Below, piece after piece: positions 1-64,000 of a stretch of DNA of 64,000 nt. Made by a program: the position numbers and the translations under genes. Origin of the DNA: Desulfuromonadales bacterium. Its GTDB lineage: Bacteria > Desulfobacterota > Desulfuromonadia > Desulfuromonadales > Syntrophotaleaceae. Position 1 is the stretch's first letter. Each line of letters begins with the position of its first letter. Location of the stretch: contig JABXKU010000005.1 in NCBI GenBank assembly GCA_013619105.1, forward strand, positions 1 through 64,000. The letters are read 5' to 3'. The notes under the pieces are model-generated. The model saw only the letters and a list, made by a program, of their open reading frames with translations, had not been told where the DNA came from and ran no database searches.

Positions 1-83
1 GGCTTGCCGGCTTTAGCCTGGGCAGCACCCAGCAGGTCTTCACGCAACTTCTTCAGTTCAGCAATTGTATTGATTTTTGCCAT
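1..83 (-). CDS. NuoF-like flavoprotein subunit, N-terminal fragment (runs off the window)
   Basis: Only the first 27 codons are present, beginning MAKINTIAELKKLRE at an ATG ending at position 83. The rest lies beyond the left edge. An N-terminus of this kind, directly downstream of a NuoE-like gene with an 18-bp gap, fits the NADH/FMN-binding NuoF/HoxF/HydB family. These proteins oxidise or reduce NAD(H) in complex I-like, formate dehydrogenase or electron-bifurcating hydrogenase complexes. The stretch itself carries no catalytic motif, so the assignment rests mainly on gene order. Which complex it belongs to cannot be decided here. Confidence 0.6.
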   Translation of the reverse strand, partial: MAKINTIAELKKLREDLLGAAQAKAGK

Positions 84-101
84 TTTGAGATTCCCCCGTC
101 C

Positions 102-698
102 TTATGAAAAGTCTGCGATGATGTCTTTAACCTGATCAGGAGTCACTTTCCCGTAGACCTTCTCACCGATCATAACAACCGGAGCCAGTGCACAGGTACC
201 AACGCAGCGCAGGCAATCGATAGAGAATTTGCCGTCGGGAGTTACTTCGCTGACTTCAACACCACCAAGTTGTTGCTTAAAGGCTTCAACAACCTTATCG
301 GCACCAACAACAAAGCAAGCAGTACCCATGCAGATGGAGATGGGGTACTTACCCTTTGGAATCTGGGTGAAGAAGGTGTAGAAGGTAACCACGCCATAAA
401 CCTTGGCGAGGGAAACTTCCATCTGATCGGCAACGAATTCCTGCACTTCGCGAGGCAGGTAGCCGAACAGGTGCTGAGCGTTGTGCAATGCGGTAACCAG
501 ATGGCCCTCTTTTTGAGGAAGCTCTGAGATAAACTCGGCAAGCTTCACATAGAGATCCTTAGGCAACGTTGCACGCTCAGGAATCCTGCATTCTTTCGGA
601 CAAGTGGACGTTTGCATACTGTTATTCCTCTCCTTTTTGTTCGCCAAATCTGAATCTGGCTTGGGTTTACAAAAAAAGCTAAGAATCTTCTTTAACAT
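102..698 (-). CDS. NuoE-like [2Fe-2S] thioredoxin-fold subunit
   Basis: This 198-residue protein of the NuoE/HndA family binds one [2Fe-2S] cluster and passes electrons between the NuoF flavin site and partner subunits. The four ligand cysteines are visible as C123-x4-C128 and C165-x3-C169, the family signature, and the helical N-terminal part (residues 45-105) matches NuoE. The first ATG has a good GGAGG at 7 bases. A second in-frame ATG at codon 28 (MQTSTC) also has an AGGAG-type site, so the lysine-rich first 27 residues may be optional. The NuoF-like gene follows 18 bp downstream, so the two are almost certainly cotranscribed. Without the neighbouring catalytic subunits it could belong to complex I, a formate dehydrogenase or a bifurcating hydrogenase. 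Confidence 0.9.
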   Translation of the reverse strand: MLKKILSFFCKPKPDSDLANKKERNNSMQTSTCPKECRIPERATLPKDLYVKLAEFISELPQKEGHLVTALHNAQHLFGYLPREVQEFVADQMEVSLAKVYGVVTFYTFFTQIPKGKYPISICMGTACFVVGADKVVEAFKQQLGGVEVSEVTPDGKFSIDCLRCVGTCALAPVVMIGEKVYGKVTPDQVKDIIADFS

Positions 699-1250
699 CA
701 GTGCCTCCTACCAATCAGTAGTTCCATAAGAATCAGACGAAATGGGCTTCGACTGGCATCAGACACTGTACTCTGGACCCAGTCACTCGCTCTGCGCAAA
801 ACCCCCGTTTTCCACAGCCCACCAATTTCTACACAAATCAAATCAATCTGTCAATGACAGATGGCATATTTTAGAACATTTTTTCATACCTACCGCAGCC
901 CCAAAAGCATATCATCGACCCAGGCGGCACCTGCTGTTATTTATGGTCCATTTTGTGCTATTTTGATACAGACATAGGAGTCAACCCTACGACTTACGAC
1001 CTTTGGCAACAGGAGAAGCTCTCTGCAAACTGTTTCAATACAATACCAGGCCAGGCGGCTATATATCATAACGACATCTCAATTTGCTCAAAAAACAACA
1101 ACGTTATGACCGGGCCAAAAGAGCCTTCCTCGACAACATAACCCTTAGTCCATCAACCCAGCTCCTGACCATGGAAAGGCTTTCTTTTAGGGAGCCGTTC
1201 TGGTAAAGTCCGCAATCTTTAAAACCCGATCCTTAAAACTGGAGTCAATA
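699..1250. other. Intergenic region without a recognisable gene
   Basis: This 550-bp stretch separates the divergent NuoE-like gene and yhbY and should carry both promoters. Short open frames on the plus strand have no ribosome-binding site and resemble no protein family I know. I see no tRNA-like fold, tandem repeat or strong hairpin. Confidence 0.5.
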
Positions 1251-1544
1251 ATGGCTAAATTAACTGGAAAACAGGCTCGCCATCTGCGCGCCCTTGGACA
1301 CAAACTGAAACCGACCGTCATGGTCGGCAAAGAAGCCGTTACTGATAAACTAGTGGCGGCCTGTAAAGAGCAACTAGCAATCCACGAACTGATCAAAGTC
1401 AAGATTCTCGAAAGCTGCCCACAGGACCGGAAAGAAGTCGCAGCTGAGCTAGCCGCACAAACCGGTGCCAGCGTAGCTCAGATTCTCGGCCGGACCCTGC
1501 TGCTCTTCTTGGCGGGTCCAGACCGACTTATCACCCTGCCTTAG
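1251..1544 (+). CDS. yhbY: YhbY/CRS1-type RNA-binding protein
   Basis: This 97-residue single CRM-domain protein starts MAKLTGKQARHLRALGHKL and contains the family's GxxG-type loop (VMVGKEAVT) followed by HELIKVKI. YhbY associates with pre-50S ribosomal subunits and is thought to act in ribosome assembly. The length matches the usual 95-100 residues. The gene ends only three bases from the convergent end of the GGDEF/EAL gene, so the two 3' ends abut without space for a separate terminator. Confidence 0.93.
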   Translation: MAKLTGKQARHLRALGHKLKPTVMVGKEAVTDKLVAACKEQLAIHELIKVKILESCPQDRKEVAAELAAQTGASVAQILGRTLLLFLAGPDRLITLP

Positions 1545-1547
1545 CCA

Positions 1548-3644
1548 TCAACCGACCAGGCTGTACCTGTCGGACTGATTATCGCAGTGAACATTGAGTA
1601 ATAATGTGGCAAAGTCCTGAGCCGCCATCGGCCGGCCGAGGAGATAACCCTGAACGGTACGGCAACCAGCAGCATAAAGACAGGACAGCTGCTGCTCCGT
1701 CTCTACCCCCTCGGCAATCACCTCAAGCTTTAGAACTTCGGCCAGGGCGATGATACTTTTAACGATAGCTTGATGGTCGGCATGCCCGCCAATGTCCTGC
1801 ACAAAAGAGCGATCGATCTTAAGGGCAGTGACCGGGAAACGGCGCAAGTAGCTAAGGGAAGAATATCCGGTGCCAAAATCATCGATGGAGATGTCAACAC
1901 CTAGGCTGCGCAAACGCTGCAGCTGTTGCTGGCTTTCTTGGACACTTCCCATCAGACAACTTTCAGTGATCTCCAGACAGAGATCTTCGGGTCGCAGACC
2001 ATTAGCCGTTAACGTGCTAGTGATTCGATCGACCAAAAGCGGGTCATACAGTTGCCGAGCAGAGAGATTAACCGACATTTTAAAGTCGGGCCCGAACCAT
2101 TGACGCCAGCTTTGCAGCTGACAGCAGGCCGCCTCTAACACCCAGGCACCAATCTCTTCGATCAGTCCAGCCTCTTCTGCTAGTGGGATAAATTCCATTG
2201 GCAGAACAAGCCCTCGCTCTGGATGGCGCCAGCGGATAAGGCTTTCGGCTCCGACCAGACAGCTCGAAAGACGATCGTGCAATAGCCCTTCATCGCCCAC
2301 AATACGCTCGGTCTTGAGCTGATACTGAGGCTGATAATGGAGTAAAAACTCTCCCTTTTTCAACGCCTCGCGCAAAGCCCTTTCCATACCAAGACGCGCG
2401 CTACTGGCCACCCCCATGGCTGGCACATATCGCTCTATACGTCCCCCACCCAATTCCTTGGCCCGGTGCATGGCGGCATCGGCATGGGCCAGCAGAGTAG
2501 CGATGGTTGCGCCATCTGCCGGGCAGGTTACGATACCGACACTAATACTTAGGTAGACCTCACGTCCTTGAACCTCAAAAGGGTCCCGCAACATAGCTAA
2601 CAACCGCTGGGCCACCATACGAACATCGGCGACAGCCAGCAGATGGGGAAGCAGAACAAAAAACCGATCTCCGCCTTTACGGGAGATTATGGCCTGATCG
2701 TCGAGGGTGCTGGCCAGGCGTTCGGCAAAAAGCCGCAGCAAGACGTCCCCTGCCTCATGGCCAAAGCTTTGATTGACATTTTTAAACCGGTCTACATCAA
2801 GAAAAATCAGGCCGAAGGGCTGGCTGCTCTGCTGGGACTTCGCCAGAGTTGAAACCAGTCTCTCGCGGAAAAATCTCCAGTTAGACATCTCGGTTAAGGG
2901 ATCGTAATAGGCCATGCGCTCCATGGCTTGCTGAACTCTGCTCCGTTCAAGTTCAGCGGATGCCTGTTGAGCAAGAAAAGCCATTAGCACCATAGCCCGC
3001 CGACCGTGCTTCAAGTGCCTACGGCCAAAGGCGGCAATAACCCCGACCACCTCACCAGTCGCATCCCGCAGAGGATGCCCCATATAACTAACGGCCCGCA
3101 GATCAGCAACCAGAGCAGAATCAGGGAACCGATGACGCAAGCCTCTTCCGGCAGACCAGCAAACGCCCTCAAATACCTTCACGCAAGGCGCACCAGCCAC
3201 TTCCACTTCGGCAGGATCTTCGAGTTGGCCATCGCGACAGACAGCCAAAGTTTTCAGAATATCACCACGGGGGTCAGCAAAGCGACCGACATGGACATAA
3301 TCAGCACCGAGAAAATCACCTAGCTGGATAACCAAGGTAGGGAAAAATGCTTCACTGCCATTTTCAGTAATTCGACACACAATATCGTACAGACGGCGCT
3401 GTTCGCGTAAGGATTTTTGCCGGACATAAACACTAAAAAAGCAGGCGAACAGGATATTCAGCAACAGAAGGGGGGAGATGACCAGCAGGGAAAGGTTGGG
3501 CAGGATAGGTGAACCATCGAGAAGACACAACGACAACAGAATTGAAAGCAACAACCCCAGCGCCAACAACAGATAATGTTCCCGTAACACACGGGAAATC
3601 ACTGGTAGCACTGGAAAACGATTGTTCCCTTGGAAACCACGCAC
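1548..3644 (-). CDS. Membrane-anchored GAF-GGDEF-EAL protein, probable c-di-GMP phosphodiesterase with degenerate GGDEF
   Basis: The 698-residue protein has two N-terminal membrane segments (about 22-42 and 50-73), a GAF-like sensor (85-230), a GGDEF domain (240-400) and an EAL domain (430-690). The cyclase signature reads GGDRF at 324-328, with arginine in place of the conserved glutamate, so cyclase activity is doubtful and the domain may be regulatory. The EAL motif reads ESL (467-469), keeping the catalytic glutamate, and the later ITES, DDFGTGYSS and LKIDRSF motifs are intact, so c-di-GMP hydrolysis is plausible. About 15 extra residues sit between YQPQ and ESL compared with typical EAL domains. 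The start is a GTG with AGGAGG seven bases upstream. Confidence 0.9.
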   Translation of the reverse strand: MRGFQGNNRFPVLPVISRVLREHYLLLALGLLLSILLSLCLLDGSPILPNLSLLVISPLLLLNILFACFFSVYVRQKSLREQRRLYDIVCRITENGSEAFFPTLVIQLGDFLGADYVHVGRFADPRGDILKTLAVCRDGQLEDPAEVEVAGAPCVKVFEGVCWSAGRGLRHRFPDSALVADLRAVSYMGHPLRDATGEVVGVIAAFGRRHLKHGRRAMVLMAFLAQQASAELERSRVQQAMERMAYYDPLTEMSNWRFFRERLVSTLAKSQQSSQPFGLIFLDVDRFKNVNQSFGHEAGDVLLRLFAERLASTLDDQAIISRKGGDRFFVLLPHLLAVADVRMVAQRLLAMLRDPFEVQGREVYLSISVGIVTCPADGATIATLLAHADAAMHRAKELGGGRIERYVPAMGVASSARLGMERALREALKKGEFLLHYQPQYQLKTERIVGDEGLLHDRLSSCLVGAESLIRWRHPERGLVLPMEFIPLAEEAGLIEEIGAWVLEAACCQLQSWRQWFGPDFKMSVNLSARQLYDPLLVDRITSTLTANGLRPEDLCLEITESCLMGSVQESQQQLQRLRSLGVDISIDDFGTGYSSLSYLRRFPVTALKIDRSFVQDIGGHADHQAIVKSIIALAEVLKLEVIAEGVETEQQLSCLYAAGCRTVQGYLLGRPMAAQDFATLLLNVHCDNQSDRYSLVG

Positions 3645-3748
3645 GCGGCCGCCTCCTACCTTATAGCACCAAAATCACAACAAATAAAAATTAACGCAGC
3701 CGTTATACCGCACTCCATTAAGCCCTTCAAGGATATTCTTTATATTTG

Positions 3749-3772
3749 AAACGCCAAACCTTGGCGGTTTTA
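3749..3772 (-). terminator. Hairpin downstream of dgt
   Basis: CGCCAA and TTGGCG form a six-base stem around a three-base loop, extended by A/T pairs, 20 bases past the dgt stop codon. The T-tract in the dgt direction is weak, so this is only a probable terminator. Confidence 0.4.
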
Positions 3773-3789
3773 ATCCTGCCAAGCACAAG

Positions 3790-4923
3790 CTAAACCGGCC
3801 CATAGGGCTCATACAACCTTCTGTATTCTTCCAGCGCATAGCGGTCGGTCATACCAGCCAGAAAGTCACAGATAACCCGCTCCTTACCATAGAGTTCGAA
3901 TCTATCCTGATAGCTGCGGGGCAACAGAGTGGGGTTGGTAACATAACTGTCAAAAATCATGCTCAGAAAGCGCTCAGCCTTGACCCGCATTCGCTCGACC
4001 CGGTAATGACGGTACAGATTCTTGAACAGAAACCCCTTCAGTTGGCGATTTTTCTGGTCAATCTCCTCACTGAAGGCGACCAATCGCGCCGAATGAAGTC
4101 GTACCCGAGAAACGCTATCGATGCCGTGCGCCTCGATATTCGCCAGGGTCGTAGTCACAACGTCGTGAATCAAGCGACCAATAAGGTGGCTGATGGTTTG
4201 AAAGATGTGGCGTTCCTCATCCAAGAGGGGATACTTCTGACCGACAAGAACGAAGGTTTCTTGCCAAAGCTCAGCTTCAGCCAGTTCGGCCAGCTTGATG
4301 TGACCTGCCTTCAGCCCATCATCGATATCGTGATTATTATAGGCGATCTCATCGGCCAGATCGATGAGTTGAGCCTCCAGCGAAGGCCGCTCGCCCGGGC
4401 AATAATCGACAAGATCCGCCGTAGCGGCCTGATCGTACTCCGAGGAATGCTTGATGATGCCCTCTCGGGTTTCCCAACTGAGATTGAGACCGTTAAAGGT
4501 GGGGTAACGCTCCTCAAGCGTCTCAACGATACGTAACGACTGCCGGTTATGCTCAAAACCGCCAAAATTCTCCATCAGTCGGTTGAGCACTTCCTCCCCC
4601 GTATGTCCAAAAGGAGTATGTCCCAGATCGTGTGCTAGCGCCAAGGCTTCGACCAGGTCTTCATTTAACAGTAGGCGGCGAGCAATACCTCGGGCAATCT
4701 GAGCCACTTCCAAAGAATGGGTCAACCGGGTCCGGTAGTAGTCGCCCTCGTGGTTAACGAAGACCTGAGTCTTGTATTCAAGGCGCCGAAAAGCCGCACA
4801 GTGAATAATCCGGTCCCGGTCGCGGGCGAAAGCTGAACGAAGATCCTTAAACTCTTCCCGGTGACGACGACCGCGACTTTCTAGACTACGGGTTGCATAA
4901 CTTGCCAGATCAGGTCTTTCCAT
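3790..4923 (-). CDS. dgt: Deoxyguanosinetriphosphate triphosphohydrolase-like HD protein
   Basis: This 377-residue dNTPase hydrolyses dNTPs to deoxynucleoside and tripolyphosphate and helps balance nucleotide pools. The HD-domain metal ligands are visible in RLTHSLEVAQIARG and ALAHDLGHTPFGHTGE. The reading frame is open further upstream, but that extension would overlap the divergent rsmD gene. I chose the ATG at 4923 (MERPDLASYATRSL) because GGAGG lies six bases before it and the protein then begins like other members of the shorter Dgt class. It is monocistronic. Confidence 0.9.
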   Translation of the reverse strand: MERPDLASYATRSLESRGRRHREEFKDLRSAFARDRDRIIHCAAFRRLEYKTQVFVNHEGDYYRTRLTHSLEVAQIARGIARRLLLNEDLVEALALAHDLGHTPFGHTGEEVLNRLMENFGGFEHNRQSLRIVETLEERYPTFNGLNLSWETREGIIKHSSEYDQAATADLVDYCPGERPSLEAQLIDLADEIAYNNHDIDDGLKAGHIKLAELAEAELWQETFVLVGQKYPLLDEERHIFQTISHLIGRLIHDVVTTTLANIEAHGIDSVSRVRLHSARLVAFSEEIDQKNRQLKGFLFKNLYRHYRVERMRVKAERFLSMIFDSYVTNPTLLPRSYQDRFELYGKERVICDFLAGMTDRYALEEYRRLYEPYGPV

Positions 4924-5017
4924 AAACCCTCCAAGGGAGATAGCACAATATTCTCGGCCTCTTGACGGCAGGCCACCGGCATGGTAATTTTCTGGCTTTT
5001 TCGTAAGGTAAAAAACC

Positions 5018-5596
5018 ATGCGTATCATCAGCGGAAGCGCCAGAGGTAAGCGGCTGGCAACCTTTGACGGCAATTCCATCCGCCCGACCAGCGACCGGGT
5101 TCGTGAAGCGCTATTCAGCATGCTGTTCAGTCGCCTGGGCAATTTTTCAGACCAGCGTGTCCTTGATCTTTACGCCGGTTCCGGAGCTCTGTCCCTAGAA
5201 GCTCTCAGCCGTGGCGCATGCCATGCAACCCTCATCGATAATGGCAGGCAGGCCGCCAACCTTATCGAGCACAACGCCAGCACCTGTCAACTACAGGACA
5301 AAATCAGCCTGATCCGAGGCCAAGTCATCGACAAGCTGGCCCTGACCCAGAGCAACGCCCCCTTCGATCTGATCTTTGTCGACCCGCCTTACGACAAGGG
5401 CCTGATCATACCGACCCTGGAAAAAATTTCCGATCTAGGCCTGCTGGCCGAAGATGGTATAGTGTGCATAGAGCTATCCAGCAAAGAATCCCTGCCGGAT
5501 CGCGTCGGCCAGCTACAATGTATTTCCCAGCGCCGTTATGGCGCCAGCCAAGTCGGCCTACTGACCCGTTGTCATTGCGAGGAGCCCCAGACATGA
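5018..5596 (+). CDS. rsmD: 16S rRNA (guanine966-N2)-methyltransferase RsmD
   Basis: This 192-residue class I SAM-dependent methyltransferase modifies G966 of 16S rRNA. It begins MRIISGSARGKRLATF, carries the SAM-binding LDLYAGSGALSLEALSRGA segment near residue 48, and has the catalytic DPPYDKG motif of N2-guanine methyltransferases near residue 122. The stop codon overlaps the coaD start as ATGA, the classical rsmD-coaD arrangement implying translational coupling. Confidence 0.95.
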   Translation: MRIISGSARGKRLATFDGNSIRPTSDRVREALFSMLFSRLGNFSDQRVLDLYAGSGALSLEALSRGACHATLIDNGRQAANLIEHNASTCQLQDKISLIRGQVIDKLALTQSNAPFDLIFVDPPYDKGLIIPTLEKISDLGLLAEDGIVCIELSSKESLPDRVGQLQCISQRRYGASQVGLLTRCHCEEPQT

Positions 5597-6081
5597 ACGA
5601 CAATATCGCCGTATATCCCGGCTCCTTCGATCCCATTACTAACGGCCATCTCGATATTATACTGCGGGGGCTAAAGATTTTTGACAAACTGATTATCGCT
5701 GTGGCGCAGAACGTCAACAAGCGGTCACTGTTCAATATCGATGAACGGCTGGCGCTGATTCGCGAGACCTTACAAGACTATCCTCAAATCGAGGTTGACA
5801 CCTTTGACGGCCTGCTAGTCAACTATATGGAAGATAAGGGAGCGCGGGTATTGTTGCGCGGTCTGCGGGCCGTGTCCGACTTCGAAAATGAATTCCAGTT
5901 GGCTCAGATGAACCATTCCTTGAATAACGAGATGGAAACCTTGTTCATGATGACCTCAATTAACTACGGTTACCTGAGTTCCTCCATCGTCAAAGAAGTT
6001 TCGTCCCTGCGCGGAAAAATCGACGGGTTTGTTCCGCCTTGCGTCGAAAAGGCCCTGCGCATTAAATACCCTCCCCGTTAA
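5593..6081 (+). CDS. coaD: Phosphopantetheine adenylyltransferase
   Basis: This 162-residue nucleotidyltransferase catalyses the penultimate step of coenzyme A synthesis (4'-phosphopantetheine + ATP to dephospho-CoA). The T/HxGH nucleotide-binding motif appears in GSFDPITNGHLDII, and the C-terminal signature YGYLSSSIVKEV is present. The frame is open upstream inside rsmD, but the ATG at 5593, overlapping the rsmD stop codon, gives the canonical N-terminus MNDNIAVYPGSFDP. Confidence 0.96.
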   Translation: MNDNIAVYPGSFDPITNGHLDIILRGLKIFDKLIIAVAQNVNKRSLFNIDERLALIRETLQDYPQIEVDTFDGLLVNYMEDKGARVLLRGLRAVSDFENEFQLAQMNHSLNNEMETLFMMTSINYGYLSSSIVKEVSSLRGKIDGFVPPCVEKALRIKYPPR

Positions 6082-6169
6082 CCACCGGCCAAAGCATCCC
6101 CGGGCGGTCATCGCAGACAGCATTCCTCCGCCCCCTTTAGGCGAGCATCCGTAGCAAAGCTTTCCCCGA

Positions 6170-6889
6170 CTATTCCTGCCACTGCTCCAACTTAGTCACA
6201 AACCGGTCGAGGGAATCGACCACCAGCTCCTCAAGGCGCCGGCCCTTATCCTTTGTCGCCAGAGTCGGATCACCCCACACCCCGCCCGGCCAAAAGCGGC
6301 GTTTGTTCCGCACCAAAATCCCCATGGGAAAAGTTGGATACTCCCGCTCTGCTTGACCCTTAACCAGCTGCGGATGGGAGTGTAGGATGCGAGAGGTCTC
6401 TATCTCTCCGGCATGGGAGTCATCCGCCGTTTCGATGATACCGCGCCCTTCCTTGGCCGCCAGCATAAACTCGGTCAGTACGGCAATCTTCAGATCGGAA
6501 AAACGCTCTAGCAATGTTTCCCCGGCGTCAATCAGGGTCGCGGTATGGGTGCCGCCGGCGTGCCCCGTAAGCAAGATGATATTGCGTAACCCTTGACGAT
6601 AGAGCGCACTGACAATGTCGATAGCCAGGGAGCGCAGGGTGCTAGTGGTGATCGATAGGGTACCAGGATGTTGACTAGTCGAGCGACACACCCCGTAGGG
6701 AACGGGCGGAGCGATGAAAATCGGCCGCCGCTCAGCCAGCTTACGACCAACCTCAACGGCATGCAGAGTATCGGTATTAAGTGGCAGGTGCGGACCATGC
6801 TCCTCAGTGGCACCAAAGGGAACCAGCACCGTGCGAGTCTTTTCCAGGCCGCGAATAAACTCCGGCATGGTCAGTTCTTCGATAATCAT
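6170..6889 (-). CDS. Creatininase-family protein
   Basis: This 239-residue metal-dependent amidohydrolase belongs to the creatininase/MftE superfamily. Family metal ligands are visible in GATEEHGPHLPLNTDT (about 26-41), LLTGHAGGTH (about 105) and the late DDSHAGEIETS (about 158). Members include creatinine amidohydrolase, the mycofactocin peptidase MftE and riboflavin-pathway enzymes, and sequence alone does not separate them. No mycofactocin genes are nearby. It stands alone, with GGAGGGAATC before the ATG, so the substrate is unknown. Confidence 0.85.
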   Translation of the reverse strand: MIIEELTMPEFIRGLEKTRTVLVPFGATEEHGPHLPLNTDTLHAVEVGRKLAERRPIFIAPPVPYGVCRSTSQHPGTLSITTSTLRSLAIDIVSALYRQGLRNIILLTGHAGGTHTATLIDAGETLLERFSDLKIAVLTEFMLAAKEGRGIIETADDSHAGEIETSRILHSHPQLVKGQAEREYPTFPMGILVRNKRRFWPGGVWGDPTLATKDKGRRLEELVVDSLDRFVTKLEQWQE

Positions 6890-6979
6890 GATTCCCTCCT
6901 GATAAAATGCAACATTCAGAGATCCCCTTCGTTCAAATTAGCAGTTTGACCTGCATAGAATGAATACCCCAAATGCTTT

Positions 6980-7210
6980 TTCACCGCCCGTTCGCCTTGC
7001 TCCCTCGAGAACGCAGAGATCGCAAAGAAAACCAAGCAAAAGGGTTAGCCTTTCTCGGCGTCCTCTGCGCACTCTGCGGTAAAAGCTCTTATGTTCACCG
7101 CCCGTTCGCCTTGCTCACTCGAGAACGCAGAGATCAAAAAGAACATCAAACAAACGGGTTTAGCCTTTCTCGGCGCCCTCTGCGATAAAAGCTTTTGTGT
7201 TCACCGCCCT
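6980..7210. repeat. Imperfect tandem direct repeat, two units of 114 and 106 bp plus a stub
   Basis: Unit 1 (6980-7093) and unit 2 (7094-7199) both begin TTCACCGCCCGTTCGCCTTG, share CGAGAACGCAGAGATC and end near TCTGCGxxAAAAGCT. A third copy breaks off after TTCACCGCCCT. Pieces such as AACGCAGAGATC and GCGTCCTCTGCG are partly complementary within a unit, so each can fold. Sequences of the ACGCAGAG / CTCTGCG type are common intergenic repeats in deltaproteobacteria. No gene is supported here. Confidence 0.8.
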
Positions 7211-7249
7211 TGAAAAAAGTGGACTGCAATAAACAACAGGCCCCAACCT

Positions 7250-7996
7250 TTAGAGCAAACCGAGAAACGCATGGGTCTGCGGGATAACCTTCACCAGGCT
7301 ATGAATACACGCAGCCTGTTCCTGCAAGCGGAACAGGTGCGTTGCAGCTGCCCCCACCTGCCCTGCCATAGTTATCGGTTGTAGAATTAGTGGTGCTGAA
7401 GGGGCCTTGCGATGCACCAATTCGGCGGCCTGCCGCACTTCTTCTACTGTCGTTTCGGTCCCCACCACTAATTTAACGCAGCAACCCCGTTCCGAGGCCA
7501 GAGCAAGAAATTCCTCATGGACGCGCCAGGGGGTCGGCTCGCCGGTCTGAGACTCCAACTTGATATCCATAGAGACCCAATCGACATGGGGAACAAGGGG
7601 TGCAAAGGCATCGGGCAAGGTACCATTGGTTTCGAGATGTATAGGTAGCAGATTGCGCAAGACCGGTAGCCAGTCCTGCAGCACCCGATCCTGCATTAGC
7701 GGTTCACCTCCGGTGATACTGATAGAATGATGCCCGCCAGGCAAACGACCAGTCCAGTCTGAAACGGTACTTGCTAACACATCGAGGGAAATGGGATTAG
7801 GCACACCGAGAAAGCTTCCCGAACCAGGAGCGGTTTCTACACGGCAGGAATCCACCACATCAACGGGCGTGTCGCAATAGCGGCAAGCGAGATTGCATAG
7901 GGCGAAACGCACAAATATCTGCCGCAAGCCAATTAGCAAACCTTCCCCCTGAATGGAGGAAAAAACCTCGATCAGTTGGCCATTAGTCTGCGACAT
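7250..7996 (-). CDS. queE: 7-carboxy-7-deazaguanine synthase (radical SAM)
   Basis: QueE converts 6-carboxy-5,6,7,8-tetrahydropterin to 7-carboxy-7-deazaguanine on the way to queuosine. The radical-SAM cysteines are C-x3-C-x2-C in CNLACRYCDT near residue 35, followed by the GGEP-type SAM motif (ITGGEPLMQD). The 248-residue length is normal. The start is uncertain: ATGs at 7996, 8011 and 8056 are all inside the end of queD and none has a clear ribosome-binding site. I chose 7996 (MSQTNGQLIEVF) because it gives the usual N-terminus and a short overlap with queD, suggesting translational coupling. Confidence 0.92.
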   Translation of the reverse strand: MSQTNGQLIEVFSSIQGEGLLIGLRQIFVRFALCNLACRYCDTPVDVVDSCRVETAPGSGSFLGVPNPISLDVLASTVSDWTGRLPGGHHSISITGGEPLMQDRVLQDWLPVLRNLLPIHLETNGTLPDAFAPLVPHVDWVSMDIKLESQTGEPTPWRVHEEFLALASERGCCVKLVVGTETTVEEVRQAAELVHRKAPSAPLILQPITMAGQVGAAATHLFRLQEQAACIHSLVKVIPQTHAFLGLL

Positions 7997-8354
7997 AGCT
8001 GGCACAGGCATGATCAGACTCCCAGACCGTGACCTTGTCGATAGCCACGTTGCCATCGTTCAAGACCCCTTGTAACTCTTCATAGAGAAAGCGGGCGATG
8101 TTTTCAGAAGAGGGGCTATGCTCACGAAAGGCGGGAAGATCATTGAGATACGTATGATCGAGCAGATCGAGCTGCCGATTGGTTTCCCGTTTCAGGACCT
8201 TAAAATCGACGCCCAGTCCGGCCTTATCGAGCTCTCTAGCGGTCACAGTGACCTCGACCTTCCAGTTATGTCCGTGCAGGTTTTCGCAGTCCCCCTGATA
8301 ATGCAACAGGTTGTGAGCAGCCGCAAACTGGGTATGAATGGTGAGATAATACAT
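7983..8354 (-). CDS. queD: 6-carboxy-5,6,7,8-tetrahydropterin synthase
   Basis: This 123-residue QueD/PTPS-family enzyme converts dihydroneopterin triphosphate to 6-carboxytetrahydropterin in queuosine synthesis. Zinc-binding histidines appear in FAAAHNL and HGHNW, with the catalytic cysteine in CENLHGH and the Asp-His pair in DHTYLND. It overlaps queE downstream and follows yacG by 24 bp, so the three probably form one operon. No preQ1 riboswitch is visible upstream, but there is almost no leader between yacG and queD to hold one. Confidence 0.95.
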   Translation of the reverse strand: MYYLTIHTQFAAAHNLLHYQGDCENLHGHNWKVEVTVTARELDKAGLGVDFKVLKRETNRQLDLLDHTYLNDLPAFREHSPSSENIARFLYEELQGVLNDGNVAIDKVTVWESDHACASYVAD

Positions 8355-8378
8355 GAGGTATTCCTTCTATCTTATTGT

Positions 8379-8591
8379 TTATTCGAAGTTTTCCATGGAC
8401 TCAGGAGTTACTCCTCCGTCCTCGGCCGGAACCCGGTATTCCTCCTCAGCCCAGCAGCCGAGATCGAGTAATCGACAACGGTCGCTACAAAAAGGGCGGT
8501 GAGGGTTATCCTGCCACAACGTAGGTTTCTGGCAGGTGGGACATTGGATCATAGTGCGAAGGTTCTGTTGCTGATGTAAAGGCGTAGACAT
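8379..8591 (-). CDS. yacG: DNA gyrase inhibitor YacG
   Basis: This zinc-ribbon protein of up to 70 residues has the four cysteines in IQCPTCQKP and PFCSDRCRLLDLG, the last being the strongly conserved YacG signature. YacG binds the GyrB C-terminal region and inhibits gyrase in E. coli. Both the ATG at 8591 and the internal ATG at 8552 (MIQCPTC) lack a good Shine-Dalgarno; the second gives the more typical start. The gene heads the yacG-queD-queE group. Confidence 0.88.
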   Translation of the reverse strand: MSTPLHQQQNLRTMIQCPTCQKPTLWQDNPHRPFCSDRCRLLDLGCWAEEEYRVPAEDGGVTPESMENFE

Positions 8592-8728
8592 CGATAAAAT
8601 TCCCGGTTAACACAAAATTGACACTACATAGATTAACATAGGGCGGCAGCATACTCCAAGCCACTCCGCCGGTCAACGCGTGCACTGCAGCAAGTCACGA
8701 TTCACGATAACTGAATCGCCACCAGAAT

Positions 8729-9433
8729 TCTAGACACTCCCGATCTTTGCAGAATGTCGCTTTTCGAACTCCATTGGTGACAGGTCGTCATTATAGCCAT
8801 GACGCCTTATCGAATTATAGAACATTTCGATGCAATCGAAGATGTCCTGCCGGGCCGCTTCGCGGTCTTTATAGGTTTTTCGTTTGATTCGTTCGCGTTT
8901 CAGGAGCTGAAAAAAGCTCTCGGCGACAGCGTTGCCGTAGCAATTCCCCCGACGACTCATGCTGCAAACCAGTTTGTGTCATTTTAAAAATGTCTGCCAA
9001 TCGCTACTGGTGAACTGGCGGCCCTGGTCAGAATGCACAAGAACTTCACCCTTCGGCTTGCGCCGCCAGACCGCCATCATAAGGGCATTGAGAACCAGAT
9101 CAACGTGCATGTTTGGCTACATTGACCAGCCGATGACCTGTCGTGAGAACAAGACGATCACGACAGCCAGAAACAGCCAGCCTTCGTAGATGCGAATATA
9201 GGCAATGTCTGTCACCCAAGCCTGATTTGGTTTTTGGACATCGAAGTTTTGGTTCAGATGATTATCAGCCAGCGTAAAGGCAGTGAGTGGTTATGCCCAA
9301 ACGTTGGGCGACATCAGAAACTGAGTAGCTGCGCTCGGTGATTTGCTTGACGGCCTTAACCTTGAATTCTTCGGTGTAGCGCTTGTTGCTCACGTGATCC
9401 TCCTGAGTCATTTTTTATACCCAGAGAGTCTAT
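8729..9433 (-). mobile_element. IS3-family insertion sequence, internally deleted
   Basis: The element is bounded by imperfect inverted repeats TAGACACTC (8731-8739) and GAGAGTCTA (about 9424-9432) and carries fused remnants of orfA and orfB. An internal deletion removed the middle of the element, so it is about 700 bp instead of the usual 1.2-1.5 kb. Its right end abuts a truncated CHAD gene, which suggests that the insertion or a subsequent deletion destroyed that gene. Confidence 0.8.
8730..9393 (-). pseudogene. IS3-family transposase OrfA/OrfB, decayed
   Basis: OrfA starts at a GTG at 9393 with AGGAGG before it and reads VSNKRYTEEFKVKAVKQ through THCLYA, the HTH half of an IS3 OrfA. The frame then joins directly to the OrfB catalytic region (ADNHLNQNFDVQKPNQAW), so the end of OrfA and the N-terminal part of OrfB are missing. 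OrfB retains all three DDE positions (VTDIAYI, VHSDQG, NAVAESFF) but is interrupted by two in-frame stop codons, a TAG after VIGWSM and a TGA after QTFLK. It cannot encode an active transposase. Confidence 0.88.
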
Positions 9434-9450
9434 GAAACAAGGGGCGATTC

Positions 9451-9624
9451 ACCTTGATTAATGTCTTCAAAATACTGCAAGATAATCTTGGTGATTTTCA
9501 GGATTACCAGGTGCAAGGCGAGACGATGCACTCTTTTGTGATAGAAATGGCCAAGGTCTACGAAATAACGCCGGCCACCCTGCTAGCCATGGGAGCCTTG
9601 GCCGGCAGTCTGCTTGACCAGTAA
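9451..9624 (+). pseudogene. C-terminal fragment of a CHAD-domain protein
   Basis: The plus frame reads LINVFKILQDNLGDFQDYQV and later TPATLLAMGALAGSLLDQ before a TAA. The LQDxLGDFQD motif and the trailing helix are characteristic of the C-terminal repeat of CHAD domains (conserved histidine alpha-helical, polyphosphate-associated). Only about 57 codons remain and no start exists. The 5' part is replaced by the IS3 element ending at about 9433. The intact gene downstream encodes a CYTH domain, the usual partner of CHAD, which supports the identification. Confidence 0.75.
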
Positions 9625-9830
9625 CAGCAGACCAGAGGGGAAATTGACCACCCATTCAAAACATTATGTCAGCCGAAAAACCAGTAAATGTTTCAAAGAC
9701 TGTTCGGCGCTACAGGGCGCTAGGCAGAGGTCGCCCAGTGACCAAGATGGAGCCGGTCAACAGGCCTCTCTAAAAGACAAACTTTTCAACATTCCTCCTC
9801 TGAAATAGAGGTGAAAGGTCAGACCAAAGA

Positions 9831-10295
9831 ATGGCTATAGAAATCGAAAGAAAGTTCCTGCTGCGCAACGCCGATTGGCGAAAAGGCTCCACCGGCACAA
9901 ACTATCGTCAGGGATACCTGAGCATCGACCCAGAACGCACTGTCCGCGTGCGCATCGCTGGCGACCAAGGATATTTAACCATCAAAGGTAAAACCGAGGG
10001 CATGTCCCGCGCCGAGTTCGAGTATTCCATCCCTCTGGCGGAAGCGACCCAACTTCTCGCCACCCTCTGCCTACGGCCATTAATCGAAAAGATTCGCTAC
10101 TGCGTGCCTTATGCCGACCGCATTTGGGAAATTGATGAATTCGCAGGAGAGAATGAAGGCCTGATCCTGGCGGAAGTCGAACTGGAGACCAGCGACCAGC
10201 AGGTTGAGTTGCCACCCTGGGCCGGCAAAGAAGTCACGACGGATCCTCGTTACTACAATTCTAGCCTTTCACAAAATCCCTATCGGGACTGGTGA
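9831..10295 (+). CDS. CYTH-domain (inorganic triphosphatase-like) protein
   Basis: The 154-residue protein opens MAIEIERKFLL, the ExExK signature of CYTH triphosphate-tunnel metalloenzymes. Alternating charged residues line the predicted barrel (RTVRVRIAG, YLTIKGKT, EIDEFAG, LILAEVELE). Stand-alone bacterial members hydrolyse inorganic triphosphate. A truncated CHAD gene lies upstream and sixA 43 bp downstream, as in polyphosphate-associated clusters. A GAGGTGAAAGG stretch precedes the ATG at a somewhat long spacing. Confidence 0.92.
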   Translation: MAIEIERKFLLRNADWRKGSTGTNYRQGYLSIDPERTVRVRIAGDQGYLTIKGKTEGMSRAEFEYSIPLAEATQLLATLCLRPLIEKIRYCVPYADRIWEIDEFAGENEGLILAEVELETSDQQVELPPWAGKEVTTDPRYYNSSLSQNPYRDW

Positions 10296-10338
10296 TCTCA
10301 GAGCTACCAAGCATCTAAAACAAGGTGGAACACTCCCC

Positions 10339-10854
10339 ATGCCAGCATCAAACCTGAAACAACTCACTCTGGTTCGTCACGCCACGTCTAGCTTGGGCAA
10401 TCCAGACCTAAAGGACTTCGACCGTCCCCTTAATAAACGAGGACAACAGGATGCGCCGCTAATGGGCCAACGTCTTAAGGAGCGCAACTTCTCACCGGAC
10501 TTGCTGCTCGCCAGCCCTGCTTGCCGTTCCCGTATGACCGCTGAAGCTTTAGCCGACCAGCTTAACTTAGACAATGGACAACTAACCTACAATGCGCATA
10601 TCTATCAGGCCAATAGTAGCGAACTGGTCGCTTTGCTGCGCACCATTGCTGACGAACAACAGAATGTGCTATTGGTAGGTCATAACCCTGGCATCACCGA
10701 CTTGGCTAACTACCTGGTAGGTGGCCGACTCGAAAACATACCGACCTGCGGCGTCTTTAGCGTCGAATTGCAGATCCAGTCATGGCAACAGCTCGACCCG
10801 GCGGCAGCCCGGCTGCTCTTTTACGATTATCCAAAAAGAATAGCCGAACCATAA
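10339..10854 (+). CDS. sixA: SixA-type phosphohistidine phosphatase
   Basis: This 171-residue histidine-phosphatase-superfamily protein has the catalytic RHG-like motif LVRHATSS near residue 13, the LLASPACRSRMTAEAL segment, and the second histidine in VGHNPGITDLA near residue 113. SixA removes phosphate from histidine residues, such as those in phosphorelay or PTS proteins. The frame is open upstream, but the ATG at 10339, preceded by AAGGTGG, gives the normal N-terminus. It likely forms an operon with the CYTH gene. Confidence 0.88.
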   Translation: MPASNLKQLTLVRHATSSLGNPDLKDFDRPLNKRGQQDAPLMGQRLKERNFSPDLLLASPACRSRMTAEALADQLNLDNGQLTYNAHIYQANSSELVALLRTIADEQQNVLLVGHNPGITDLANYLVGGRLENIPTCGVFSVELQIQSWQQLDPAAARLLFYDYPKRIAEP

Positions 10855-10880
10855 TCCACGAGAACATAGGAGAAAGCGCC

Positions 10881-11036
10881 ATGGGTTGTCTCAAAGGAAA
10901 ATCGAAGACCAAACCGAAGCCGGGTGCCTATGAATGCCCAAAATGCGGTGCGGTTGTCAAAAAGAAGGGCGATGTCTGTAAGGCAAAAAAGATCAAGAGC
11001 GAGGATATTGATCAAAAGAAAGATAAGAAGAAATAG
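10881..11036 (+). CDS. Small Lys/Cys-rich protein, zinc-ribbon-like
   Basis: This 51-residue protein starts at ATG 10881 with AGGAGA seven bases upstream, and ends just before a strong terminator. It has a YECPKCGAVVKKKGDVC segment with one CxxC pair and a third cysteine, plus a very basic composition. That suggests half of a zinc ribbon or a nucleic-acid-binding peptide. The fourth expected cysteine is missing unless C3 of the N-terminus serves. The role is unknown. Confidence 0.75.
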   Translation: MGCLKGKSKTKPKPGAYECPKCGAVVKKKGDVCKAKKIKSEDIDQKKDKKK

Positions 11037-11063
11037 CCCCCTGCGGGCACCTTTTGCAATAAT

Positions 11064-11115
11064 AAAAGCCCGACACTCTCACCTTGATGAGAACGCCGGG
11101 CTTTGCTGTTTTATC
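11064..11115 (+). terminator. Rho-independent terminator after the CYTH-sixA group
   Basis: AAAGCCCG (11065-11072) pairs with CGGGCTTT (11097-11104) around a 24-base loop, followed by GCTGTTTTAT. It lies between convergent genes and may serve both directions. Confidence 0.7.
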
Positions 11116-11158
11116 TATTAAATCGATCGAAGCCAGACATAACACTGGGCTCCCAGCC

Positions 11159-11845
11159 CTAAGGCCTGTCGCCCCCCTGTCCATCCCTACCCTCTGCAGG
11201 CGGCTCTATCTCTGCCAGCCGCTGCTGCAACTCGGCGAGCAGGTTTTGTACTGCCTGCTGCAGCTCTTTGACCTCTTGGCTATTCGAAGCCTCTTTAATC
11301 ACCTGCTTCAGTTCTTCGAGACGGCGAGTCGCCTGCTCAATAGCCCCCTGCATCTCACGCTCGATTTGGGCCGAGGTATCACCGGTGTCCTCTTTCAGCT
11401 CCTCAACAGAGCGATCCAGCTCCTTTTGCCAATCATTGGCCTTGCCCCTCAAGGTATCGAACATCTGCTGCCAAGAGGACGGCTTGGGGGTTCCCATCAC
11501 CAAAGCCCCATTGGCCAGCAGCGCACCACCAGCTGTCGGCAGCTCAACGATCAGGGCCTTGCGGCTAGGGTCCACCGGATCCCTGTCGATGTAGAATAAA
11601 GAATCGACAGTCAAGGCCTGCTTAAATTCCTTCTGTACCGCAATGTCCGCCAAGTAATGGCCCTCAGCGGTGTAGCGGATACTTTTTACCGTGCCGATGC
11701 GGTTCTGCTCAAATAGCACCGAATCGGCGACCTTGATCCCCTCGGTAGCATCAAGCTGTACCGTCAACCTCATGCTGCCCGGGCTGCAGGCCAGCATTGC
11801 GGCCAATACAACAAACAACGAAATCGAAAGAATCTTCTGCAACAT
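11159..11845 (-). CDS. MCE/MlaD-like lipoprotein with C-terminal coiled coil
   Basis: From the ATG at 11845 (GGAGG nine bases upstream) the protein has 228 residues. A lipoprotein signal, LAAMLACSPG, puts the lipidated cysteine near residue 20. A single MCE-like domain follows (VADSVLFEQNRIGTVKSI, about 38-110), typical of proteins that bind lipids in inner-to-outer membrane phospholipid transport. The remainder is a long heptad-rich helix (about 125-212) ending in a charged, proline-containing tail. No MlaE/MlaF-type permease or ATPase is adjacent, so its partners are elsewhere or it acts in another role. Confidence 0.75.
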   Translation of the reverse strand: MLQKILSISLFVVLAAMLACSPGSMRLTVQLDATEGIKVADSVLFEQNRIGTVKSIRYTAEGHYLADIAVQKEFKQALTVDSLFYIDRDPVDPSRKALIVELPTAGGALLANGALVMGTPKPSSWQQMFDTLRGKANDWQKELDRSVEELKEDTGDTSAQIEREMQGAIEQATRRLEELKQVIKEASNSQEVKELQQAVQNLLAELQQRLAEIEPPAEGRDGQGGDRP

Positions 11846-11964
11846 AGGAAGCAACCTCCAAACAGCTGAATGGTGAAGAACTGCGAACAAGTCTTTTTAA
11901 GTTTAACGCCGACGTTGCCGGGAGTAAAGAGTAGCAAGGCACCCAGGTAGCGAGCCAGGCTAAC

Positions 11965-12195
11965 GGATGGACACAGCGCAGTTTTCATATGGGAAACGGG
12001 CAATTTCTCCCAAGGTCAAGGAAATCAAGCGCTTGCACGGAGGCGTAGCTGTTTACGCCGCACCATTCCGCAGGACAGCGGAATGGGACAGCCTCTGGTT
12101 GCCCGAAGGGCGAGGACCAGGGATGGTCCGAGTCACACGCAAGGACGCGGATTAACGCCAAGATTGGGGAAAAGAGCCGTTTCCAGAGGAAAACT
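11965..12195 (+). repeat. Dispersed palindromic repeat, copy A, carrying an internal 73-bp insert
   Basis: The copy runs from GGATGGACACAGCGCAG through the left inverted end GTTTTCATATGGGAAAC to the right end GTTTCCAGAGGAAAACT. The central hairpin arm GGCGTAGCTGTTTACGCC is intact, but between GCCGCA and CACGCAAGG about 73 bases (12063-12135) are inserted. The insert is itself built of hairpins (ATTCCGC/GCGGAAT, GCCC/GGGC, GGACC/GGTCC). The open frame across the left part (MDTAQFSYGKRA...) is shared by other copies but has no ribosome-binding site, so I do not regard it as a gene. Confidence 0.9.
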
Positions 12196-12203
12196 ATGGC
12201 TGT

Positions 12204-12707
12204 TTAGTAAAGGGTACCGAACAGATCAAGATGGGTCAGATAGAGGCGCAGGTCGAACTCTAGCTGGTGATAAGCCGGCTCCATATGTTCACAGAGCTTG
12301 TAAAAGGCCTTATTGTGGTCTTTCTCTTTGAGGTGCGCCAGTTCATGAACAACGATCATACGCAAAAACTCCAGGGGCGCGGTCTTGAAAACAACCCCCA
12401 CGCGAATCTCGTTTTTAGCCTTGAGCTTGCCCCCCTGCACCCGTGAAACAAAACTATGTGTCCCAAGGGCCTGATGCACCAGGTTAATCTTGCTATCGAA
12501 AACCACCTTGCTTAGCGGTTGGGATTTACGCAAGAATTGATTCTTAAGCTCAACAGTAAAGCCATAAAGGGCCTTGTCGGTCGTAATCTCATGGGCCAGC
12601 GGATAGCGCTTGAGCAACAGCTTGCCCAGTTGCTGCTCGGCGATGAGTTGCTGGACCTGCCCTGTTATCTCGGCTGAATAACCCATTAAATAACTTAATT
12701 CCTGCAT
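12204..12707 (-). CDS. YgjP-like zinc metallopeptidase-domain protein
   Basis: This 167-residue protein has the gluzincin signature HELAHLKEKDH near residue 120, in the context MIVVHELAHL typical of the YgjP/DUF45 family. The start MQELSYLMGYSAEI lacks a strong Shine-Dalgarno. The family is usually about 160-240 residues, so this is a short member. Function is poorly known; the fold resembles SprT/WLM peptidases. Its stop lies nine bases from repeat copy A. Confidence 0.85.
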   Translation of the reverse strand: MQELSYLMGYSAEITGQVQQLIAEQQLGKLLLKRYPLAHEITTDKALYGFTVELKNQFLRKSQPLSKVVFDSKINLVHQALGTHSFVSRVQGGKLKAKNEIRVGVVFKTAPLEFLRMIVVHELAHLKEKDHNKAFYKLCEHMEPAYHQLEFDLRLYLTHLDLFGTLY

Positions 12708-12949
12708 CTGTTGTCGATCTTTCCCTGAAGTGTTTTGTCTTGGCCGGTTCTTGGCCGTCCTTTAACAGCGAAACCGCCTTTCTCCACACCACCCCGAAGG
12801 AAGAACCAAGCGCTGTGTAAGGCCTAGGTAGGCACTGTACCATAGATACCGCCGGCAAAAAACCCATGAGGGGCCTAGTCTCAATAGGCCATCTCCCATG
12901 GGTTTACCTTGTGCGGACCTGATCATCCCCGCAGACGCGGAGAACATTT

Positions 12950-13153
12950 AAGACCAGCGTAACATCTGCAAGGGAAACCCGCGTGCCTGGCTTTACCATC
13001 GAACTCACCTCCCCTGCCCTGCCAAAAAAATCCTGGATCAAGATCAGTTAGATCCGCACCCTGGCCGTGGAGCGCATCGGCAAAAAATTCGCCGAGGTCA
13101 ACCCCGAGGAGTTGACCCAGATGGTGGCGGGGTTGAATGAGATTGTGGGATAA
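12950..13153 (+). pseudogene. MazF/PemK-like toxin, C-terminal remnant
   Basis: The plus frame reads ARETRVPGFTIELTSPALPK, then KSWIKIS, an in-frame TAG where the family has Gln, and then IRTLAVERIGKKFAEVNPEE to NEIVG and a stop. The SWIKISQIRTLxVERIG block is a hallmark of one branch of MazF/PemK endoribonuclease toxins. The N-terminal half and any antitoxin gene are not recognisable. A single CAG-to-TAG change, together with loss of the 5' end, marks it as dead. Confidence 0.7.
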
Positions 13154-13286
13154 AGTCCGGTCCGTCGGACAAGGGGGAAGTAAAGGTATGCCTATCTAAT
13201 TAATAAGAAGAGTCAAGCAAAGACTCGACCCCTTTTCTTTACAAATACTTGGCTTAACGAGTCGTACTGTACAGCGATGGCGGCGT

Positions 13287-13460
13287 CAGAATGGTGGTTA
13301 TGACCGGCGCAACGGCCCACGAACTGCGCCAGCCAATCAACTGTCACCTGCCGAACGACAGCAGGTCCTAGCGGTGGCCAATGCTCCGGAGTACCGCGAT
13401 CTTTCACCAAGGTAGATCGTTCCTCGCTTGGCCTATGGCTCGTGGTGCACTTGCAAAGTG
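13287..13460 (+). pseudogene. IS3-type transposase OrfB fragment
   Basis: The plus frame reads QNGGYDRRNGPRTAPANQLS, continues PAERQQVLAVANAPEYRDLS, then meets a TAG, and resumes IVPRLA before decaying. This is the N-terminal region of an IS3-family OrfB, before the catalytic core. No inverted repeats or catalytic domain remain. Its codons and family subtype differ from the element at 8.7 kb, so it comes from a different insertion. Confidence 0.65.
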
Positions 13461-13635
13461 AATTCACCACCTGCCGCTAGACAATTCAAGATTTGTATTC
13501 GTAACAACAAACAGAGCGGCCCAACCAGTTCAAATCGGGTTGAGCCGTTCAGTGGCTTGAAAATAGTAATTTCTCGGAATTCAGTTACCAACACAGTTTA
13601 GCAGAGATGAACGAATGATATAAGTTTCACCTAAC

Positions 13636-13661
13636 AGCGGGCGGGGATCTCCCCGCCCGCT
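13636..13661 (-). terminator. Perfect GC-rich palindrome downstream of the alkyl sulfatase gene
   Basis: AGCGGGCGGGGA and TCCCCGCCCGCT form a 12-bp perfect stem with a two-base centre, 87 bases past the sulfatase stop. The T-tract is poor, but the stem is very stable. Confidence 0.6.
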
Positions 13662-13748
13662 GGTATTCCATTCCTGTTATCGCAAAAGGGCTAATTCCAT
13701 TGATTAGATCAGAGCTTCCCGGTTCAGGCCTATGTCAACCGACTTGCT

Positions 13749-15749
13749 TTAAGGTTCCACGATGTTGAACCAGAATTCAAAATCATCCAACATCGCTCGA
13801 AGCTCTTTGAACTTGCCTTTGATCCCTTCAACTTTTATAGCACCGCTCTTTATGCCTTTATCTATAGTCAATTCTCCCAGCATGATATCATCAAGTGTTG
13901 CACGGGTGGTTACAATTGTAGTTTCGACGTCATCTTCAAGACCAATACGGTTATTGAGTGTTGAGTTCTCCAGTATCAAGGTATAGAGCTCATTGATATC
14001 AGTGAATTTAAAACCGATTTTTATCTTTTTGCCAGCAGACTTTTCCGGATTTAGACGTACCGCCATGTAATCAAGCATCATGGTTGGCGTCATGTTTTTA
14101 ATAATATCCGGGCTTGCGGTATTTGGAGTTGGCATAGCTTTGACTCCAGTACGCAACTCACGAGCTCCTGAGAGATAGAAGTTGCGCCATGGGCCTGACT
14201 CCGCACCATATCCCAACTGTTCCAGAGTATCAGCCAGGAGAGCTTTCGCTTTCTGGTTGTTTGGCTCTGCAAAAACTAAATGGCTTAATACCTCTGCAGT
14301 CCAACGGTATTCTCCATTGTCATAGGTCTTTTTAGCCTGCTTAATGACATTATCCGCTCCTCCCATAAACTCGACATATTTTTTTGCCGCAGGTTCTGGT
14401 GGAAGTTTATGAAGGTGAGCCGGGTTTCCATCAAAATAGCCCAAATAGAAGTTGAAGACCGCACGTGCATTGTGGCTAATGCTGCCGTAGTAGCCGTGAC
14501 TTGCCCAGGTGCTGTCAAGTTCGGCAGGCAGTTTCACCATGTCACCGACTTCGTCTATGGTGTAACCATGGTTTGCCAGTCGAAGCACTTGGTCGTGCAG
14601 ATACTTGTAAGTATCGCGCTGTTTGGCAACATGCGCTTTAATATCTTCAGTACCCCAGCTTGGCCAGTGGTGCGGTGCAAAAAGCACGTCAGACTGGTCC
14701 CCCCATTTCAAAAGCATGTTGTCGATGTGTTTCGCCCAAACTTTTGAGTCTCGTACTTTTGCCCCGCGCAGGGTATAGAGATTGTGCATGGTGTGGTTGA
14801 CATTTTCGGCAGGACATAATGCGCGATACTCTTTAATGTAATAATGCATTTCAGATGGAGCTTCAGTATTCAACGTCAACTGAAATCCAAAATGAAGTCC
14901 ATCTATAACATGATCTTCCCAAGGGTCTTTGATGATATTTGTCGGTGGGATCAATGTAACCGTTCCTGAAGAGGTCGAAGAACCCAGACCCGCCCCAACG
15001 TTGCCTTTAACGTCTTTGGGAAGCAAATTGCCGTACATGTAAGAAGCACGGCGACTCATAGCATTACCCGCCATCACATTCTCGGCAATAGCATTTTCCA
15101 TAAAATCGTATGGTGCAAAAATCTTCACTTTGCCGGCTTTTACATCGGCTTCATCAACAATGCCACGCACTCCACCGAAATGATCAATATGGGAGTGTGA
15201 GTAGATCACGGCTACAACCGGTTTTTTAGGTCGATGTTCAAAGTAGAGATCAAGTGCTGCTTTTGCCGCTTCGTTCGATACCAGCGGGTCCATGATGATC
15301 AAGCCGCTTTTTCCTTCGATGACCGTTAGGTTGGAGAGATCATAGTTACGGACCTGATAGATATGCTCATGTACTTTAAATAACCCAGTAATGTTGACTA
15401 GAAGCATCTGACGCCAAAGGCTTGGGTTGACCGTGGCAGGAGCTTTCTGTTTCAAGTCCTGCATGAAGTCAAATCCCTTGGTGCTAAAGACGATATTTCC
15501 ATCCGTATCCTTGATTACGCTCTCCCCGCGGGCGATAAAGCCCCTCTGGGCGTTTTCAAAATCGCGCATGTCTTTGAAGGGCAGGACTTTGAGTAGATCT
15601 TTGTTGATCTCCTGAGTAAAGCTTGTTGCATCGTTCTCAACACCTAAGGGCTCGGATGTTGTAACCGGTCCACCTCCACCGGCAAATACCAAGGGAGCAA
15701 ATAACGTAAGACTCAACATGATGGCGGAGATTGCCAGCAATTTATTCAT
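13749..15749 (-). CDS. SdsA-like alkyl sulfatase (metallo-beta-lactamase fold)
   Basis: This 666-residue exported enzyme has a signal peptide (MNKLLAISAIMLSLTLFAPL, cleavage near VFAGGGG). The metallo-beta-lactamase zinc motif HSHIDHFGG lies near residue 185. Family-specific blocks include ENVNHTMHNLYTLRGA (about 318) and HHWPSWG (about 362). The C-terminal quarter matches the SCP2-like domain of SdsA1. SdsA-type enzymes hydrolyse primary alkyl sulfates such as dodecyl sulfate in the periplasm. It is monocistronic and would let the cell use or detoxify sulfated surfactants. Confidence 0.92.
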   Translation of the reverse strand: MNKLLAISAIMLSLTLFAPLVFAGGGGPVTTSEPLGVENDATSFTQEINKDLLKVLPFKDMRDFENAQRGFIARGESVIKDTDGNIVFSTKGFDFMQDLKQKAPATVNPSLWRQMLLVNITGLFKVHEHIYQVRNYDLSNLTVIEGKSGLIIMDPLVSNEAAKAALDLYFEHRPKKPVVAVIYSHSHIDHFGGVRGIVDEADVKAGKVKIFAPYDFMENAIAENVMAGNAMSRRASYMYGNLLPKDVKGNVGAGLGSSTSSGTVTLIPPTNIIKDPWEDHVIDGLHFGFQLTLNTEAPSEMHYYIKEYRALCPAENVNHTMHNLYTLRGAKVRDSKVWAKHIDNMLLKWGDQSDVLFAPHHWPSWGTEDIKAHVAKQRDTYKYLHDQVLRLANHGYTIDEVGDMVKLPAELDSTWASHGYYGSISHNARAVFNFYLGYFDGNPAHLHKLPPEPAAKKYVEFMGGADNVIKQAKKTYDNGEYRWTAEVLSHLVFAEPNNQKAKALLADTLEQLGYGAESGPWRNFYLSGARELRTGVKAMPTPNTASPDIIKNMTPTMMLDYMAVRLNPEKSAGKKIKIGFKFTDINELYTLILENSTLNNRIGLEDDVETTIVTTRATLDDIMLGELTIDKGIKSGAIKVEGIKGKFKELRAMLDDFEFWFNIVEP

Positions 15750-16117
15750 GATTTTACTTCTCCTTTGAAAAGAGGCCCAAAGAATCGTTATTGAAGAACG
15801 CTAAAACTTTAGCACTTGCAAGCGTATTATCAAGAAGGCAGGGGGAGTTTGGTCAAAAAAGGATTCGGGGCCGGTGAGAAAACGAAGATTGGGACGTTCA
15901 GTGTCCAAATGCCTGAGATGACCTGGACGCCCCCATAATACCACTCATCGTTTTGATGGTAGCGTCCTTGCGGAAACACAAGCTTCTGGTAAACCCTGGG
16001 CTATGATAAAAGCCCACGATATCCGGACTGAGAGCTTTCTTTGTCTTACATGGGTTAACTTGGTAAAAATGTGAACGGGGATGGAATTCAATTCTGTCCC
16101 CGTTACTATTTTATGCA
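15750..16117. other. Intergenic region between the sulfatase and ion-channel genes
   Basis: About 370 bp without a supported gene. It contains the sulfatase promoter region, a weak TGGGCT/AGCCCA hairpin near 16000 and the palindrome listed at 16074. Confidence 0.5.
16074..16104 (-). terminator. Palindrome / probable terminator of the ion-channel gene
   Basis: AACGGGGA and TCCCCGTT are an eight-base stem, with an inner GGAATTC/GAATT-type partial palindrome. In the minus direction it is followed within a few bases by TTTTT. It sits 14 bases past the channel's stop codon. Similar GGGGACAGAATTGAATT-like palindromes occur as dispersed repeats in related genomes. Confidence 0.6.
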
Positions 16118-17179
16118 TTATCCTTTGGTACGGAAAGAAACAATGACCACAATAACGAACAGGACTGGGAACACGAACCGACTGAGGAGGTCGGTCTTCA
16201 ATGCCAGCGCTTCTTTGCCCTGGTACATCAGGGAGGAGGTCAGGATCACCTGGAGCAGGCAGAAAAAAACCAGGAAGGTGCTGCCTAGAATGAACTCATC
16301 GAGTCGTGTCATGTACGAGACTTTCGGAACCAGGTGATCGACCATGAAGCGATAAGCGATCAGGGTCAGCATTGAAGCCGTAGAAATGCTTATCTGGGTT
16401 CCAGCCTCCTTTGGGTTGATCCAGAAGACGCCCCAAGACATCAACACGATCAGCACCAATGGCATGATCACTTTATAGATGTAGTATCTTGAATCCCGCT
16501 TGGCAATGAAGTCAAATGCATAGCCAGATACTTGCAGTTCGCTGGTCAACACATATGGTAAAGGTCCTGTAGCGTAACTTTTGACGTCCCAGTCAGGGAG
16601 GCTGGTGACTTCTGAAATGCCAGCAGCTTGATTCATGCCTGCAGCAATGAGTTTATCATCTTGGATGAATTCAATGGCCTGGCCAACGGCTGATGTCCCG
16701 ATGAAATGTAGCCGGAAACGTTGCTCGTCAAAGGGAAAATCATGCAGTTGAAGTGGTTGTGAAAAACCCCCAACATATCTTTGCTTATAGACCACTGTTC
16801 CGTCGTTCTCAACCTGTACGATCTCGGGCAGTGTCTTTTGAACCCTGCCGACCTCATTGACGATCTGCAACCCGGGAGACCAGACATCGTCAAGATTGTA
16901 TGTCTGGAGCGATGATTCCTTGTGGGCTAGACGTTGGTCTTTCCAACGTAATCTGAGGAATACGTTGGCGCCGAAACTTTGTGCGGCCGAATCGATACTG
17001 TCGATGTCGATCAGCCAGACCCCAACCTTGACGACAATCGGGCCGGCCTGGTGATTCGGAGGTTCTGCGATCTGGCTTGGGTCTTTCTGCGCTGCCGGGA
17101 ACGCCTGGCCTATGCTGAGAAAACCTAAGGCAATAGAGATGGCGATGATTCGGCTGATTCGCAGGAGTGTAATTACCAT
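16118..17179 (-). CDS. Prokaryotic pentameric ligand-gated ion channel (Cys-loop receptor family)
   Basis: From the ATG at 17179 (GGGAG five bases upstream) the protein has 353 residues. A signal peptide precedes an extracellular beta-sandwich domain. This contains VKVGVWLIDIDSID, the WSPGLQIVNE block and the Pro-loop LHDFPFDEQRF that replaces the eukaryotic Cys-loop. Four membrane helices follow: M1 (IYKVIMPLVLIVLMSWG), pore-lining M2 (ISISTASMLTLIAYRF), M3 (ILGSTFLVFFCLLQVIL) and M4 (FVFPVLFVIVVIV). Layout and length match GLIC/ELIC-type channels. The Cys-loop disulfide is absent, as in other bacterial members. The ligand and ion selectivity cannot be read from the sequence. It is a single-gene unit. 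Confidence 0.9.
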   Translation of the reverse strand: MVITLLRISRIIAISIALGFLSIGQAFPAAQKDPSQIAEPPNHQAGPIVVKVGVWLIDIDSIDSAAQSFGANVFLRLRWKDQRLAHKESSLQTYNLDDVWSPGLQIVNEVGRVQKTLPEIVQVENDGTVVYKQRYVGGFSQPLQLHDFPFDEQRFRLHFIGTSAVGQAIEFIQDDKLIAAGMNQAAGISEVTSLPDWDVKSYATGPLPYVLTSELQVSGYAFDFIAKRDSRYYIYKVIMPLVLIVLMSWGVFWINPKEAGTQISISTASMLTLIAYRFMVDHLVPKVSYMTRLDEFILGSTFLVFFCLLQVILTSSLMYQGKEALALKTDLLSRFVFPVLFVIVVIVSFRTKG

Positions 17180-17446
17180 CGGGTCTCCCTTGTCATCTGA
17201 ATTCCTCCTGGGCCGAGGATTGTGCAAGCAATAGGATTTCAGGGCCTTATGCCCCCGTCCCTACTGAAATCTTAATGGAACTCGGGAAAATATCAATGCC
17301 TGGACCTTGCCACCTCCTCAGACAATCTACATTTCCATTCATCCTACCGTTCAGGCAATCAAGGAATGTCTAGAATATCGGGGGCGATTCAGAGACCATG
17401 TGTACATTTACAAACTCCTTGATAAACTGTTTTCATGGTTTGTCCC

Positions 17447-17485
17447 CACCAATCACCAATCACCAATCACCAATCACCAATCACC
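17447..17485 (+). repeat. Five-and-a-half copies of the 7-bp unit CACCAAT
   Basis: CACCAAT is repeated five times perfectly, followed by CACC, ending 21 bases before the ATG of the MipA-like gene and about 9 bases before its ribosome-binding site. Slippage would change the spacing of upstream elements by 7 bp steps. It is a candidate contingency locus or UTR spacer. Confidence 0.9.
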
Positions 17486-17506
17486 ACATCAAGCGAGGAG
17501 GAAGTT

Positions 17507-18340
17507 ATGTACAAGAGGAGGTGTGTGGCGGGAAGTGTGAGTTGTTGTTTTCTGCTGTTTATGTTGGCTGTGGTGCTGACGGCCCGGCCGTCTTTAGCCC
17601 AAGACATCGACGTGACCATGGCCGAGAGCGTCGGCATCCAGACCTCCATCTTCGGACTTGGGGTCGGCTACGCCCCTGACCATGAAGGCTCCAACGATTA
17701 CGAGGCGGTGCCGCTGATTCAGGCGCGTATCAACTGGCAGCAGGGATATTTTGTCTCCCTGCTGGGCAATACGTTAAGGGCCAATCTGGTGCCGAGTCGT
17801 AATTGGCATCTCGGTCCGGTGGCCCGTTACCGCATGGAACGGGACGATGTCGATGACGATCGGATCGACGACATGGAAGAAGTCGATGCCGCGGTTGAGT
17901 TGGGGATTTTCGGCGCTTACAGCGGCGAACACTGGCTGCTGCGATTGACCGCCCTCAAGGATGTCGCCGACGGCCACGATGGCTCCTTGGTGGAACTGGG
18001 CCTCGGCTACAAGATGCCAATGCAGGAGCGAGGTAATATGACCCTGTTCGCCACTTCCACCTATGCCGATTCGGATTACATGGATGCCTACTTCGGCATC
18101 GATGCTGCCGACGCAGCAGCCAGCGGTCTGTCCATCTACGACGCCGACAGTGGCTTCAAGGACCTCAGCGCCGGCCTGGCCTGGCAGTACAACTTCAACA
18201 GCAAATGGGGCATGCTGGCCTTTGCCAAATACACCCGACTGTTGGGTGACGCCGAAGACAGCCCGGTGGTGGATGACGCCGGCGATGCCAGCCAGACCCT
18301 AGCCGGGGTAATCTTCAATTACCGTTTTGGCAAAGAGTAG
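17507..18340 (+). CDS. MipA/OmpV-family outer-membrane protein
   Basis: The 277-residue protein starts at ATG 17507 behind GAGGAGGAAG. A signal peptide (LLFMLAVVLTARPSLAQ) is followed by an outer-membrane beta-barrel with the OmpV opening (IFGLGVGYAPDHEGSNDYEA), internal DDDRIDDMEE and ADSDYMDAYFGI blocks, and a barrel-type ending with a penultimate aromatic (FNYRFGKE). MipA/OmpV proteins are outer-membrane barrels, some of which scaffold murein-modifying enzymes. The frame is also open upstream through the 7-bp repeat, but that N-terminus would spoil the signal peptide. It is a stand-alone gene, possibly modulated by the repeat. Confidence 0.88.
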   Translation: MYKRRCVAGSVSCCFLLFMLAVVLTARPSLAQDIDVTMAESVGIQTSIFGLGVGYAPDHEGSNDYEAVPLIQARINWQQGYFVSLLGNTLRANLVPSRNWHLGPVARYRMERDDVDDDRIDDMEEVDAAVELGIFGAYSGEHWLLRLTALKDVADGHDGSLVELGLGYKMPMQERGNMTLFATSTYADSDYMDAYFGIDAADAAASGLSIYDADSGFKDLSAGLAWQYNFNSKWGMLAFAKYTRLLGDAEDSPVVDDAGDASQTLAGVIFNYRFGKE

Positions 18341-18399
18341 CCCGTTCGAGACGAAAACCCCTATGTTGGGGAATAATGACTGGCCTTGATGTCTAGTTA

Positions 18400-18431
18400 A
18401 GAAGGCGGGGACTTATTGTCTCCGCCTTCTG
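18400..18431 (+). terminator. Hairpin after the MipA-like gene
   Basis: AGAAGGCGGGGA and TCTCCGCCTTCT pair around CTTATTG, 60 bases after the stop. There is no clear T-tract, so it may be a 3'-end stabilising hairpin. Confidence 0.55.
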
Positions 18432-18520
18432 CGTAGCAAAATGGTTTGTTTATTATGGGGCCTTGCTATGAATACCTATTTTCCACGCCTTTTGGCGGCT
18501 GGTTTGAATGGGCAGTGGTA

Positions 18521-19472
18521 TCAGGCTTGCGAGCTTGCAAGCTTTTCGGACAGACCTCTTTTTATCCTGGCCAGATCATCGCTCTTTCGACCCTTCTCCT
18601 CCAGGCGACGTACTGCCGAGCTTAGTGTGCTCACATCCCGCGACAGCAAAACGCCAAGCTCGGTCAAGGTGGAAGAACTGGTCTCGACCACGGCCCAGGC
18701 CACAAAAGCACGAATCCGTGACAGTTTACGCTCCTGATCTGAAGCCTTCAGTCTTTCAATGTCGCAATCGAAGTAATCGGCTACACATTGCAACGTGGCG
18801 ATCAAATCAGGGCGCACCGTGGGGGCTTCCTGCACCTGGCGCAGCACGTCAGACAGAAAATTATCCTCCCCGCATATCCGTGGGTCCAGGTTGCCTATGC
18901 CGTGGAACTCGCATCGATGCCCCTTGCCCATCTCCCCCGAAACGAAATCGGCAAACAACCTTCGGGCCGTGGACGTTTTTCGAGACAGTTGGCCAAGTAC
19001 CAGATCACAACTCAGCCAGGGTAAGGTTTCAGTCCCCATATAGGCCCGATGGCTACTCCAGCGATACTCCCCCGCTTCGGCAGTCATGCCTGCGCGAACG
19101 GGATTCAGATGCAGGTAGGCCACCAACTGAAGCAGATAGGCATCCTCTTCAACGAGGATCGCTTTGTAACGTCCCTGAAACAGGTGACCGGTCATTTTGG
19201 TGCCGCCAATTCACCCACCGCGTGTAGCGAGAAGAAAGGTTCTGCATGACCTTTGACAGCGCCACCTCGCCAACCTGAAGTGCAAGATGGATGTGATTGT
19301 CCATCAGGCAATAAGCATAGACGCGACAACCGAACCGTTCTACGTTCTCCTGCAGCAGCAGGAAAAAACGATACCGGTCCTGGTCATCGGCAAAAATATC
19401 GCAGCCACCGTTGCCACGAAGCATGACATGGTAAAGGGCGCCTGGATAATGGATTCGAGGTTTACGTGGCAT
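18521..19472 (-). pseudogene. REP-associated tyrosine transposase (RAYT) with DnaA-like C-terminal domain, frameshifted
   Basis: The N-terminal frame (19472 to about 19197) starts MPRKPRIHYPGALYHVMLRG and includes the HxH-type motif YCLMDNHIHLAL of Y1 transposases. The second frame resumes at GHLFQGRYKAILVEEDAYLL, with the conserved YLHLNPVRAGM and WSSHRAYMG blocks. It ends in a region like the DnaA C-terminal helix-turn-helix (LSRDVSTLSSAVRRLEEKGR). A one-base disruption near 19197 separates the two halves, which otherwise align end to end. It is a recent pseudogene or a sequencing error. RAYTs mobilise REP palindromes, and an inverted repeat lies just upstream. Confidence 0.85.
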
Positions 19473-19603
19473 GAGATAAGGATAGCATCAACTTACCATC
19501 TTCCAAGCCTGACACCATTGCTCTTCCGTTTCTGTTGGGCGATTAGATGGCGCCATAAACAAACGACTTGAACCGTTCGACCTTGTTCAGTAAAGTCTTG
19601 ATC

Positions 19604-19677
19604 AGCATTGCCTTCCCTCTGTCTGATGTGGATAGTTTTGGGGAAAACCATCTTACTCAGCCATGGAAGGCAATGCT
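19604..19677. repeat. 13-bp perfect inverted repeat upstream of the RAYT gene
   Basis: AGCATTGCCTTCC (19604-19616) and GGAAGGCAATGCT (19665-19677) are exact inverse complements separated by 48 bases, 130 bp upstream of the RAYT start. This resembles the flanking REP/BIME structures on which RAYTs act, but no further copies of this 13-mer are apparent in the window. Confidence 0.7.
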
Positions 19678-19733
19678 CTATTTTTTACCGCCCCTTATCC
19701 ACAGATTCTGCGGAAGAGGCTGTAACGATACGC

Positions 19734-21608
19734 TCAATCCTTTTCAAAGGCCTCTAGATTCTCAAGCAATACCCGCCGCACCTCATCAATAGCCAGCGGG
19801 TTCAACTGGCTGGAATGCCCACTGTCAACTACAAGTTCAGATACCATATCAGCCAGGTGGGCACTGCTGTATTCAACGACCCCATCATTGCCGAGTTTCG
19901 GATCACCATCAGTTTTGACCGCGATAATCGAATGACCCCGCACTCCGGTTGCCAACGGAATTTCCGCTAAAGCGATTAGAAGAGGGTTCTTCGGCGACAT
20001 GCCATCGGCACTGGTGAAGAAGCTCTTTTTCCCTCCCAATAATTTTTTTACGTCATCGGTCAAATACTCATAATAATAAAGTGAATTCTGAATCATAGTT
20101 GCCGGCATAGTGACCAGCCAGCGGATAAGATTTCGGTTCCAAGTTTTGCTTCGAAAGCTCCCTCGATGTGGGGTGCTGAGGAAGATGACCTCTTTCACGA
20201 AGGGAAGTGGCTTGAATACAAGTAAATTACGTACTTTGGCCTTGCCTTCTTCGTGCATCTGCAGCGCATCAAGATCCTTTCCAGTTAATGCACGAATCAA
20301 TTTATCGCCTGTATCTACCACCGTAAACTTAGTCAACAGGCCGCCCTGGCTGTGACCAACCACCACCATCTGCTGCAGAGCCGGATCTTCGCTTTGCGGA
20401 TCGAGGGTGCACACCTTGTCACGCAGCGCGTCTCGCAACTCACCAGCAGAATTAACAACTGCCTTATTACTTGTGTAGACGAAATACCAGAATTGGTAAT
20501 TCTCTCTGACCCGCGGGTCGAACCGGAGCGTGTTGATCATCTCAGCCCACCAAACCGGATTGCTGGCGGTGCCATGGACGAAGACGACCGGGATCTTGCC
20601 GGTGCGATAAGGTTCCATCATGTACAGTCCATCAGGAATTCTACTGCTCTTTCTACCCAGGAAAGTCATCAATCCGAGATCAAACAAATCGGAGCCTTCA
20701 AGCCCGTAGGCTAGAGGTGTAGTAAGGTCGCTCTCTATCGGTATCTCAAAGCCATTTTTCGTAGTTGTGCTAGCGGCATCCTGCGTCGAGTAAAGCTCTA
20801 AAACAGCTCGGGCCGTACCGTCGTTAAAGTCTGTCAGATCCCCCTGAACTCTTAGAATGGCGGACGCGGCCACCGGCATGCTAGAAGCCCGCTTGCCGTT
20901 GTTTTTCAAGATGGTAATCAGAGGAAGACCGATACCCGATATCCGGTTACGCACGGATACGCCTCGAACCGAATACTGGTCAGCTGGCAGGAATTTCTCC
21001 ACCGTTTCAATTTCCCAGGTGAGCTGAGTGGTGTCTAGAGTAATGGAAATACTGCCAAACGGAAGTTTTCGCTCAGCAGTTTTCAAGACCAGGCCCTCAG
21101 CATCACCGGTAGCAAAAGCTTGCCACAGTCCAAAGTTGTACATATCGACAGCGGTGCGGGCACGGTGGTCGAATATATTCAAACGCTGGCTGACATGCTG
21201 CTCTTTGATAAAGTAGAAAGAATAAAGTGCCGAAAGCAGATAATAGTCGGGTGCTAAGCTTTGATCATTCTTTTGGGAACTGTCACCCAGTTGGGAGCCG
21301 TAAAGGTAGGTCGCCTCGGCCAGTGCGTAGAGGATATCTCCTCGATCATCATGGAGAGCTTTTTCATGGAGATCCGCTATGGTTGCCGCTGGATCTTTCT
21401 TAAATTGTTTCAGCAGGTTGTAGCGGTTAAGCACGAACTTAGAGCTATCACTGAGCACTGCAGAATTCAACGGGTTAGTATAGGTATTGATATATGCTTC
21501 ACGGGGAGAGATCTTGTCGACCCCGACCGGTGTTGCACAACCGGAAAGGAAGCAAAGGCCAAGCAGAAATGCGGCACTTATGCTAAGAACCGTCATTCGT
21601 GGCAGCAT
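19734..21608 (-). CDS. Alpha/beta-hydrolase (lipase-like) outer-membrane lipoprotein
   Basis: The 624-residue protein has a lipoprotein signal with lipobox LSGC (Cys near 24), a helical N-terminal region of about 300 residues and an alpha/beta-hydrolase domain. The domain shows the oxyanion segment IPVVFVHGTASNPVWWAEM (about 353) and the nucleophile elbow VVGHSQGGLL (about 418). A catalytic histidine candidate lies in DSGHSSQLNP near the C-terminus. Esterase or lipase activity on an envelope-associated substrate is likely, but the substrate is unknown. The start codon overlaps the stop of the DUF4105 gene by one base (TAATG), so the two are translationally coupled. Confidence 0.82.
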   Translation of the reverse strand: MLPRMTVLSISAAFLLGLCFLSGCATPVGVDKISPREAYINTYTNPLNSAVLSDSSKFVLNRYNLLKQFKKDPAATIADLHEKALHDDRGDILYALAEATYLYGSQLGDSSQKNDQSLAPDYYLLSALYSFYFIKEQHVSQRLNIFDHRARTAVDMYNFGLWQAFATGDAEGLVLKTAERKLPFGSISITLDTTQLTWEIETVEKFLPADQYSVRGVSVRNRISGIGLPLITILKNNGKRASSMPVAASAILRVQGDLTDFNDGTARAVLELYSTQDAASTTTKNGFEIPIESDLTTPLAYGLEGSDLFDLGLMTFLGRKSSRIPDGLYMMEPYRTGKIPVVFVHGTASNPVWWAEMINTLRFDPRVRENYQFWYFVYTSNKAVVNSAGELRDALRDKVCTLDPQSEDPALQQMVVVGHSQGGLLTKFTVVDTGDKLIRALTGKDLDALQMHEEGKAKVRNLLVFKPLPFVKEVIFLSTPHRGSFRSKTWNRNLIRWLVTMPATMIQNSLYYYEYLTDDVKKLLGGKKSFFTSADGMSPKNPLLIALAEIPLATGVRGHSIIAVKTDGDPKLGNDGVVEYSSAHLADMVSELVVDSGHSSQLNPLAIDEVRRVLLENLEAFEKD

Positions 21609-22618
21609 TATTTCATTTCCTTTACAAGGAGGCCTACCCGAATCAACCGTGAGAACGCTGGATTCTGGTCAGCCGCTTGAGCTTTTTGGTTGATATAACT
21701 CCTCTGTTTCAGTTCTGCGAACGGCAATGACGTATAAATACTATTCCTCTCATAAAGCATCTCGTCAATGTAGCCGTTCACTATCAACCGCCAGTCAAGC
21801 CGTGCATCAGGATTGTAGGGCATAGTATGCTGCCGGATACTGGTGGTGCAGTTACCCGTCAGAGCGTTATACCACTGGGGTCTCTCTTTAAGCCGGTTGA
21901 CCTCATTCAAATAACTTAGAAACACCTTGCGAGCAACTTCATGGCTGGCATTCAGCCGGAAGAGGTAAACTTCCTCTCCCTTGCCATTTTCACGGTAGTT
22001 TGTCCGCAGACGAACCAAATCACGTTCATCGGCCACGACATAAATAACCTCGTACTGGCGGAAGAATCCCTTGATGGTGGAATAATCTTCCCCCTTTTCC
22101 TTGCGGGTCTCAATGGAGAAACAGACATTCCCTTGTCCCTCGAAGTTAAAGCTCATCATAGTGTGGGCTATTTTCGGAGACCCCCAATAGACCAGAAATA
22201 AATCGACGCCTTTCAACTTAGACAGATCAAATGTTTTGTCGTAGTGGTGAACAATGAAGTCGGTGTCAGTTCGATAATCGTTATTGCGGATATTGTGAAC
22301 CGTAACCTTGTCTCCTACAATATCTGCCCATGCAAGAGTGGCCAGATCGTCTTGCCAGTTACGGTTATTATTCGGCGGCATTAACAGCCACCATGTGAGA
22401 ACCAGAGCAAAAACGATCAGAAAACCCAGTCGATTCCTCCGCCTGCTGTACTTGCCAACAAGAACAAATAGGCTACCAATTGCGAAAAAACCAGCTGCCC
22501 ATGGTCTGATCATATCAGGCAGATTTGAATAGAAAATTGCAACGGTAGCCCATCCCGCCAACGCCAGCAGGAAACAACGGAAACACACCCTTCCTAAGCC
22601 AAGCAACAAATATTTCAT
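21608..22618 (-). CDS. DUF4105 (Lnb-type) membrane protein
   Basis: From the ATG at 22618 the protein has 336 residues: three N-terminal membrane segments (about 5-25, 32-50 and 60-78), then a periplasmic DUF4105 domain. Conserved family residues are visible: a histidine in SPKIAHTMMSFNFEG and a cysteine in LTGNCTTSIRQH, consistent with a papain-like thiol centre. Proteins with this domain include lipoprotein N-acyltransferases of the Lnb type. Whether this one acylates lipoproteins is inference. A TTG further upstream could extend the frame but would overlap the DUF502 remnant. The coupled downstream gene encodes a lipase-like lipoprotein, which hints at a shared lipid or lipoprotein role. 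Confidence 0.75.
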   Translation of the reverse strand: MKYLLLGLGRVCFRCFLLALAGWATVAIFYSNLPDMIRPWAAGFFAIGSLFVLVGKYSRRRNRLGFLIVFALVLTWWLLMPPNNNRNWQDDLATLAWADIVGDKVTVHNIRNNDYRTDTDFIVHHYDKTFDLSKLKGVDLFLVYWGSPKIAHTMMSFNFEGQGNVCFSIETRKEKGEDYSTIKGFFRQYEVIYVVADERDLVRLRTNYRENGKGEEVYLFRLNASHEVARKVFLSYLNEVNRLKERPQWYNALTGNCTTSIRQHTMPYNPDARLDWRLIVNGYIDEMLYERNSIYTSLPFAELKQRSYINQKAQAADQNPAFSRLIRVGLLVKEMK

Positions 22619-22637
22619 AACTACACTCGGTTTCCTT

Positions 22638-23227
22638 TTACAATTTCCCAGCAACAAGAGAGCCAGTACCTTCGCCTAGTTTTTGCAAACATTTCACTGC
22701 CGAAGTTGTTGCTTCGTCAAGGAGTGAAATACGTTGTTCCTCAATAATAAATACATCACCGGACCAGGGTCTCGGCGAATCAGGCACATTAATAACGACT
22801 TTTCCACCAGGAATCCGCTCAACGAGAAAAGCGATTTGCCAGTAGTCATCGAATCGCACAAGAACGGAGTGATACTGCTCGGTCGGAGAATCCCCGGCAA
22901 ACTCGTCTTCCAGGTTTTCATGAAAGAATATCCAGGGAGATGGGATAAAAGAGTCGTTTCCAGCCAGTTCACCATATTCCTTGCCTTCGTCGTCTTAGCA
23001 AAAAGGCCAAAGATCAAACAAAGCAAAATGAGCAGAAGAGTTGCAAACAGCCAAGGGGTTTCAAGGCCAATGACAGAATTAATCGGCAGCCATTCTGAGA
23101 CAGGCGACATGATCTTTTTCAATAGTTCATGTGCTTTGCTCAGCAGGATAAACAGGAGTAAAAACGGCACCATAAATAGTGCGCTACCGACTATCAACAT
23201 CCTTAATTTGTAGAGTGGTCTTTTCAT
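22638..23227 (-). pseudogene. DUF502-family membrane protein, frameshifted
   Basis: The first frame, from ATG 23227 (GAGGG upstream), encodes two membrane helices (MLIVGSALFMVPFLLLFILL and LFATLLLILLCLIFGLFA) and the LLSHLPGYSF turn typical of DUF502 proteins. Near 22918 the homologous reading moves to another frame: LEDEFAGDSPTEQYHSVLVR, then FDDYWQIAFLVERIPGGKVV and NVPDSPRPWSGDVF, the DUF502 C-terminal half, ending at 22638. A single-base frameshift, real or a sequencing error, therefore splits the gene. DUF502 proteins are inner-membrane proteins of unknown function. Confidence 0.65.
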
Positions 23228-23468
23228 CAGCAGAACCCTCACACGTTGTTGCAGCATTCATCCATAAACAAACACTGAATCTCCTGCGCTTCACTGCGGG
23301 GATAAAAGCGTCAATTGAAACTGAAACCACACGCCGATCAACTCCAGTGAGCTTAACAAACTGCCCAGACCTCACACTATCAATTGGAGTTTTAATGGTG
23401 CCGTCAATTATCACAGGGTCGTTTCCTGCCCTGCGTTGCCAAGCCAGGGTCGTAGATACCCTCCCCAT
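23184..23468 (-). CDS. Hypothetical 94-residue protein overlapping the DUF502 gene
   Basis: The frame starts MGRVSTTLAWQRRAGNDPVI behind a weak GGGAA and overlaps the start of the DUF502 gene by 44 bases. The middle (VIIDGTIKTPIDSVRSGQFV) looks like a small beta-barrel segment and is reminiscent of GIDE-like domains, but I cannot assign it. The C-terminus is basic. It might be a broken larger gene given the neighbouring frameshift. Confidence 0.35.
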   Translation of the reverse strand: MGRVSTTLAWQRRAGNDPVIIDGTIKTPIDSVRSGQFVKLTGVDRRVVSVSIDAFIPAVKRRRFSVCLWMNAATTCEGSADEKTTLQIKDVDSR

Positions 23469-23603
23469 AAAAATAGGATTCCCTTAACATTTCTCACAAC
23501 TTTTTCCTTTTTCTCTGGATGTCCATTCGCTGTAGATTCCAGGTATCACATCCTTATCTACACATAAAGACACTAGAACAGCACCCGCATGAAAAGTCTG
23601 GGC

Positions 23604-24401
23604 TCATTTTGGGAACAAAAACGTTAACTGCAACCGATAGCCCCAACCTTCGGGACCATTTTCAGGGGAATCTGCCCAATAACGAACCCCACCTCCAACT
23701 TGAATAATTTGAGAGCCGACTTTCAACATCTGATTAACGGTCAGGTTAACTGGCACTGTCCACTGATTAGATTCCCAATCATAAGTTGATTCAGTGTTGA
23801 GGCCTAGAGTGGTTTTGGTTTTGGTGATATAGCTTACAAACGGCTGCATAAAGCTGGCACTGATATCCGGTCTATCATCCTCGCCAGCGAACGACTCTAT
23901 ATGGTTTACAAGCAGCCCAAAGGTCCAGGGCCCCTCCTGTTTTAACAGAACCGCTGTTGGACCACCCCCCCACTTCTCTCCTCCCAGAGCATCATCTGAT
24001 GCTGTCGGCAGCAAAACTACCGGCCCAAGGCCCCAAATCAATCCCCCTGCTGTCGGTTTCTTTGGTGAGAAGAACAGGCTCTGGACAATATCGCCTAAAC
24101 CGGACTCACCCATTCCAACAACCGGCGCATCGTCCTGATCAATAACCGGAATTATTGTTCGTGAAATCAGGTTCCATTCCGAATTCAATGAAAAAGGAAT
24201 AACCGGTTGAACATTAATGCGCCAAACAGATCCCTTTTCATTCGGTCCAATATTTTCGTCATAATTTGCCTGAATTGGAACGCTGATCAATGAAGCGACG
24301 GGGTTAGACAACTTCTTTGCCAACTCTTCTTCATTCTGCGCATAAAGTGTTGTATGCAAACTCAAAATCAATATTAAACTCAACAAAACACGTATTAACA
24401 T
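23604..24401 (-). CDS. Outer-membrane transporter-like beta-barrel protein
   Basis: The 265-residue protein has a signal peptide (MLIRVLLSLILILSLHTTLY, cleavage after YAQ) and alternating amphipathic strands with an ending LQLTFLFPK typical of outer-membrane barrels. Blocks such as NPVASLISVPIQANYD, GLGDIVQSLFFSP and LPTASDDALGGEKWG match the broad family annotated as transporters related to MetA-pathway phenol-degradation proteins. Substrate is unknown. It lies in the same direction as the downstream envelope genes but is separated by 135 bp. Confidence 0.75.
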   Translation of the reverse strand: MLIRVLLSLILILSLHTTLYAQNEEELAKKLSNPVASLISVPIQANYDENIGPNEKGSVWRINVQPVIPFSLNSEWNLISRTIIPVIDQDDAPVVGMGESGLGDIVQSLFFSPKKPTAGGLIWGLGPVVLLPTASDDALGGEKWGGGPTAVLLKQEGPWTFGLLVNHIESFAGEDDRPDISASFMQPFVSYITKTKTTLGLNTESTYDWESNQWTVPVNLTVNQMLKVGSQIIQVGGGVRYWADSPENGPEGWGYRLQLTFLFPK

Positions 24402-24570
24402 GACATGCCTTTAGGCTTAGGATTGGCGGATTAAATTTAGATTTTGGCTAATAGCCTTTCAAGGGAACATCTTGTTGTACAGAATTCATTTGTGCCCTTT
24501 TCTTCTTATTCAAACTTCACCGACTCGCATTTACTTTCCTATCTCTTTATTTCACCTTATAAAAATTATC

Positions 24571-24612
24571 AAAAAACACCCCAGAATCAAGTTGATACTG
24601 GGGTGTTTTAAT
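24571..24612 (-). terminator. Rho-independent terminator of the 24.6-25.4 kb barrel gene
   Basis: AAAACACCCCAG (24573-24584) pairs perfectly with CTGGGGTGTTTT (24598-24609), with A/T tracts on both sides. It lies 20 bases past the stop codon. Confidence 0.9.
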
Positions 24613-24632
24613 CAGCGACTGAACGTTCCTGA

Positions 24633-25388
24633 CTACCTAAACATTATCTGCAGACCCAAAAATGGGCCCGACAGGGTTTGCTCAAGTTTGCTAACAGTGG
24701 CATCTCTGTCCTCATATTCCCAAGACCAGACGCGGTAACCACCGGAGAGGGCAAACATCTCATTAATATGATAAACAAGGTTTGCAGACACATCGTAATG
24801 AGACTCAGACCCGACACCAAAACCACCAACCTTGACAGTTGCTCCCAGGCCAAACTTTTTGTTAAACCCATGGTATCCACGCAAACCAATCATTGGGTCA
24901 GTAAAATTTACATCACGATCAACGGTTATATCCCCAAGAGTCGTTGAGTTGATATCAGCCTCCAGATCTATTTTGACATAGTAAATGCCGGCCATCACGT
25001 CAAAAGCCGAAAGACCCTGCTGATAAACCCTGTAACCAAGCATCGGATTCAACCCTGTTTCGGATGAAACGATTTTTGCACCATTGGTAGAAGAACCTTT
25101 CGTAGTTTCAATTTCCTGGAAGAATCCGGTAAAATTCAGGAAGAAGCGCCCTTTACCTATTTCGATTTCACCGCCAAGGAGAGTTTCGGTCTCATCCATG
25201 ATGTCAGAGAGATCTGCTTCTGTGTCAAAGTCCCTTCCACCCGCAGTACCCTCTATATCAGCCGTATAGGGGAAATATCCAAGGCGAAGAGCGGTATAAA
25301 AGCCATCGTTTTCACCTGCAACAGATAAATTACAAAAAACAAGAGAAACAACAGTTAAAAAGACCAGAAAACCGCTTATCCGCTTCAT
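24633..25388 (-). CDS. Outer-membrane beta-barrel protein
   Basis: This 251-residue protein has a signal peptide (VFLTVVSLVFCNLSVAG) and about eight predicted amphipathic strands, with Gly/aromatic-rich stretches such as NPMLGYRVYQQGL, PMIGLRGYHGF and ALSGGYRVWSWEYED, and the C-terminal LGLQIMFR. It resembles OmpA/OmpW-size barrels but shows no family-specific motif that I can name. It has its own terminator and is followed by the second barrel gene 232 bp further on. Confidence 0.72.
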   Translation of the reverse strand: MKRISGFLVFLTVVSLVFCNLSVAGENDGFYTALRLGYFPYTADIEGTAGGRDFDTEADLSDIMDETETLLGGEIEIGKGRFFLNFTGFFQEIETTKGSSTNGAKIVSSETGLNPMLGYRVYQQGLSAFDVMAGIYYVKIDLEADINSTTLGDITVDRDVNFTDPMIGLRGYHGFNKKFGLGATVKVGGFGVGSESHYDVSANLVYHINEMFALSGGYRVWSWEYEDRDATVSKLEQTLSGPFLGLQIMFR

Positions 25389-25764
25389 TTAAAATCTCCT
25401 TTTATTAACAAAATTGTGCACCGTTGCTAAAAACCAAAAACGATTGATAAAACTATAAAACATTAAAACCTGAATGCAATCGAGGCTGAATTTTGAGAGT
25501 AGCATCTGGGACGTTGTTTATTAGTTGACTACCGCGGCAGATTCTGATTGCAAAATGGTAAGCAGCGTCTACCAACCTACAAGTGGTGCAAGGGCAAGAG
25601 AGACAGCCAAGGTCCGACCAATGATAGTTAAGCGAACAATTATTTCTTTGAACAATCCCATAAACCATCAAAAAAATTAATAGATTCACAAGATAATGTG
25701 GCGGATTGATCGTGCAGCGTTCGATAGGGGCTATCCATTACGCTGAGTCAGCAGTTGCACAAAC

Positions 25765-25812
25765 AACAACGCCCCTCTGTAAATAACCAGAGGGGCGTTG
25801 TTCTGTTTTAGT
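25765..25812 (+). terminator. Strong terminator-like hairpin
   Basis: AACAACGCCCCTCTG and CAGAGGGGCGTTGTT form a 15-bp perfect stem with an eight-base loop, followed by CTGTTTTAG. No plus-strand gene is visible upstream, so it may serve an unrecognised transcript or act on both strands. Confidence 0.75.
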
Positions 25813-25835
25813 TGGAGAACCGAAGCCAGATATAA

Positions 25836-25878
25836 AAAGGGGTCCCGATCAGATGATCGGGACCCCTTTAATTATTTT
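25836..25878 (-). terminator. Terminator downstream of tRNA-Gly
   Basis: AAAGGGGTCCCGATC and GATCGGGACCCCTTT form a 15-bp stem with a three- to four-base loop. A-rich sequence on the left gives T's in the tRNA direction, and ATTATTTTT follows on the plus strand, so it can work both ways. Confidence 0.8.
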
Positions 25879-25953
25879 TGGAGCGGGAAACGAGATTCGA
25901 ACTCGCGACCTCAACCTTGGGAAGGTTGCACTCTACCACTGAGTTATTCCCGC
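25879..25953 (-). tRNA. tRNA-Gly (anticodon CCC)
   Basis: The reverse complement folds as a complete cloverleaf: acceptor GCGGGAA/TTCCCGC, D stem ACTC/GAGT, anticodon stem CAACC/GGTTG around TTCCCAA (CCC at 34-36), T arm with TTCGAAT, discriminator T and an encoded CCA. Confidence 0.96.
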
Positions 25954-25980
25954 CAATTAAGAGAGCGATTATAGAGACCG

Positions 25981-27324
25981 CTAGGTTTCTTTGTCAATCG
26001 TTTTTTCTACTGCTTTCTGCCAATTGTTCAATACAAAATATTCGGCCTCTTCCAGATTTATCACCCGCCCGGCAATTTCTTCCTGGCGCAGCAGGGCGAG
26101 GCAGCGTCCGACGGCGGGCCCCCGTAGCGGTAATGTCTTTTGCAGCCAGCCTCCGGTCAACAGACCAGGCACCTTACCCTGAACCCGATAGCTATTCAGG
26201 TCCTGTAGCACAGGGAGCAACAGACGGGCCGCCTCGGCAAAGGGGACCTCCAGTAGCGAGCCAAGACAGCAGACTGCCATGCGGGGGTGACTACCGAGGT
26301 CTTCGGCCCACAACGCTCTGCTGCGGCCGACAGGCGGCAATTGTAGCAGCTGGTCAGCTTGCCGCTGTTCCAGATCGACTAAACAGCTGATTGCTTGTTG
26401 AACAGCACGGCTGCAATGTAGATTTTGCAATATACAGCGAACGTCGCTAAATTTCTGTCCAGAAAACCAGGCAGCTAGTTTGAAGGCTACAGCGCGAGTG
26501 ATCCCCTGCTCTAACTCTTGAGCAAAGTATTCGCTTAGAGAACCGCTCTCATCGGCCTGACAAAGAAAACTGAGCCAGGCTTCAGCATGGTCAAGCCGCG
26601 CCAACCCTATATCGGTGACTCCCGATTTGGCTGCCGAGCCAAACAATAACTCTAGAAGCTTGAGTTCCTGTAACCACATCAGGCTGCGTCGTGCAGGCGA
26701 AACGGCTAGCATGGAAGCTAATTCATTGCGCATGCGTTCGGGGGCTATTCGGTTGAGGCTGGGGGCGGCATGCCGCATGGAAGTAAGGGTGCTCGGCTCA
26801 ATACTGAGATCGAGACAGATGGCGTGGCGTATCCCCTTTAGAACCCGCAAGGGATCATCAAGCAATACTTCGGATGAACAACAACGTAATCTACGGCGCT
26901 GTAAATCCTTTTGACCGTCTAGGGGATCGAAGAGAGGACCGAGCCCGGAACCGGGCTCTATCGCCATAGCCATGGCGTTAATGGTAAAATCACGCCCCTG
27001 AAGATCGCCTTCAAGGCTATCGGCACGAAAGGGAGAAAAGTCGCAGGAGAATCGATCACCCCCCTGCCCTGCCACTACCCGGCTCTGGCGGCGCTGTTTA
27101 TCTAGCATGAACCAACTACCGCCAAGCTCGGCGGCAAAGGCTTTTGCAAGATCTGTAGGATCGCCCACAGTCGCAAAATCAAAGTCGTCACTGCAGCGAT
27201 TTAACAGGGCATCTCGAACCGCACCACCGACCAGAAAACAGTCGTTGCTGACCTGAACTAATCCGCTCAGAGAAGCTAAAATCCCCTTACGATTCAGGTT
27301 TAGTTCAAGCTCTTGGAGTCCCAT
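25981..27324 (-). CDS. CCA-adding enzyme / poly(A) polymerase-family tRNA nucleotidyltransferase
   Basis: This class II nucleotidyltransferase (447 residues from ATG 27324) has the signature GGAVRDALLNR and the catalytic aspartates in DDFDFATVGD near residue 45. DFTINAMAM and DDPLRVLKGIRHA blocks follow, then a helical C-terminal body. It adds or repairs the tRNA CCA end. CCA- and A-adding subtypes cannot be separated safely here. The frame is open 19 codons further upstream, but AAGG five bases before the chosen ATG and the normal N-terminal length favour 27324. It sits 27 bp beyond the tRNA-Gly gene. Confidence 0.9.
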   Translation of the reverse strand: MGLQELELNLNRKGILASLSGLVQVSNDCFLVGGAVRDALLNRCSDDFDFATVGDPTDLAKAFAAELGGSWFMLDKQRRQSRVVAGQGGDRFSCDFSPFRADSLEGDLQGRDFTINAMAMAIEPGSGLGPLFDPLDGQKDLQRRRLRCCSSEVLLDDPLRVLKGIRHAICLDLSIEPSTLTSMRHAAPSLNRIAPERMRNELASMLAVSPARRSLMWLQELKLLELLFGSAAKSGVTDIGLARLDHAEAWLSFLCQADESGSLSEYFAQELEQGITRAVAFKLAAWFSGQKFSDVRCILQNLHCSRAVQQAISCLVDLEQRQADQLLQLPPVGRSRALWAEDLGSHPRMAVCCLGSLLEVPFAEAARLLLPVLQDLNSYRVQGKVPGLLTGGWLQKTLPLRGPAVGRCLALLRQEEIAGRVINLEEAEYFVLNNWQKAVEKTIDKET

Positions 27325-27507
27325 GGCGACCTTCGCTGGGCGAGGGAATAAAGCTCTTTCCCAAAGCCCGAAAATTGACAACCAGACTCAACTTTTTGCA
27401 GGTAATGGGCAGAAAGGATCAGAGCCAACGGCTACAATGACTATAACAGCTGCCATATCAGACAAGGAGAGTCTTTTATGGTCCTGCCTTCATTGCCTAA
27501 GCTAACC

Positions 27508-28812
27508 TCAGGTCAAGTCGCAGACCGCCTGATAGATCAATTCAAAGAGTTCAGCAATGTCATTTTCTTCAATACAAGAAAAGGCGATACGCAGGTCGGT
27601 GCTGTTGATGGCGATGGTGCCGACTCCATAGTTATCGAGCAAATGCAATCGTAATTGCTCGGCCTCTACAGACTTGAGGCGCAGACACATGAAGTAGCCG
27701 GAGTTGAAGGGGTAGTATTCCCAAACTTGGTCGTATTTATCGTTATCAAGAACCTCTTTGGTGCGAACGGCCCGCGCCTTGAGAATCTCAAACTTCTCCT
27801 GCTTTTGCAGCAGAAACTGAGGCGAACGCAGCGCTTCGATGACAAAGGTCTGGGAAGGATGGGAACAGGTGGAAATAGTGCCGCGAATAATTCCTAGGGT
27901 CTTTTTACTCAGGGAGTCGAGTACAGCGGGACACCCGTCAGCAGAACCGTCGGCAAAAGTGATGAAGCCGGTACGAAAGCCCCAGGCGAACTCTTCTTTG
28001 GTCGCCCCATCGAGCTTGATCGTCAAAAGGTTTGGGTGACGATTGGCCAGACGGCCGAATAAAGATTCTTTGATTGAATCCTCGTAAAACAAACCGAAAT
28101 AGGCATCGTCGGTAACGGCAACGATGGCACAACCGGCAGCGGCCTGCTCTACCAGCGCCTCAACCAGCGCCTCACCTTCAGCCTCGGTGGGGGTGTAACC
28201 GCTCGGATTATTCGGAAAGTTGAGCAGCACCACGGCCTTGCCCTGTTCGGCGGCCACCTCTTGCAAGGCCTCCTTGAAGGCGACCACATTGAAACCGCCC
28301 TCGGCGTTGAAGGTCGAATAGGTTTTAATACGACAACCACGGCGAGTGGTAAAGGTTAGCTTGTAATTGCCCCAGAGCTTATCGGGCAGAATCACCGTAT
28401 CGCCAGCTTCGGTGAAGAGATCGGCCACAATGGACAGACCGTGGGTCAGAGCACTGGTAACGATAGGCTCGCTGAAAACCTTACCCTGCAGGGAAGGGTT
28501 TTCACGGAGCATCTTTTCTCGCCATAGCGAACGCAACTCAGGCTTGCCGGCTGGCGGAGCGTAAGGATAGATGTCGGCAGGATCGTAGGCCGCAAGTTTT
28601 TCATGCATGCAGCCGAGATGCATGGGAGCCCCACCCTCGGTGGCAATGCCTATGGTGGCATTAAACCGGTGGGCTTTGGTCTTTGCCTCGGCAGATTGGC
28701 TGAGAATACCCTTGGGAAAGAAGAGTTCTCTTCCTAGCTCGGATAACATCCGCAGCACAGCTGGGTTATGTTGCGCAATACCATCGTTTAACGCACTGGC
28801 CAAAGGATTCAA
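27508..28812 (-). CDS. PLP-dependent class I/II aminotransferase
   Basis: This fold-type I aminotransferase is 434 residues from a TTG at 28812 preceded by GGGAGA. The PLP-binding elements visible are NFPNNPSGYTP (about 212), the VTDDAYFGLF segment (about 243) and the lysine region IKLDGATKEEFAWGFRTGF (about 280). The sequence allows transamination, but the amino acid specificity is not evident. The frame continues to 28902, but that extension would place the start inside what looks like the promoter, so I prefer the TTG start. It is a monocistronic unit. Confidence 0.82.
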   Translation of the reverse strand: MNPLASALNDGIAQHNPAVLRMLSELGRELFFPKGILSQSAEAKTKAHRFNATIGIATEGGAPMHLGCMHEKLAAYDPADIYPYAPPAGKPELRSLWREKMLRENPSLQGKVFSEPIVTSALTHGLSIVADLFTEAGDTVILPDKLWGNYKLTFTTRRGCRIKTYSTFNAEGGFNVVAFKEALQEVAAEQGKAVVLLNFPNNPSGYTPTEAEGEALVEALVEQAAAGCAIVAVTDDAYFGLFYEDSIKESLFGRLANRHPNLLTIKLDGATKEEFAWGFRTGFITFADGSADGCPAVLDSLSKKTLGIIRGTISTCSHPSQTFVIEALRSPQFLLQKQEKFEILKARAVRTKEVLDNDKYDQVWEYYPFNSGYFMCLRLKSVEAEQLRLHLLDNYGVGTIAINSTDLRIAFSCIEENDIAELFELIYQAVCDLT

Positions 28813-28872
28813 AACGAATCTCCCGGATTGAAAATAGTCGGCTGCCCACAACTTGTGAGTGAAATTTGGCGC

Positions 28873-28902
28873 ATTAAAGCAACATTTTGGAAGCCTTGTC
28901 AA
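28873..28902 (-). promoter_or_regulatory. Candidate sigma-70 promoter of the aminotransferase gene
   Basis: On the minus strand TTGACA (28902-28897) and TTTAAT (28878-28873) are separated by 18 bases. The position, 60 bases before the chosen TTG start, argues against a start codon at 28902. Confidence 0.55.
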
Positions 28903-28926
28903 CGGAAAACCATACCGTAGTCAAAG

Positions 28927-29025
28927 TCATTTGGAGGCGCCGCGCTTAACCAGAAAAAGTATCGTCACAATCACTCCGGAAACCAGTAACGTAAAGAGCA
29001 GATCTCCTGCCGTAAACTCGCTCAT
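28927..29025 (-). CDS. Small single-pass membrane protein of 32 residues
   Basis: The ATG at 29025 has GGGAG ten bases upstream. The product starts MSEFTAGDLLFTLLVSGVIV and ends in a basic tail (LVKRGASK), so one hydrophobic helix (about 8-25) is flanked by an acidic N-terminus and a basic C-terminus, as in genuine small membrane proteins. It is separate from the aminotransferase transcription unit. I recognise no family; the Shine-Dalgarno and topology are the only support. Confidence 0.5.
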   Translation of the reverse strand: MSEFTAGDLLFTLLVSGVIVTILFLVKRGASK

Positions 29026-29125
29026 ATCGGATCTTCTCCCACCTAATGGATGGCTGCACCGCTAATTATATTACCAACTCTATTTTGTACACGGCAATAG
29101 CCCAAAATGCAACCACTGGCCAAAG

Positions 29126-29157
29126 ACAAAAAAAAAGTGGAGCTTACGCTCCACTTA
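29126..29157 (-). terminator. Terminator downstream of tRNA-Gln
   Basis: AAGTGGAGC and GCTCCACTT pair around TTAC. A run of A's on the left gives a long T-tract in the tRNA direction. Confidence 0.85.
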
Positions 29158-29248
29158 GTGTCGCCCCTCAGGACAACGAAAACTCTACCCGTCCTTAAAG
29201 GACTGCCAGGCTTTATATAGTTAATGCAGCGATAAACTGCATTGATTA

Positions 29249-29323
29249 TGGCTGGGGCGACAGGGATCGAACCTGTGAATGCCGGAATCAAAATCCGGTG
29301 CCTTACCGCTTGGCGACGCCCCA
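29249..29323 (-). tRNA. tRNA-Gln (anticodon TTG)
   Basis: The reverse complement gives acceptor TGGGGCG/CGCCCCA, D stem GCC/GGC, anticodon stem CCGGA/TCCGG around TTTTGAT, T arm ACAGG-TTCGATC-CCTGT, discriminator G and an encoded CCA. Confidence 0.96.
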
Positions 29324-29458
29324 AAAAACGAATGCATCTTCTACCAATCCAAACGAGAATTGTCAATAAATATTTTGAGCATCCGACTCATAGGAGTCCG
29401 TTATGGTCAGCGCACCTTGGGATTGCCCATTTAAGGGTCATGAATCTAAGGCTCCCCC

Positions 29459-32101
29459 CTACCCTAATATTTTGGTGACTATTTCAGTCAGATCCCGAGA
29501 CAGGCTTGGTGCGGCGACAATTCGTTGCAACTGCTGCTGCATATGCTTGCTGCGACCTTTTTCATAACGGCGCCAGGAACTGAAACCTCCGGCTAAGAAA
29601 CCGGCCAGTTGCGGGTTAACGGGATCGAGCGCCAGGATCTGCTCAGCGATCAAATCATAGCCGCTGCCATCCGCAGCATGGAACCGCAACTGATTAGCAC
29701 GACTGAAGGTGCCTAGTAGCGCCCGGACGCGATTAGGATTGCGCGGCTGATAGGCAGCATGACCCATAAGCTCTCGGACAACCTGCAAGGTATCTGAGCG
29801 TTGCGAACGCGCCTGGAGTGCAAACCATTTATCGAGCACTAAAGGATCATTGGCCGCCCGAGTATAAAAATCGTCAAGCCATTGTTGTCGAAGTGATCCT
29901 GAATCATCACTCAGCAAAGCCAGGGCAGCGATACGATCGGTCATGTTGTTCGCGGACCGATAACTGTCGCTGACCAACGCACAAGTCTCCTCAGTATCCG
30001 CCGCATATAGATAATATAGGCAGCGATTTTTCAAGCTTCGTTGACCCACCGCCTCGGGCTCTACGCTGTATGGCCCAACATTCTCACAAGCTGTCCAGAC
30101 TGCCTGAAGGGGCTTTTGCAGAGTGATGGCCAGATGTTGGCGAACCCGTTCCCTGGCAACATGGATTCCCTCGACATCAATTTCTTGCATTTGTTGCCCC
30201 AGATAGAGCTCACTGGGCAGTTCCAGCAGCTTTGCTGCTAGGCCAGGATCGAGGCTGTCGTCCTGAAGTATGGCGGCGAAACCTTCGGTCAGCAAGTTCA
30301 GATCCCTTGCGGTTTCCTTCCCTTTCTGCTGTTTCACCTCTTGAAAAATGATTCGTTCTACCAAACTTTGACCCGCATTCCAGCGATTGAAAGGGTCACT
30401 GTCGTGCCCCAATAAAAAAGCCAATGCATCGGATGACTCATCGCTTACCACACTCACAGGAGCTGAAAATTGACGGAACAGGGAGACCCTTGGCGGCTGA
30501 GGCACATTAACGAAACAGAGTGTTTCTTTCTGCTGCCGTAAATGCAGGACCATCTCTTCCTTACCTGTTTCCACTTGGGCATCAGATAACTGGAGTGGTA
30601 GAGGCCGCCCCTTGGCATTGAGCAGGCTGAGCCTGCAAGGGATATGTAGCGGCTGTTTTGTGGGTTGCCCTGGGGTCGCGGGGCAGTGTTGTTCGAAGGT
30701 AAGTTCCAGGCTCTGCTTAGCGGCAGAATACGCGCTGGTTACGGTAACCTGAGGCGTACCCGCCTGACGATACCAAAGCTGAAACTGTTGCAGATCAAGA
30801 TTGCTGTTTTCAGCCATGGCCGTCAAAAAATTCTCAACGGTAGCCGCCTGCCCATCATGGCGCTGTAAATAGCACTGAACGCCCTGAACAAACTCAGCAG
30901 GCCCGAGCATGGTCTGAAGCATACGGACCAGTTCTGCGCCCTTGTTGTAGACCGTGGCCGTATAGAAATTATTGATCTCTTGGTAATGCTCGGGGCGTAC
31001 CGCATGGGCCAACGGTCCGGCATCTTCAGCAAACTGATGGGTCCGCAATACGCAAACATCCTCAATGCGCTTAACGGCACGGGATACCTGGTCGGCAGAA
31101 AAATGTTGATCGCGAAAGACCGTCAACCCCTCTTTGAGACTGAGTTGAAACCAGTCCCTACAAGTCACTCTATTGCCGGTCCAGTTGTGAAAGTATTCGT
31201 GGGCGATGACCTCTTCTATGGCTTGAAAATCGGCGTCGGTGGCGGTTTCTGGGTGCGCCAGCACATATTTAGAGTTGAAGATATTCAACCCTTTATTTTC
31301 CATAGCCCCCATGTTGAAATCATCCACCGCTACGATCATGAAAATATCCAGATCATATTCCAGGCCGTAGGTCTCCTCATCCCAGCGCATGGCCTTTTTT
31401 AGAGCCTGCATAGCATGGTCACACTTGCCGAGGTTGTGTTTTTCAACGTAGATTTGCAGGGTCACTACCCGACCGGAACAGGTGGTGAAACGATCCTCAA
31501 CACAACCGAGATCGCCGCCGACCAATGCAAAAAGGTAACTGGGCTTGGCAAAGGGGTCCTGCCATGTCGCTGAATGACGACCATCGGCCAGAGTCTGTCG
31601 CTCTATACAGTTGCCATTGGACAGCAGCACCGGATAACGCTGACTATCCGCGACGATGGTCGTGGTGAAACGACTCATGACATCGGGCCGATCTGGAAAA
31701 TAGGTGATCTTGCGAAAACCTTCCGGCTCGCACTGAGTGCAAAAGATGTTTCCTGAGCGATAGAGTCCTTCCAGAGCGGTATTGTCCTGGGGCCGAAGGG
31801 TAACGGTCGTTTCAAGAAGAAAAACCTCTGGAACCTGGTGAATCGTGAGGTTTTCATCGTTGCAGACAAAATCACCTTTCTGTAACGGCAGTCCATCGAG
31901 GTGCAGTTGTTCGAGCTGCAGATTAACGCCATCGAGAACCAGCGGTTGTTCCTTAGCCACCCCTGGCTGACGCCGTAGGGCCAAGCGACTAACCACCTGA
32001 GTGTGTTCTTCCCCCAGTTCGAAACATAATTCGATGGAATCGACCTGATAAGCCGGCGACGCATAGTCTTTTAGATAGATTGTTTCTGCTCGCTTGGACA
32101 T
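29459..32101 (-). CDS. pepN: Aminopeptidase N (M1 family)
   Basis: This 880-residue M1 zinc metallopeptidase has the exopeptidase motif GAMENKG near residue 260 and the zinc site HEYFHNWTGNR near residue 295, with the third ligand glutamate in LKEGLTVFRDQ. The length equals that of E. coli PepN. It removes N-terminal residues from peptides in the cytoplasm. The ATG at 32101 (MSKRAETIYLKDY) is preceded by AGGAGG, better than the in-frame codon eight residues upstream. It is a single-gene unit. Confidence 0.96.
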   Translation of the reverse strand: MSKRAETIYLKDYASPAYQVDSIELCFELGEEHTQVVSRLALRRQPGVAKEQPLVLDGVNLQLEQLHLDGLPLQKGDFVCNDENLTIHQVPEVFLLETTVTLRPQDNTALEGLYRSGNIFCTQCEPEGFRKITYFPDRPDVMSRFTTTIVADSQRYPVLLSNGNCIERQTLADGRHSATWQDPFAKPSYLFALVGGDLGCVEDRFTTCSGRVVTLQIYVEKHNLGKCDHAMQALKKAMRWDEETYGLEYDLDIFMIVAVDDFNMGAMENKGLNIFNSKYVLAHPETATDADFQAIEEVIAHEYFHNWTGNRVTCRDWFQLSLKEGLTVFRDQHFSADQVSRAVKRIEDVCVLRTHQFAEDAGPLAHAVRPEHYQEINNFYTATVYNKGAELVRMLQTMLGPAEFVQGVQCYLQRHDGQAATVENFLTAMAENSNLDLQQFQLWYRQAGTPQVTVTSAYSAAKQSLELTFEQHCPATPGQPTKQPLHIPCRLSLLNAKGRPLPLQLSDAQVETGKEEMVLHLRQQKETLCFVNVPQPPRVSLFRQFSAPVSVVSDESSDALAFLLGHDSDPFNRWNAGQSLVERIIFQEVKQQKGKETARDLNLLTEGFAAILQDDSLDPGLAAKLLELPSELYLGQQMQEIDVEGIHVARERVRQHLAITLQKPLQAVWTACENVGPYSVEPEAVGQRSLKNRCLYYLYAADTEETCALVSDSYRSANNMTDRIAALALLSDDSGSLRQQWLDDFYTRAANDPLVLDKWFALQARSQRSDTLQVVRELMGHAAYQPRNPNRVRALLGTFSRANQLRFHAADGSGYDLIAEQILALDPVNPQLAGFLAGGFSSWRRYEKGRSKHMQQQLQRIVAAPSLSRDLTEIVTKILG

Positions 32102-32260
32102 TGATTGTTGCCTCCTGTCTGGCAAAACATCGAATCGTTAAAAACTAATCACCACGTGGGCGCAGCCGCCATAAGAAACCTACACGGTAGGCTTTTCTTT
32201 TTTCGATGAAAACGCCAACCCTAAGAAACCGGCAATGTTGAGCGCTCCGTTCCTTTGAAC

Positions 32261-32291
32261 AAAAACGCCCGGGAGATTAAACTCCCGGGCG
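32261..32291 (-). terminator. Terminator of gltX
   Basis: CGCCCGGGAG and CTCCCGGGCG form a 10-bp stem around a six-base loop 21 bases past the gltX stop, with AAAAA giving a T-tract in the gltX direction. Confidence 0.92.
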
Positions 32292-32312
32292 CTAGGCTTG
32301 TAAGCAACAATA

Positions 32313-33710
32313 TCAGGACAAACTTGCCGCGGCACGTTCTATCCGCGTCAGGGCCATATCCTTGCCCATGACCGCCATAACATGACAGATACTGGGGCTA
32401 ACCGTGTTGCCAGTTAGCGCCACTCGCAGAGGCTGGGCGATCTTACCAAACTTCAATCCGGTCGTTTCCATCACCTTGCCGAGGGCTTCTTCAATGGGTT
32501 CGGCCTGCCAGTCGTCGAGGGCTCCGAGCTGCTCCAAAGTGGAGGCAAAGACCACTTGCTGAGTTTCGGTGAGAAACTTGGCCGAGGCCTTGGGGTCGAA
32601 TTCGACCTCACTGCAATAGTAATAAGCGGCCTGTTCGGCCATCTCAACCATGGTCTTGCAGCGCTCCTGCAGGGTTTTCACCACCTCTGCGGTCAGCGGA
32701 CCACCATCACAGTTGACTCCCTGGACAGCCAGGTATTCTTTCAGCAAATCACCCAGACGTTGGGGATCGCCGTTTTTGATGTAATGTGCATTGAGCCACA
32801 AGAGTTTCTCCGGATTGAAAACCCCGGCCGAACGGCCCACATTGTCCAGGCTGAACTTCTCTATTAATTCATCCATGGAGAAGATTTCTTGGTCGCCAAA
32901 GGACCAGCCCAGACGAACCAAGTAATTAACCATCGCCTCGGGCAGGTAACCAAGATCCCGATAGGCCATCACCGAAGTGGCGCCATGCCGCTTAGATAGG
33001 CGCTTCTGATCGGCTCCAAGGATCATTGGCACATGGGCGAATTCGGGCACAGCATAGCCGAGAGCCTGGTAGAGCAAAATCTGCCGAGGCGTATTATTGA
33101 TGTGATCGTCACCTCGGATCACCAGGTTGATGTCCATTTCGGCATCGTCGATCACCACGACCAAATTATAGGTTGGTGTGCCGTCGGTACGCTGAACGAT
33201 CAGGTCATCCAGCTCCTCGTTTTGAAAGGTAATGGTGCCCTTGATGCGATCGTTAAAGCTGGTCGCTCCTTCTTGCGGCGCACGAAAGCGAACGACAAAG
33301 GGACTAGCTGCCGGAACATCTTGACGGATACGGCATGTGCCGTCGTATTTGGGTTTGCGTTTCTCCTGCTCGGCGAGCTTGCGCTTGGCGTCGAGCTCTT
33401 CTGCGGTACAGTAGCACCGATAGGCGTGCCCAGAAGCAAGCAACTGCTCTACCTTGGTCCGATACAGATCGAAACGTTGAGACTGATAGTAAGGTCCCTC
33501 ATCACAACTCAGGCCGAGCCAGCTCATAGCCTGCAAAATCGCATCGACCGACTCTTCAGTGGAGCGGGCAACATCGGTATCTTCAATGCGCAATACAAAG
33601 CAGCCCTTTTCTTTGCGGGCCAGCAGATAATTGAACAGTGCCGTGCGAGCACCGCCGATGTGCAAAAACCCTGTAGGACTGGGGGCAAAACGAACGCGCA
33701 GTTCAGACAT
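32313..33710 (-). CDS. gltX: Glutamyl-tRNA synthetase
   Basis: This 465-residue class I synthetase charges tRNA-Glu. The HIGH-type motif is in [17 protein letters not shown] (residue 10 onward), and the KMSKS-type motif is KRLSKRHG near residue 240. Length and the C-terminal helical anticodon-binding half are normal. Start ATG has GGAGTAAAGC immediately upstream. Some related organisms carry two GluRS paralogues; whether this one is discriminating cannot be told. Confidence 0.95.
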
Positions 33711-33820
33711 GCTTTACTCCTGGGAGAAGAAACGAAAGGGTTTATAAGACAGGGGCCGCCCTAGGGCGACCCCCTGGTTTATAATAGAATAAGCGGTTAT
33801 TGACAAGGCTTTTCGGCTGC

Positions 33821-33880
33821 CACGCAAGCGTGCAGATTGACGCCGAGATTGGGGGAAAGGGCCGTTTCCGGATAAAAACT
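33821..33880 (+). repeat. Dispersed palindromic repeat, copy B (right half only)
   Basis: The stretch from CACGCAAGCGTGCAGATTGA to GGCCGTTTCCGGATAAAAACT matches the right half of the other copies. The left half, including the central hairpin's first arm, is missing. Its last base is the first base of the stop-codon complement of amrB. Confidence 0.85.
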
Positions 33881-34683
33881 CAGGTGATAACCACGCCGGC
33901 ATATCCGACAACTTCGGCATTGTCACCGGTGGTTTCTCCAGAATTTCCGTAACGCACCAGAGTACCCTTACGGGCACCTAGTTCCCTGGCGGCAGCAAGC
34001 ATGACTACAGTGGGGACCACACCGCACATGCTAATCCCCTCGGCGGCTACCACCCGGTAAAGACCTTCGGCATCGAGGTCTAAAATCTTGTGCAGAGCCT
34101 GCATGTCCCTCTGACGAGCGGATTCAGCCGATTCAAAATGGGTCATATCGGAGCTGGCAACTAGCAACGTCGGCTCAGCTTGGGCTGCCAACAGCCGCCC
34201 GAGACTCTGGCCAAAATCAAGCAACGTTTGCAGAGGCGCATGGCCAAGACACACTGGAACCAGCCGTGCCTGAGGAGCCTTAATCTGAATGAAGGGCACC
34301 TGAACTTCTAAAGAGTGTTCGTAACGGTGAGCCAATTCATCGCCGGTAGCCTCACCGCATTCGGCGATAATCTGCCGGGCCAAACAGCTGTCGATGGGAA
34401 TATCCCCCAAGGGAGTCTGCCAGCTGCCTGCGGGATAAACCGCCTGTGCGGCTCCGTAACCGGTGTGATTAGGCCCAAGCAGCACAACCCGGCCGGGAAC
34501 CTTTACGCGACCAAAGGTCTGCCCAGCAATGGCCCCAGAGTAGACATAGCCGGCATGGGGCACCATGACGCCGACGGCCTGCTGGGGCTCAAGGTTCTGT
34601 TTTAAAAAGTTGCTGACCTGTTCGCGCAAGGCCTCTTTCTGACCGGCATAAAATTGTCCGGCCACAGCTGCCGTTCTGTGCAT
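33880..34683 (-). CDS. amrB: AmmeMemoRadiSam system protein B (Memo-like)
   Basis: The 267-residue Memo-family protein begins MHRTAAVAGQFYAG and has the conserved histidines in VPHAGYVYSGAIAG (about 41), LGPNHTGYG (about 69), YEHSLEVQVPF (about 120) and ASSDMTHFE (about 176). In prokaryotes Memo is usually encoded beside the AMMECR1 and radical SAM components of the AmmeMemoRadiSam system, but neither is adjacent here. Start ATG has GGGAGGAACC. The stop codon coincides with the end of repeat copy B, so the 3' flank has been rearranged; the protein itself looks complete. Confidence 0.9.
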   Translation of the reverse strand: MHRTAAVAGQFYAGQKEALREQVSNFLKQNLEPQQAVGVMVPHAGYVYSGAIAGQTFGRVKVPGRVVLLGPNHTGYGAAQAVYPAGSWQTPLGDIPIDSCLARQIIAECGEATGDELAHRYEHSLEVQVPFIQIKAPQARLVPVCLGHAPLQTLLDFGQSLGRLLAAQAEPTLLVASSDMTHFESAESARQRDMQALHKILDLDAEGLYRVVAAEGISMCGVVPTVVMLAAARELGARKGTLVRYGNSGETTGDNAEVVGYAGVVIT

Positions 34684-34740
34684 CGGTTCCTCCCGGCGTC
34701 GTCCTGCTATCAGCGGACGGGCAACAGACCTTCCACTCTT

Positions 34741-34816
34741 TAGTTTTCACCTGGAACGACCCTTTTCCCCGATGAAAACTGCGCTGTGTCCAGCCGAAGT
34801 TTCCAGATGGACATTC
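34741..34816 (-). repeat. Dispersed palindromic repeat, internally deleted fragment
   Basis: In minus orientation the terminal end AGTTTTCACCTGGAACGACC is joined, after CCCTTTTCCCC, directly to the opposite end GATGAAAACTGCGCTGTGTC and then AGTTTCCAGATGGACAT. The central hairpin region is absent. This is a deletion derivative about 75 bp long upstream of amrB. Confidence 0.7.
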
Positions 34817-34910
34817 CTTAGCTATTTTACCACCCCTTTAGTGATGAGCCAACCTGGAGCTTCTTGCACAGCAGGAACACTTCAACCATCGGGATTCTGG
34901 CGACCAAACA

Positions 34911-34942
34911 AAAAAAAGCCAGCTCGAAAGCTGGCTTTTCTT
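34911..34942 (-). terminator. Terminator downstream of tRNA-Cys
   Basis: AAAGCCAGCT and AGCTGGCTTT pair around a four-base loop, with a poly-A tract to the left (T's in the tRNA direction) and TTTTCTTTTA to the right. Confidence 0.9.
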
Positions 34943-34947
34943 TTATT

Positions 34948-35021
<74 letters not shown>

Positions 35022-35122
35022 TTAAGGACAAACTGTGGCTCCTCAAGAGCCCGGTATTGATATCAAATCGCTTTCCGAGTGTCAAGGGTAAAAACTTATA
35101 AATCTCCTCATCGAAGCAAAGA

Positions 35123-37177
35123 TTAGGATCCGGGATGAACACTCTCTAGCAGTTGCGGATATTGATGCTGCTGGTAAGGTACCTCATAATAAAGATTGCG
35201 CAATACCTTATGCATCGGGCTGCTCAAAGAAGCGTAAAGCTCGTTTTTGAGTCGGCCATAGCGATAACCCGAAACTTCGCTCAGAATTCCCTGAATTTTG
35301 GCGAATTGAGCGGCCGGTATGTCCTCCCCCATCTGTGGGTCAAGGACGATAACCCCTTCGCTGAAGTCGGCTTGGCCAAGGGCCAGCATCATCCGTTCAA
35401 GGAATTCTGCGCTGGTTTGGTTTTCTATCACCTGCAATACACGGTTCATAGCCAGAGCCTTGCGGTACATGCCCTCTTCCGTCCCACCGGCCTCCTGAAT
35501 AAAATTGACCAAGGAGTAGGCATTGGCCATAACCTGTGGGATGTCTTTATACATATGCCCAACGATAGTCGGGTAATTGCCTGAATTGCCCCCTGAACCG
35601 TTATGCTCGACAGCCAAATCCTTGAGCTGCCGCCCAATCTTGCTGGTGTAGTGGAAATAATCTTCGACCCGGCCATCCTGATTGGCCTGATAGGCCAGCT
35701 GCAGGATGCCGACGATATCAATGGGAAAGATTTCCACCGCCTGCAGTTGATAAGTAAAAAAGAGCTCGCTGGCCTGAGCACCTGTCGAATAGTCACCTAA
35801 TTTGCGATAGAGATCGGCCAATTCACCCGCTGCAAAAGCCGCTAAAAAATAGGCATTGTCCGGCACGATATCGATGTCGCTTTGGGCATGTTGTTCAAAC
35901 AGGGCAAGATATTTCAGAAGCGGACTTTCAGCGGGAAAGATCTGCCCATGCAGAACCGCCTGACGGGTCCCCTCGTAATAGCCGGACAGCATAATACTCA
36001 ACTTGGCCGTAGAATCCCAAAGTTTGTGCATGGCGGCCAGATAGTTTTTATACTCATAGAAACCAGCCGAGGTATATTTCCCACCGCGACCCCGCGCATA
36101 GGCCAATTGGTTATAGAGGTCAACAGCCTGGTCCAGTTGACGATCGGCCGTTGAGGGCAGTTCTTTAAAGAAAGGCTCGTTGGTTAATGGATCGTTGGCA
36201 TCACTGAGGCGCCTCGTAACATAGGTGGTAAAACCCATGTGCTGGCTGAGCACGGCGGCCTGCCCCTTACGGCTATCCGCCCATTTCCAGGCTAGGCGAT
36301 AAAAGGCTTCGGCCCGCTGGTATTTGGCGACCAGCTGATCTGGATTCTCTTCGCCCTCAAAAGCATTGCGGCTGGCGATGGCCTCTAGAAAGGCTACAGC
36401 GAAGTTGAGGTTGTAATTATCGGAATTGAGACCCCGCATCCGTTCCACCGTTGCTTCGACCACGGTCCCATAACCGTTCTCGACGGTCAGCTTGTCATTC
36501 ATCGACAATACGATCACCCCGAGGGAAGACAACCCGGGAATCTGCTCTTCGACAATGGCTCGACGAATAATCAGATGTGCCATGTTTTCATATAAGTAAG
36601 GAAGGCTTTTGACGAAACCGGCTTTACCCATCTCACGCTGGATACGCAGGTTGTCGACCTCCAGCCTAAGCACAACATTTTGCCACAGGTCATACACGGC
36701 GTTACAAAAGCCCTGGTCGTTCTGGGCATGCATTTGCTGGTAAGCAAAATACAAATGCAGCCAGAAGGCCACATCGGGCTGCTGCGCTTTGCCCGACAAG
36801 GTTTCCATCACAGATTGAGCATTCTCTAACTGCAACTCTTCGCCACTGGTGAGATAGAGACAGAACTCAGCCAATGAAAGATGATAATATTTCTTCCATT
36901 GCTTTCCTTCTGCGGTTAATTGCCCATCGATACGATCCTCTGCACCCGTCTTGATCTGCAGATCCTGTCGTAACTGGTCTCGGTACCCTTCCAGCGTCTG
37001 ACCGTACTCTGCTCCCTTTTCAGCAAGTAACTGCTGCAGGTCCTCTTGCGGATACCAACTGAAGCGATAGGTAACATCGAGCAGGTTATCCCATTGCCCC
37101 CCTGCTGTTTGGGACATGCCCAGCGTGGGAACCAGACAAACAAACAGTACAATCAAAATGACTCTGAACAATTTCAT
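35123..37177 (-). CDS. Large periplasmic helical (TPR-like) protein of an Exb/Tol-like operon
   Basis: From the ATG at 37177 (GAGGAAG upstream) the protein has 684 residues with a clear signal peptide (MKLFRVILIVLFVCLVPTLG, cleavage near MSQ). The rest is almost wholly alpha-helical with TPR-like elements such as YQRAEAFYRLAWKWADSR and AAFAAGELADLYRKLGDYST. No catalytic motif or membrane helix is seen after the signal. It is the last gene of the five-gene cluster, 11 bp after the TonB-like gene. I infer a periplasmic adaptor or scaffold driven by or docking to the motor. Related organisms have large TPR proteins beside ExbB/ExbD pairs, but I cannot name a characterised homologue. Confidence 0.7.
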   Translation of the reverse strand: MKLFRVILIVLFVCLVPTLGMSQTAGGQWDNLLDVTYRFSWYPQEDLQQLLAEKGAEYGQTLEGYRDQLRQDLQIKTGAEDRIDGQLTAEGKQWKKYYHLSLAEFCLYLTSGEELQLENAQSVMETLSGKAQQPDVAFWLHLYFAYQQMHAQNDQGFCNAVYDLWQNVVLRLEVDNLRIQREMGKAGFVKSLPYLYENMAHLIIRRAIVEEQIPGLSSLGVIVLSMNDKLTVENGYGTVVEATVERMRGLNSDNYNLNFAVAFLEAIASRNAFEGEENPDQLVAKYQRAEAFYRLAWKWADSRKGQAAVLSQHMGFTTYVTRRLSDANDPLTNEPFFKELPSTADRQLDQAVDLYNQLAYARGRGGKYTSAGFYEYKNYLAAMHKLWDSTAKLSIMLSGYYEGTRQAVLHGQIFPAESPLLKYLALFEQHAQSDIDIVPDNAYFLAAFAAGELADLYRKLGDYSTGAQASELFFTYQLQAVEIFPIDIVGILQLAYQANQDGRVEDYFHYTSKIGRQLKDLAVEHNGSGGNSGNYPTIVGHMYKDIPQVMANAYSLVNFIQEAGGTEEGMYRKALAMNRVLQVIENQTSAEFLERMMLALGQADFSEGVIVLDPQMGEDIPAAQFAKIQGILSEVSGYRYGRLKNELYASLSSPMHKVLRNLYYEVPYQQHQYPQLLESVHPGS

Positions 37178-37188
37178 AGGCTTCCTCA

Positions 37189-38622
37189 CTATTCGGAATG
37201 GTTGATACATTCTATAGCTGAAAGTAACGCGGCACATCGGTCAGCAAAGTTTTGTGGATTGTAGATCCGCATCCACACGGTTTGTCCGGTTTCCACATTT
37301 TTAATATCAAACTTCATCTGCCCACAGGGATACACAATGTTGGAGTCTAGGCGAATAGCCAGTTCGGTACGCAAACGGTCCTCTTCGCTCTGGTCGACAC
37401 AGGCGGCCAGCTGATTAAGGCTGACAAACAGATTTGGATCACCGGAAGCTTCACCATCTCCGACAAAGTTTACAGCACTACTGGGAGGACCACCGCCACC
37501 GGTTGTCTCCAGAGAGCTGGATACGGCGGGCACACCCTGTCCAGAAGCAGTGGGCAATTGAACCGAAACCGCTGCTGAAGGTCCGGAAAAGCCGCCAATT
37601 TCACCACTGACCGAAGGGGCAGCAGGCTGGGTACCGGAGGTTGCATAGCTTCCGCCTACCTGACCTACCGCAGCAATCTTGACGGGGCTCTGTCCCGGTT
37701 CAGGAGCAAAGGAGCGACCAGCTCGAGCCACGGCGTGCCCTCCCTGACTGCGCGGTATGGAAAAATCACTACGGGACCGGCTGGTGCTCGGTAAGTCGAC
37801 CGTTGTTCCCGAAGCAGTCGGGGCAAACTGTTTGCTTTGTACCAGAGCCGGCTGGCCGGAGGCACTCGGCTTTAAACTGTAATCAACGGCTGGGGTGGCC
37901 CTGGGCGTAACCACAAGACTTTCCTTTGAACGACTTCCTAGTACCGGCCGCACAGAGACCAAACGGGGCTGCGAAGTTGTGGTGACCGTGTATTGATTGG
38001 CCTGACGAGATGGTGCTGGGGTCGTCAGCACCGGAGCCTGCCGTACAGGAACCGCTAAGGTAACGGTTTTTCGCGGCATCAATATCGGCTTTTCAACAGG
38101 GCGCACCACCTTGGCTGGTGTTTTGCGGGGCCTAGGAAGCACCTTTGCAGGCGGCAAGGAAAGTATCTTCGGGGGCTGCTGCACCTTTTTAACAACAGGC
38201 TTCGGCGGCACAGGCTGCCTAACTTGAACCGGCAGGGGTTCAGGCTGGGTTTGAACCTTTATCGGTGTGGCCACTGGGGGAGGTTCGACCAGGGGTTCTT
38301 CCAACATCCTGAGGACAATCTCAACTGGCTCTGGAACAGGAGTTTCAACCAAAGGAGGTTCTGGAAGGATAACCAGACCAAAAATAAGCAGCATCAATAG
38401 TGCGGTCAGTACCACTAAAACCGCCTGCATAGCAGGAAAGTCTTCCCTCAGAATGGTGGCAAATATAACTGTGAACGGACGAAATATCCAATTGGTTCGC
38501 CGCTCGGGAAAGGCCACTGCCTTTGACGCACAACGCCGGTCGACATAGATGTCGCTGCAGGCACGGGGCATCGGCACCTGGCAAACTCCCCATCCGTAAA
38601 GGCTCTCCTTGCCAAATTCCAT
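37189..38622 (-). CDS. Proline-rich TonB/TolA-like single-pass membrane protein
   Basis: This 477-residue protein has a cytoplasmic N-terminus of about 70 residues with three cysteines (C14, C22 and C31), one membrane helix (AVLVVLTALLMLLIFGLVIL, about 67-86), and a long Pro/Lys/Val-rich stalk (88-215; PPKPVVKKVQQPPKIL). Next comes a Ser/Gly-rich linker (215-385) and a compact C-terminal part with four cysteines (LAACVDQ, YPCGQMKF, DRCAALL, IECINH). The topology is that of TonB or TolA, but the C-terminal part does not look like a TonB CTD. Its start is two bases beyond the ExbD-like stop, with GAGGAAGG inside the preceding gene. Likely role: transmitting motor force to a periplasmic or outer-membrane partner. 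Confidence 0.65.
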   Translation of the reverse strand: MEFGKESLYGWGVCQVPMPRACSDIYVDRRCASKAVAFPERRTNWIFRPFTVIFATILREDFPAMQAVLVVLTALLMLLIFGLVILPEPPLVETPVPEPVEIVLRMLEEPLVEPPPVATPIKVQTQPEPLPVQVRQPVPPKPVVKKVQQPPKILSLPPAKVLPRPRKTPAKVVRPVEKPILMPRKTVTLAVPVRQAPVLTTPAPSRQANQYTVTTTSQPRLVSVRPVLGSRSKESLVVTPRATPAVDYSLKPSASGQPALVQSKQFAPTASGTTVDLPSTSRSRSDFSIPRSQGGHAVARAGRSFAPEPGQSPVKIAAVGQVGGSYATSGTQPAAPSVSGEIGGFSGPSAAVSVQLPTASGQGVPAVSSSLETTGGGGPPSSAVNFVGDGEASGDPNLFVSLNQLAACVDQSEEDRLRTELAIRLDSNIVYPCGQMKFDIKNVETGQTVWMRIYNPQNFADRCAALLSAIECINHSE

Positions 38623-38624
38623 GG

Positions 38625-39095
38625 CTAAGGGCCTTCCTCGAGAATTTCCGGCTGCACCACCGCCTCGCCGTACTCTTTACCCCATACCTTGGCCATAGAA
38701 CCGGCAGCGTAGAGCAAGTCTTGGGTAAGCGAGGTCTTTTCAGGCAATAAAATAGGCCGGATATTTCGAGCTTTTAAATTTGCTAACTCACCCAAAAGTT
38801 GCTCGGCAGCCAGCAGCTTTACTTCCTCACCATCCACCTGACTCGCTAGGCCGAAACGAGCTATTTTATAGGGTACCGGATACTCTTTCGAAACGGGATG
38901 CACCTGAAGTTCCCAGACTTCCCGTAACTGACCCAGAGCCCCAAGTTGTTGACTTTCCGGAACCACAGGCACATCCATTTCAGAGAAACGAATAGTGACA
39001 CTGTCAGCCACCGGAATGGTACTCAGGCTTATCAACAGTAGAAAGGCTAAGTCGGTAAAAGAAAAGAGCCAAGTTTGACCGTTATTATTTTTCAT
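38625..39095 (-). CDS. ExbD/TolR-like biopolymer-transport protein (divergent)
   Basis: The 156-residue protein has a short cytoplasmic N-terminus, one membrane helix beginning SFTDLAFLLLISLSTIP with the ion-path aspartate (D15) in the position used by ExbD/TolR/MotB, and a periplasmic domain. The end (RPILLPEKTSLTQDLLYAAG, then KVWGKEYGEAVVQP) echoes the ExbD dimerisation domain. It lies 18 bp downstream of the ExbB-like gene. The family match is weaker than for the channel subunit; order and topology support it. Confidence 0.68.
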   Translation of the reverse strand: MKNNNGQTWLFSFTDLAFLLLISLSTIPVADSVTIRFSEMDVPVVPESQQLGALGQLREVWELQVHPVSKEYPVPYKIARFGLASQVDGEEVKLLAAEQLLGELANLKARNIRPILLPEKTSLTQDLLYAAGSMAKVWGKEYGEAVVQPEILEEGP

Positions 39096-39113
39096 CCTGC
39101 ACCTATACTCCGA

Positions 39114-39758
39114 TTAGTCCTGATCAAATTTGGCGACGGCCGCCAGCCCCTGATCGATGCGCTTGTGCAACAGACCATAAAAAACTTTTTTAAGGAACTC
39201 AAGGATAGTGAAGCAAACCAATCCTATAAAAGTCGTATACAGAGCTGTAGCAATACCTGCGATGGCCAAATCACTCTTTAGGGTGCCGCTATTTGACAGA
39301 AAGTGAACGACCATACCGATGATGGTCCCGATAAACCCCAACGGGGGCATCAGATTGGCCATCATGCCGATAGGTGAAAGGAATTTCTCCTCAAAATAAC
39401 GTTCACTGAACTGAAAAGCAGCATCTCGGATAAAGGCATCAGGCGGAATGACCTTTTCCGAAGCCGGGTTTTTATCGTTCTCATTCAAATAATGTTGTTT
39501 AGCTTTGTCAAAAAAGGACGCGGCGATGATCATCACCGGAGTGCGCAAATTAGCGGGCAAATTATGCAGCTGTTTGCGGTTCTTAATGACCTTAAAATCA
39601 AAAGAGGCTAGCGCACAGAAAGAAATGTAGCACTTGATGATCGCAAATCCGAATACGCAAAGCATGATGAAGTAGACGGTTACCTGCAACAGACCGGAAT
39701 AGGTGTTAATAAGATAGGTCAAGGTATTGATGATTGATTCGGATAGGGCATTAAACAT
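39114..39758 (-). CDS. MotA/TolQ/ExbB-family proton-channel protein
   Basis: The 214-residue protein has three membrane helices: LLQVTVYFIMLCVFGFAII (about 22-42), ANLMPPLGFIGTIIGMVVHF (about 132-152) and IAGIATALYTTFIGLVCFTI (about 165-185). Between the first two is a cytoplasmic loop of about 85 residues. The block PPLGFIGTIIGMV followed by GIATALYTTFIGL is the ExbB/TolQ signature. With the ExbD-like protein it should form an inner-membrane ion-driven stator. It is the second gene of the cluster, 46 bp after the lipoprotein. Confidence 0.85.
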   Translation of the reverse strand: MFNALSESIINTLTYLINTYSGLLQVTVYFIMLCVFGFAIIKCYISFCALASFDFKVIKNRKQLHNLPANLRTPVMIIAASFFDKAKQHYLNENDKNPASEKVIPPDAFIRDAAFQFSERYFEEKFLSPIGMMANLMPPLGFIGTIIGMVVHFLSNSGTLKSDLAIAGIATALYTTFIGLVCFTILEFLKKVFYGLLHKRIDQGLAAVAKFDQD

Positions 39759-39804
39759 GTCTTGTTAGTCCCCTTAACTGCTGCTGTTGAAATTCGAAAT
39801 GATA

Positions 39805-40344
39805 TTAATTGATTAGCTTTGAACGCAGATTTTGAGCAGCCTTGCCAAGCGTCGCAAATTCCATATCGCGGCTATCGATCATAGCTGTTTGGATAGAAAC
39901 ATCCTTGCGATAGCGTTTGTCGTAAATCTTTAGCAGCTTGCGTGCTTGACCGATACTTCCTGTTTCATACAAGGCATAGGCACTCAATAGATTCACCTTG
40001 GCCACCTCAAGACGGGTTTCCAGGTTCTGCAAAGCCTCGCCGTCGTTAAGGATAGGCATGACGTGGACTTCTACGTAACGAGCCACTTCGCAACGAAACC
40101 CTTCGCGCTGACAACCAGCGGTTTCTTCGTCTGGCTGACGGGGCGGGCGGTGACTTTGCAAGTCGACTACGGTAGTTCTAAAGTTGATCAAATTCTGTTT
40201 GACATCTTTCAGATACTGGGTCTTTTGTATGGTATTCATGTGACCCAACACCAGTTGTTCCGACCAATTGGCCTTGTTGCAACCGCTGCAACCGGACAAC
40301 AAAAGTACGCTAAGGCCCACTATCAGCAGAATGGTCTTCTTCAT
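39805..40344 (-). CDS. Lipoprotein, first gene of the Exb/Tol-like operon
   Basis: From the ATG at 40344 (AAGGAG eight bases upstream) the protein has 179 residues. Its lipoprotein signal (ILLIVGLSVLLLSGC) puts the lipidated cysteine near residue 19, followed by a second cysteine (SGCNKA). The mature part is helical, with a cysteine pair in AGCQREGFRCEVARY and a TPR-like helix pair at the end (LLSAYALYETGSIGQARKLL). No family is recognised. By position it would be an envelope-anchored partner of the motor complex. Confidence 0.7.
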   Translation of the reverse strand: MKKTILLIVGLSVLLLSGCSGCNKANWSEQLVLGHMNTIQKTQYLKDVKQNLINFRTTVVDLQSHRPPRQPDEETAGCQREGFRCEVARYVEVHVMPILNDGEALQNLETRLEVAKVNLLSAYALYETGSIGQARKLLKIYDKRYRKDVSIQTAMIDSRDMEFATLGKAAQNLRSKLIN

Positions 40345-40599
40345 CAATACGCTCCTTAATCGGCATTTGATAAAACATTTTTTTACATACCCGGCATCGT
40401 CAAACTACGATGTCTCATCCGGAACTAGTATCTAGAAACCTGGGTAAAGAATAAACCATTTAACAGCAATTTCCATGCCTCGACAGACAAAAACTTTCGA
40501 ATTTCAAATTTTTTCATTTCCCAGGATGCATGTGACCACAAGGCCATAAGATAAAAACTTGAACAGATTTCTTTTTTACGGAAATCCCAACATATGCGC

Positions 40600-42765
40600 C
40601 TAACGGCCCATTTCTGTAGTTTTTGTCAAACGATTGCCAAAGGACTCACGCCCCCTCAAGTCGCCTAGAATCTGCACCGCTTCACCAACAAACAGATCTT
40701 TTTCTATACGCGCCAACCAACCATCCCCTATTGGCTCCTCCTCCACCTGCTTCTCAGACTTAACCGCTGCATCCATCTGTTGAGCATTTATAAGCTCGCT
40801 GTGTTCTTGCCATAGATCGGCCAAATCCAGGGAGCGTGCCGTAATTCCACCTCGATCCTGACTTCGTTTACGTAGCTCTGTCAGGACCTTAAAGCGAGGA
40901 GAGCTGGCAAGTCTCTTTTGGCTGGCTGCTCGTAAAGCATCAACATCAAAAGAGGCTGCTTGCCAGGGCGTATAGGAAACCGGTGCAATGGTATCCCATG
41001 GCAGAGCATAATCGGTATACCGCTCTCCACTCTGGACAAAGGGCAGCGGATCGGGAAGCAAGATATCCGGTTCAACCCCCTGCACTTGTGTAGAACCACC
41101 ACTAACACGATAAAATTTTTGCAATGTTAATTTCATGGCACCCAGGGGACGATACTCATCCATGCTCTTCGGCGGTAAAGCGCGGTCAAGGTTAAGAACT
41201 GTCTGCACGGTTCCTTTGCCATGAGTGACATGGTCACCAACCACCAGGGCCCGACGATAGTCCTGTAGAGCGGCCGCAAGAATTTCAGAGGCGGAAGCAC
41301 TGAAGCGATTGACCAGAACAATCATTGGGCCATCGAAAGCGACCCCCGGATCCTTGTCCTTAAGTACCGCAATGCGCCCAGCACTGTCTCTGACCTGTAC
41401 CACAGGCCCCTGGTTGACGAAGAGCCCGGCAATCTGTACGGCATCGGTCAGGGCGCCACCTCCATTATTACGCAAATCGATGACCAGACCATCGATTTGG
41501 CTACCACTTAGCTTCTCCAGAGCCGCCCGAACGTCATCAGTGCAATTGCGCGGTGTACTGTCTTGGTCATGGTCGAAAAAATCTCGATAAAAGGTGGGAA
41601 TGCGGATATAACCGAAGTTTCCTCCACGCTCGGCAGGCCCCTTAAGCAGAGTCGAACGGACAAATGATTCCTGAATCTGTACGACATCTCGAACAATTGG
41701 AATAACCTGTTGAATACCAGCAGGCTTTCGCACAGTGAGACGCACTTCTGTACCTTTTTTACCCCGAATGAGACGGACGGCATCCCGCAACCTGGAATCT
41801 ACAATATCAATGGGCTCGGCAGTTCCCTGAGCGACCTTCAGGATAACATCCTCTGCCTGCAACTGCCCCTGGCGGAAGGCTGGGCTGCCCGGGATGATGC
41901 TTATAACCTTGATAAACCCATCATCCTGTTGCAGGGTGGCACCGATCCCTTCCAATGATCCTTTCATGCTGATTTCGAACTCTTCTTCCTCCGCCGGCGC
42001 AAGATAATTAGTATGCGGATCGAAGGCGCGACACACGGCGTCGAAATAGCGATCGACATACTCCCGTTGTGTAATCTGCCGCAATCGTAACAGCAACTGT
42101 TCCATCGATTTCAAAACCTTATCGCTGGCTGTAGCCATTAACTTGGTATCGATACGATACTCACTCGGCATCTCAGTCGCCTTTGATACTGCTTTATCCT
42201 GTTCCTCCAGCAACGTTAGATAACGGCTAAATACCTGATATTTTAACACTTTGCGCCAACGCTCACGCAATTCAGAGCGATTCTGACAATAACCCAGCTT
42301 TTCTGGATCAATCTGCAAGGTCTCGCGGGTGCGAAACTGAAATCCGTCGGCCATAATCTGACGAATGAGTATTTCAGCCTCGTCGATGCGTTTCCGATGC
42401 AAAACGGCACTGACCTCAGGCAACTCCAAGTAGCCACTAAGCACCTCATTATCGACCTTCTGTTCATAGGCCTGCAATCTCAACACATCTTCTTTAAGCA
42501 GAAACCGCTTCTGACTGTCAAGCTGTTGCAGGTAAAGCTTAAAAGCCGCCGCGGAGAACTGGTCGTCAAGGGCCTGATCGCGATAGTGATTCTGAGTCAA
42601 CTGTTGAGAAAGCAAATAAGCCAGCAAGCGCTGACGGTTGATCTCAAAGCTTTCGGCATCCCGAGAAACACCAGCCGAACTTGAACCCACCCCAAGCAGC
42701 ATTAGGCCGACCAGCAAAACGATCAATGAGCGAAGCACAAAGTTAGAGGAACGGAACATATTCAT
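40600..42765 (-). CDS. prc: Tail-specific (C-terminal processing) protease, S41 family
   Basis: From the ATG at 42765 this 721-residue periplasmic protease has a signal segment (LRSLIVLLVGLMLLGVGSSS), an N-terminal helical domain, a PDZ domain (ISMKGSLEGIGATLQQDDGF to about 335) and the S41 catalytic core. The serine sits in NRFSASASEILAAALQDY (about 475) and the lysine in GDHVTHGKGTVQ (about 498). Length matches E. coli Prc rather than short CtpA. Prc processes C-termini of envelope proteins and degrades peptidoglycan hydrolases. It follows no operon partner. Confidence 0.94.
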   Translation of the reverse strand: MNMFRSSNFVLRSLIVLLVGLMLLGVGSSSAGVSRDAESFEINRQRLLAYLLSQQLTQNHYRDQALDDQFSAAAFKLYLQQLDSQKRFLLKEDVLRLQAYEQKVDNEVLSGYLELPEVSAVLHRKRIDEAEILIRQIMADGFQFRTRETLQIDPEKLGYCQNRSELRERWRKVLKYQVFSRYLTLLEEQDKAVSKATEMPSEYRIDTKLMATASDKVLKSMEQLLLRLRQITQREYVDRYFDAVCRAFDPHTNYLAPAEEEEFEISMKGSLEGIGATLQQDDGFIKVISIIPGSPAFRQGQLQAEDVILKVAQGTAEPIDIVDSRLRDAVRLIRGKKGTEVRLTVRKPAGIQQVIPIVRDVVQIQESFVRSTLLKGPAERGGNFGYIRIPTFYRDFFDHDQDSTPRNCTDDVRAALEKLSGSQIDGLVIDLRNNGGGALTDAVQIAGLFVNQGPVVQVRDSAGRIAVLKDKDPGVAFDGPMIVLVNRFSASASEILAAALQDYRRALVVGDHVTHGKGTVQTVLNLDRALPPKSMDEYRPLGAMKLTLQKFYRVSGGSTQVQGVEPDILLPDPLPFVQSGERYTDYALPWDTIAPVSYTPWQAASFDVDALRAASQKRLASSPRFKVLTELRKRSQDRGGITARSLDLADLWQEHSELINAQQMDAAVKSEKQVEEEPIGDGWLARIEKDLFVGEAVQILGDLRGRESFGNRLTKTTEMGR

Positions 42766-42935
42766 AACGGAATCCTGATAGTTCAAAAGGAATGAGGGCC
42801 TGGAATAAAACCATTAAATGCGACCTGCACTATATAGTCCAATAAGTGGTTCAGGGAAATGCACAAAAGGACCAATGGCCTTGTTTAGCAACCGAATACT
42901 CCATACGGAGCCAAAAAGGGGAAAGTATTGACAAC

Positions 42936-42963
42936 TTGACTAAGTATACCGCTTTGCTAGAAT
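42936..42963 (+). promoter_or_regulatory. Candidate promoter of the cytochrome P460 gene
   Basis: TTGACT (42936-42941) and TAGAAT (42958-42963) are spaced by 16 bases, about 50 bases before the start codon. A further TTGACA lies just upstream. Confidence 0.45.
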
Positions 42964-43014
42964 TCATCCAAGCTTCCAGTCAATTTGGACCGACTTTCCA
43001 AGGAGATGACCACC

Positions 43015-43539
43015 ATGATCCGACGACTTACCCTAACCTGTTTAATCCTCTGCTTGAGCTTGGTCAGTGGTTGCCAGCAACAGAACGAGGCACCGCCGAC
43101 ACAACCATCTGACCAGAAAGCGGCAGCCCTACCGGACGCTGACGGACGGACTCTGATTGAGCTCATAACGGTAACCCAGGACTACCGGCAATGGCCTATG
43201 TTTCCAGGCAAAGAGGCTCTATACCAGGGGCAACACCCACACGGAGCTTACCTTACCACTTATGTGAGCCCTCCAGTGTCGGCAGCTCTGCAAAACAAAA
43301 GAGGAAAACTGCCGGACGGAGCCATCATCGTTAAAGAGAATTATTCACCAGAAAAAGAGCTGGCAGCAGTTACCGTGATGTATCGCCGCGCTGGCTATAA
43401 TCCGGATGAGGGTGACTGGTTTTGGCTTAAGTACTCACCGGACCAAACCATTTTGGCCGAAGGCAGGATCGATGGCTGCATCAACTGCCACCGGGCGGTT
43501 CAAAACAATGACTGGGTTTTCACCGGGCCAGTGAAATAA
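43015..43539 (+). CDS. Cytochrome P460-family lipoprotein
   Basis: The 174-residue protein starts at ATG 43015, because AAGGAG lies nine bases before it; upstream in-frame codons overlap that site. A lipoprotein signal (CLILCLSLVSGC) is followed by the P460 fold: YRQWPMFPGKE, QHPHGAYLTTYV, PDGAIIVKENY, VMYRRAGYNPDEGDWFW and the heme motif CINCH near residue 157. Cytochrome P460 proteins bind an unusual Lys-crosslinked heme and oxidise hydroxylamine in nitrifiers. In anaerobes the role is unclear and could be NO or hydroxylamine detoxification. Whether the cross-linking lysine is present cannot be decided without alignment. Confidence 0.88.
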   Translation: MIRRLTLTCLILCLSLVSGCQQQNEAPPTQPSDQKAAALPDADGRTLIELITVTQDYRQWPMFPGKEALYQGQHPHGAYLTTYVSPPVSAALQNKRGKLPDGAIIVKENYSPEKELAAVTVMYRRAGYNPDEGDWFWLKYSPDQTILAEGRIDGCINCHRAVQNNDWVFTGPVK

Positions 43540-43644
43540 ATTACAAGGGCCTTGCCCTTGCCATCTTCCAGGTCGCCTGTCATCAATCGGCGACAAATTC
43601 TGCTAAACAGGAAATACACCTGATAGCAAATATCACTTATAAAA

Positions 43645-43678
43645 AACAAAAAAAAGCAGCGAGTCTAAACTCGCTGCC
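43645..43678 (-). terminator. Terminator downstream of tRNA-Val
   Basis: GCAGCGAGT and ACTCGCTGC pair around CTAA, with a run of A's on the left giving T's in the tRNA direction. Confidence 0.88.
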
Positions 43679-43690
43679 TCAATATTTTCA

Positions 43691-43765
43691 TGGTGGGCGT
43701 TACTGGTTTCGAACCAGTGACCCCTGCCGTGTGAAGGCAGTGCTCTCCCGCTGAGCTAAACGCCC
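43691..43765 (-). tRNA. tRNA-Val (anticodon CAC)
   Basis: The reverse complement gives acceptor GGGCGTT/AACGCCC, D stem GCTC/GAGC, anticodon stem CTGCC/GGCAG around TTCACAC, T arm ACTGG-TTCGAAA-CCAGT, discriminator A and an encoded CCA. Confidence 0.96.
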
Positions 43766-43819
43766 GTTATGCCTGCACTTATACCAATTGATTCCGGCTT
43801 AGTCAAGCCGTTAATCATA

Positions 43820-44236
43820 TTAGCCCCGCCCCTGCTGAAGGGTACCCTGCAGACGATTAATAAACTCCTGAGGCAAACTGGTTGGCCGGCGGTCCCGTCC
43901 CAATATCATATGCAAGGTGCGGCCTTCGACCAGCAACCTGTCTTCCGAATCGAGGATCCGATAACGGAATTCAAGCAATTTGCGACGCAATCTGCACAAG
44001 GTCGTCTCGACAATCAGGCGATCCTCGTAAAATGCCGGAGCCCGGTAACGAACTTCGGCCTCGGCTACGACCACATAATAGCCGGCCCTTTCCAGATCGC
44101 TGTAGCAGAATTCCTGCTGCCGCAAGAAATCTGAGCGACCTTCCTCGAACCAGACCAGATAGTTGGCATGATGAACGATGCCCTGCGCATCGGTTTCGGC
44201 ATAACGAACGGTCAACGCAGTGCGACTGACTACCAT
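43820..44236 (-). CDS. ybgC: YbgC-type acyl-CoA thioesterase
   Basis: This 138-residue hotdog-fold 4-hydroxybenzoyl-CoA-thioesterase-family protein begins with the signature VRYAETDAQGIVHHANYLVW, in which the aspartate after YAET is the catalytic residue of the family. GGAGACAAC precedes the ATG. YbgC hydrolyses short acyl-CoAs and is often linked to tol-pal; here no tol gene adjoins, although an Exb/Tol-like cluster lies 3.5 kb away. Confidence 0.88.
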   Translation of the reverse strand: MVVSRTALTVRYAETDAQGIVHHANYLVWFEEGRSDFLRQQEFCYSDLERAGYYVVVAEAEVRYRAPAFYEDRLIVETTLCRLRRKLLEFRYRILDSEDRLLVEGRTLHMILGRDRRPTSLPQEFINRLQGTLQQGRG

Positions 44237-44451
44237 GTTGTCTCCAAAAAAAAACAGCGGGTGAGTTTATTGCCATCACGCCACTTGCTGAATGATCTAT
44301 TCTTGATACATTTCCAAAAACTTACAGGATGGCTAAACAGAATTTCGACCGACATGTTGTCGCGGTTTTTCAGGGGTGAAGACATACGTCGTATAGTCGT
44401 CAAAGTTCTGAAAAAACATTGCAACGTAGGTGGTGCACTTTTGCGACACTA

Positions 44452-45126
44452 TCATTCTTTGTAGCGGTCGGCCAAAGAGACCAGACCATCGATATTGAGA
44501 ATATCAATGGTGCGGGATTGAACACGAATCAACTTGTCGTCTACCATTTTACGAAAGGTACGGGATAAGGTTTCGCTGACCGTGCCTAGGTTGACCGCCA
44601 ACTGGGTCTTGGATAGAGGCAATTCGACCCGGTTTCCACTTGTTTCTGCCAGATCGAGCAGATATCGGGCCAGGCGTGAAGGAACATCGCGAAAGGCAAT
44701 GGCTTCCATCTGATCCATGAACTCCCGTAGCAAACGGGAGATGCCACCGATCATGTTGATCGCCAAATGAACATTGCTCTTTAACAGATGAAGTACTTCC
44801 TGCTTGGGAAAGAAGAGCAAGATCGACCGTTCTAGAGTAGCGGCGTTGGCCGGATAGATACCGAGATCGAAAATGGCCGATTCGGCGAAAGTGCGGCCAG
44901 GCTCGGCGATACGCAACACCCTCTCCCGCCCTTCCGGAGTCACCTTGTAAATCTTGATCTTACCCGATACCGGCACATAAAAACCCCGGGCGTCTTCCCC
45001 TTCAGAAAAAAGGATTGTGCCCTTAGGAACCTCGCTTCTGCGGGAAATTTTCAGCAGCGCAGCTAGATCCCCGTTATTAAGGCCGGCAAAGAGAGGGCAC
45101 ATTTTTATCGCCAGGTTACTATCCAT
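44452..45126 (-). CDS. Crp/Fnr-family transcriptional regulator
   Basis: The 224-residue protein has an N-terminal cyclic-nucleotide-binding fold (about 10-125; GTILFSEGEDARGFYVPVSG) and a C-terminal winged helix with recognition helix SKTQLAVNLGTVSETLSRTF (about 170-190). It has only one cysteine, so it is not an iron-sulfur FNR; a ligand such as heme/NO or cNMP is possible. It is divergent from the decayed nrfA remnant, so it may once have controlled nitrite reduction. That link is inference from position only. Confidence 0.9.
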   Translation of the reverse strand: MDSNLAIKMCPLFAGLNNGDLAALLKISRRSEVPKGTILFSEGEDARGFYVPVSGKIKIYKVTPEGRERVLRIAEPGRTFAESAIFDLGIYPANAATLERSILLFFPKQEVLHLLKSNVHLAINMIGGISRLLREFMDQMEAIAFRDVPSRLARYLLDLAETSGNRVELPLSKTQLAVNLGTVSETLSRTFRKMVDDKLIRVQSRTIDILNIDGLVSLADRYKE

Positions 45127-45185
45127 GCTAGGGACTGTAACAAAACCTCAACCGGCTGCCAACAGCAAAAAACCCAATTTTTAAA

Positions 45186-45609
45186 GACGGGACTCCCAAG
45201 GAGACCGGTGCCCCGGTGTTGAAGATGCAACTCCCCGAATTCAAGCTGTGGGGTACCAGAAATAACGCTCGCGCAGGCGTCTCCTACGCAGATGGTCACA
45301 TGCCTATATCCGTCAGGGCCGTGTCAAGATCTTCGACCTCTGGGTGCGCAACTCACTGCCCCCCCTAGAGCCAGCAAGCCTTTCTTTCGGCTATAGAATT
45401 GTCGCAGCCTAACAGGCCGGCGCCAGCGAAGAGCAAATGAAGGAAGCCTGACGCCTGCTCCGCCGCGGTCAGAAGCGCTGAGATTTCATTTCCAGTGAAA
45501 ACAGTATGGGATTTCACAGCCCCAAGAAGCGGCTTGCATTCTAGCCGATTGTATCGACTTTGCCCGTCAGGCAGAAATTGCGGTGCTCAAAGTTTTCAGC
45601 AACCGCTAG
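45186..45609 (+). pseudogene. Cytochrome c nitrite reductase NrfA, decayed 3' part
   Basis: The frame reads DGTPKETGAPVLKMQLPEFK, then ARAGVSYADGHMP, where NrfA has CADCHMP. TGC has become TAC and TGT has become GGT, so this heme site (45285-45299) is destroyed. A frameshift follows (YIRQGRVKIFDLWVRNSLP), the next expected heme-binding segment is unrecognisable, and after stops the text resumes as DFISSENSMGFHSPKK and, in another frame, IDFARQAEIAVLKVFSNR to a TAG. All these blocks appear in the NrfA order. At least two frameshifts and three stops mark a long-dead gene. No 5' half or NrfH gene remains. Confidence 0.78.
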
Positions 45610-45799
45610 GAGGACTAAGCTTTACCAGACCATATAAATATATTCAACCGGTTACGGTATAGAACACCGTTACGATAGCGGTTGATCTGCAACGCAATTT
45701 CGGTTAATTTAACACAAAGCATCAGGGCAATTTCTGCCCGACGACCATCGCCACCAAGGCATTACAACCCCTGCTCACCTAATTTTGAAGGAGAAACGC

Positions 45800-46156
45800 A
45801 TGAAAAAACTTTTGATTCTAGTTGGTGTACTGTCGCTTTTGGTTTTTGCTACCGCTTGCAAGAAGGAAGAGCCCGTCGCTCCAGCGGAGAAAACTCCCGC
45901 TGTCGAAGCCACCGCAACGGATATTGAGCAGGCAGCCCAGCAGGCCGTGGATAATACTACAGCCGCGGTTGCAGAAACCGCTGATCAAGCCATTGAAGCT
46001 GGCAAGGAGCTGGTTGAGGAAGGTCAGACCATGGTGGAAGAAGCCGGTGAAGCAGTGATGGAAGAAGGTCAGGGAATGGTTGACCAGGCTGCCGAAGGCA
46101 CCGAAGCAATGATGGACGATGCCGAAAAGGCGATGGAGATGCCTGCAAAACACTAA
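45800..46156 (+). CDS. Small helical lipoprotein
   Basis: The 118-residue protein starts at ATG 45800 behind AAGGAG, with a lipoprotein signal ending FATAC (Cys near 20). The mature part is Ala/Glu-rich and heptad-like, with imperfect repeats around EEGQTMVEEAGEAVMEEGQG, so it should form a long amphipathic helix or coiled coil in the envelope. No catalytic motif and no recognised family. A strong terminator follows, so it is monocistronic and probably well expressed. Confidence 0.78.
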   Translation: MKKLLILVGVLSLLVFATACKKEEPVAPAEKTPAVEATATDIEQAAQQAVDNTTAAVAETADQAIEAGKELVEEGQTMVEEAGEAVMEEGQGMVDQAAEGTEAMMDDAEKAMEMPAKH

Positions 46157-46222
46157 GCACTGCCTTAGCTTTATGGCAAAAAGCCTGCAAGAAAATACGG
46201 CAGGACTTCAAAAATCAGTTGC

Positions 46223-46262
46223 CAAAATCCTCACTTTCGAGTGGGGATTTTGCGTTTTTACC
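46223..46262 (+). terminator. Rho-independent terminator of the small lipoprotein gene
   Basis: CAAAATCCTCACT and AGTGGGGATTTTG form a 13-bp stem (one G-T pair) around a TTCG tetraloop, followed by CGTTTTTA. Confidence 0.93.
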
Positions 46263-46409
46263 GGATCAAAACCCGAACAGCATCTGCCCCGACATATTGC
46301 CGATCAATCGGCGGTTAAATCCGGGCTTTTGTCATTTTCAATATGAACGATGCAAAGAAGTTATCCGTCAGAACCGCTGCTCCCTTTGGTCGAGATGCTC
46401 TCAGCCCCC

Positions 46410-46817
46410 CTAACGCTCCCGGACACTGGCCCATTGACGCATAGCCAACTTTACGACGTGAGGCATGGCGGCAAAACCCTCCTCAGACTTGACCACGTAA
46501 TCCCAAGCGCCAGCCTCTTTTAATTTTGCTTCCAATTGTTCATCGCCCTGGGAGGTCATTATGATTACTGGACAGACTCCTTTTACCATCTTCAACAAAT
46601 CGCTACCGTTTCCATCCGGAAGGCAATAGTCGGCCAAAACAAGATCAGGGGAATCTCCTGACAGAACCTGCCGGGTAGCGTGCAGGTCCATTGCCGCCGC
46701 CAAACGGTACTCTTCTGGTGAAGAATCGAAAGAGCGTGTGATCAGTACAGCGTGATCGTCGTCGTCTTCCACGATTAAAATAAACGGCGCAGAAGGATTA
46801 TCGGTCAGCATCGGCAC
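46410..46817 (-). CDS. Receiver-only response regulator
   Basis: The 135-residue single receiver domain has acidic residues in ILIVEDDDDHAVL, the phospho-acceptor aspartate in LVLADYCLPDGNG (about 60), the Thr/Ser in VIIMTSQGD and the lysine in DYVVKSEEG. There is no output domain, so it works through protein-protein contact. It is the last gene of the three-gene signalling cluster, 53 bp after the second regulator. Confidence 0.9.
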   Translation of the reverse strand: MPMLTDNPSAPFILIVEDDDDHAVLITRSFDSSPEEYRLAAAMDLHATRQVLSGDSPDLVLADYCLPDGNGSDLLKMVKGVCPVIIMTSQGDEQLEAKLKEAGAWDYVVKSEEGFAAMPHVVKLAMRQWASVRER

Positions 46818-46870
46818 TCCTTTGTCATAGACATTGACAACATAAAATGAAACAGGCTATCGGGTCAGCC

Positions 46871-47308
46871 CTACAGTCTGTTCCAGTTCAGCCAATAGAA
46901 CACCACATCCTTCAACATTCGCCCCAATTCAGCAAAGTCGGCCGGCTTGGTCAAAAAACTGTTGGCGTAACGGGCGTAAGCCTGCGCGACGTCGGTTTCA
47001 GCGTCCGAGGTGGTCAGTACTACAACGGGCAATGCCCGCAACCGATCGTCTCCTTTGATCCGGGCGAGAACTTCTAATCCGCTCAGCCTGGGCAGTCGCA
47101 GATCCAGCAGCAGCAAATGTGGCAGTTCAGCGGGCTCTCGATCGCTAAAGCTTCCTCGGGCATGTAGGTAATCCAGGGCAGCTTCACCATCTTCCAGATG
47201 GACAACCGTGTGTGACAGAGGAACTTCTTCGAGGTTGCGGATAACCATCTCCGCATGATCAATGTTGTCTTCCACCAGCAGAATGGTAAAAGATTTTTTG
47301 TTTGTCAT
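46871..47308 (-). CDS. Receiver-only response regulator, Rcp1-like
   Basis: From the ATG at 47308 (AAGGATGCGA upstream) this 145-residue receiver protein has ILLVEDNIDHAEMV, the aspartate in LLLLDLRLPRLSG (about 64), VVLTTSDAETD and SFLTKPADF. The sequence resembles Rcp1-type regulators paired with phytochrome-like or PAS kinases. It sits 60 bp downstream of the kinase and is its likely partner. The frame is open nine codons further but the start chosen has the better ribosome-binding site. Confidence 0.91.
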   Translation of the reverse strand: MTNKKSFTILLVEDNIDHAEMVIRNLEEVPLSHTVVHLEDGEAALDYLHARGSFSDREPAELPHLLLLDLRLPRLSGLEVLARIKGDDRLRALPVVVLTTSDAETDVAQAYARYANSFLTKPADFAELGRMLKDVVFYWLNWNRL

Positions 47309-47368
47309 TCGCATCCTTCCTCGAAGGAGAATCAACTTTGGGAACCCAAATAAGTGGGCTCAACATTC

Positions 47369-48925
47369 TCAATTAAGCGAAAAACAGAATGTGCTTCCTG
47401 TGCCTTCCCCTGCCGATTCGACCCATACGCTGCCCCCGTGCTCCTCGATGATCCGCTTAACCAGTGAAAGTCCGACACCGTTGCCGGGAACTTGGGGGTT
47501 AAGCCGGTTGAACAGGCCAAAAATGTGCTGGTGATATTTAGGGTCGATACCCGCACCGTTGTCCCGCACAAAAAACACCTGTTTCGCCCCCTCTTCCCGC
47601 AGGCCGATGTGGATCTGCAGTTCCGATTGCTGGCCCCGGTATTGGAGCGCATTCTCGATGAAGTTCTGCAACACCTCCAGGATTCGCAGCCGGTCACAGG
47701 AAACAGTCGGCAAATCGGACTGCACAGATACCTGAGCATTCTCTGCCTGCAAAATGGTCGACAGGTTAGCCACAATTTCTTTGGCCAGGTCGGTCATATC
47801 GACCAACTCAGCTGGATTGATGACCCGTCCAATACGGGAGAGTTGCAACAGGTTGTCGAGCAGAGTCATCATTTTATCCGCAGCATTGCAAATTCGATTC
47901 AGATCCTCATCAATCCGGTCATTTCTGCCGGTCATAATATCTTTTTTAATAGCACCCGCGAAGCCCCTGATAGTGATGAGCGGACTCTTCAGATCGTGGG
48001 AAACAGTATAAGTAAAGCTCTCAAGTTCGCGGTTCTTATCCTGCAGTTCAGTTTCCATCTGTTTGCGTTCGGTGATGTCCATGACCATGGCCTGCTTGGA
48101 CATGGAACCGTCCGCATTGCGGATAGGGACATTGACCACATAATACCAGCGCCCGTCTTTGGGGGACTGAACTTCCCAACGGACTGTTTCGCCTGCCATC
48201 ACCCGATCGTTGACGCACCAGGGGCAGATAGAATCCAAATCGTGCAAGACCTTGTAACACATTTCGCCAACTGCATTCCGCCCGGTCCTCTTGACCAATT
48301 GTCCACTCATGAATTCAATGCGGTAGTCCTTCGAACAAATGTATATCAGGCCATCAAAGCCCTCTACTATCGCCTGATATCTTGCCTTGCTCGAAAAATC
48401 GTCCAGGGAGCGTTCGGCAAGTTCGGCAATAAACTTCGCAAAGGATTTATTGTAGGTTATAATACTGTCAACTTTTTCTTCGGTAAATACTGGTACCCGA
48501 TCCAACGCTGCCAGATACTCCGACAGGTCATACCCGTATTGTTGCGCCTGCCGAAGGAAAAAATCACGGTCGGGAGTCTCTCCTTCATAAAAAAACTGCC
48601 CTAAAAATATAGTCGCCAGATGCCGCTTCGCCACCACAATTGGCAGGCCGATGTCCCAGAGCCCGTGTTTGCAGAGATATCGACAGGCTTCACCCTCGAC
48701 TAAATGGCTTTTGATGTAATCGTCGCTTTCGTTGCAGGCTTTGAGTGAAGAGGGGTTAGCACGGTGGAACTTGGTACAAATATCCTGCCAACCGACGCCG
48801 ACGAGGACTGACCCATCGATGGCGTCAATGATGCCGATGGGCATACCGGAAATTTGGTAATGAGCCTCGGCCAGCTTCTGGATGGTCGATAGGTCGATAA
48901 GTTCTGAGAGTGTATAATTGTCCAT
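47369..48925 (-). CDS. PocR-PAS sensor histidine kinase
   Basis: The 518-residue cytoplasmic kinase has an N-terminal PocR ligand-binding domain (about 8-165; ICTKFHRANPSSLKACNESD and CRYLCKHGLWDIGLPI, which contains the typical cysteines). A PAS domain (about 180-290) carries a PxC segment (SICPWCVND). The HisKA box is YTVSHDLKSPL (about 310) and the HATPase domain has NFIENALQYRG, DNGAGIDPKY and GNGVGLSLVKRI. PocR domains bind small hydrocarbons such as diols. No membrane helix is present, so it senses a cytoplasmic signal. It heads an operon with two receiver proteins. Confidence 0.92.
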   Translation of the reverse strand: MDNYTLSELIDLSTIQKLAEAHYQISGMPIGIIDAIDGSVLVGVGWQDICTKFHRANPSSLKACNESDDYIKSHLVEGEACRYLCKHGLWDIGLPIVVAKRHLATIFLGQFFYEGETPDRDFFLRQAQQYGYDLSEYLAALDRVPVFTEEKVDSIITYNKSFAKFIAELAERSLDDFSSKARYQAIVEGFDGLIYICSKDYRIEFMSGQLVKRTGRNAVGEMCYKVLHDLDSICPWCVNDRVMAGETVRWEVQSPKDGRWYYVVNVPIRNADGSMSKQAMVMDITERKQMETELQDKNRELESFTYTVSHDLKSPLITIRGFAGAIKKDIMTGRNDRIDEDLNRICNAADKMMTLLDNLLQLSRIGRVINPAELVDMTDLAKEIVANLSTILQAENAQVSVQSDLPTVSCDRLRILEVLQNFIENALQYRGQQSELQIHIGLREEGAKQVFFVRDNGAGIDPKYHQHIFGLFNRLNPQVPGNGVGLSLVKRIIEEHGGSVWVESAGEGTGSTFCFSLN

Positions 48926-49417
48926 CAACCCCTCTGCCCCTTTAAATAAAACACTACCCCTTTACTAGAAATAGCGTGTCTCGCCAAATGGAATACCACA
49001 CTAAAATACTGCCACAAACAAGTCTTGGATACCAGCAGATTGTAAACAACACGACCGCTTCTTGTATTCAAGTCCTGCAAAAAACAGGCATCCATCCCGG
49101 ATATTTTTCAAGAGGCGCGTCTACATCCCACTCGAAACCCTTGTCTGCGGGATCAAAACAAGCCGTCCTGCATGGTACCGCTTAAAATAGTCCTGATTGA
49201 CCCGGCCGAAGATCACCGCAGCCTGCCGGTCAGGATCAGTGTTGTTCATCTGCCGCCTGAACCTACTCCACTGCTTCATCGACACTCCAACCTCACCCAG
49301 AAGCTCCCATTGATCGAAGAGGAGATGTTCTGAAAAACTTGAATTGGCTTTATGGCCTTCAAGGGGTATTAATTAGATTCCTGTCTGGAAACCGAGCACA
49401 TATCAAAGAGGACCGTT
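48926..49417. other. Intergenic region between the kinase and marC genes
   Basis: No complete gene is supported in these 490 bp. On the minus strand at about 49075-49165 a short frame reads ADKGFEWDVDAPLEKYPGW before a stop, with coding-like composition but no start or ribosome-binding site. It may be a gene remnant that I cannot identify. Confidence 0.4.
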
Positions 49418-50011
49418 ATGCTGACGTTGTTCGTTAATATTTATCTTAAACTTTTCATGATCTTCACCCCGTTTTTCGTCATCTCGGCCTTCCTGTCTCT
49501 GACAAAGGATGATTCACGGGTAGAACGGCAAAGGACCGCCATCAAGATAACCGTAGCGGTGGCTCTAACCTGCTTTGTCTTGTTTCTTTTCGGCAACCAT
49601 ATCTTTGCCCTGTTCGGCATTACTCTCGACGCATTCCGCATCGGTGCCGGTGCGGTCTTGTTCCTTTCGGCAGTTGCCATGATCCAAGGAAAGACCACCG
49701 TATCCCCCCAGGAATCGAAGGAGGATGTGGCCGTGGTACCCCTGGCGATTCCCATTACCGTCGGCCCAGGGACCATTGGCGCGCTACTGGTCATGGGCGC
49801 TGGCCTCAATACCTTGCCTGACAAGATTACGGCCAGCTTGGCCCTGCTGGGTGCTGTTCTTTCTGTCGGAGGCCTGCTGTTGGTTTCGGGACGGCTTGAG
49901 CGCTTTCTTGGTCAACAGGGATTGACCATCCTCACCAAATTGACCGGCCTATTCGTCTCGGCCATCGCAGCCCAAATTTTCTTCACCGGGCTAAAGAACT
50001 TTCTTGCTTAA
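49418..50011 (+). CDS. MarC-family integral membrane protein
   Basis: The 197-residue protein has six hydrophobic helices and family blocks IFTPFFVISAFLSLTKDDS, FLFGNHIFALFGITLDAFRI, VPLAIPITVGPGTIGALLVM and LTKLTGLFVSAIAAQIFFTG. MarC/UPF0056 proteins are inner-membrane proteins of unsettled function; the original link to multiple antibiotic resistance was not confirmed. It is single-gene, with AAAGAGGACCGTT before the ATG and a terminator after. Confidence 0.92.
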   Translation: MLTLFVNIYLKLFMIFTPFFVISAFLSLTKDDSRVERQRTAIKITVAVALTCFVLFLFGNHIFALFGITLDAFRIGAGAVLFLSAVAMIQGKTTVSPQESKEDVAVVPLAIPITVGPGTIGALLVMGAGLNTLPDKITASLALLGAVLSVGGLLLVSGRLERFLGQQGLTILTKLTGLFVSAIAAQIFFTGLKNFLA

Positions 50012-50037
50012 TTGCAAACCTAATGCCAGCAAACGTC

Positions 50038-50070
50038 AAAGGCGACCAACCGGTCGCCTTTAGTCTTTTA
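50038..50070 (+). terminator. Terminator of marC
   Basis: AAAGGCGACC and GGTCGCCTTT form a 10-bp stem with a four-base loop, followed by AGTCTTTTA. Confidence 0.9.
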
Positions 50071-50134
50071 GCCATCGATGCCAAGAAAACAGAAGCCTGG
50101 ACCAACGATCATCTGCCACCCCTTGAGACTAGAA

Positions 50135-50836
50135 CTAACCCAACAACCGGGCAAAGTCCTCAGGCATACCTGTGTCAAAGACCATTGGCCGTTTATTGAA
50201 AGGGTGAATAAAGGAAATAGATTTGGCATGGAGGGCTAGTCGCTTAGACCTTCCATCGCCAGTACCATATTTTCTATCCCCGACAATAGGATGGTCCAAT
50301 TCAGCAAAATGCACTCTGATCTGGTGTTTGCGACCGGTCAAAAGCTGGATTTCCAAAAGACTGAGTCCTTTGGACTCTTTCAACACCTTATAGGCCGTAT
50401 GGGAAAGCTTACCCTTGGTGGAATCACTGGTGGAATAGACCCGCTGCGCGGCATTCTCGGCCAGGCAGGTAGATATCTTTCCCTCTTTTGAGTTTAGTTT
50501 GCCATGGACAATGGCCAGGTAATGTTTATCTGTTTCGGACCAATGCTCCTGCAAAAACTTCTTGGCCTGTTCACTTTTGGCAAACAGCAATATCCCCGAG
50601 GTGTCCTGGTCTAATCGATGAACCACATAGACCCTGTTGCGCGATTTCGGATTACCCTTGCGCACATAATCGTTAAGCAGATAATGGGCCGTTCTTGACT
50701 TGTCCCGCTCGGTACCGATGGTCAACAACCCCGCTGGTTTTTCCACCACGATAATATCCTTATCCTCATGCAGGATAGGCAAACCTCGGGGCTGATGCTT
50801 TCTGGCCGGCCGCGTACTTTTATTTGATTGATTCAC
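50135..50836 (-). CDS. RluA-family pseudouridine synthase
   Basis: The 233-residue RNA pseudouridine synthase has the catalytic aspartate in VHRLDQDTSGILLFAKS (about 73) and the later TGRKHQIRVHFAELDHPIVG signature (about 165). There is no S4 domain; the N-terminus is short and basic (NQSNKSTRPARKHQPRG). RluA-type enzymes of this size modify 23S rRNA or tRNA; the exact target is not evident. Monocistronic. Confidence 0.92.
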   Translation of the reverse strand: MNQSNKSTRPARKHQPRGLPILHEDKDIIVVEKPAGLLTIGTERDKSRTAHYLLNDYVRKGNPKSRNRVYVVHRLDQDTSGILLFAKSEQAKKFLQEHWSETDKHYLAIVHGKLNSKEGKISTCLAENAAQRVYSTSDSTKGKLSHTAYKVLKESKGLSLLEIQLLTGRKHQIRVHFAELDHPIVGDRKYGTGDGRSKRLALHAKSISFIHPFNKRPMVFDTGMPEDFARLLG

Positions 50837-50953
50837 TGTAAATCCCTTCTACCCTGCCCCTTACTACAGGCCAAGCAAAGTGTGAAATGGAGTATTTATA
50901 CGGCCCAAAAGGAACCTATTTGAATGCACTTGAGACACCTTGAAGGGGGCTAA

Positions 50954-51610
50954 TCATTCTGGTTCGGCAAGCAACAATCGATTTTTAACGGTTATATCGG
51001 CTGGTATAATTTGGGTAGTAACCTGGTAGCCAACAGCGCGCAAACGAGCCACGCGAGTCGCGTCTATGGCCAAGGGACCGTCCATCCACCCCTGTAAACC
51101 ACCATTGTCTGACCTCGTTAAATCGTGGCAACAGGGCAGCACAGCAACCCTGGCCCCCACCGCCGTGGCCGATTCAAGTACCAGGTCGGTCAAAGTGCCA
51201 CAGGCATGGGCGGAAACCAGCAAATCCTCAGAAGTGAACGCTTGATTCTCAATATTATCTTCAATGAATTGCACCTGCCCCTTCAAGCGCGGCCAATCAT
51301 CCTCCAGTGCTGCCGCCAGAGTCATCGCGCTGTCGGGAACTTTCCGATCAACCGCTATGACCTGCGACGATCCCTTATCAAGCAATAGCAGAATCTGCCC
51401 AAGCAAACCATGCCCGCATGCCAAGTCGACGACTCTTCCGCCTCGAAACCGGCGTCGTACCCTTCGGGCCATTTCCCATGCCTCAAAAAGTTCCTTGCGA
51501 GGCAGGCATCCGGCCCGGCAGACGGCACGGGCGATACGATGGAACAGAGTCTCTTCTTCAAACAGATGAAGGTGACGAAAGTTAAGACGATTGCGAGAAG
51601 ATCGGTCCAT
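50954..51610 (-). CDS. SAM-dependent methyltransferase (Methyltransf_32-like)
   Basis: The 218-residue class I methyltransferase has a SAM-binding motif VVDLACGHGLLGQILLLL (about 60-77), followed by an acidic strand end (VIAVDRKV) and blocks SAHACGTLTD and VLPCCHDL (about 140-163) shared with small-molecule or RNA methyltransferases of this group. Two adjacent cysteines in the PCCH motif are typical. Substrate unknown. It begins MDRSSRNRLNFRHLHLF and is not in an operon. Confidence 0.75.
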   Translation of the reverse strand: MDRSSRNRLNFRHLHLFEEETLFHRIARAVCRAGCLPRKELFEAWEMARRVRRRFRGGRVVDLACGHGLLGQILLLLDKGSSQVIAVDRKVPDSAMTLAAALEDDWPRLKGQVQFIEDNIENQAFTSEDLLVSAHACGTLTDLVLESATAVGARVAVLPCCHDLTRSDNGGLQGWMDGPLAIDATRVARLRAVGYQVTTQIIPADITVKNRLLLAEPE

Positions 51611-51739
51611 TGTGCAGCCCTACATAGAAAAGTGGAGTAGAATGACAAGCAGTGCCTCAGGGTACTTGCAATTAGCCAAGGAGAAAAGCTAAATCGAACC
51701 ACAGATGCCCTTCATGCGCGAATTACAAGTAGAATTTGG

Positions 51740-51815
51740 TTGCCAGCGACAACCATAAGATGGTATATCTTGCTGTTCCGTGAACCGCAGGAATCACCCC
51801 TGCGGTTTTTTATTT
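51740..51815 (+). promoter_or_regulatory. Candidate promoter and terminator-type attenuator before the ABC-F gene
   Basis: TTGCCA (51740-51745) and TATATC (51764-51769) are 18 bases apart. Just downstream AACCGCAGG and CCTGCGGTT pair around eight bases and run into TTTTTTATTTT, ending 24 bases before the ABC-F start codon. An intrinsic terminator so placed would either end an unseen upstream transcript or attenuate the ABC-F mRNA. Several ABC-F genes are known to be attenuated this way. Confidence 0.5.
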
Positions 51816-51838
51816 TCTAAACAGAAAGTATTACATCC

Positions 51839-53473
51839 ATGATCAGCGCCAACAACGTGGCTCTCGCCTACGGCAAGAGGGTCATTTTCAAAGATGTCAA
51901 CATCAAGTTCATTCCCGGCAACTGCTACGGCCTTATCGGGGCTAACGGGTCGGGAAAATCAACTTTTCTAAAGATTCTTTCCGGTGAAATCGACTCGGAC
52001 AAGGGTAATGTAGCGGTCGGTTCCGGCGAGCGGATTGGCATGCTGCGCCAGGACCACTTCGCTTTTGATGAAGAGACCGTCTTCAACACCGTGATGATGG
52101 GCCACCAGCGGCTCTATAAGATTATGGCCGAGCGTGAGGCGATCTATTCCAAATCAGAGTTCACCGAAGAGGACGGCATTCGCTCCGGAGAGCTGGAAGC
52201 CGAGTTTGCCGAGATCAACGGCTACGAGGCCGAGTCGGAAGCCGCGGTCCTGCTTAACGGTCTCGGCATCAACGAAGATCTGCGCCAAAAGAAGATGAAG
52301 GAACTCGAAGGGGGCGAAAAGGTCCGCGTGCTGCTGGCTCAGGCCCTGTTCGGCAATCCAGACATTCTACTTCTTGATGAGCCGACCAACCACCTCGATC
52401 TCAAATCGATCAACTGGCTGGAGGACTTTCTCTCCCGTTTCCAGAATACAGTCATTGTCGTATCCCATGACCGCCATTTTCTCAACCAGGTCTGCACCCA
52501 CGTGGCCGATATTGACTTCGGCAAGATTACTGTCTATGTGGGCAATTACGACTTCTGGTACGAGGCCAGCCAGATGGTGGTGAAGCAGAAGCAAGAAGAA
52601 AACCGCAAGACCACCGATAAAGCTAACGACCTCAAGGCATTTATTCAGCGCTTCAGCTCCAACGCCTCCAAGGCCAAGCAGGCCACCTCGCGGAAGAAAC
52701 TCCTCGACAAACTGACCATCGAAGACATGCCTGTTTCCTCCCGCAAATACCCCTTTGTGGTATTCACCCCGGAGCGTCCCTGCGGCGACATCATTCTTGA
52801 AATCAAGGATCTGTGTAAAACCGTCGACGGAGTCAAGGTGCTGGATAATTTCAGCCTGACCGTCAATAAAGGGGACAAAATCGCCTTTGTCGGAGGCGAT
52901 AGCGTGACCAAGACCACCCTCTTTCAGATCCTGGAGGGAGAGATCGAGGCTGACAGCGGCAGTTTTCGCTTCGGTATCACCATCACCCCGGCCTATTTTC
53001 CCAAAGAGAACCGCCGCTATTTTGAAAATGACCTGAACCTTATCCAATGGCTAGGGCAGTTCGCCCCCACCGAAGGGGAAAGTTTTGCCCGGGGCTTCCT
53101 CGGCCGCATGCTCTTTTCCGGCGACGAAGCGACCAAGCAGTCCAGCGTCCTCTCCGGCGGGGAGAAGGTTCGCTGCATGCTCTCCAAAATGATGCTCATG
53201 GCAGCAAACGTTTTAGTGTTCGATGAACCGACCAACCACCTCGACCTCGAATCGATCACCGCCCTCAACGAAGGGCTGATCGAATTTTCAGAGGTGATCC
53301 TGTTCGCCACTCATGACCACAAGTTTCTTTCCACGGTCGCCAACCGTATCGTCGAATTCACACCAAAGGGCTTTATTGAACGGTCCATGACCTTTGGCGA
53401 ATACCTCGAAAGTGCGGATATAGCTAAAATCAGAAAAGAGCACTTTCAAGGGGAAGCCTGTCTGGCCCTGTAA
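51839..53473 (+). CDS. ABC-F family ATPase, YbiT-like
   Basis: This 544-residue protein has two ATP-binding cassettes and no membrane domain. Cassette 1 shows Walker A GANGSGKST, signature LEGGEKVRV and Walker B LLLDEPTNHLDL. Cassette 2 shows a variant Walker A GGDSVTKTT, signature LSGGEKVRC and VLVFDEPTNHLDLES. The inter-domain linker (about 230-300) is lysine-rich. The variant second P-loop is usual in the YbiT branch. ABC-F proteins bind the ribosomal E site and relieve stalls or antibiotic blockage. A terminator-like leader hairpin suggests regulated expression. Confidence 0.93.
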   Translation: MISANNVALAYGKRVIFKDVNIKFIPGNCYGLIGANGSGKSTFLKILSGEIDSDKGNVAVGSGERIGMLRQDHFAFDEETVFNTVMMGHQRLYKIMAEREAIYSKSEFTEEDGIRSGELEAEFAEINGYEAESEAAVLLNGLGINEDLRQKKMKELEGGEKVRVLLAQALFGNPDILLLDEPTNHLDLKSINWLEDFLSRFQNTVIVVSHDRHFLNQVCTHVADIDFGKITVYVGNYDFWYEASQMVVKQKQEENRKTTDKANDLKAFIQRFSSNASKAKQATSRKKLLDKLTIEDMPVSSRKYPFVVFTPERPCGDIILEIKDLCKTVDGVKVLDNFSLTVNKGDKIAFVGGDSVTKTTLFQILEGEIEADSGSFRFGITITPAYFPKENRRYFENDLNLIQWLGQFAPTEGESFARGFLGRMLFSGDEATKQSSVLSGGEKVRCMLSKMMLMAANVLVFDEPTNHLDLESITALNEGLIEFSEVILFATHDHKFLSTVANRIVEFTPKGFIERSMTFGEYLESADIAKIRKEHFQGEACLAL

Positions 53474-53523
53474 CGGGCCGGCCGACAGCGCCTGTTAAAT
53501 TGAACGTGTCTGCCCAGCTCGTG

Positions 53524-53696
53524 TTCATCCGGAAACCCAGGATGGACACAGCGCCGTTTTCAGATAGGAAACGAGCAATTTTCTCCAAGGTCAAGAAAAT
53601 CAAGCGATTGCGCGGAGGCGTAGCTGTTTACGCCGCACAAGCAAGTATGCAGATTGACGCTGAGATTGGGGGAAAGGGCCGTTTCCTGATGAAAAC
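53524..53696 (+). repeat. Dispersed palindromic repeat, copy C
   Basis: It runs from TTCATCCGGAAACCCAGGAT through the left end GTTTTCAGATAGGAAAC, the central hairpin GGCGTAGCTGTTTACGCC, to GGCCGTTTCCTGATGAAAAC. It is full length. An open frame reads through it into the downstream methyltransferase gene, but the gene's own ribosome-binding site lies after the repeat. Confidence 0.92.
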
Positions 53697-53718
53697 CAGC
53701 TCGCAGAAGGAAACAGTC

Positions 53719-54417
53719 ATGGCCCTACCCTGGAAAATACTCGATCGTTTTGACACCCAAGACGAAGGGATTCTTGAACTGCGTCAGCGCGGCAAAGGGG
53801 ACTATCTTATCACCGTCGGCCCCCAGGTGTTGATGAACAGCAAAGCGCAACGCTCCGAAATCGCCCTAGGCGAACTCGGCTGCAAGGGCCTGCTGAATCA
53901 ACCAAATCCTAAGGTTCTAGTTGGTGGACTCGGCATGGCGATCACCCTGCGGGCGGTACTCGACGTCCTTCCCGAATCTGCTCAAGTCGTGGTGGCCGAG
54001 CTAAATCCCAAGATTCATGAGTGGTGTCTTGGACCGTTGGCTGAATTAACCGATGGGGCCGCAAGCGATCCCCGAGTAACGGTCGAAATTGCCGACGTGA
54101 CGGAACTCATCCAGCAATCGCCCAGTGAAACTTTTGACGCCGTGATCCTTGATCTCTACCGGGGGCCCCACCCAAAGACTGATAAGCGCAACGATCCGAT
54201 TTATGGCAGCCGTGCCATAGAACGAACTCGGGCGGCAATTAAACCCGCTGGAACCTTTGCCATCTGGGGCGAAAACCCCGATGCGGGATTCGAACGTCGC
54301 CTCGCCGCTGCCGGCTTTACGGTTCGCTGCGAAAGGCACGGCAAGGGGGGCTACCGCCATGCTGTCTGGATCGCAAAAAAAGGGAAAACCCAAACTCAAC
54401 CTAACCGCAGGCAATAG
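53719..54417 (+). CDS. Spermidine-synthase-like methyltransferase-fold protein (paralogue 1)
   Basis: From ATG 53719 (GAAGGAAAC upstream) the protein has 232 residues. It carries the spermidine synthase-like core: VLVGGLGMAITLRAVLDVLP (SAM/dcSAM-binding loop, about 66), VVVAELNPKIHEW (about 90) and FDAVILDLYRGPH (about 135), where the D of LD is the usual active-site region. It is shorter than true spermidine synthases and lacks their N-terminal beta domain. It is clearly related to the gene at 60576-61277 (same VLVGGLGM and VVVAEL blocks). Its substrate is unknown. The S4-domain gene follows 47 bp downstream. Confidence 0.78.
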   Translation: MALPWKILDRFDTQDEGILELRQRGKGDYLITVGPQVLMNSKAQRSEIALGELGCKGLLNQPNPKVLVGGLGMAITLRAVLDVLPESAQVVVAELNPKIHEWCLGPLAELTDGAASDPRVTVEIADVTELIQQSPSETFDAVILDLYRGPHPKTDKRNDPIYGSRAIERTRAAIKPAGTFAIWGENPDAGFERRLAAAGFTVRCERHGKGGYRHAVWIAKKGKTQTQPNRRQ

Positions 54418-54464
54418 AAGCCACCGCGCGGATGAGTCCAAAGAGCTATAAGAAAGGCACCGCT

Positions 54465-54674
54465 ATGGAAGAATTTGATCTGCAGGGACGGGAATTCGTC
54501 GAACTAAACAGCCTGATGAAGCTGACCGGGATGTGCCACAGCGGTGGCACCGCTAAAATGAAGATCGCTGAAGGAATTGTTACCGTCGACGGCCAAGTAG
54601 AATTACGTAAACGCTGTAAAATCCGCTCAGGCCAGATTATAGAATATGAAGGACAGAAGGTCACTGTTATCTAG
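54465..54674 (+). CDS. Small S4-domain RNA-binding protein
   Basis: The 69-residue protein from ATG 54465 is a single S4 RNA-binding domain (FVELNSLMKLTGMCHSGGTA and then IAEGIVTVDGQVELRKRCKI), like YbcJ or YaaA-type proteins. Such proteins bind structured RNA, often in the ribosome. It probably shares the methyltransferase transcript. The frame is open 11 codons upstream, but the chosen ATG has AAAGG at a proper distance. Its TAG stop is the first sequence of repeat copy F. Confidence 0.88.
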   Translation: MEEFDLQGREFVELNSLMKLTGMCHSGGTAKMKIAEGIVTVDGQVELRKRCKIRSGQIIEYEGQKVTVI

Positions 54675-54812
54675 TTTCCGTCCGAAAACGGCTCTTTTCC
54701 GCCGTGGCGGCGTCAATCTTCGAACTTGCTTGTGCGGCGTACCGGTGTACGCCTCCGCGCAAGCCCTTGTTTTCCTTGCCACAACGCAAAATCCCTCGTT
54801 TTCGACTCGGAA
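54674..54812 (-). repeat. Dispersed palindromic repeat, copy F (diverged)
   Basis: In minus orientation it carries GTTTCCGTCCGAAAACGGCT, CGGCGTCAATCTTCGAACTT, the hairpin GCGGCGTACCGGTGTACGCC and an altered outer end (TCGTTTTCGACTCGGAAAC). The match to the family is clear in the hairpin and terminal regions but weaker in between. With copy C it brackets the methyltransferase and S4 genes in opposite orientation. Confidence 0.75.
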
Positions 54813-54879
54813 ACCTCCCCGGTGTTCTTATGGAGCTTCCGGATGATCACCATCTGATAGATTTAGTGATAGCCTCAAC

Positions 54880-54938
54880 AAAAAAGGGTCAAGTCACCCG
54901 AAGCCAGCTATCGGCTTCGGTGACTTGCCCTTTTTTGC
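54880..54938. terminator. Bidirectional terminator between the S4 and rhodanese genes
   Basis: AAGTCACCCGAAGCC and CGGCTTCGGTGACTT form a long stem, extended by AAAAAAGGG and CCCTTTTTT, around a small loop. Convergent genes flank it, so it serves both strands. Confidence 0.93.
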
Positions 54939-54959
54939 AATTTACACCGTTGTACGTGG

Positions 54960-55472
54960 CTACTGCACCGTGGCCACCGGATAATCGGACTCTATCCAGC
55001 CCTTGATGCCGCCGGGCATGCGATATACGTTGTTGTAGCCAAGTTTGACCGCCCACATGGCCCCATTGTGGCTGCGGGTGCATTTGGTGAATCCGCAATA
55101 GAAGACGACGATCCGATCCTTATCGGGCCCAAGCAGGTCCAGCAGCTCATTCTGCATCTTCTCATCGAGGGTGGTCAGCTCCGGAATCGGGAATTCCATC
55201 TGCTTAGCCCCAGGAATGTGATTCTTTTTATAGCTCGCTTCAAAGGGCATGGTGTCGACAATCAACAGGCTCTTGCCAGCATCCATCCATGCCTTCAGCT
55301 CCGGAGTGACAACGACCTGGTAGGCACCGCGCTGCACCTCAGCATTAAAGGTAGCTGCGATCTTTTCCGTCTGCAGTTCCTTGGTACCCCAGGCAAAGGC
55401 GTTTCCCGCCAATAATACCAGGACAAAAAGGGTCAATGTCGCAGGGATGATCCTTCTCCATGTTCCAATCAT
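54960..55472 (-). CDS. Exported rhodanese-domain protein
   Basis: This 170-residue protein has a signal peptide (LTLFVLVLLAGNAFAW) and a single rhodanese domain (about 50-168): LKAWMDAGKSLLIVDTMP, HIPGAKQMEFP and the active-site loop VVFYCGFTKCTRSHNGA, with the catalytic cysteine in FYCG (about 126). The loop holds a second cysteine four residues on, so a disulfide or persulfide relay is possible. It is encoded 12 bp after a MauE-like membrane protein, so the two likely act together in periplasmic sulfur or thiol chemistry. Confidence 0.88.
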   Translation of the reverse strand: MIGTWRRIIPATLTLFVLVLLAGNAFAWGTKELQTEKIAATFNAEVQRGAYQVVVTPELKAWMDAGKSLLIVDTMPFEASYKKNHIPGAKQMEFPIPELTTLDEKMQNELLDLLGPDKDRIVVFYCGFTKCTRSHNGAMWAVKLGYNNVYRMPGGIKGWIESDYPVATVQ

Positions 55473-55484
55473 AGTTGTTCCCTT

Positions 55485-55967
55485 CTAGATGATTTTTCTA
55501 AATTTCATAAGCAAGTCGGCCCCCTGTTCACACTTAAAGCGCAGAAACCGATGCAAAAAAAGACTGCCGCAAACGGCAATCATAACGAAATCACGGTACA
55601 AGGCTTGCCTCAGGCTATCTTGCCCTTGCAGTTCTGACGTGGAAAAACAGCCGCAATCAATGTCGAGATTCTTAAGAATTCCGTACCAAAGAACGGTACA
55701 GAACATGAGAAGCATAGCGAAGATGACTGAAAGGGCACCAGGAATCTCAAACAGTAGGGCCATACCGGCCAAAAGTTCCAGGCCCGGAAGCCCGACAGCC
55801 ACCGGTGCCAGCAACGACTCGGGAACTAGATCGTACTGAGAGATCAGATTGGCAAAACCTTTAACGTCTGCCAGCTTGATGATGCCTGAGTAGGTGAAGA
55901 TGCCACCGACGGCGATTCGAGGAAGGTGATAGGAAAGGAGCTTGATTTTACCAATGCCGGATAACAC
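55485..55967 (-). CDS. MauE/DoxX-family redox-associated membrane protein
   Basis: The 160-residue protein has four membrane helices and the MauE/DoxX features RIAVGGIFTYSGIIKLADV, LPGLELLAGMALLFEI and the redox-like CGC motif in IDCGCFSTSELQG (about 105). MauE-type proteins support disulfide formation or electron transfer in the periplasm. It is cotranscribed with the exported rhodanese. Start ATG 55967 has no strong Shine-Dalgarno. The pair resembles membrane-linked thiol oxidation modules; the substrate is not known. Confidence 0.83.
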   Translation of the reverse strand: MLSGIGKIKLLSYHLPRIAVGGIFTYSGIIKLADVKGFANLISQYDLVPESLLAPVAVGLPGLELLAGMALLFEIPGALSVIFAMLLMFCTVLWYGILKNLDIDCGCFSTSELQGQDSLRQALYRDFVMIAVCGSLFLHRFLRFKCEQGADLLMKFRKII

Positions 55968-56149
55968 TATTTCACCGCCCCGTATGCTGCTTTTAACGAC
56001 TTGCTAACGAGGCTCGATAATAGTGAAATCCGGCGATAAGTCAAATTGATAATATCGAACCAGCGCATAGTTGATATCGCTTTTATCGATAGGAAGAAGA
56101 CGCAGGTATCCGGAAAAAATATCTAATTCCGGCCTACCGGCTAGTCAAC

Positions 56150-57004
56150 TCAACGCAGTAACAACACCGGAACCACGGATTGACGCAACATTGCGGTAGT
56201 GGTGCTGCCAATGAGCAGCCGCCGAATGCGCGAATGACCATAGGCCCCCATGATGATCAAGTCGATGTCATTATCTTGCTGATACTGCCGTAGAACGATA
56301 TCGGAGTCTCCGGGGACGATCGCAGTTGGAGCCTCTATTCCAGCATCTTCAAGGGTTTTACGAGCCTGCTCCAACTTGGCACGTTTCTCAGCCGTGTCGG
56401 ATCCAGCCATCACCAGATGGCAAGGCAAACCACGGAGCAGTGGACTGCCAGCGACCATATCAACCCCTTTGCGAGTCGTGGCGCTACCATCAAAAGCGAG
56501 CATTACCTGCTTGGGAGCGTTGAATTCTGCTGGGGTTACCAAAATGGGGCGCTTCATAGTGCGTACCACCCGCTCGAGATGACTGCCGAGGTGCTCGGAA
56601 GCAACAGAAGCCGCCTCCCCCCTCTGCCCAAGAACCAGCAGACGAATCCCTTCTTGTAACTCGGTCAGGGTTTCGACCAACCCGCCATGGCGCTGACACC
56701 CATCGACTGACTCATTCCCGGCGGCACGAGCACGATCTTTGGCGATAGACAGGATTTGTCTGCCCCGCTCCATGGCAAGTTTGTTGCGCTTTTCGTCGAG
56801 AGCCACCAACTCTTCTAGCAGCGACTCTCTGGCATCAAGACCAATACTGCCGCTGAGATCAATAGACGTTACTTCTTGCTTACGCTGTAAGGCATGAAGA
56901 AATTTAAGGGGCGCGTCGAGACGCTGTGACGCCCAAACTGCAGCATCACACACCGCGGGCGTATAGGAGGATCCGTCAATACAAGCGAGTACACGTGTTT
57001 TCAT
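56150..57004 (-). CDS. Tandem universal stress protein
   Basis: The 284-residue protein contains two UspA domains (about 1-145 and 155-284). The second has the complete ATP-binding motif GAYGHSRIRRLLIGSTTT (G-x2-G-x9-G-S/T); the first has a degenerate version (GQRGEAASVASEHLG). The N-terminus MKTRVLACIDGSSYTPAV is typical. It starts 12 bp after the SulP transporter gene, an arrangement seen in other bacteria, suggesting that Usp modulates the transporter. Confidence 0.92.
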   Translation of the reverse strand: MKTRVLACIDGSSYTPAVCDAAVWASQRLDAPLKFLHALQRKQEVTSIDLSGSIGLDARESLLEELVALDEKRNKLAMERGRQILSIAKDRARAAGNESVDGCQRHGGLVETLTELQEGIRLLVLGQRGEAASVASEHLGSHLERVVRTMKRPILVTPAEFNAPKQVMLAFDGSATTRKGVDMVAGSPLLRGLPCHLVMAGSDTAEKRAKLEQARKTLEDAGIEAPTAIVPGDSDIVLRQYQQDNDIDLIIMGAYGHSRIRRLLIGSTTTAMLRQSVVPVLLLR

Positions 57005-57016
57005 GGCATAGCTCCT

Positions 57017-58504
57017 TTAGTGTCCCATCAGACTTTCGATAGCCTCGGGCTTGTCATGGACCGCAAAACGATCCACCATGGTCTCGCTGGCTTTATTTAG
57101 ACCGACAACCTCGACTTCGGTACCTTCTCGTCTGAACTTGAGAATAACCTTATCGAGGGCGCCTATCGCTGTAATGTCCCAAAAATGGGCGCGACTAACG
57201 TCGATGAGAACCTTATCCACTGCCTCTTTGAGATCAAAAAAGGCAATGAAGCTTTCCGCCGATGTAAAAAAGATTTGGCCGACCACGGTATATTGTCGGA
57301 TCACCCCATCCCCTGAAAGCGTTGATCCAACATACAGGATTCTACTAATCTTGTAAGCAAAGTTCAGAGCGCTGATTAACACTCCCACCAAAACACCGAG
57401 AGCCAGGTTGTGGGTCGACACGACCACGACCACGGTTGCCGCCATCACCAGGCTGGAGCTCTTGGGGTTTTTACGCAGATTACGGATCGAATCCCAGCTG
57501 AACGTACCGATAGAGACCATGATCATAACCGCGACCAGAGCGGCCATGGGAATACGGGCCACCCAATCGCCTAGAAAGACCACCAGTATCAATAAGAAAA
57601 CACCGGCCAAAAGAGTAGACAGCCGCCCTCGACCGCCGGATTTGATATTAATAACCGACTGACCGATCATGGCGCAACCGGCCATACCACCCATGAAACC
57701 AGCAGCGATATTGGATACCCCTTGACCGACGCATTCGCGATTTTTGTTGCTGGTTGTATCGGTCAAATCGTCAACAATGGTCGCCGTCATCATCGATTCG
57801 AGCAGACCGACTACACACAGGGTTATGGCATAGGGAAAGATAATCGCCAGGGTTTGAAAGTTTAAGGGGAGATTAGGCAACAAAAAGATCGGTAAACTGT
57901 CGGGCAAAGCCCCCATATCACCAACAGTGCGCACATCAACGCCGAAAAAGAGGGTAAAGGCGGTCAGAACCACAATACAGACCAGAGGTGAGGGAATCAC
58001 CTTGGTGATATAGGGAAAGAGATAAATAAAGCCGAGACCAGCTGCCACCAGAGCGTAGACCTGCCATCCCACATGGGTGAGTTCCGGCATCTGCGCCAGA
58101 AAGATCAATATAGCCAGGGCATTAACGAAACCGATAACCACCGAGCGGGACACAAAACGCATTAACGTTCCGAGACGGAATGTACCGGCCAAAATTTGTA
58201 ACACACCGGTCAGCAGAGTAGCTGCTAACAGGTATTCCAAACCATGGGTTTTGACCAGGGTCACCATTAGCAGGGCCATGGCGCCGGTAGCTGCCGAGAT
58301 CATCCCGGGACGACCGCCGACAAAGGCCGATACCACGGCGATGCAAAAGGAAGCATAGAGACCCACCTTGGGGTCCACCCCGGCGATAATAGAAAAGGCA
58401 ATCGCCTCGGGAATTAATGCCAGTGCAACCACGATCCCAGAAAGAATGTCTCCCCGTATATTGGAAAACCAATCCTGGTGAAGCGAACTAATAGAAATAT
58501 TCAT
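57017..58504 (-). CDS. SulP-family anion transporter with C-terminal STAS domain
   Basis: From the ATG at 58504 the protein has 495 residues. The SLC26/SulP core holds about 12-14 membrane segments with the signature [20 protein letters not shown] (about 26-45) and [22 protein letters not shown] (about 285). A STAS domain follows (about 400-490; [20 protein letters not shown]). SulP transporters carry sulfate, bicarbonate or other anions; those paired with Usp are often suggested to be bicarbonate transporters, which remains inference here. An AGAGGA lies 12 bases before the start, a long spacing. Confidence 0.92.
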
Positions 58505-58733
58505 AACGATGAAATCCTCTAAAAATGCAACTGAACAAAACACTCCCCCAGACCGGACCTGGCGGCCAGAGTACTGAATAGAGAGCAGCCCAAAGGCCGA
58601 AAGAACCTCAGGCGGCTAAAAGAAGCATACTGGAAATGGACAAAAAGAAAATGCAGCAGGCAGGAAAAGCAGGCTTTTCGATCAGAATTCTTGAACGACA
58701 GGTAAACCGAACATATCTGCGGAACTGCGAAAC

Positions 58734-58765
58734 ATAACAAGCCATTGTTGCCAATGGCTTGTTAT
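58734..58765. other. Perfect 14-bp hairpin upstream of the SulP-usp operon
   Basis: ATAACAAGCCATTG and CAATGGCTTGTTAT are exact inverse complements around TTGC. The stem starts 230 bp upstream of the sulP start and 45 bp from repeat copy D. There is no T-tract in either direction, so it could be an operator-like palindrome or a remnant of a repeat. Confidence 0.7.
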
Positions 58766-58810
58766 AGATAAGTCAACAAAACAACCCTTCTGCAAGTTAG
58801 CGCCTAACGA

Positions 58811-59009
58811 GTGTCCATCCGGAAACTTTGGATGGATACAGTGCCCTTTCCGGATGGCCATAGTGCCGTTTTCATATGGGAAACGAGTAATTTTCTCCAA
58901 GGTCAAGGAAATCAAGCCCTTGCACGGAGGCGTAGTTGTTTACGCCGCACACGCAAGGGCGCGGATTGACGCCGAGATTGGGGAAAAGTGCCGCTTCCGG
59001 ATGAAAACT
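58811..59009 (+). repeat. Dispersed palindromic repeat, copy D (longest)
   Basis: It includes the outer hairpin GTGTCCATCCGGAAACTTTG-GATGGATACAG, a second partial outer unit (CCGGATGGCCATAGTGCC), the left end GTTTTCATATGGGAAAC, the centre GGCGTAGTTGTTTACGCC and the right end CCGCTTCCGGATGAAAACT. It lies between the divergent-facing ends of sulP and the helicase gene. The reading frames on it are not supported as genes. Confidence 0.92.
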
Positions 59010-59114
59010 AACTATAGAGATATACCAAAGGAGGAGCAAGCAGAAACACGGTAACACTGAAGCTGGATTCCCAATATCGGCTAGATCCGTGCCAGCACTA
59101 TAAACTGGGTGCGA

Positions 59115-60488
59115 TTATGATCTGTTTCCCCGGCGACCGTTTTTAGGGGCGAAGTAATTGGTTTCAGCTTTTTTTCGCGGGGTCGTAGTCGTCTTTTTCT
59201 TCACCCTGGCCTTAGTCGTCTTTGCCTTTGCAGGCCTGGCCGTGGCTTTCTTAGCTTTAGCGGGAGCCTTCTTAGCCTTACCGGGCGCCTTCCGTGAGCT
59301 GGCGGGCCTGTTGGTCACCTGATTGACTTTGATCCGCCCTCCCCCTTTGAGTTCCACCTTAGGAAAGCCAGGCAGAGTCTTTTGGGTAATGGCCTGCCGC
59401 AACAATGCTTCGATCGCCTTCAACACCGGCTGCTCTTCAGGGCAAACAAGGGAGATAGCCTCCCCATTCTCACCGGCCCGACCGGTACGGCCAATCCGAT
59501 GGACATAATCTTCGGCGACCTGAGGCAAATCGTAATTCACCACACGGGGCAATCCTTGAATATCTAGCCCGCGAGCGGCCACATCCGTGGCAACCAGCAC
59601 CCGCAATTCTCCCTTTTTAAATTCAGCTAAGGTACGGGTGCGAATGGACTGGCTTTTATTGCTGTGAATAGCAGCAGCCTTAATTCCATCAGAAAGCAAC
59701 TCTTCGGTCAACTTATCCGCGCCATAGCGGGTACGGGCGAAAACCAATACTTGCGTCCATTTTCCGGCGCGAATCAGGTCCGAAAGCATATCTTTTTTGT
59801 TTATACGCTGCACCGGATAAAGCACCTGAGCTACTGCATCAGCTGCGATATTTTTACGCGCCACTTCGATCCGCCGCGGCTCATCTAGCAGTTCATCGGC
59901 CAGCTGTTTGATGCTCTGAGAATATGTTGCAGAGAAAAGTAGCGTCTGACGCTCTACAGGCAGATATTCCGCGACTTTGAGGATATCATCGATAAAGCCT
60001 AGATCGAGCATCCGGTCGGCCTCGTCCAGCACTAGAAACTCGATCCGAGAAAGATTAATTGTGCCCTTCTCCATATGATCAAGTAAACGCCCCGGTGTAG
60101 CAACCACCATATCAACGCCTTGGTGCAGTCGGTCCATCTGCGTCCGAATATTCACCCCACCATAGATTTTGGTAGAACGCAGCGACAGGCGACGACCGAA
60201 ATATTGCATCTGGTCGCTGACCTGAGCGGCCAGTTCACGAGTCGGCACCAGAACCAGGGCTCTAGGGCGACGGCGCTTATCCTGGGGAACTTTTTCTCCC
60301 AGTTTCTGCACGATAGGCAGAGCAAAGGCCGCTGTCTTGCCGGTACCAGTCTGAGCGCCGGCCAGCAAATCACAGCCTTCGAAGATCACCGGAATGGCTT
60401 GGGTCTGAATGGGAGTCGGGGTGGTATAACCCTTATCCGAAATTGCCTTAAGCAATTGGTCGCATAGGCCGAGAGAATCAAAAGACAT
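59115..60488 (-). CDS. RhlE-type DEAD-box RNA helicase
   Basis: The 457-residue ATP-dependent RNA helicase has the Q motif (TTPTPIQTQAIP), Walker A AQTGTGKT, VLDEADRMLD, SAT (LFSATYSQ) and HRIGRTGR motifs. The last 75 residues form a lysine/alanine/threonine-rich basic tail (APGKAKKAPAKAKKATARPA) that should bind RNA non-specifically. RhlE-group helicases act in ribosome assembly and RNA decay, often induced by cold. It is single-gene, flanked by repeat copies D and (after one gene) E. Confidence 0.94.
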   Translation of the reverse strand: MSFDSLGLCDQLLKAISDKGYTTPTPIQTQAIPVIFEGCDLLAGAQTGTGKTAAFALPIVQKLGEKVPQDKRRRPRALVLVPTRELAAQVSDQMQYFGRRLSLRSTKIYGGVNIRTQMDRLHQGVDMVVATPGRLLDHMEKGTINLSRIEFLVLDEADRMLDLGFIDDILKVAEYLPVERQTLLFSATYSQSIKQLADELLDEPRRIEVARKNIAADAVAQVLYPVQRINKKDMLSDLIRAGKWTQVLVFARTRYGADKLTEELLSDGIKAAAIHSNKSQSIRTRTLAEFKKGELRVLVATDVAARGLDIQGLPRVVNYDLPQVAEDYVHRIGRTGRAGENGEAISLVCPEEQPVLKAIEALLRQAITQKTLPGFPKVELKGGGRIKVNQVTNRPASSRKAPGKAKKAPAKAKKATARPAKAKTTKARVKKKTTTTPRKKAETNYFAPKNGRRGNRS

Positions 60489-60575
60489 CGTTCAAAATCC
60501 TTATAAAAAGCGATGTGGTTGCACAACACCGAGTTCAGCTAGTAGATAAATTATTTGTTAAAAAAGAGGAACGAC

Positions 60576-61277
60576 TCAAGGACCGCGTTCGGCGAGCCAA
60601 ATTGCGTGGAGGTCGCCTTTATTATCCTGCTCCGGCACCCGGGATTGTTTCACCTTAAAACCGACCTTGCGCAGGCGTTCCATAAAGTTACGGCTAGGGC
60701 CGGCCGACCACACAGCGAGTATACCATCGGGACGCAAGGCACGGTAGGCCTCGGTCAAACCATCAGTGGAGTAGAGCCAATCATTTTTCTTGCGGGTAAA
60801 GCCTTTGGGACCATTATCCACATCGAGCAAAATAGCATCAAAGGCGTTTCTTTCAGCCCGCAGAATCTTAGCCACATCGCCCTGGCGTACGGTGGTCCGT
60901 TTATCCTGCAAAGGATGACCTGCATACTTTCCAAGGGGGCCTCGATTCCACTCCACCACGGTGGGCACCAGTTCGGCCACCACCACCTCTGCATTATCCC
61001 CCACATGGCGCAGAGCGGCAGCCAGGGTAAACCCCATCCCCAGGCCACCAACTAGCACGCGGGGCTGGTCCCGACCGGCGATTTTAGGGCATACCAGCTC
61101 AGCTAGGGCATCTTCGGACTGATGGGCTGTTGTGCTCATCAAACCACCACCGCTGGAAACACTGATAGAGTATTCGCCCTCACACATATACAAATCAAGT
61201 TCACCACCACCGGGGATCTTAGCCGTATCGACTAGTTCCCATGCATCCATACTATCGTCTGTAATTTCGGAAGGCAT
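60576..61277 (-). CDS. Spermidine-synthase-like methyltransferase-fold protein (paralogue 2)
   Basis: The 233-residue protein has VLVGGLGMGFTLAAALRHVG (about 73-92), AEVVVAELVPTVVEWNRGPL (about 97-116) and FDAILLDVDNGPKGF (about 142), the same layout as the gene at 53719-54417. It lacks the N-terminal domain of polyamine synthases, so polyamine production is not implied. Substrate unknown. A short C-terminal block (KQSRVPEQDNKGDLHAIWLA) parallels the other paralogue's end (HGKGGYRHAVWIA). Confidence 0.8.
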   Translation of the reverse strand: MPSEITDDSMDAWELVDTAKIPGGGELDLYMCEGEYSISVSSGGGLMSTTAHQSEDALAELVCPKIAGRDQPRVLVGGLGMGFTLAAALRHVGDNAEVVVAELVPTVVEWNRGPLGKYAGHPLQDKRTTVRQGDVAKILRAERNAFDAILLDVDNGPKGFTRKKNDWLYSTDGLTEAYRALRPDGILAVWSAGPSRNFMERLRKVGFKVKQSRVPEQDNKGDLHAIWLAERGP

Positions 61278-61306
61278 TAATACCTGTTATATAAGAAGGT
61301 TAAGTT

Positions 61307-61483
61307 AGTTTTCATCCTGAAACGGCTCTTTTTCCCAATCTCGGCGTCAATCCGCGCCCTTGCGTGTGCGGCGTAAACAGCTACGCCTCCGTGCAAGCGC
61401 TTGATTTCCTTGACCTTAGGAAAAATTGCTCGTTTCCCATATGAAAACTGCACTGTGTCCATCCATAGTTTCCGGATGGACAT
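61307..61483 (-). repeat. Dispersed palindromic repeat, copy E
   Basis: A full-length copy in minus orientation: right end AGTTTTCATCCTGAAACGGC, centre GGCGTAAACAGCTACGCC, left end GTTTCCCATATGAAAACTGC and the outer hairpin GTCCATCCATAGTTTCCGGA-TGGAC. It starts 30 bp upstream of the paralogue-2 start codon, so it lies in that gene's promoter/leader region. Confidence 0.93.
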
Positions 61484-61821
61484 AAGTAAATATTTGAGCA
61501 TAGAAAAACTGCGCAAACGCGAGTCGCGCTCACTATGCTTGAAGATGTGCTTAGCGTCAACCATAAGTCACCGATTGCGCGACAAATTATAACATCTATG
61601 GCCGCTGGCCTTGGTGCCAGAGCCATCAAGCAGAAAGAATATGACTCGGATGGCCAAAAGATCGGTCAGGCGCCACTCGGTTTCTATCCTGATTTTCTCC
61701 AGATTTTCCCGATATGCAATAGGATTCCGTGGTAAAACAAACGACCTCAAGCAAACAGGGGAACCCGATTTTAAATGGCAGAATGCCTCAACACTTACTT
61801 TCACTAAATGAAGGACCACCT
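61484..61821. other. Intergenic region upstream of the YaeQ gene
   Basis: About 340 bp without a supported gene. Short frames on both strands lack ribosome-binding sites and recognisable motifs. Confidence 0.4.
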
Positions 61822-62358
61822 GTGGCCTTAAAACCGACCATCTATAAACTACGAATTACCTTAGCCGATATCGACAGAAATCATTATGACGATCTCAACC
61901 TGACTGTAGCCCAACATCCATCGGAAACCCTTGAGCGCATGATGGCCCGAGTGTTGGCCTTTTGCATTAATGCTCAGGAATTTCTTGAATTTACCAAAGG
62001 GATCAGCGTCGCGGAAGAACCGGACATCTGGGCTCGTACCCTGGATGACAGACTTTCGCTATGGATCGATGTCGGTGAGCCCGCTTTTGACCGGATAAAA
62101 AAAGCCACCCGCATCTCAGAAACTGTCAAGATTTACAGCTTCAATGCCAAATCAGACGCCTGGTGGGATACGGGCCAGAATAAGTTTAAAGAGCTGTCGG
62201 CTTCCTTCTTTCGTTTTGAGTGGCACCAGATACAAACCCTGGCAACTCTGGTGAAGCGCACGATGTCTCTGTCTGTCACCATTACAGGCGATTCAGCCTA
62301 CGTTTCCACGAAGTCGGGGGAATGTGAAGTGTCCTGGGTCTTGTTGAAAGAATCATAA
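61822..62358 (+). CDS. YaeQ-family protein
   Basis: The 178-residue protein begins at a GTG at 61822 with AAGGA seven bases upstream and reads VALKPTIYKLRITLADIDRN, then FCINAQEFLEFTKGIS and EEPDIWARTLDDRLSLWIDV, the YaeQ signature. The fold is PD-(D/E)XK nuclease-like. Genetic links in enterobacteria are to transcription elongation defects, but biochemical function is unclear. Frames further upstream are open but lack the family's N-terminus. Confidence 0.9.
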   Translation: MALKPTIYKLRITLADIDRNHYDDLNLTVAQHPSETLERMMARVLAFCINAQEFLEFTKGISVAEEPDIWARTLDDRLSLWIDVGEPAFDRIKKATRISETVKIYSFNAKSDAWWDTGQNKFKELSASFFRFEWHQIQTLATLVKRTMSLSVTITGDSAYVSTKSGECEVSWVLLKES

Positions 62359-62422
62359 GGTACCGTTATCCATGGTACCCCCCATCCATTAATTCTGTTT
62401 CCGCAAGCAGAACTAGGTACAA

Positions 62423-63691
62423 ATGAGAAACAAACCAACACAGATGCCCTTTCACTATGGCTGGGTCATCGTTCTTGTCGCCATGCTGGCCGTCTTTGGC
62501 TGCATCGGTCTCGGACGCCTGGCCCTTGGAATGCTCCTGCCCTCCATGGGCGCGGACTTAGGCTTAAGCTATAGCCAAATGGGGATGATCAGCGCCGGAA
62601 ACTTTATCGGTTATCTTGGGGCTGTTTTATTTTGCGGCTGGATGGTCCGCCGTCTTAGTGCCCGCACCATGATTGCCTGCGGTCTGCTTACAGTCGCGGC
62701 CTCGATGATGCTGATCAGCCGCACAAGCCACTACCCAACGATACTGGCACTCTATGTTCTTACCGGGGTGGGTTCCGGCACCGCCAACATGCCCGTGATG
62801 GGTTTAGTTGCCCACTGGTTCAAGGCCCGCAGCCGAGGGCGCGCTGGCGGCCTGTTGATGGCCGGCAACGGCTTCGCCATCATGCTCAGCGGAGTCTTGA
62901 TCCCGCTGCTAACCGCCAGCCAGGGCGCAGCCGGCTGGCGGTTGGGCTGGCTGTTACTTGGAGCACTGGTCGGGGCCATAGCCTTACTCTGTGCCCTGCT
63001 GTTACGAGACAACCCCGAATCGATAGGCTTGCAGCCGATTGGCTCCGAGGTTCCTGCAGAAAAAGCCCAAAATAGCACCGCAGACACTCTACCGTCGAGG
63101 AAAACACCACCCTGGCTGCTCGCCCTCATCGCCAGCGTATTCTTCATCTTTTGCTTCACTTACGTCATCTATGCCACCTTCATCGTCACCACTTTGGTGC
63201 AGGAGATGGGTTTCAGTGAAGCACAAGCCAGCCACCTATGGATCTGGATCGGCTTCTGCGCCCTCTTCTCCGGGCCACTGTTCGGTGCCCTGTCTGATCG
63301 CATCGGACGGGGCTGGGGAATGATGATCGTATTTGCTGTGCAGACCTGTGCCTATTTATTAGCGGCCAGCCAACTATCAGGGCTATGGATCTATCTTTCA
63401 GTCACCCTGTATGGTCTCTCGGCCTTCAGCATTCCTTCCATCATTGTGGCCACCCTCAGCGATTATTTGCCCCGTGAAAGGGTCACCGCCGCCCTCGGTC
63501 ATGTGACCTTTTTCGCCAGCTTTGGACAGATTGTTGGGCCGAGCCTGGCCGGTCTTCTCGCCGATCTAAGTGGCAGCTTCAGTAGCAGTTATCTGCTCGC
63601 CGCAGGCTTAACGGCTACGGCAGCCGCCCTGGTTATGCTGCTACCCAAGATGGATAAGTCGCCCACATCGCAAACCCTGGTCCAGAATTGA
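62423..63691 (+). CDS. Major facilitator superfamily transporter
   Basis: The 422-residue protein has 12 predicted membrane helices in two groups of six with a central hydrophilic loop (about 195-228). It starts MRNKPTQMPFHYGWVIVLVA and has the A-type motifs GWMVRRLSARTM and GALSDRIGRGWG in the loops between helices 2-3 and 8-9. It resembles the YbfB/OFA-like MFS branch, and substrate specificity cannot be read. It is close (65 bp) to yaeQ and the yheU-like gene. Confidence 0.87.
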   Translation: MRNKPTQMPFHYGWVIVLVAMLAVFGCIGLGRLALGMLLPSMGADLGLSYSQMGMISAGNFIGYLGAVLFCGWMVRRLSARTMIACGLLTVAASMMLISRTSHYPTILALYVLTGVGSGTANMPVMGLVAHWFKARSRGRAGGLLMAGNGFAIMLSGVLIPLLTASQGAAGWRLGWLLLGALVGAIALLCALLLRDNPESIGLQPIGSEVPAEKAQNSTADTLPSRKTPPWLLALIASVFFIFCFTYVIYATFIVTTLVQEMGFSEAQASHLWIWIGFCALFSGPLFGALSDRIGRGWGMMIVFAVQTCAYLLAASQLSGLWIYLSVTLYGLSAFSIPSIIVATLSDYLPRERVTAALGHVTFFASFGQIVGPSLAGLLADLSGSFSSSYLLAAGLTATAAALVMLLPKMDKSPTSQTLVQN

Positions 63692-63752
63692 GAAACACCT
63701 GCCTCTGTTCCGACCACCCAGATAATAAAACCTGCACTATTTGAGGTAATTT

Positions 63753-63998
63753 GTGAATCAAGAAAACAACACTGACCATCCTGAAGACGGGATAGAGGTC
63801 CCCTACAAACAGATCGCTCTAGACACCCTACGTCGAATGATCCAGGAATTTGTAACCAGAGACGGTTCAGATTGGGCCGAAGTAGGTTGTACACTAGAGG
63901 ATAAAGTTGCCCAGGTTCTGCAGCAACTGAAGAACAAACAGATTAAGGTCGTTTTCGATTTAAAAACGCAAACAGCCAACCTAGTCCCCTGCTCCTAA
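63753..63998 (+). CDS. YheU-family protein
   Basis: The 81-residue protein starts at a GTG with GAGGTAATTT upstream. The core EVPYKQIALDTLRRMIQEFV and the GSDWAEVGCTLEDKVAQVLQ segment match YheU (UPF0270), and the ending (TQTANLVP) fits the strand-turn at its C-terminus. Function is unknown. The stop falls three bases from the window end, so the gene is complete. Confidence 0.85.
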   Translation: MNQENNTDHPEDGIEVPYKQIALDTLRRMIQEFVTRDGSDWAEVGCTLEDKVAQVLQQLKNKQIKVVFDLKTQTANLVPCS

Positions 63999-64000
63999 AA

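Follow-up and report, generated by a model that had tools for sequence, protein, structure and literature searches.

A five-gene operon of Desulfuromonadales for a probable trans-envelope machine of the Exb/Tol kind

Which machine is encoded by five consecutive minus-strand genes in the genome of a sediment-dwelling member of the Desulfuromonadales, and on which partners would it act? The genes lie at 35123-40347 of the window (the whole stretch of 64,000 nucleotides that was analysed), in a source genome of 3.3 Mb and 205 contigs. A previous sequence-only reading had described them as an Exb/Tol-like operon with gaps of 46, 18, 2 and 11 bp. The five open reading frames and the four gaps were reproduced at the same coordinates; the 11-bp gap assumes that gene 5 starts with the ATG at 37177, the longest gene 5 reading frame (from 37237) overlapping gene 4. 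Among the five proteins only the channel exceeded a Pfam cut-off (MotA_ExbB), and the other four gave no match above background in NCBIfam and PADLOC. A plasmid search gave no match. The answer favoured here, with a probability of about two in three, is a self-contained trans-envelope machine of the Exb/Tol kind that would be driven by the ion-motive force and would have output parts of its own.

The operon is flanked upstream by a gene for a tail-specific protease (Peptidase_S41/TSP_NTD; 40600..42786, minus strand), a neighbour conserved in the window's family only. Beside the protease, a cytochrome P460-type c-haem protein is encoded at 42985-43539 and is kept in several relatives. Directly downstream, a tRNA-Cys gene (gca; 34948..35021, minus strand) was found, which is a neighbour and not a part of the machine. 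It stands between the operon and a strong terminator-like hairpin (34914-34939, with T-runs on both sides), so that the tRNA, within 34914-35021, may share the end of the operon transcript.

The motor part was identified through gene 2 (39114..39758, minus strand; 214 aa), which encodes a MotA/TolQ/ExbB-type channel subunit with three transmembrane helices. An ExbB/TolQ-type three-helix channel had been predicted, and the MotA_ExbB model (PF01618) bore this out with 39 bits against a cut-off of 22.9 (E 8e-10); the gene was also recovered by the genome search, together with five further MotA_ExbB loci. The pore threonines, at the positions known for ExbB/TolQ, are kept both in transmembrane helix 2 (GFIGTIIG, Thr145 being nearly invariant) and in helix 3 (ATALxTTF or ALxSTF). 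In the Desulfuromonadales channels, the helix 3 glutamate of the TolQ/ExbB motif SEAL is replaced by threonine (ATAL). In a maximum-likelihood tree the ExbBs of the five-gene system formed one clade (support 97/94) apart from AglR, TolQ, ExbB and MotA, the reference rows having been assigned by domain and synteny and not from named sequences, the AglRs through synteny with an NF033768 gene, and some branches being long.

Gene 3 (38625..39095, minus strand; 156 aa) encodes a single-pass subunit of the ExbD/TolR/MotB type with the helix WLFSFTDLAFLLL. The helix motif WLFSFxDLxFLLL is conserved, and Asp15 is invariant in 22 homologues. Thus, the part of the former assignment that concerned a single helix keeping its aspartate stood, and an ExbD match by profile did not follow: Pfam ExbD (PF02472) gave no match with gene 3, MotB_plug reached only E 0.22, and a PDB profile search with the protein returned nothing significant. 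The genome holds four PF02472 ExbD loci, gene 3 not among them; the protein is too diverged for this model.

A Zorya-like defence motor was considered at this point, since the channel has a weak similarity to ZorA (E 0.012). This value is background and is expected for any MotA/ExbB relative; the remote MotA-type channel is the only likeness to ZorA/ZorB, and all other parts differ. The other four proteins match no defence model, no cytoplasmic effector is present, the partners are exported to the envelope, and the neighbourhood is of a housekeeping type that is stable in the window's family. Zorya was therefore rejected, and a defence function of this kind is regarded as extremely improbable.

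The protein that would connect the motor to its load is encoded by gene 4 (37189..38622, minus strand; 477 aa). It is laid out like TonB/TolA, with a cytoplasmic motif, one transmembrane helix (38365..38427, minus strand), a Pro/Ser-rich linker of about 300 residues, and a C-terminal domain with four cysteines. The cytoplasmic motif LYGWGVCQVPMPR (38563..38601, minus strand) precedes the membrane helix; its core, [YF]GxG, is present in 31 of 35 transducer homologues and in 4% of background 90-aa windows. The histidine of the SHLS motif in the transmembrane helix of TonB/TolA is the reported motor-docking element (PMC12204202). This histidine is absent from the helix of gene 4 and from all but about one of the homologues; the way in which the transducer is driven may therefore differ from that of TonB. 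One locus alone, L042, carries a TonB-type helix (SLVIHG), the few other histidines near predicted transmembrane helices lying outside that motif, and the L042 transducer has no [YF]GxG. This single case suggests that [YF]GxG may replace docking through the histidine.

The C-terminal domain (37192..37485, minus strand) is predicted to fold as beta-alpha-beta-beta-beta-alpha. Four cysteines are held in its last approximately 80 residues; across 36 homologues two of them are invariant and the remaining two nearly invariant or slightly shifted. Conserved cysteines in an exported domain would fit periplasmic disulfides. The transducers of all 36 homologues were without a match in Pfam or NCBIfam, and neither gene 4 nor the ExbD-like protein reached a curated TonB or ExbD model. 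The TonB model PF03544 found three genuine TonBs in the source genome and missed gene 4. When the head profile was aligned to that of TonB_C with hhalign, a probability of 0.1% was obtained; a control alignment reached 99.7%. As the control combined sequences of the AgmX/PglI and TonB types with frames unrelated to them, this value demonstrates no more than the ability of the method to recognise relatives of TonB_C. An AlphaFold2 model of the head was of moderate confidence (pLDDT 79 overall and about 86 in the core, pTM 0.67) and had no significant match in the PDB, the best Foldseek hit having E 0.45 and the best VIA hit Z 2.7, with TonB and TolA unlisted. Structural rows for roadblock, profilin and TBP had Z values under 3 and were taken as noise. 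A PDB profile search with the four-Cys head also gave nothing significant. The proposal that the arm ends in a cysteine-rich module and not in a TonB C-terminal domain accordingly holds at the level of sequence, where the head is not TonB_C, and is accompanied by a structural model of moderate confidence; the two domains may share an ancestry too old for sequence detection. In the single-contig genome G003 (L034:6580-8012), the transducer is spread over two frames, the four-Cys domain lying outside the frame of a 436-aa ORF, which is either a frameshift or a sequencing error.

Motor-linked transducers with a non-TonB head have been described in the vWA force transducers, which often have an adjoining TPR gene (PMC12204202). 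The present head differs in being a small four-Cys domain: a vWA fold would need more than its approximately 80 residues, and no VWA match was found by Pfam in 36 heads.

Two further genes of the operon are candidates for the load. The 684-residue secreted helical protein of the sequence-only reading, gene 5 (35123..37177, minus strand), has a signal peptide and an all-alpha AlphaFold2 model (pTM 0.84), and was further identified as a TPR-like alpha-solenoid. Its profile matched consensus TPR proteins with E 2.8e-8 at profile positions 484-541. TPR proteins were also its top structural matches, though weakly, and the eukaryotic ones among the TPR matches were read as indicating the fold class only. 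A Pfam Rv2949c-like match (E 0.019) lay below the cut-off and was taken as chance, like other sub-threshold matches. Variation in this gene was observed at several loci. At L082:7977-11761 and L083:7774-11578 there are two consecutive solenoid genes, the second being longer (861-996 aa according to the gene caller) and more diverged. In two sister species the gene is split near residue 530 (L040:9569-11592 in G010; contigs C55/C70 in G011).

Gene 1 (39805..40347 with the ATG at 40344, minus strand; about 180 aa) had been called a lipoprotein, and a lipobox LLSG-C with Ser at +2 was indeed found. The product is helical and weakly TPR-like (TPR_19, E 0.1), and an OmpA-type peptidoglycan-binding domain was not found in it by Pfam. 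A lipobox was present in 27 of 34 gene 1 homologues by a strict rule and in 31 of 34 by eye, with Asp at +2 in none of the lipobox matches listed. The +2 sorting rule for lipoproteins is established for E. coli; by this rule, gene 1 is expected to encode a lipoprotein of the outer-membrane type.

With an ExbB/TolQ ring, a TolR/ExbD-type axle, a single-pass transducer, an outer-membrane lipoprotein and a periplasmic TPR-like protein in one operon, the parts parallel TolQ-TolR-TolA together with its lipoprotein and TPR protein. They could thus constitute a second, diverged Tol-Pal-like system, in which the lipoprotein would stand for Pal or CpoB and the solenoid for TolB or CpoB, and whose output would be a lipoprotein moved to constriction sites or a tethered outer membrane. 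The S41 protease and the OmpA-like barrels near some of the operons (see below) suggest a wall or outer-membrane context that would suit this idea. It is nevertheless unlikely, although it is the strongest of the alternatives. A complete tolQRAB-pal-cpoB operon is already present in the genome on contig C124, apart from flagellar MotAB, other ExbBD pairs and TonB, so that both systems coexist in one genome. TolB and Pal are not encoded with the present motor at loci that have only five families in common; there is neither a TolB propeller nor the peptidoglycan-binding domain of Pal, the transducer has no TolA/TonB C-terminal domain by sequence, and the ExbB clade is separate from TolQ. A paralogue of Tol-Pal or Ton was rejected, no TolB, Pal, TonB_C or receptor being present.

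For the favoured machine with its own output parts, the conservation of the five genes as a unit is central. The solenoid was found in 18 of 98 relatives. The four-Cys domain, searched alone, occurred in 17 of the 98, all of them within the solenoid's 18; in the remaining genome, G040, gene 5 is present only as a fragment at a contig end. The ExbD type was detected in 14 of the 98, all inside the solenoid/four-Cys set and none elsewhere, and the absences relative to the four-Cys set (G001, G054 and G066) are genomes in which the operon runs off the contig. All five genes stand together on one strand in 29 of 39 scanned loci. Two orders occur, lipoprotein-ExbB-ExbD-transducer-solenoid and ExbD-transducer-solenoid-lipoprotein-ExbB, which are cyclic permutations of each other. 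Eight of the ten incomplete loci run off their contigs. The other two, from one distant family (L084:4278-6886 and L085:821-3417), have two ExbB-like genes, a canonical TolR/ExbD-type gene in the ExbD slot, and transducers without the [YF]GxG motif. As the HMMs were built from the scanned loci themselves, their E-values arise partly by construction and only co-location counts as independent evidence. The closest relatives have flanking genes in common; at L039, L043 and L045 the flanks differ and the five genes are still together. Clustering of the neighbouring genes likewise left only five families broadly common across lineages. Co-occurrence of the genes, on which the initial proposal depended, and synteny of the last gene with the ExbB/ExbD pair are therefore kept. 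The genes recur together far more than by chance, and their status as a conserved unit is strongly supported.

A scan of named genomes retrieved Desulfuromonadales and, in addition, three distant loci with 25-27% identity; one belongs to a Deltaproteobacteria MAG, one to an unclassified MAG and one to a Myxococcota MAG. Seven matches, one of them marginal, were obtained in 395 genomes of the window's phylum, and 15 in 284 genomes of the phylum of the Myxococcota MAG. Within Desulfuromonadia the system thus has a patchy distribution, and it is found again in the latter phylum. In each of G484, G485, G486 and G687 the whole system is present twice, as diverged copies. Relative to the sequence-only reading, the TPR-like nature of the solenoid, the cytoplasmic [YF]GxG before the membrane helix and the second phylum with its permuted gene order are new.

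The occurrence in the phylum of the Myxococcota MAG raises the possibility of a relative of the Agl/Glt core (AglR, AglQ/S, GltG, GltD, GltE and GltC), which serves gliding or spore-coat export in Myxococcus (PMC3169522); a relative would move envelope complexes along the cell. The types of parts agree, namely ExbB, ExbD, TPR proteins and a TonB-like protein, which in Agl/Glt also has a conserved cytoplasmic N-terminus (PMC3169522), as has gene 4. However, the end of the transducer is not AgmX/PglI (NF033768), this model giving no match on the five-gene-system transducers of 36 homologues. One ExbD is present as against two in Agl/Glt, no homology to the Glt-type TPR proteins was detectable, and the four-Cys domain and the solenoid were unmatched to Agl/Glt proteins (best E for the solenoid, 0.2). 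Furthermore, G023, G486 and G687, which carry the five-gene system, have the NF033768 domain at loci apart from it. At the loci of G023 and G687 AglR-like and TPR genes stand alongside, and the short G486 contig shows an AglR-like gene. Because these genomes thus have an Agl/Glt-type core at another place, and because the five-gene-system ExbBs form a clade that does not include the AglRs, membership in Agl/Glt was rejected, and a more distant kinship is judged quite improbable, more so than the Tol-Pal-like alternative.

Next to the operon, three lineages encode an OmpA/OprF-like barrel that carries TSP3 repeats or an AMIN domain. Its gene was found upstream of the lipoprotein gene in G006/G012 (L036:8698-9561 and L038:13055-14239), downstream of the solenoid gene in G066 (L044:11044-11955), and downstream and convergent in G160/G380 (L082:12614-13702 and L083:12351-13442). 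The barrel family is multi-copy; in G066 the only copy is the operon's neighbour. For one to a few copies in about 3.5 Mb, we estimate that a copy would lie within about 1 kb by chance in roughly 0.1% of genomes, and three separate cases are thus unlikely to have arisen in this way. The barrel is absent from the window's own neighbourhood and is not adjacent in most loci. It is regarded as a candidate for the final outer-membrane partner.

The same adjacency in three separated lineages, once with a genome's only copy, could be taken to indicate a Ton-like energiser of uptake or export whose target would not be a receptor; it would open an OmpA/OprF-like barrel or some other outer-membrane channel. 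The system resembles Ton in the motor type and in the transducer layout of a transmembrane helix, a Pro-rich span and a C-terminal head. It differs in the absence of TonB_C by sequence and of the SHLS histidine, and the contig of the window (G000:C196) encodes no receptor: the Plug domain of TonB-dependent receptors was not found there, Plug genes being on other contigs and pal on C124, which agrees with the former observation that no receptor or pal gene adjoins. Import is not a usual role of small OmpA-like barrels. Since no substrate genes adjoin and the barrel family is multi-copy and mostly non-adjacent, an energiser of this type is considered improbable, ranking between the Tol-Pal-like and the Agl/Glt-like alternatives.

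Returning to the self-contained machine, its most likely form is a PMF-driven 5:2 motor that would pull the transducer on the solenoid and the lipoprotein, perhaps together with the OmpA-like barrel. The motor's ring in the inner membrane would consist of the ExbB-like protein, and its axle, which bears the ion-binding aspartate, of the ExbD-like protein. Beside the ring, the Pro-rich transducer would be held by its single helix and probably also docked through the [YF]GxG segment. From there it would reach across the periplasm, where its putatively disulfide-stapled head may engage the TPR-like solenoid and reach the outer-membrane lipoprotein, either directly or through the solenoid. In this way an outer-membrane complex would receive the work of the motor, with the barrel as candidate final partner. 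Action of the motor on the solenoid and the lipoprotein would place its site of action at the outer membrane. The helical protein and the lipoprotein, which the sequence-only reading had named as possible partners, are the two genes that always accompany the motor.

No description of the operon was found in the open-access literature that was searched. Very likely, the operon represents a genuine undescribed system among the force-transducing machines of the Exb/Tol type. The chances appear about even that it constitutes a further class of motor-driven trans-envelope systems beside Ton, Tol, Agl/Glt and vWA, with a disulfide-stapled head, [YF]GxG docking in place of SHLS, and a solenoid and lipoprotein leading to an OmpA-like barrel, distributed patchily in Desulfuromonadia and in the phylum of the Myxococcota MAG. 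Few machines are known that bring the ion energy of the inner membrane to the outer one, and this short list would gain a branch through a conserved set of five genes whose transducer head had not been recognised and which includes two dedicated partners. The module offers a compact list of parts for the question of how widely the 5:2 motor has been reused, and it bears on whether transducers may dock to the ring when the classical histidine helix is missing.
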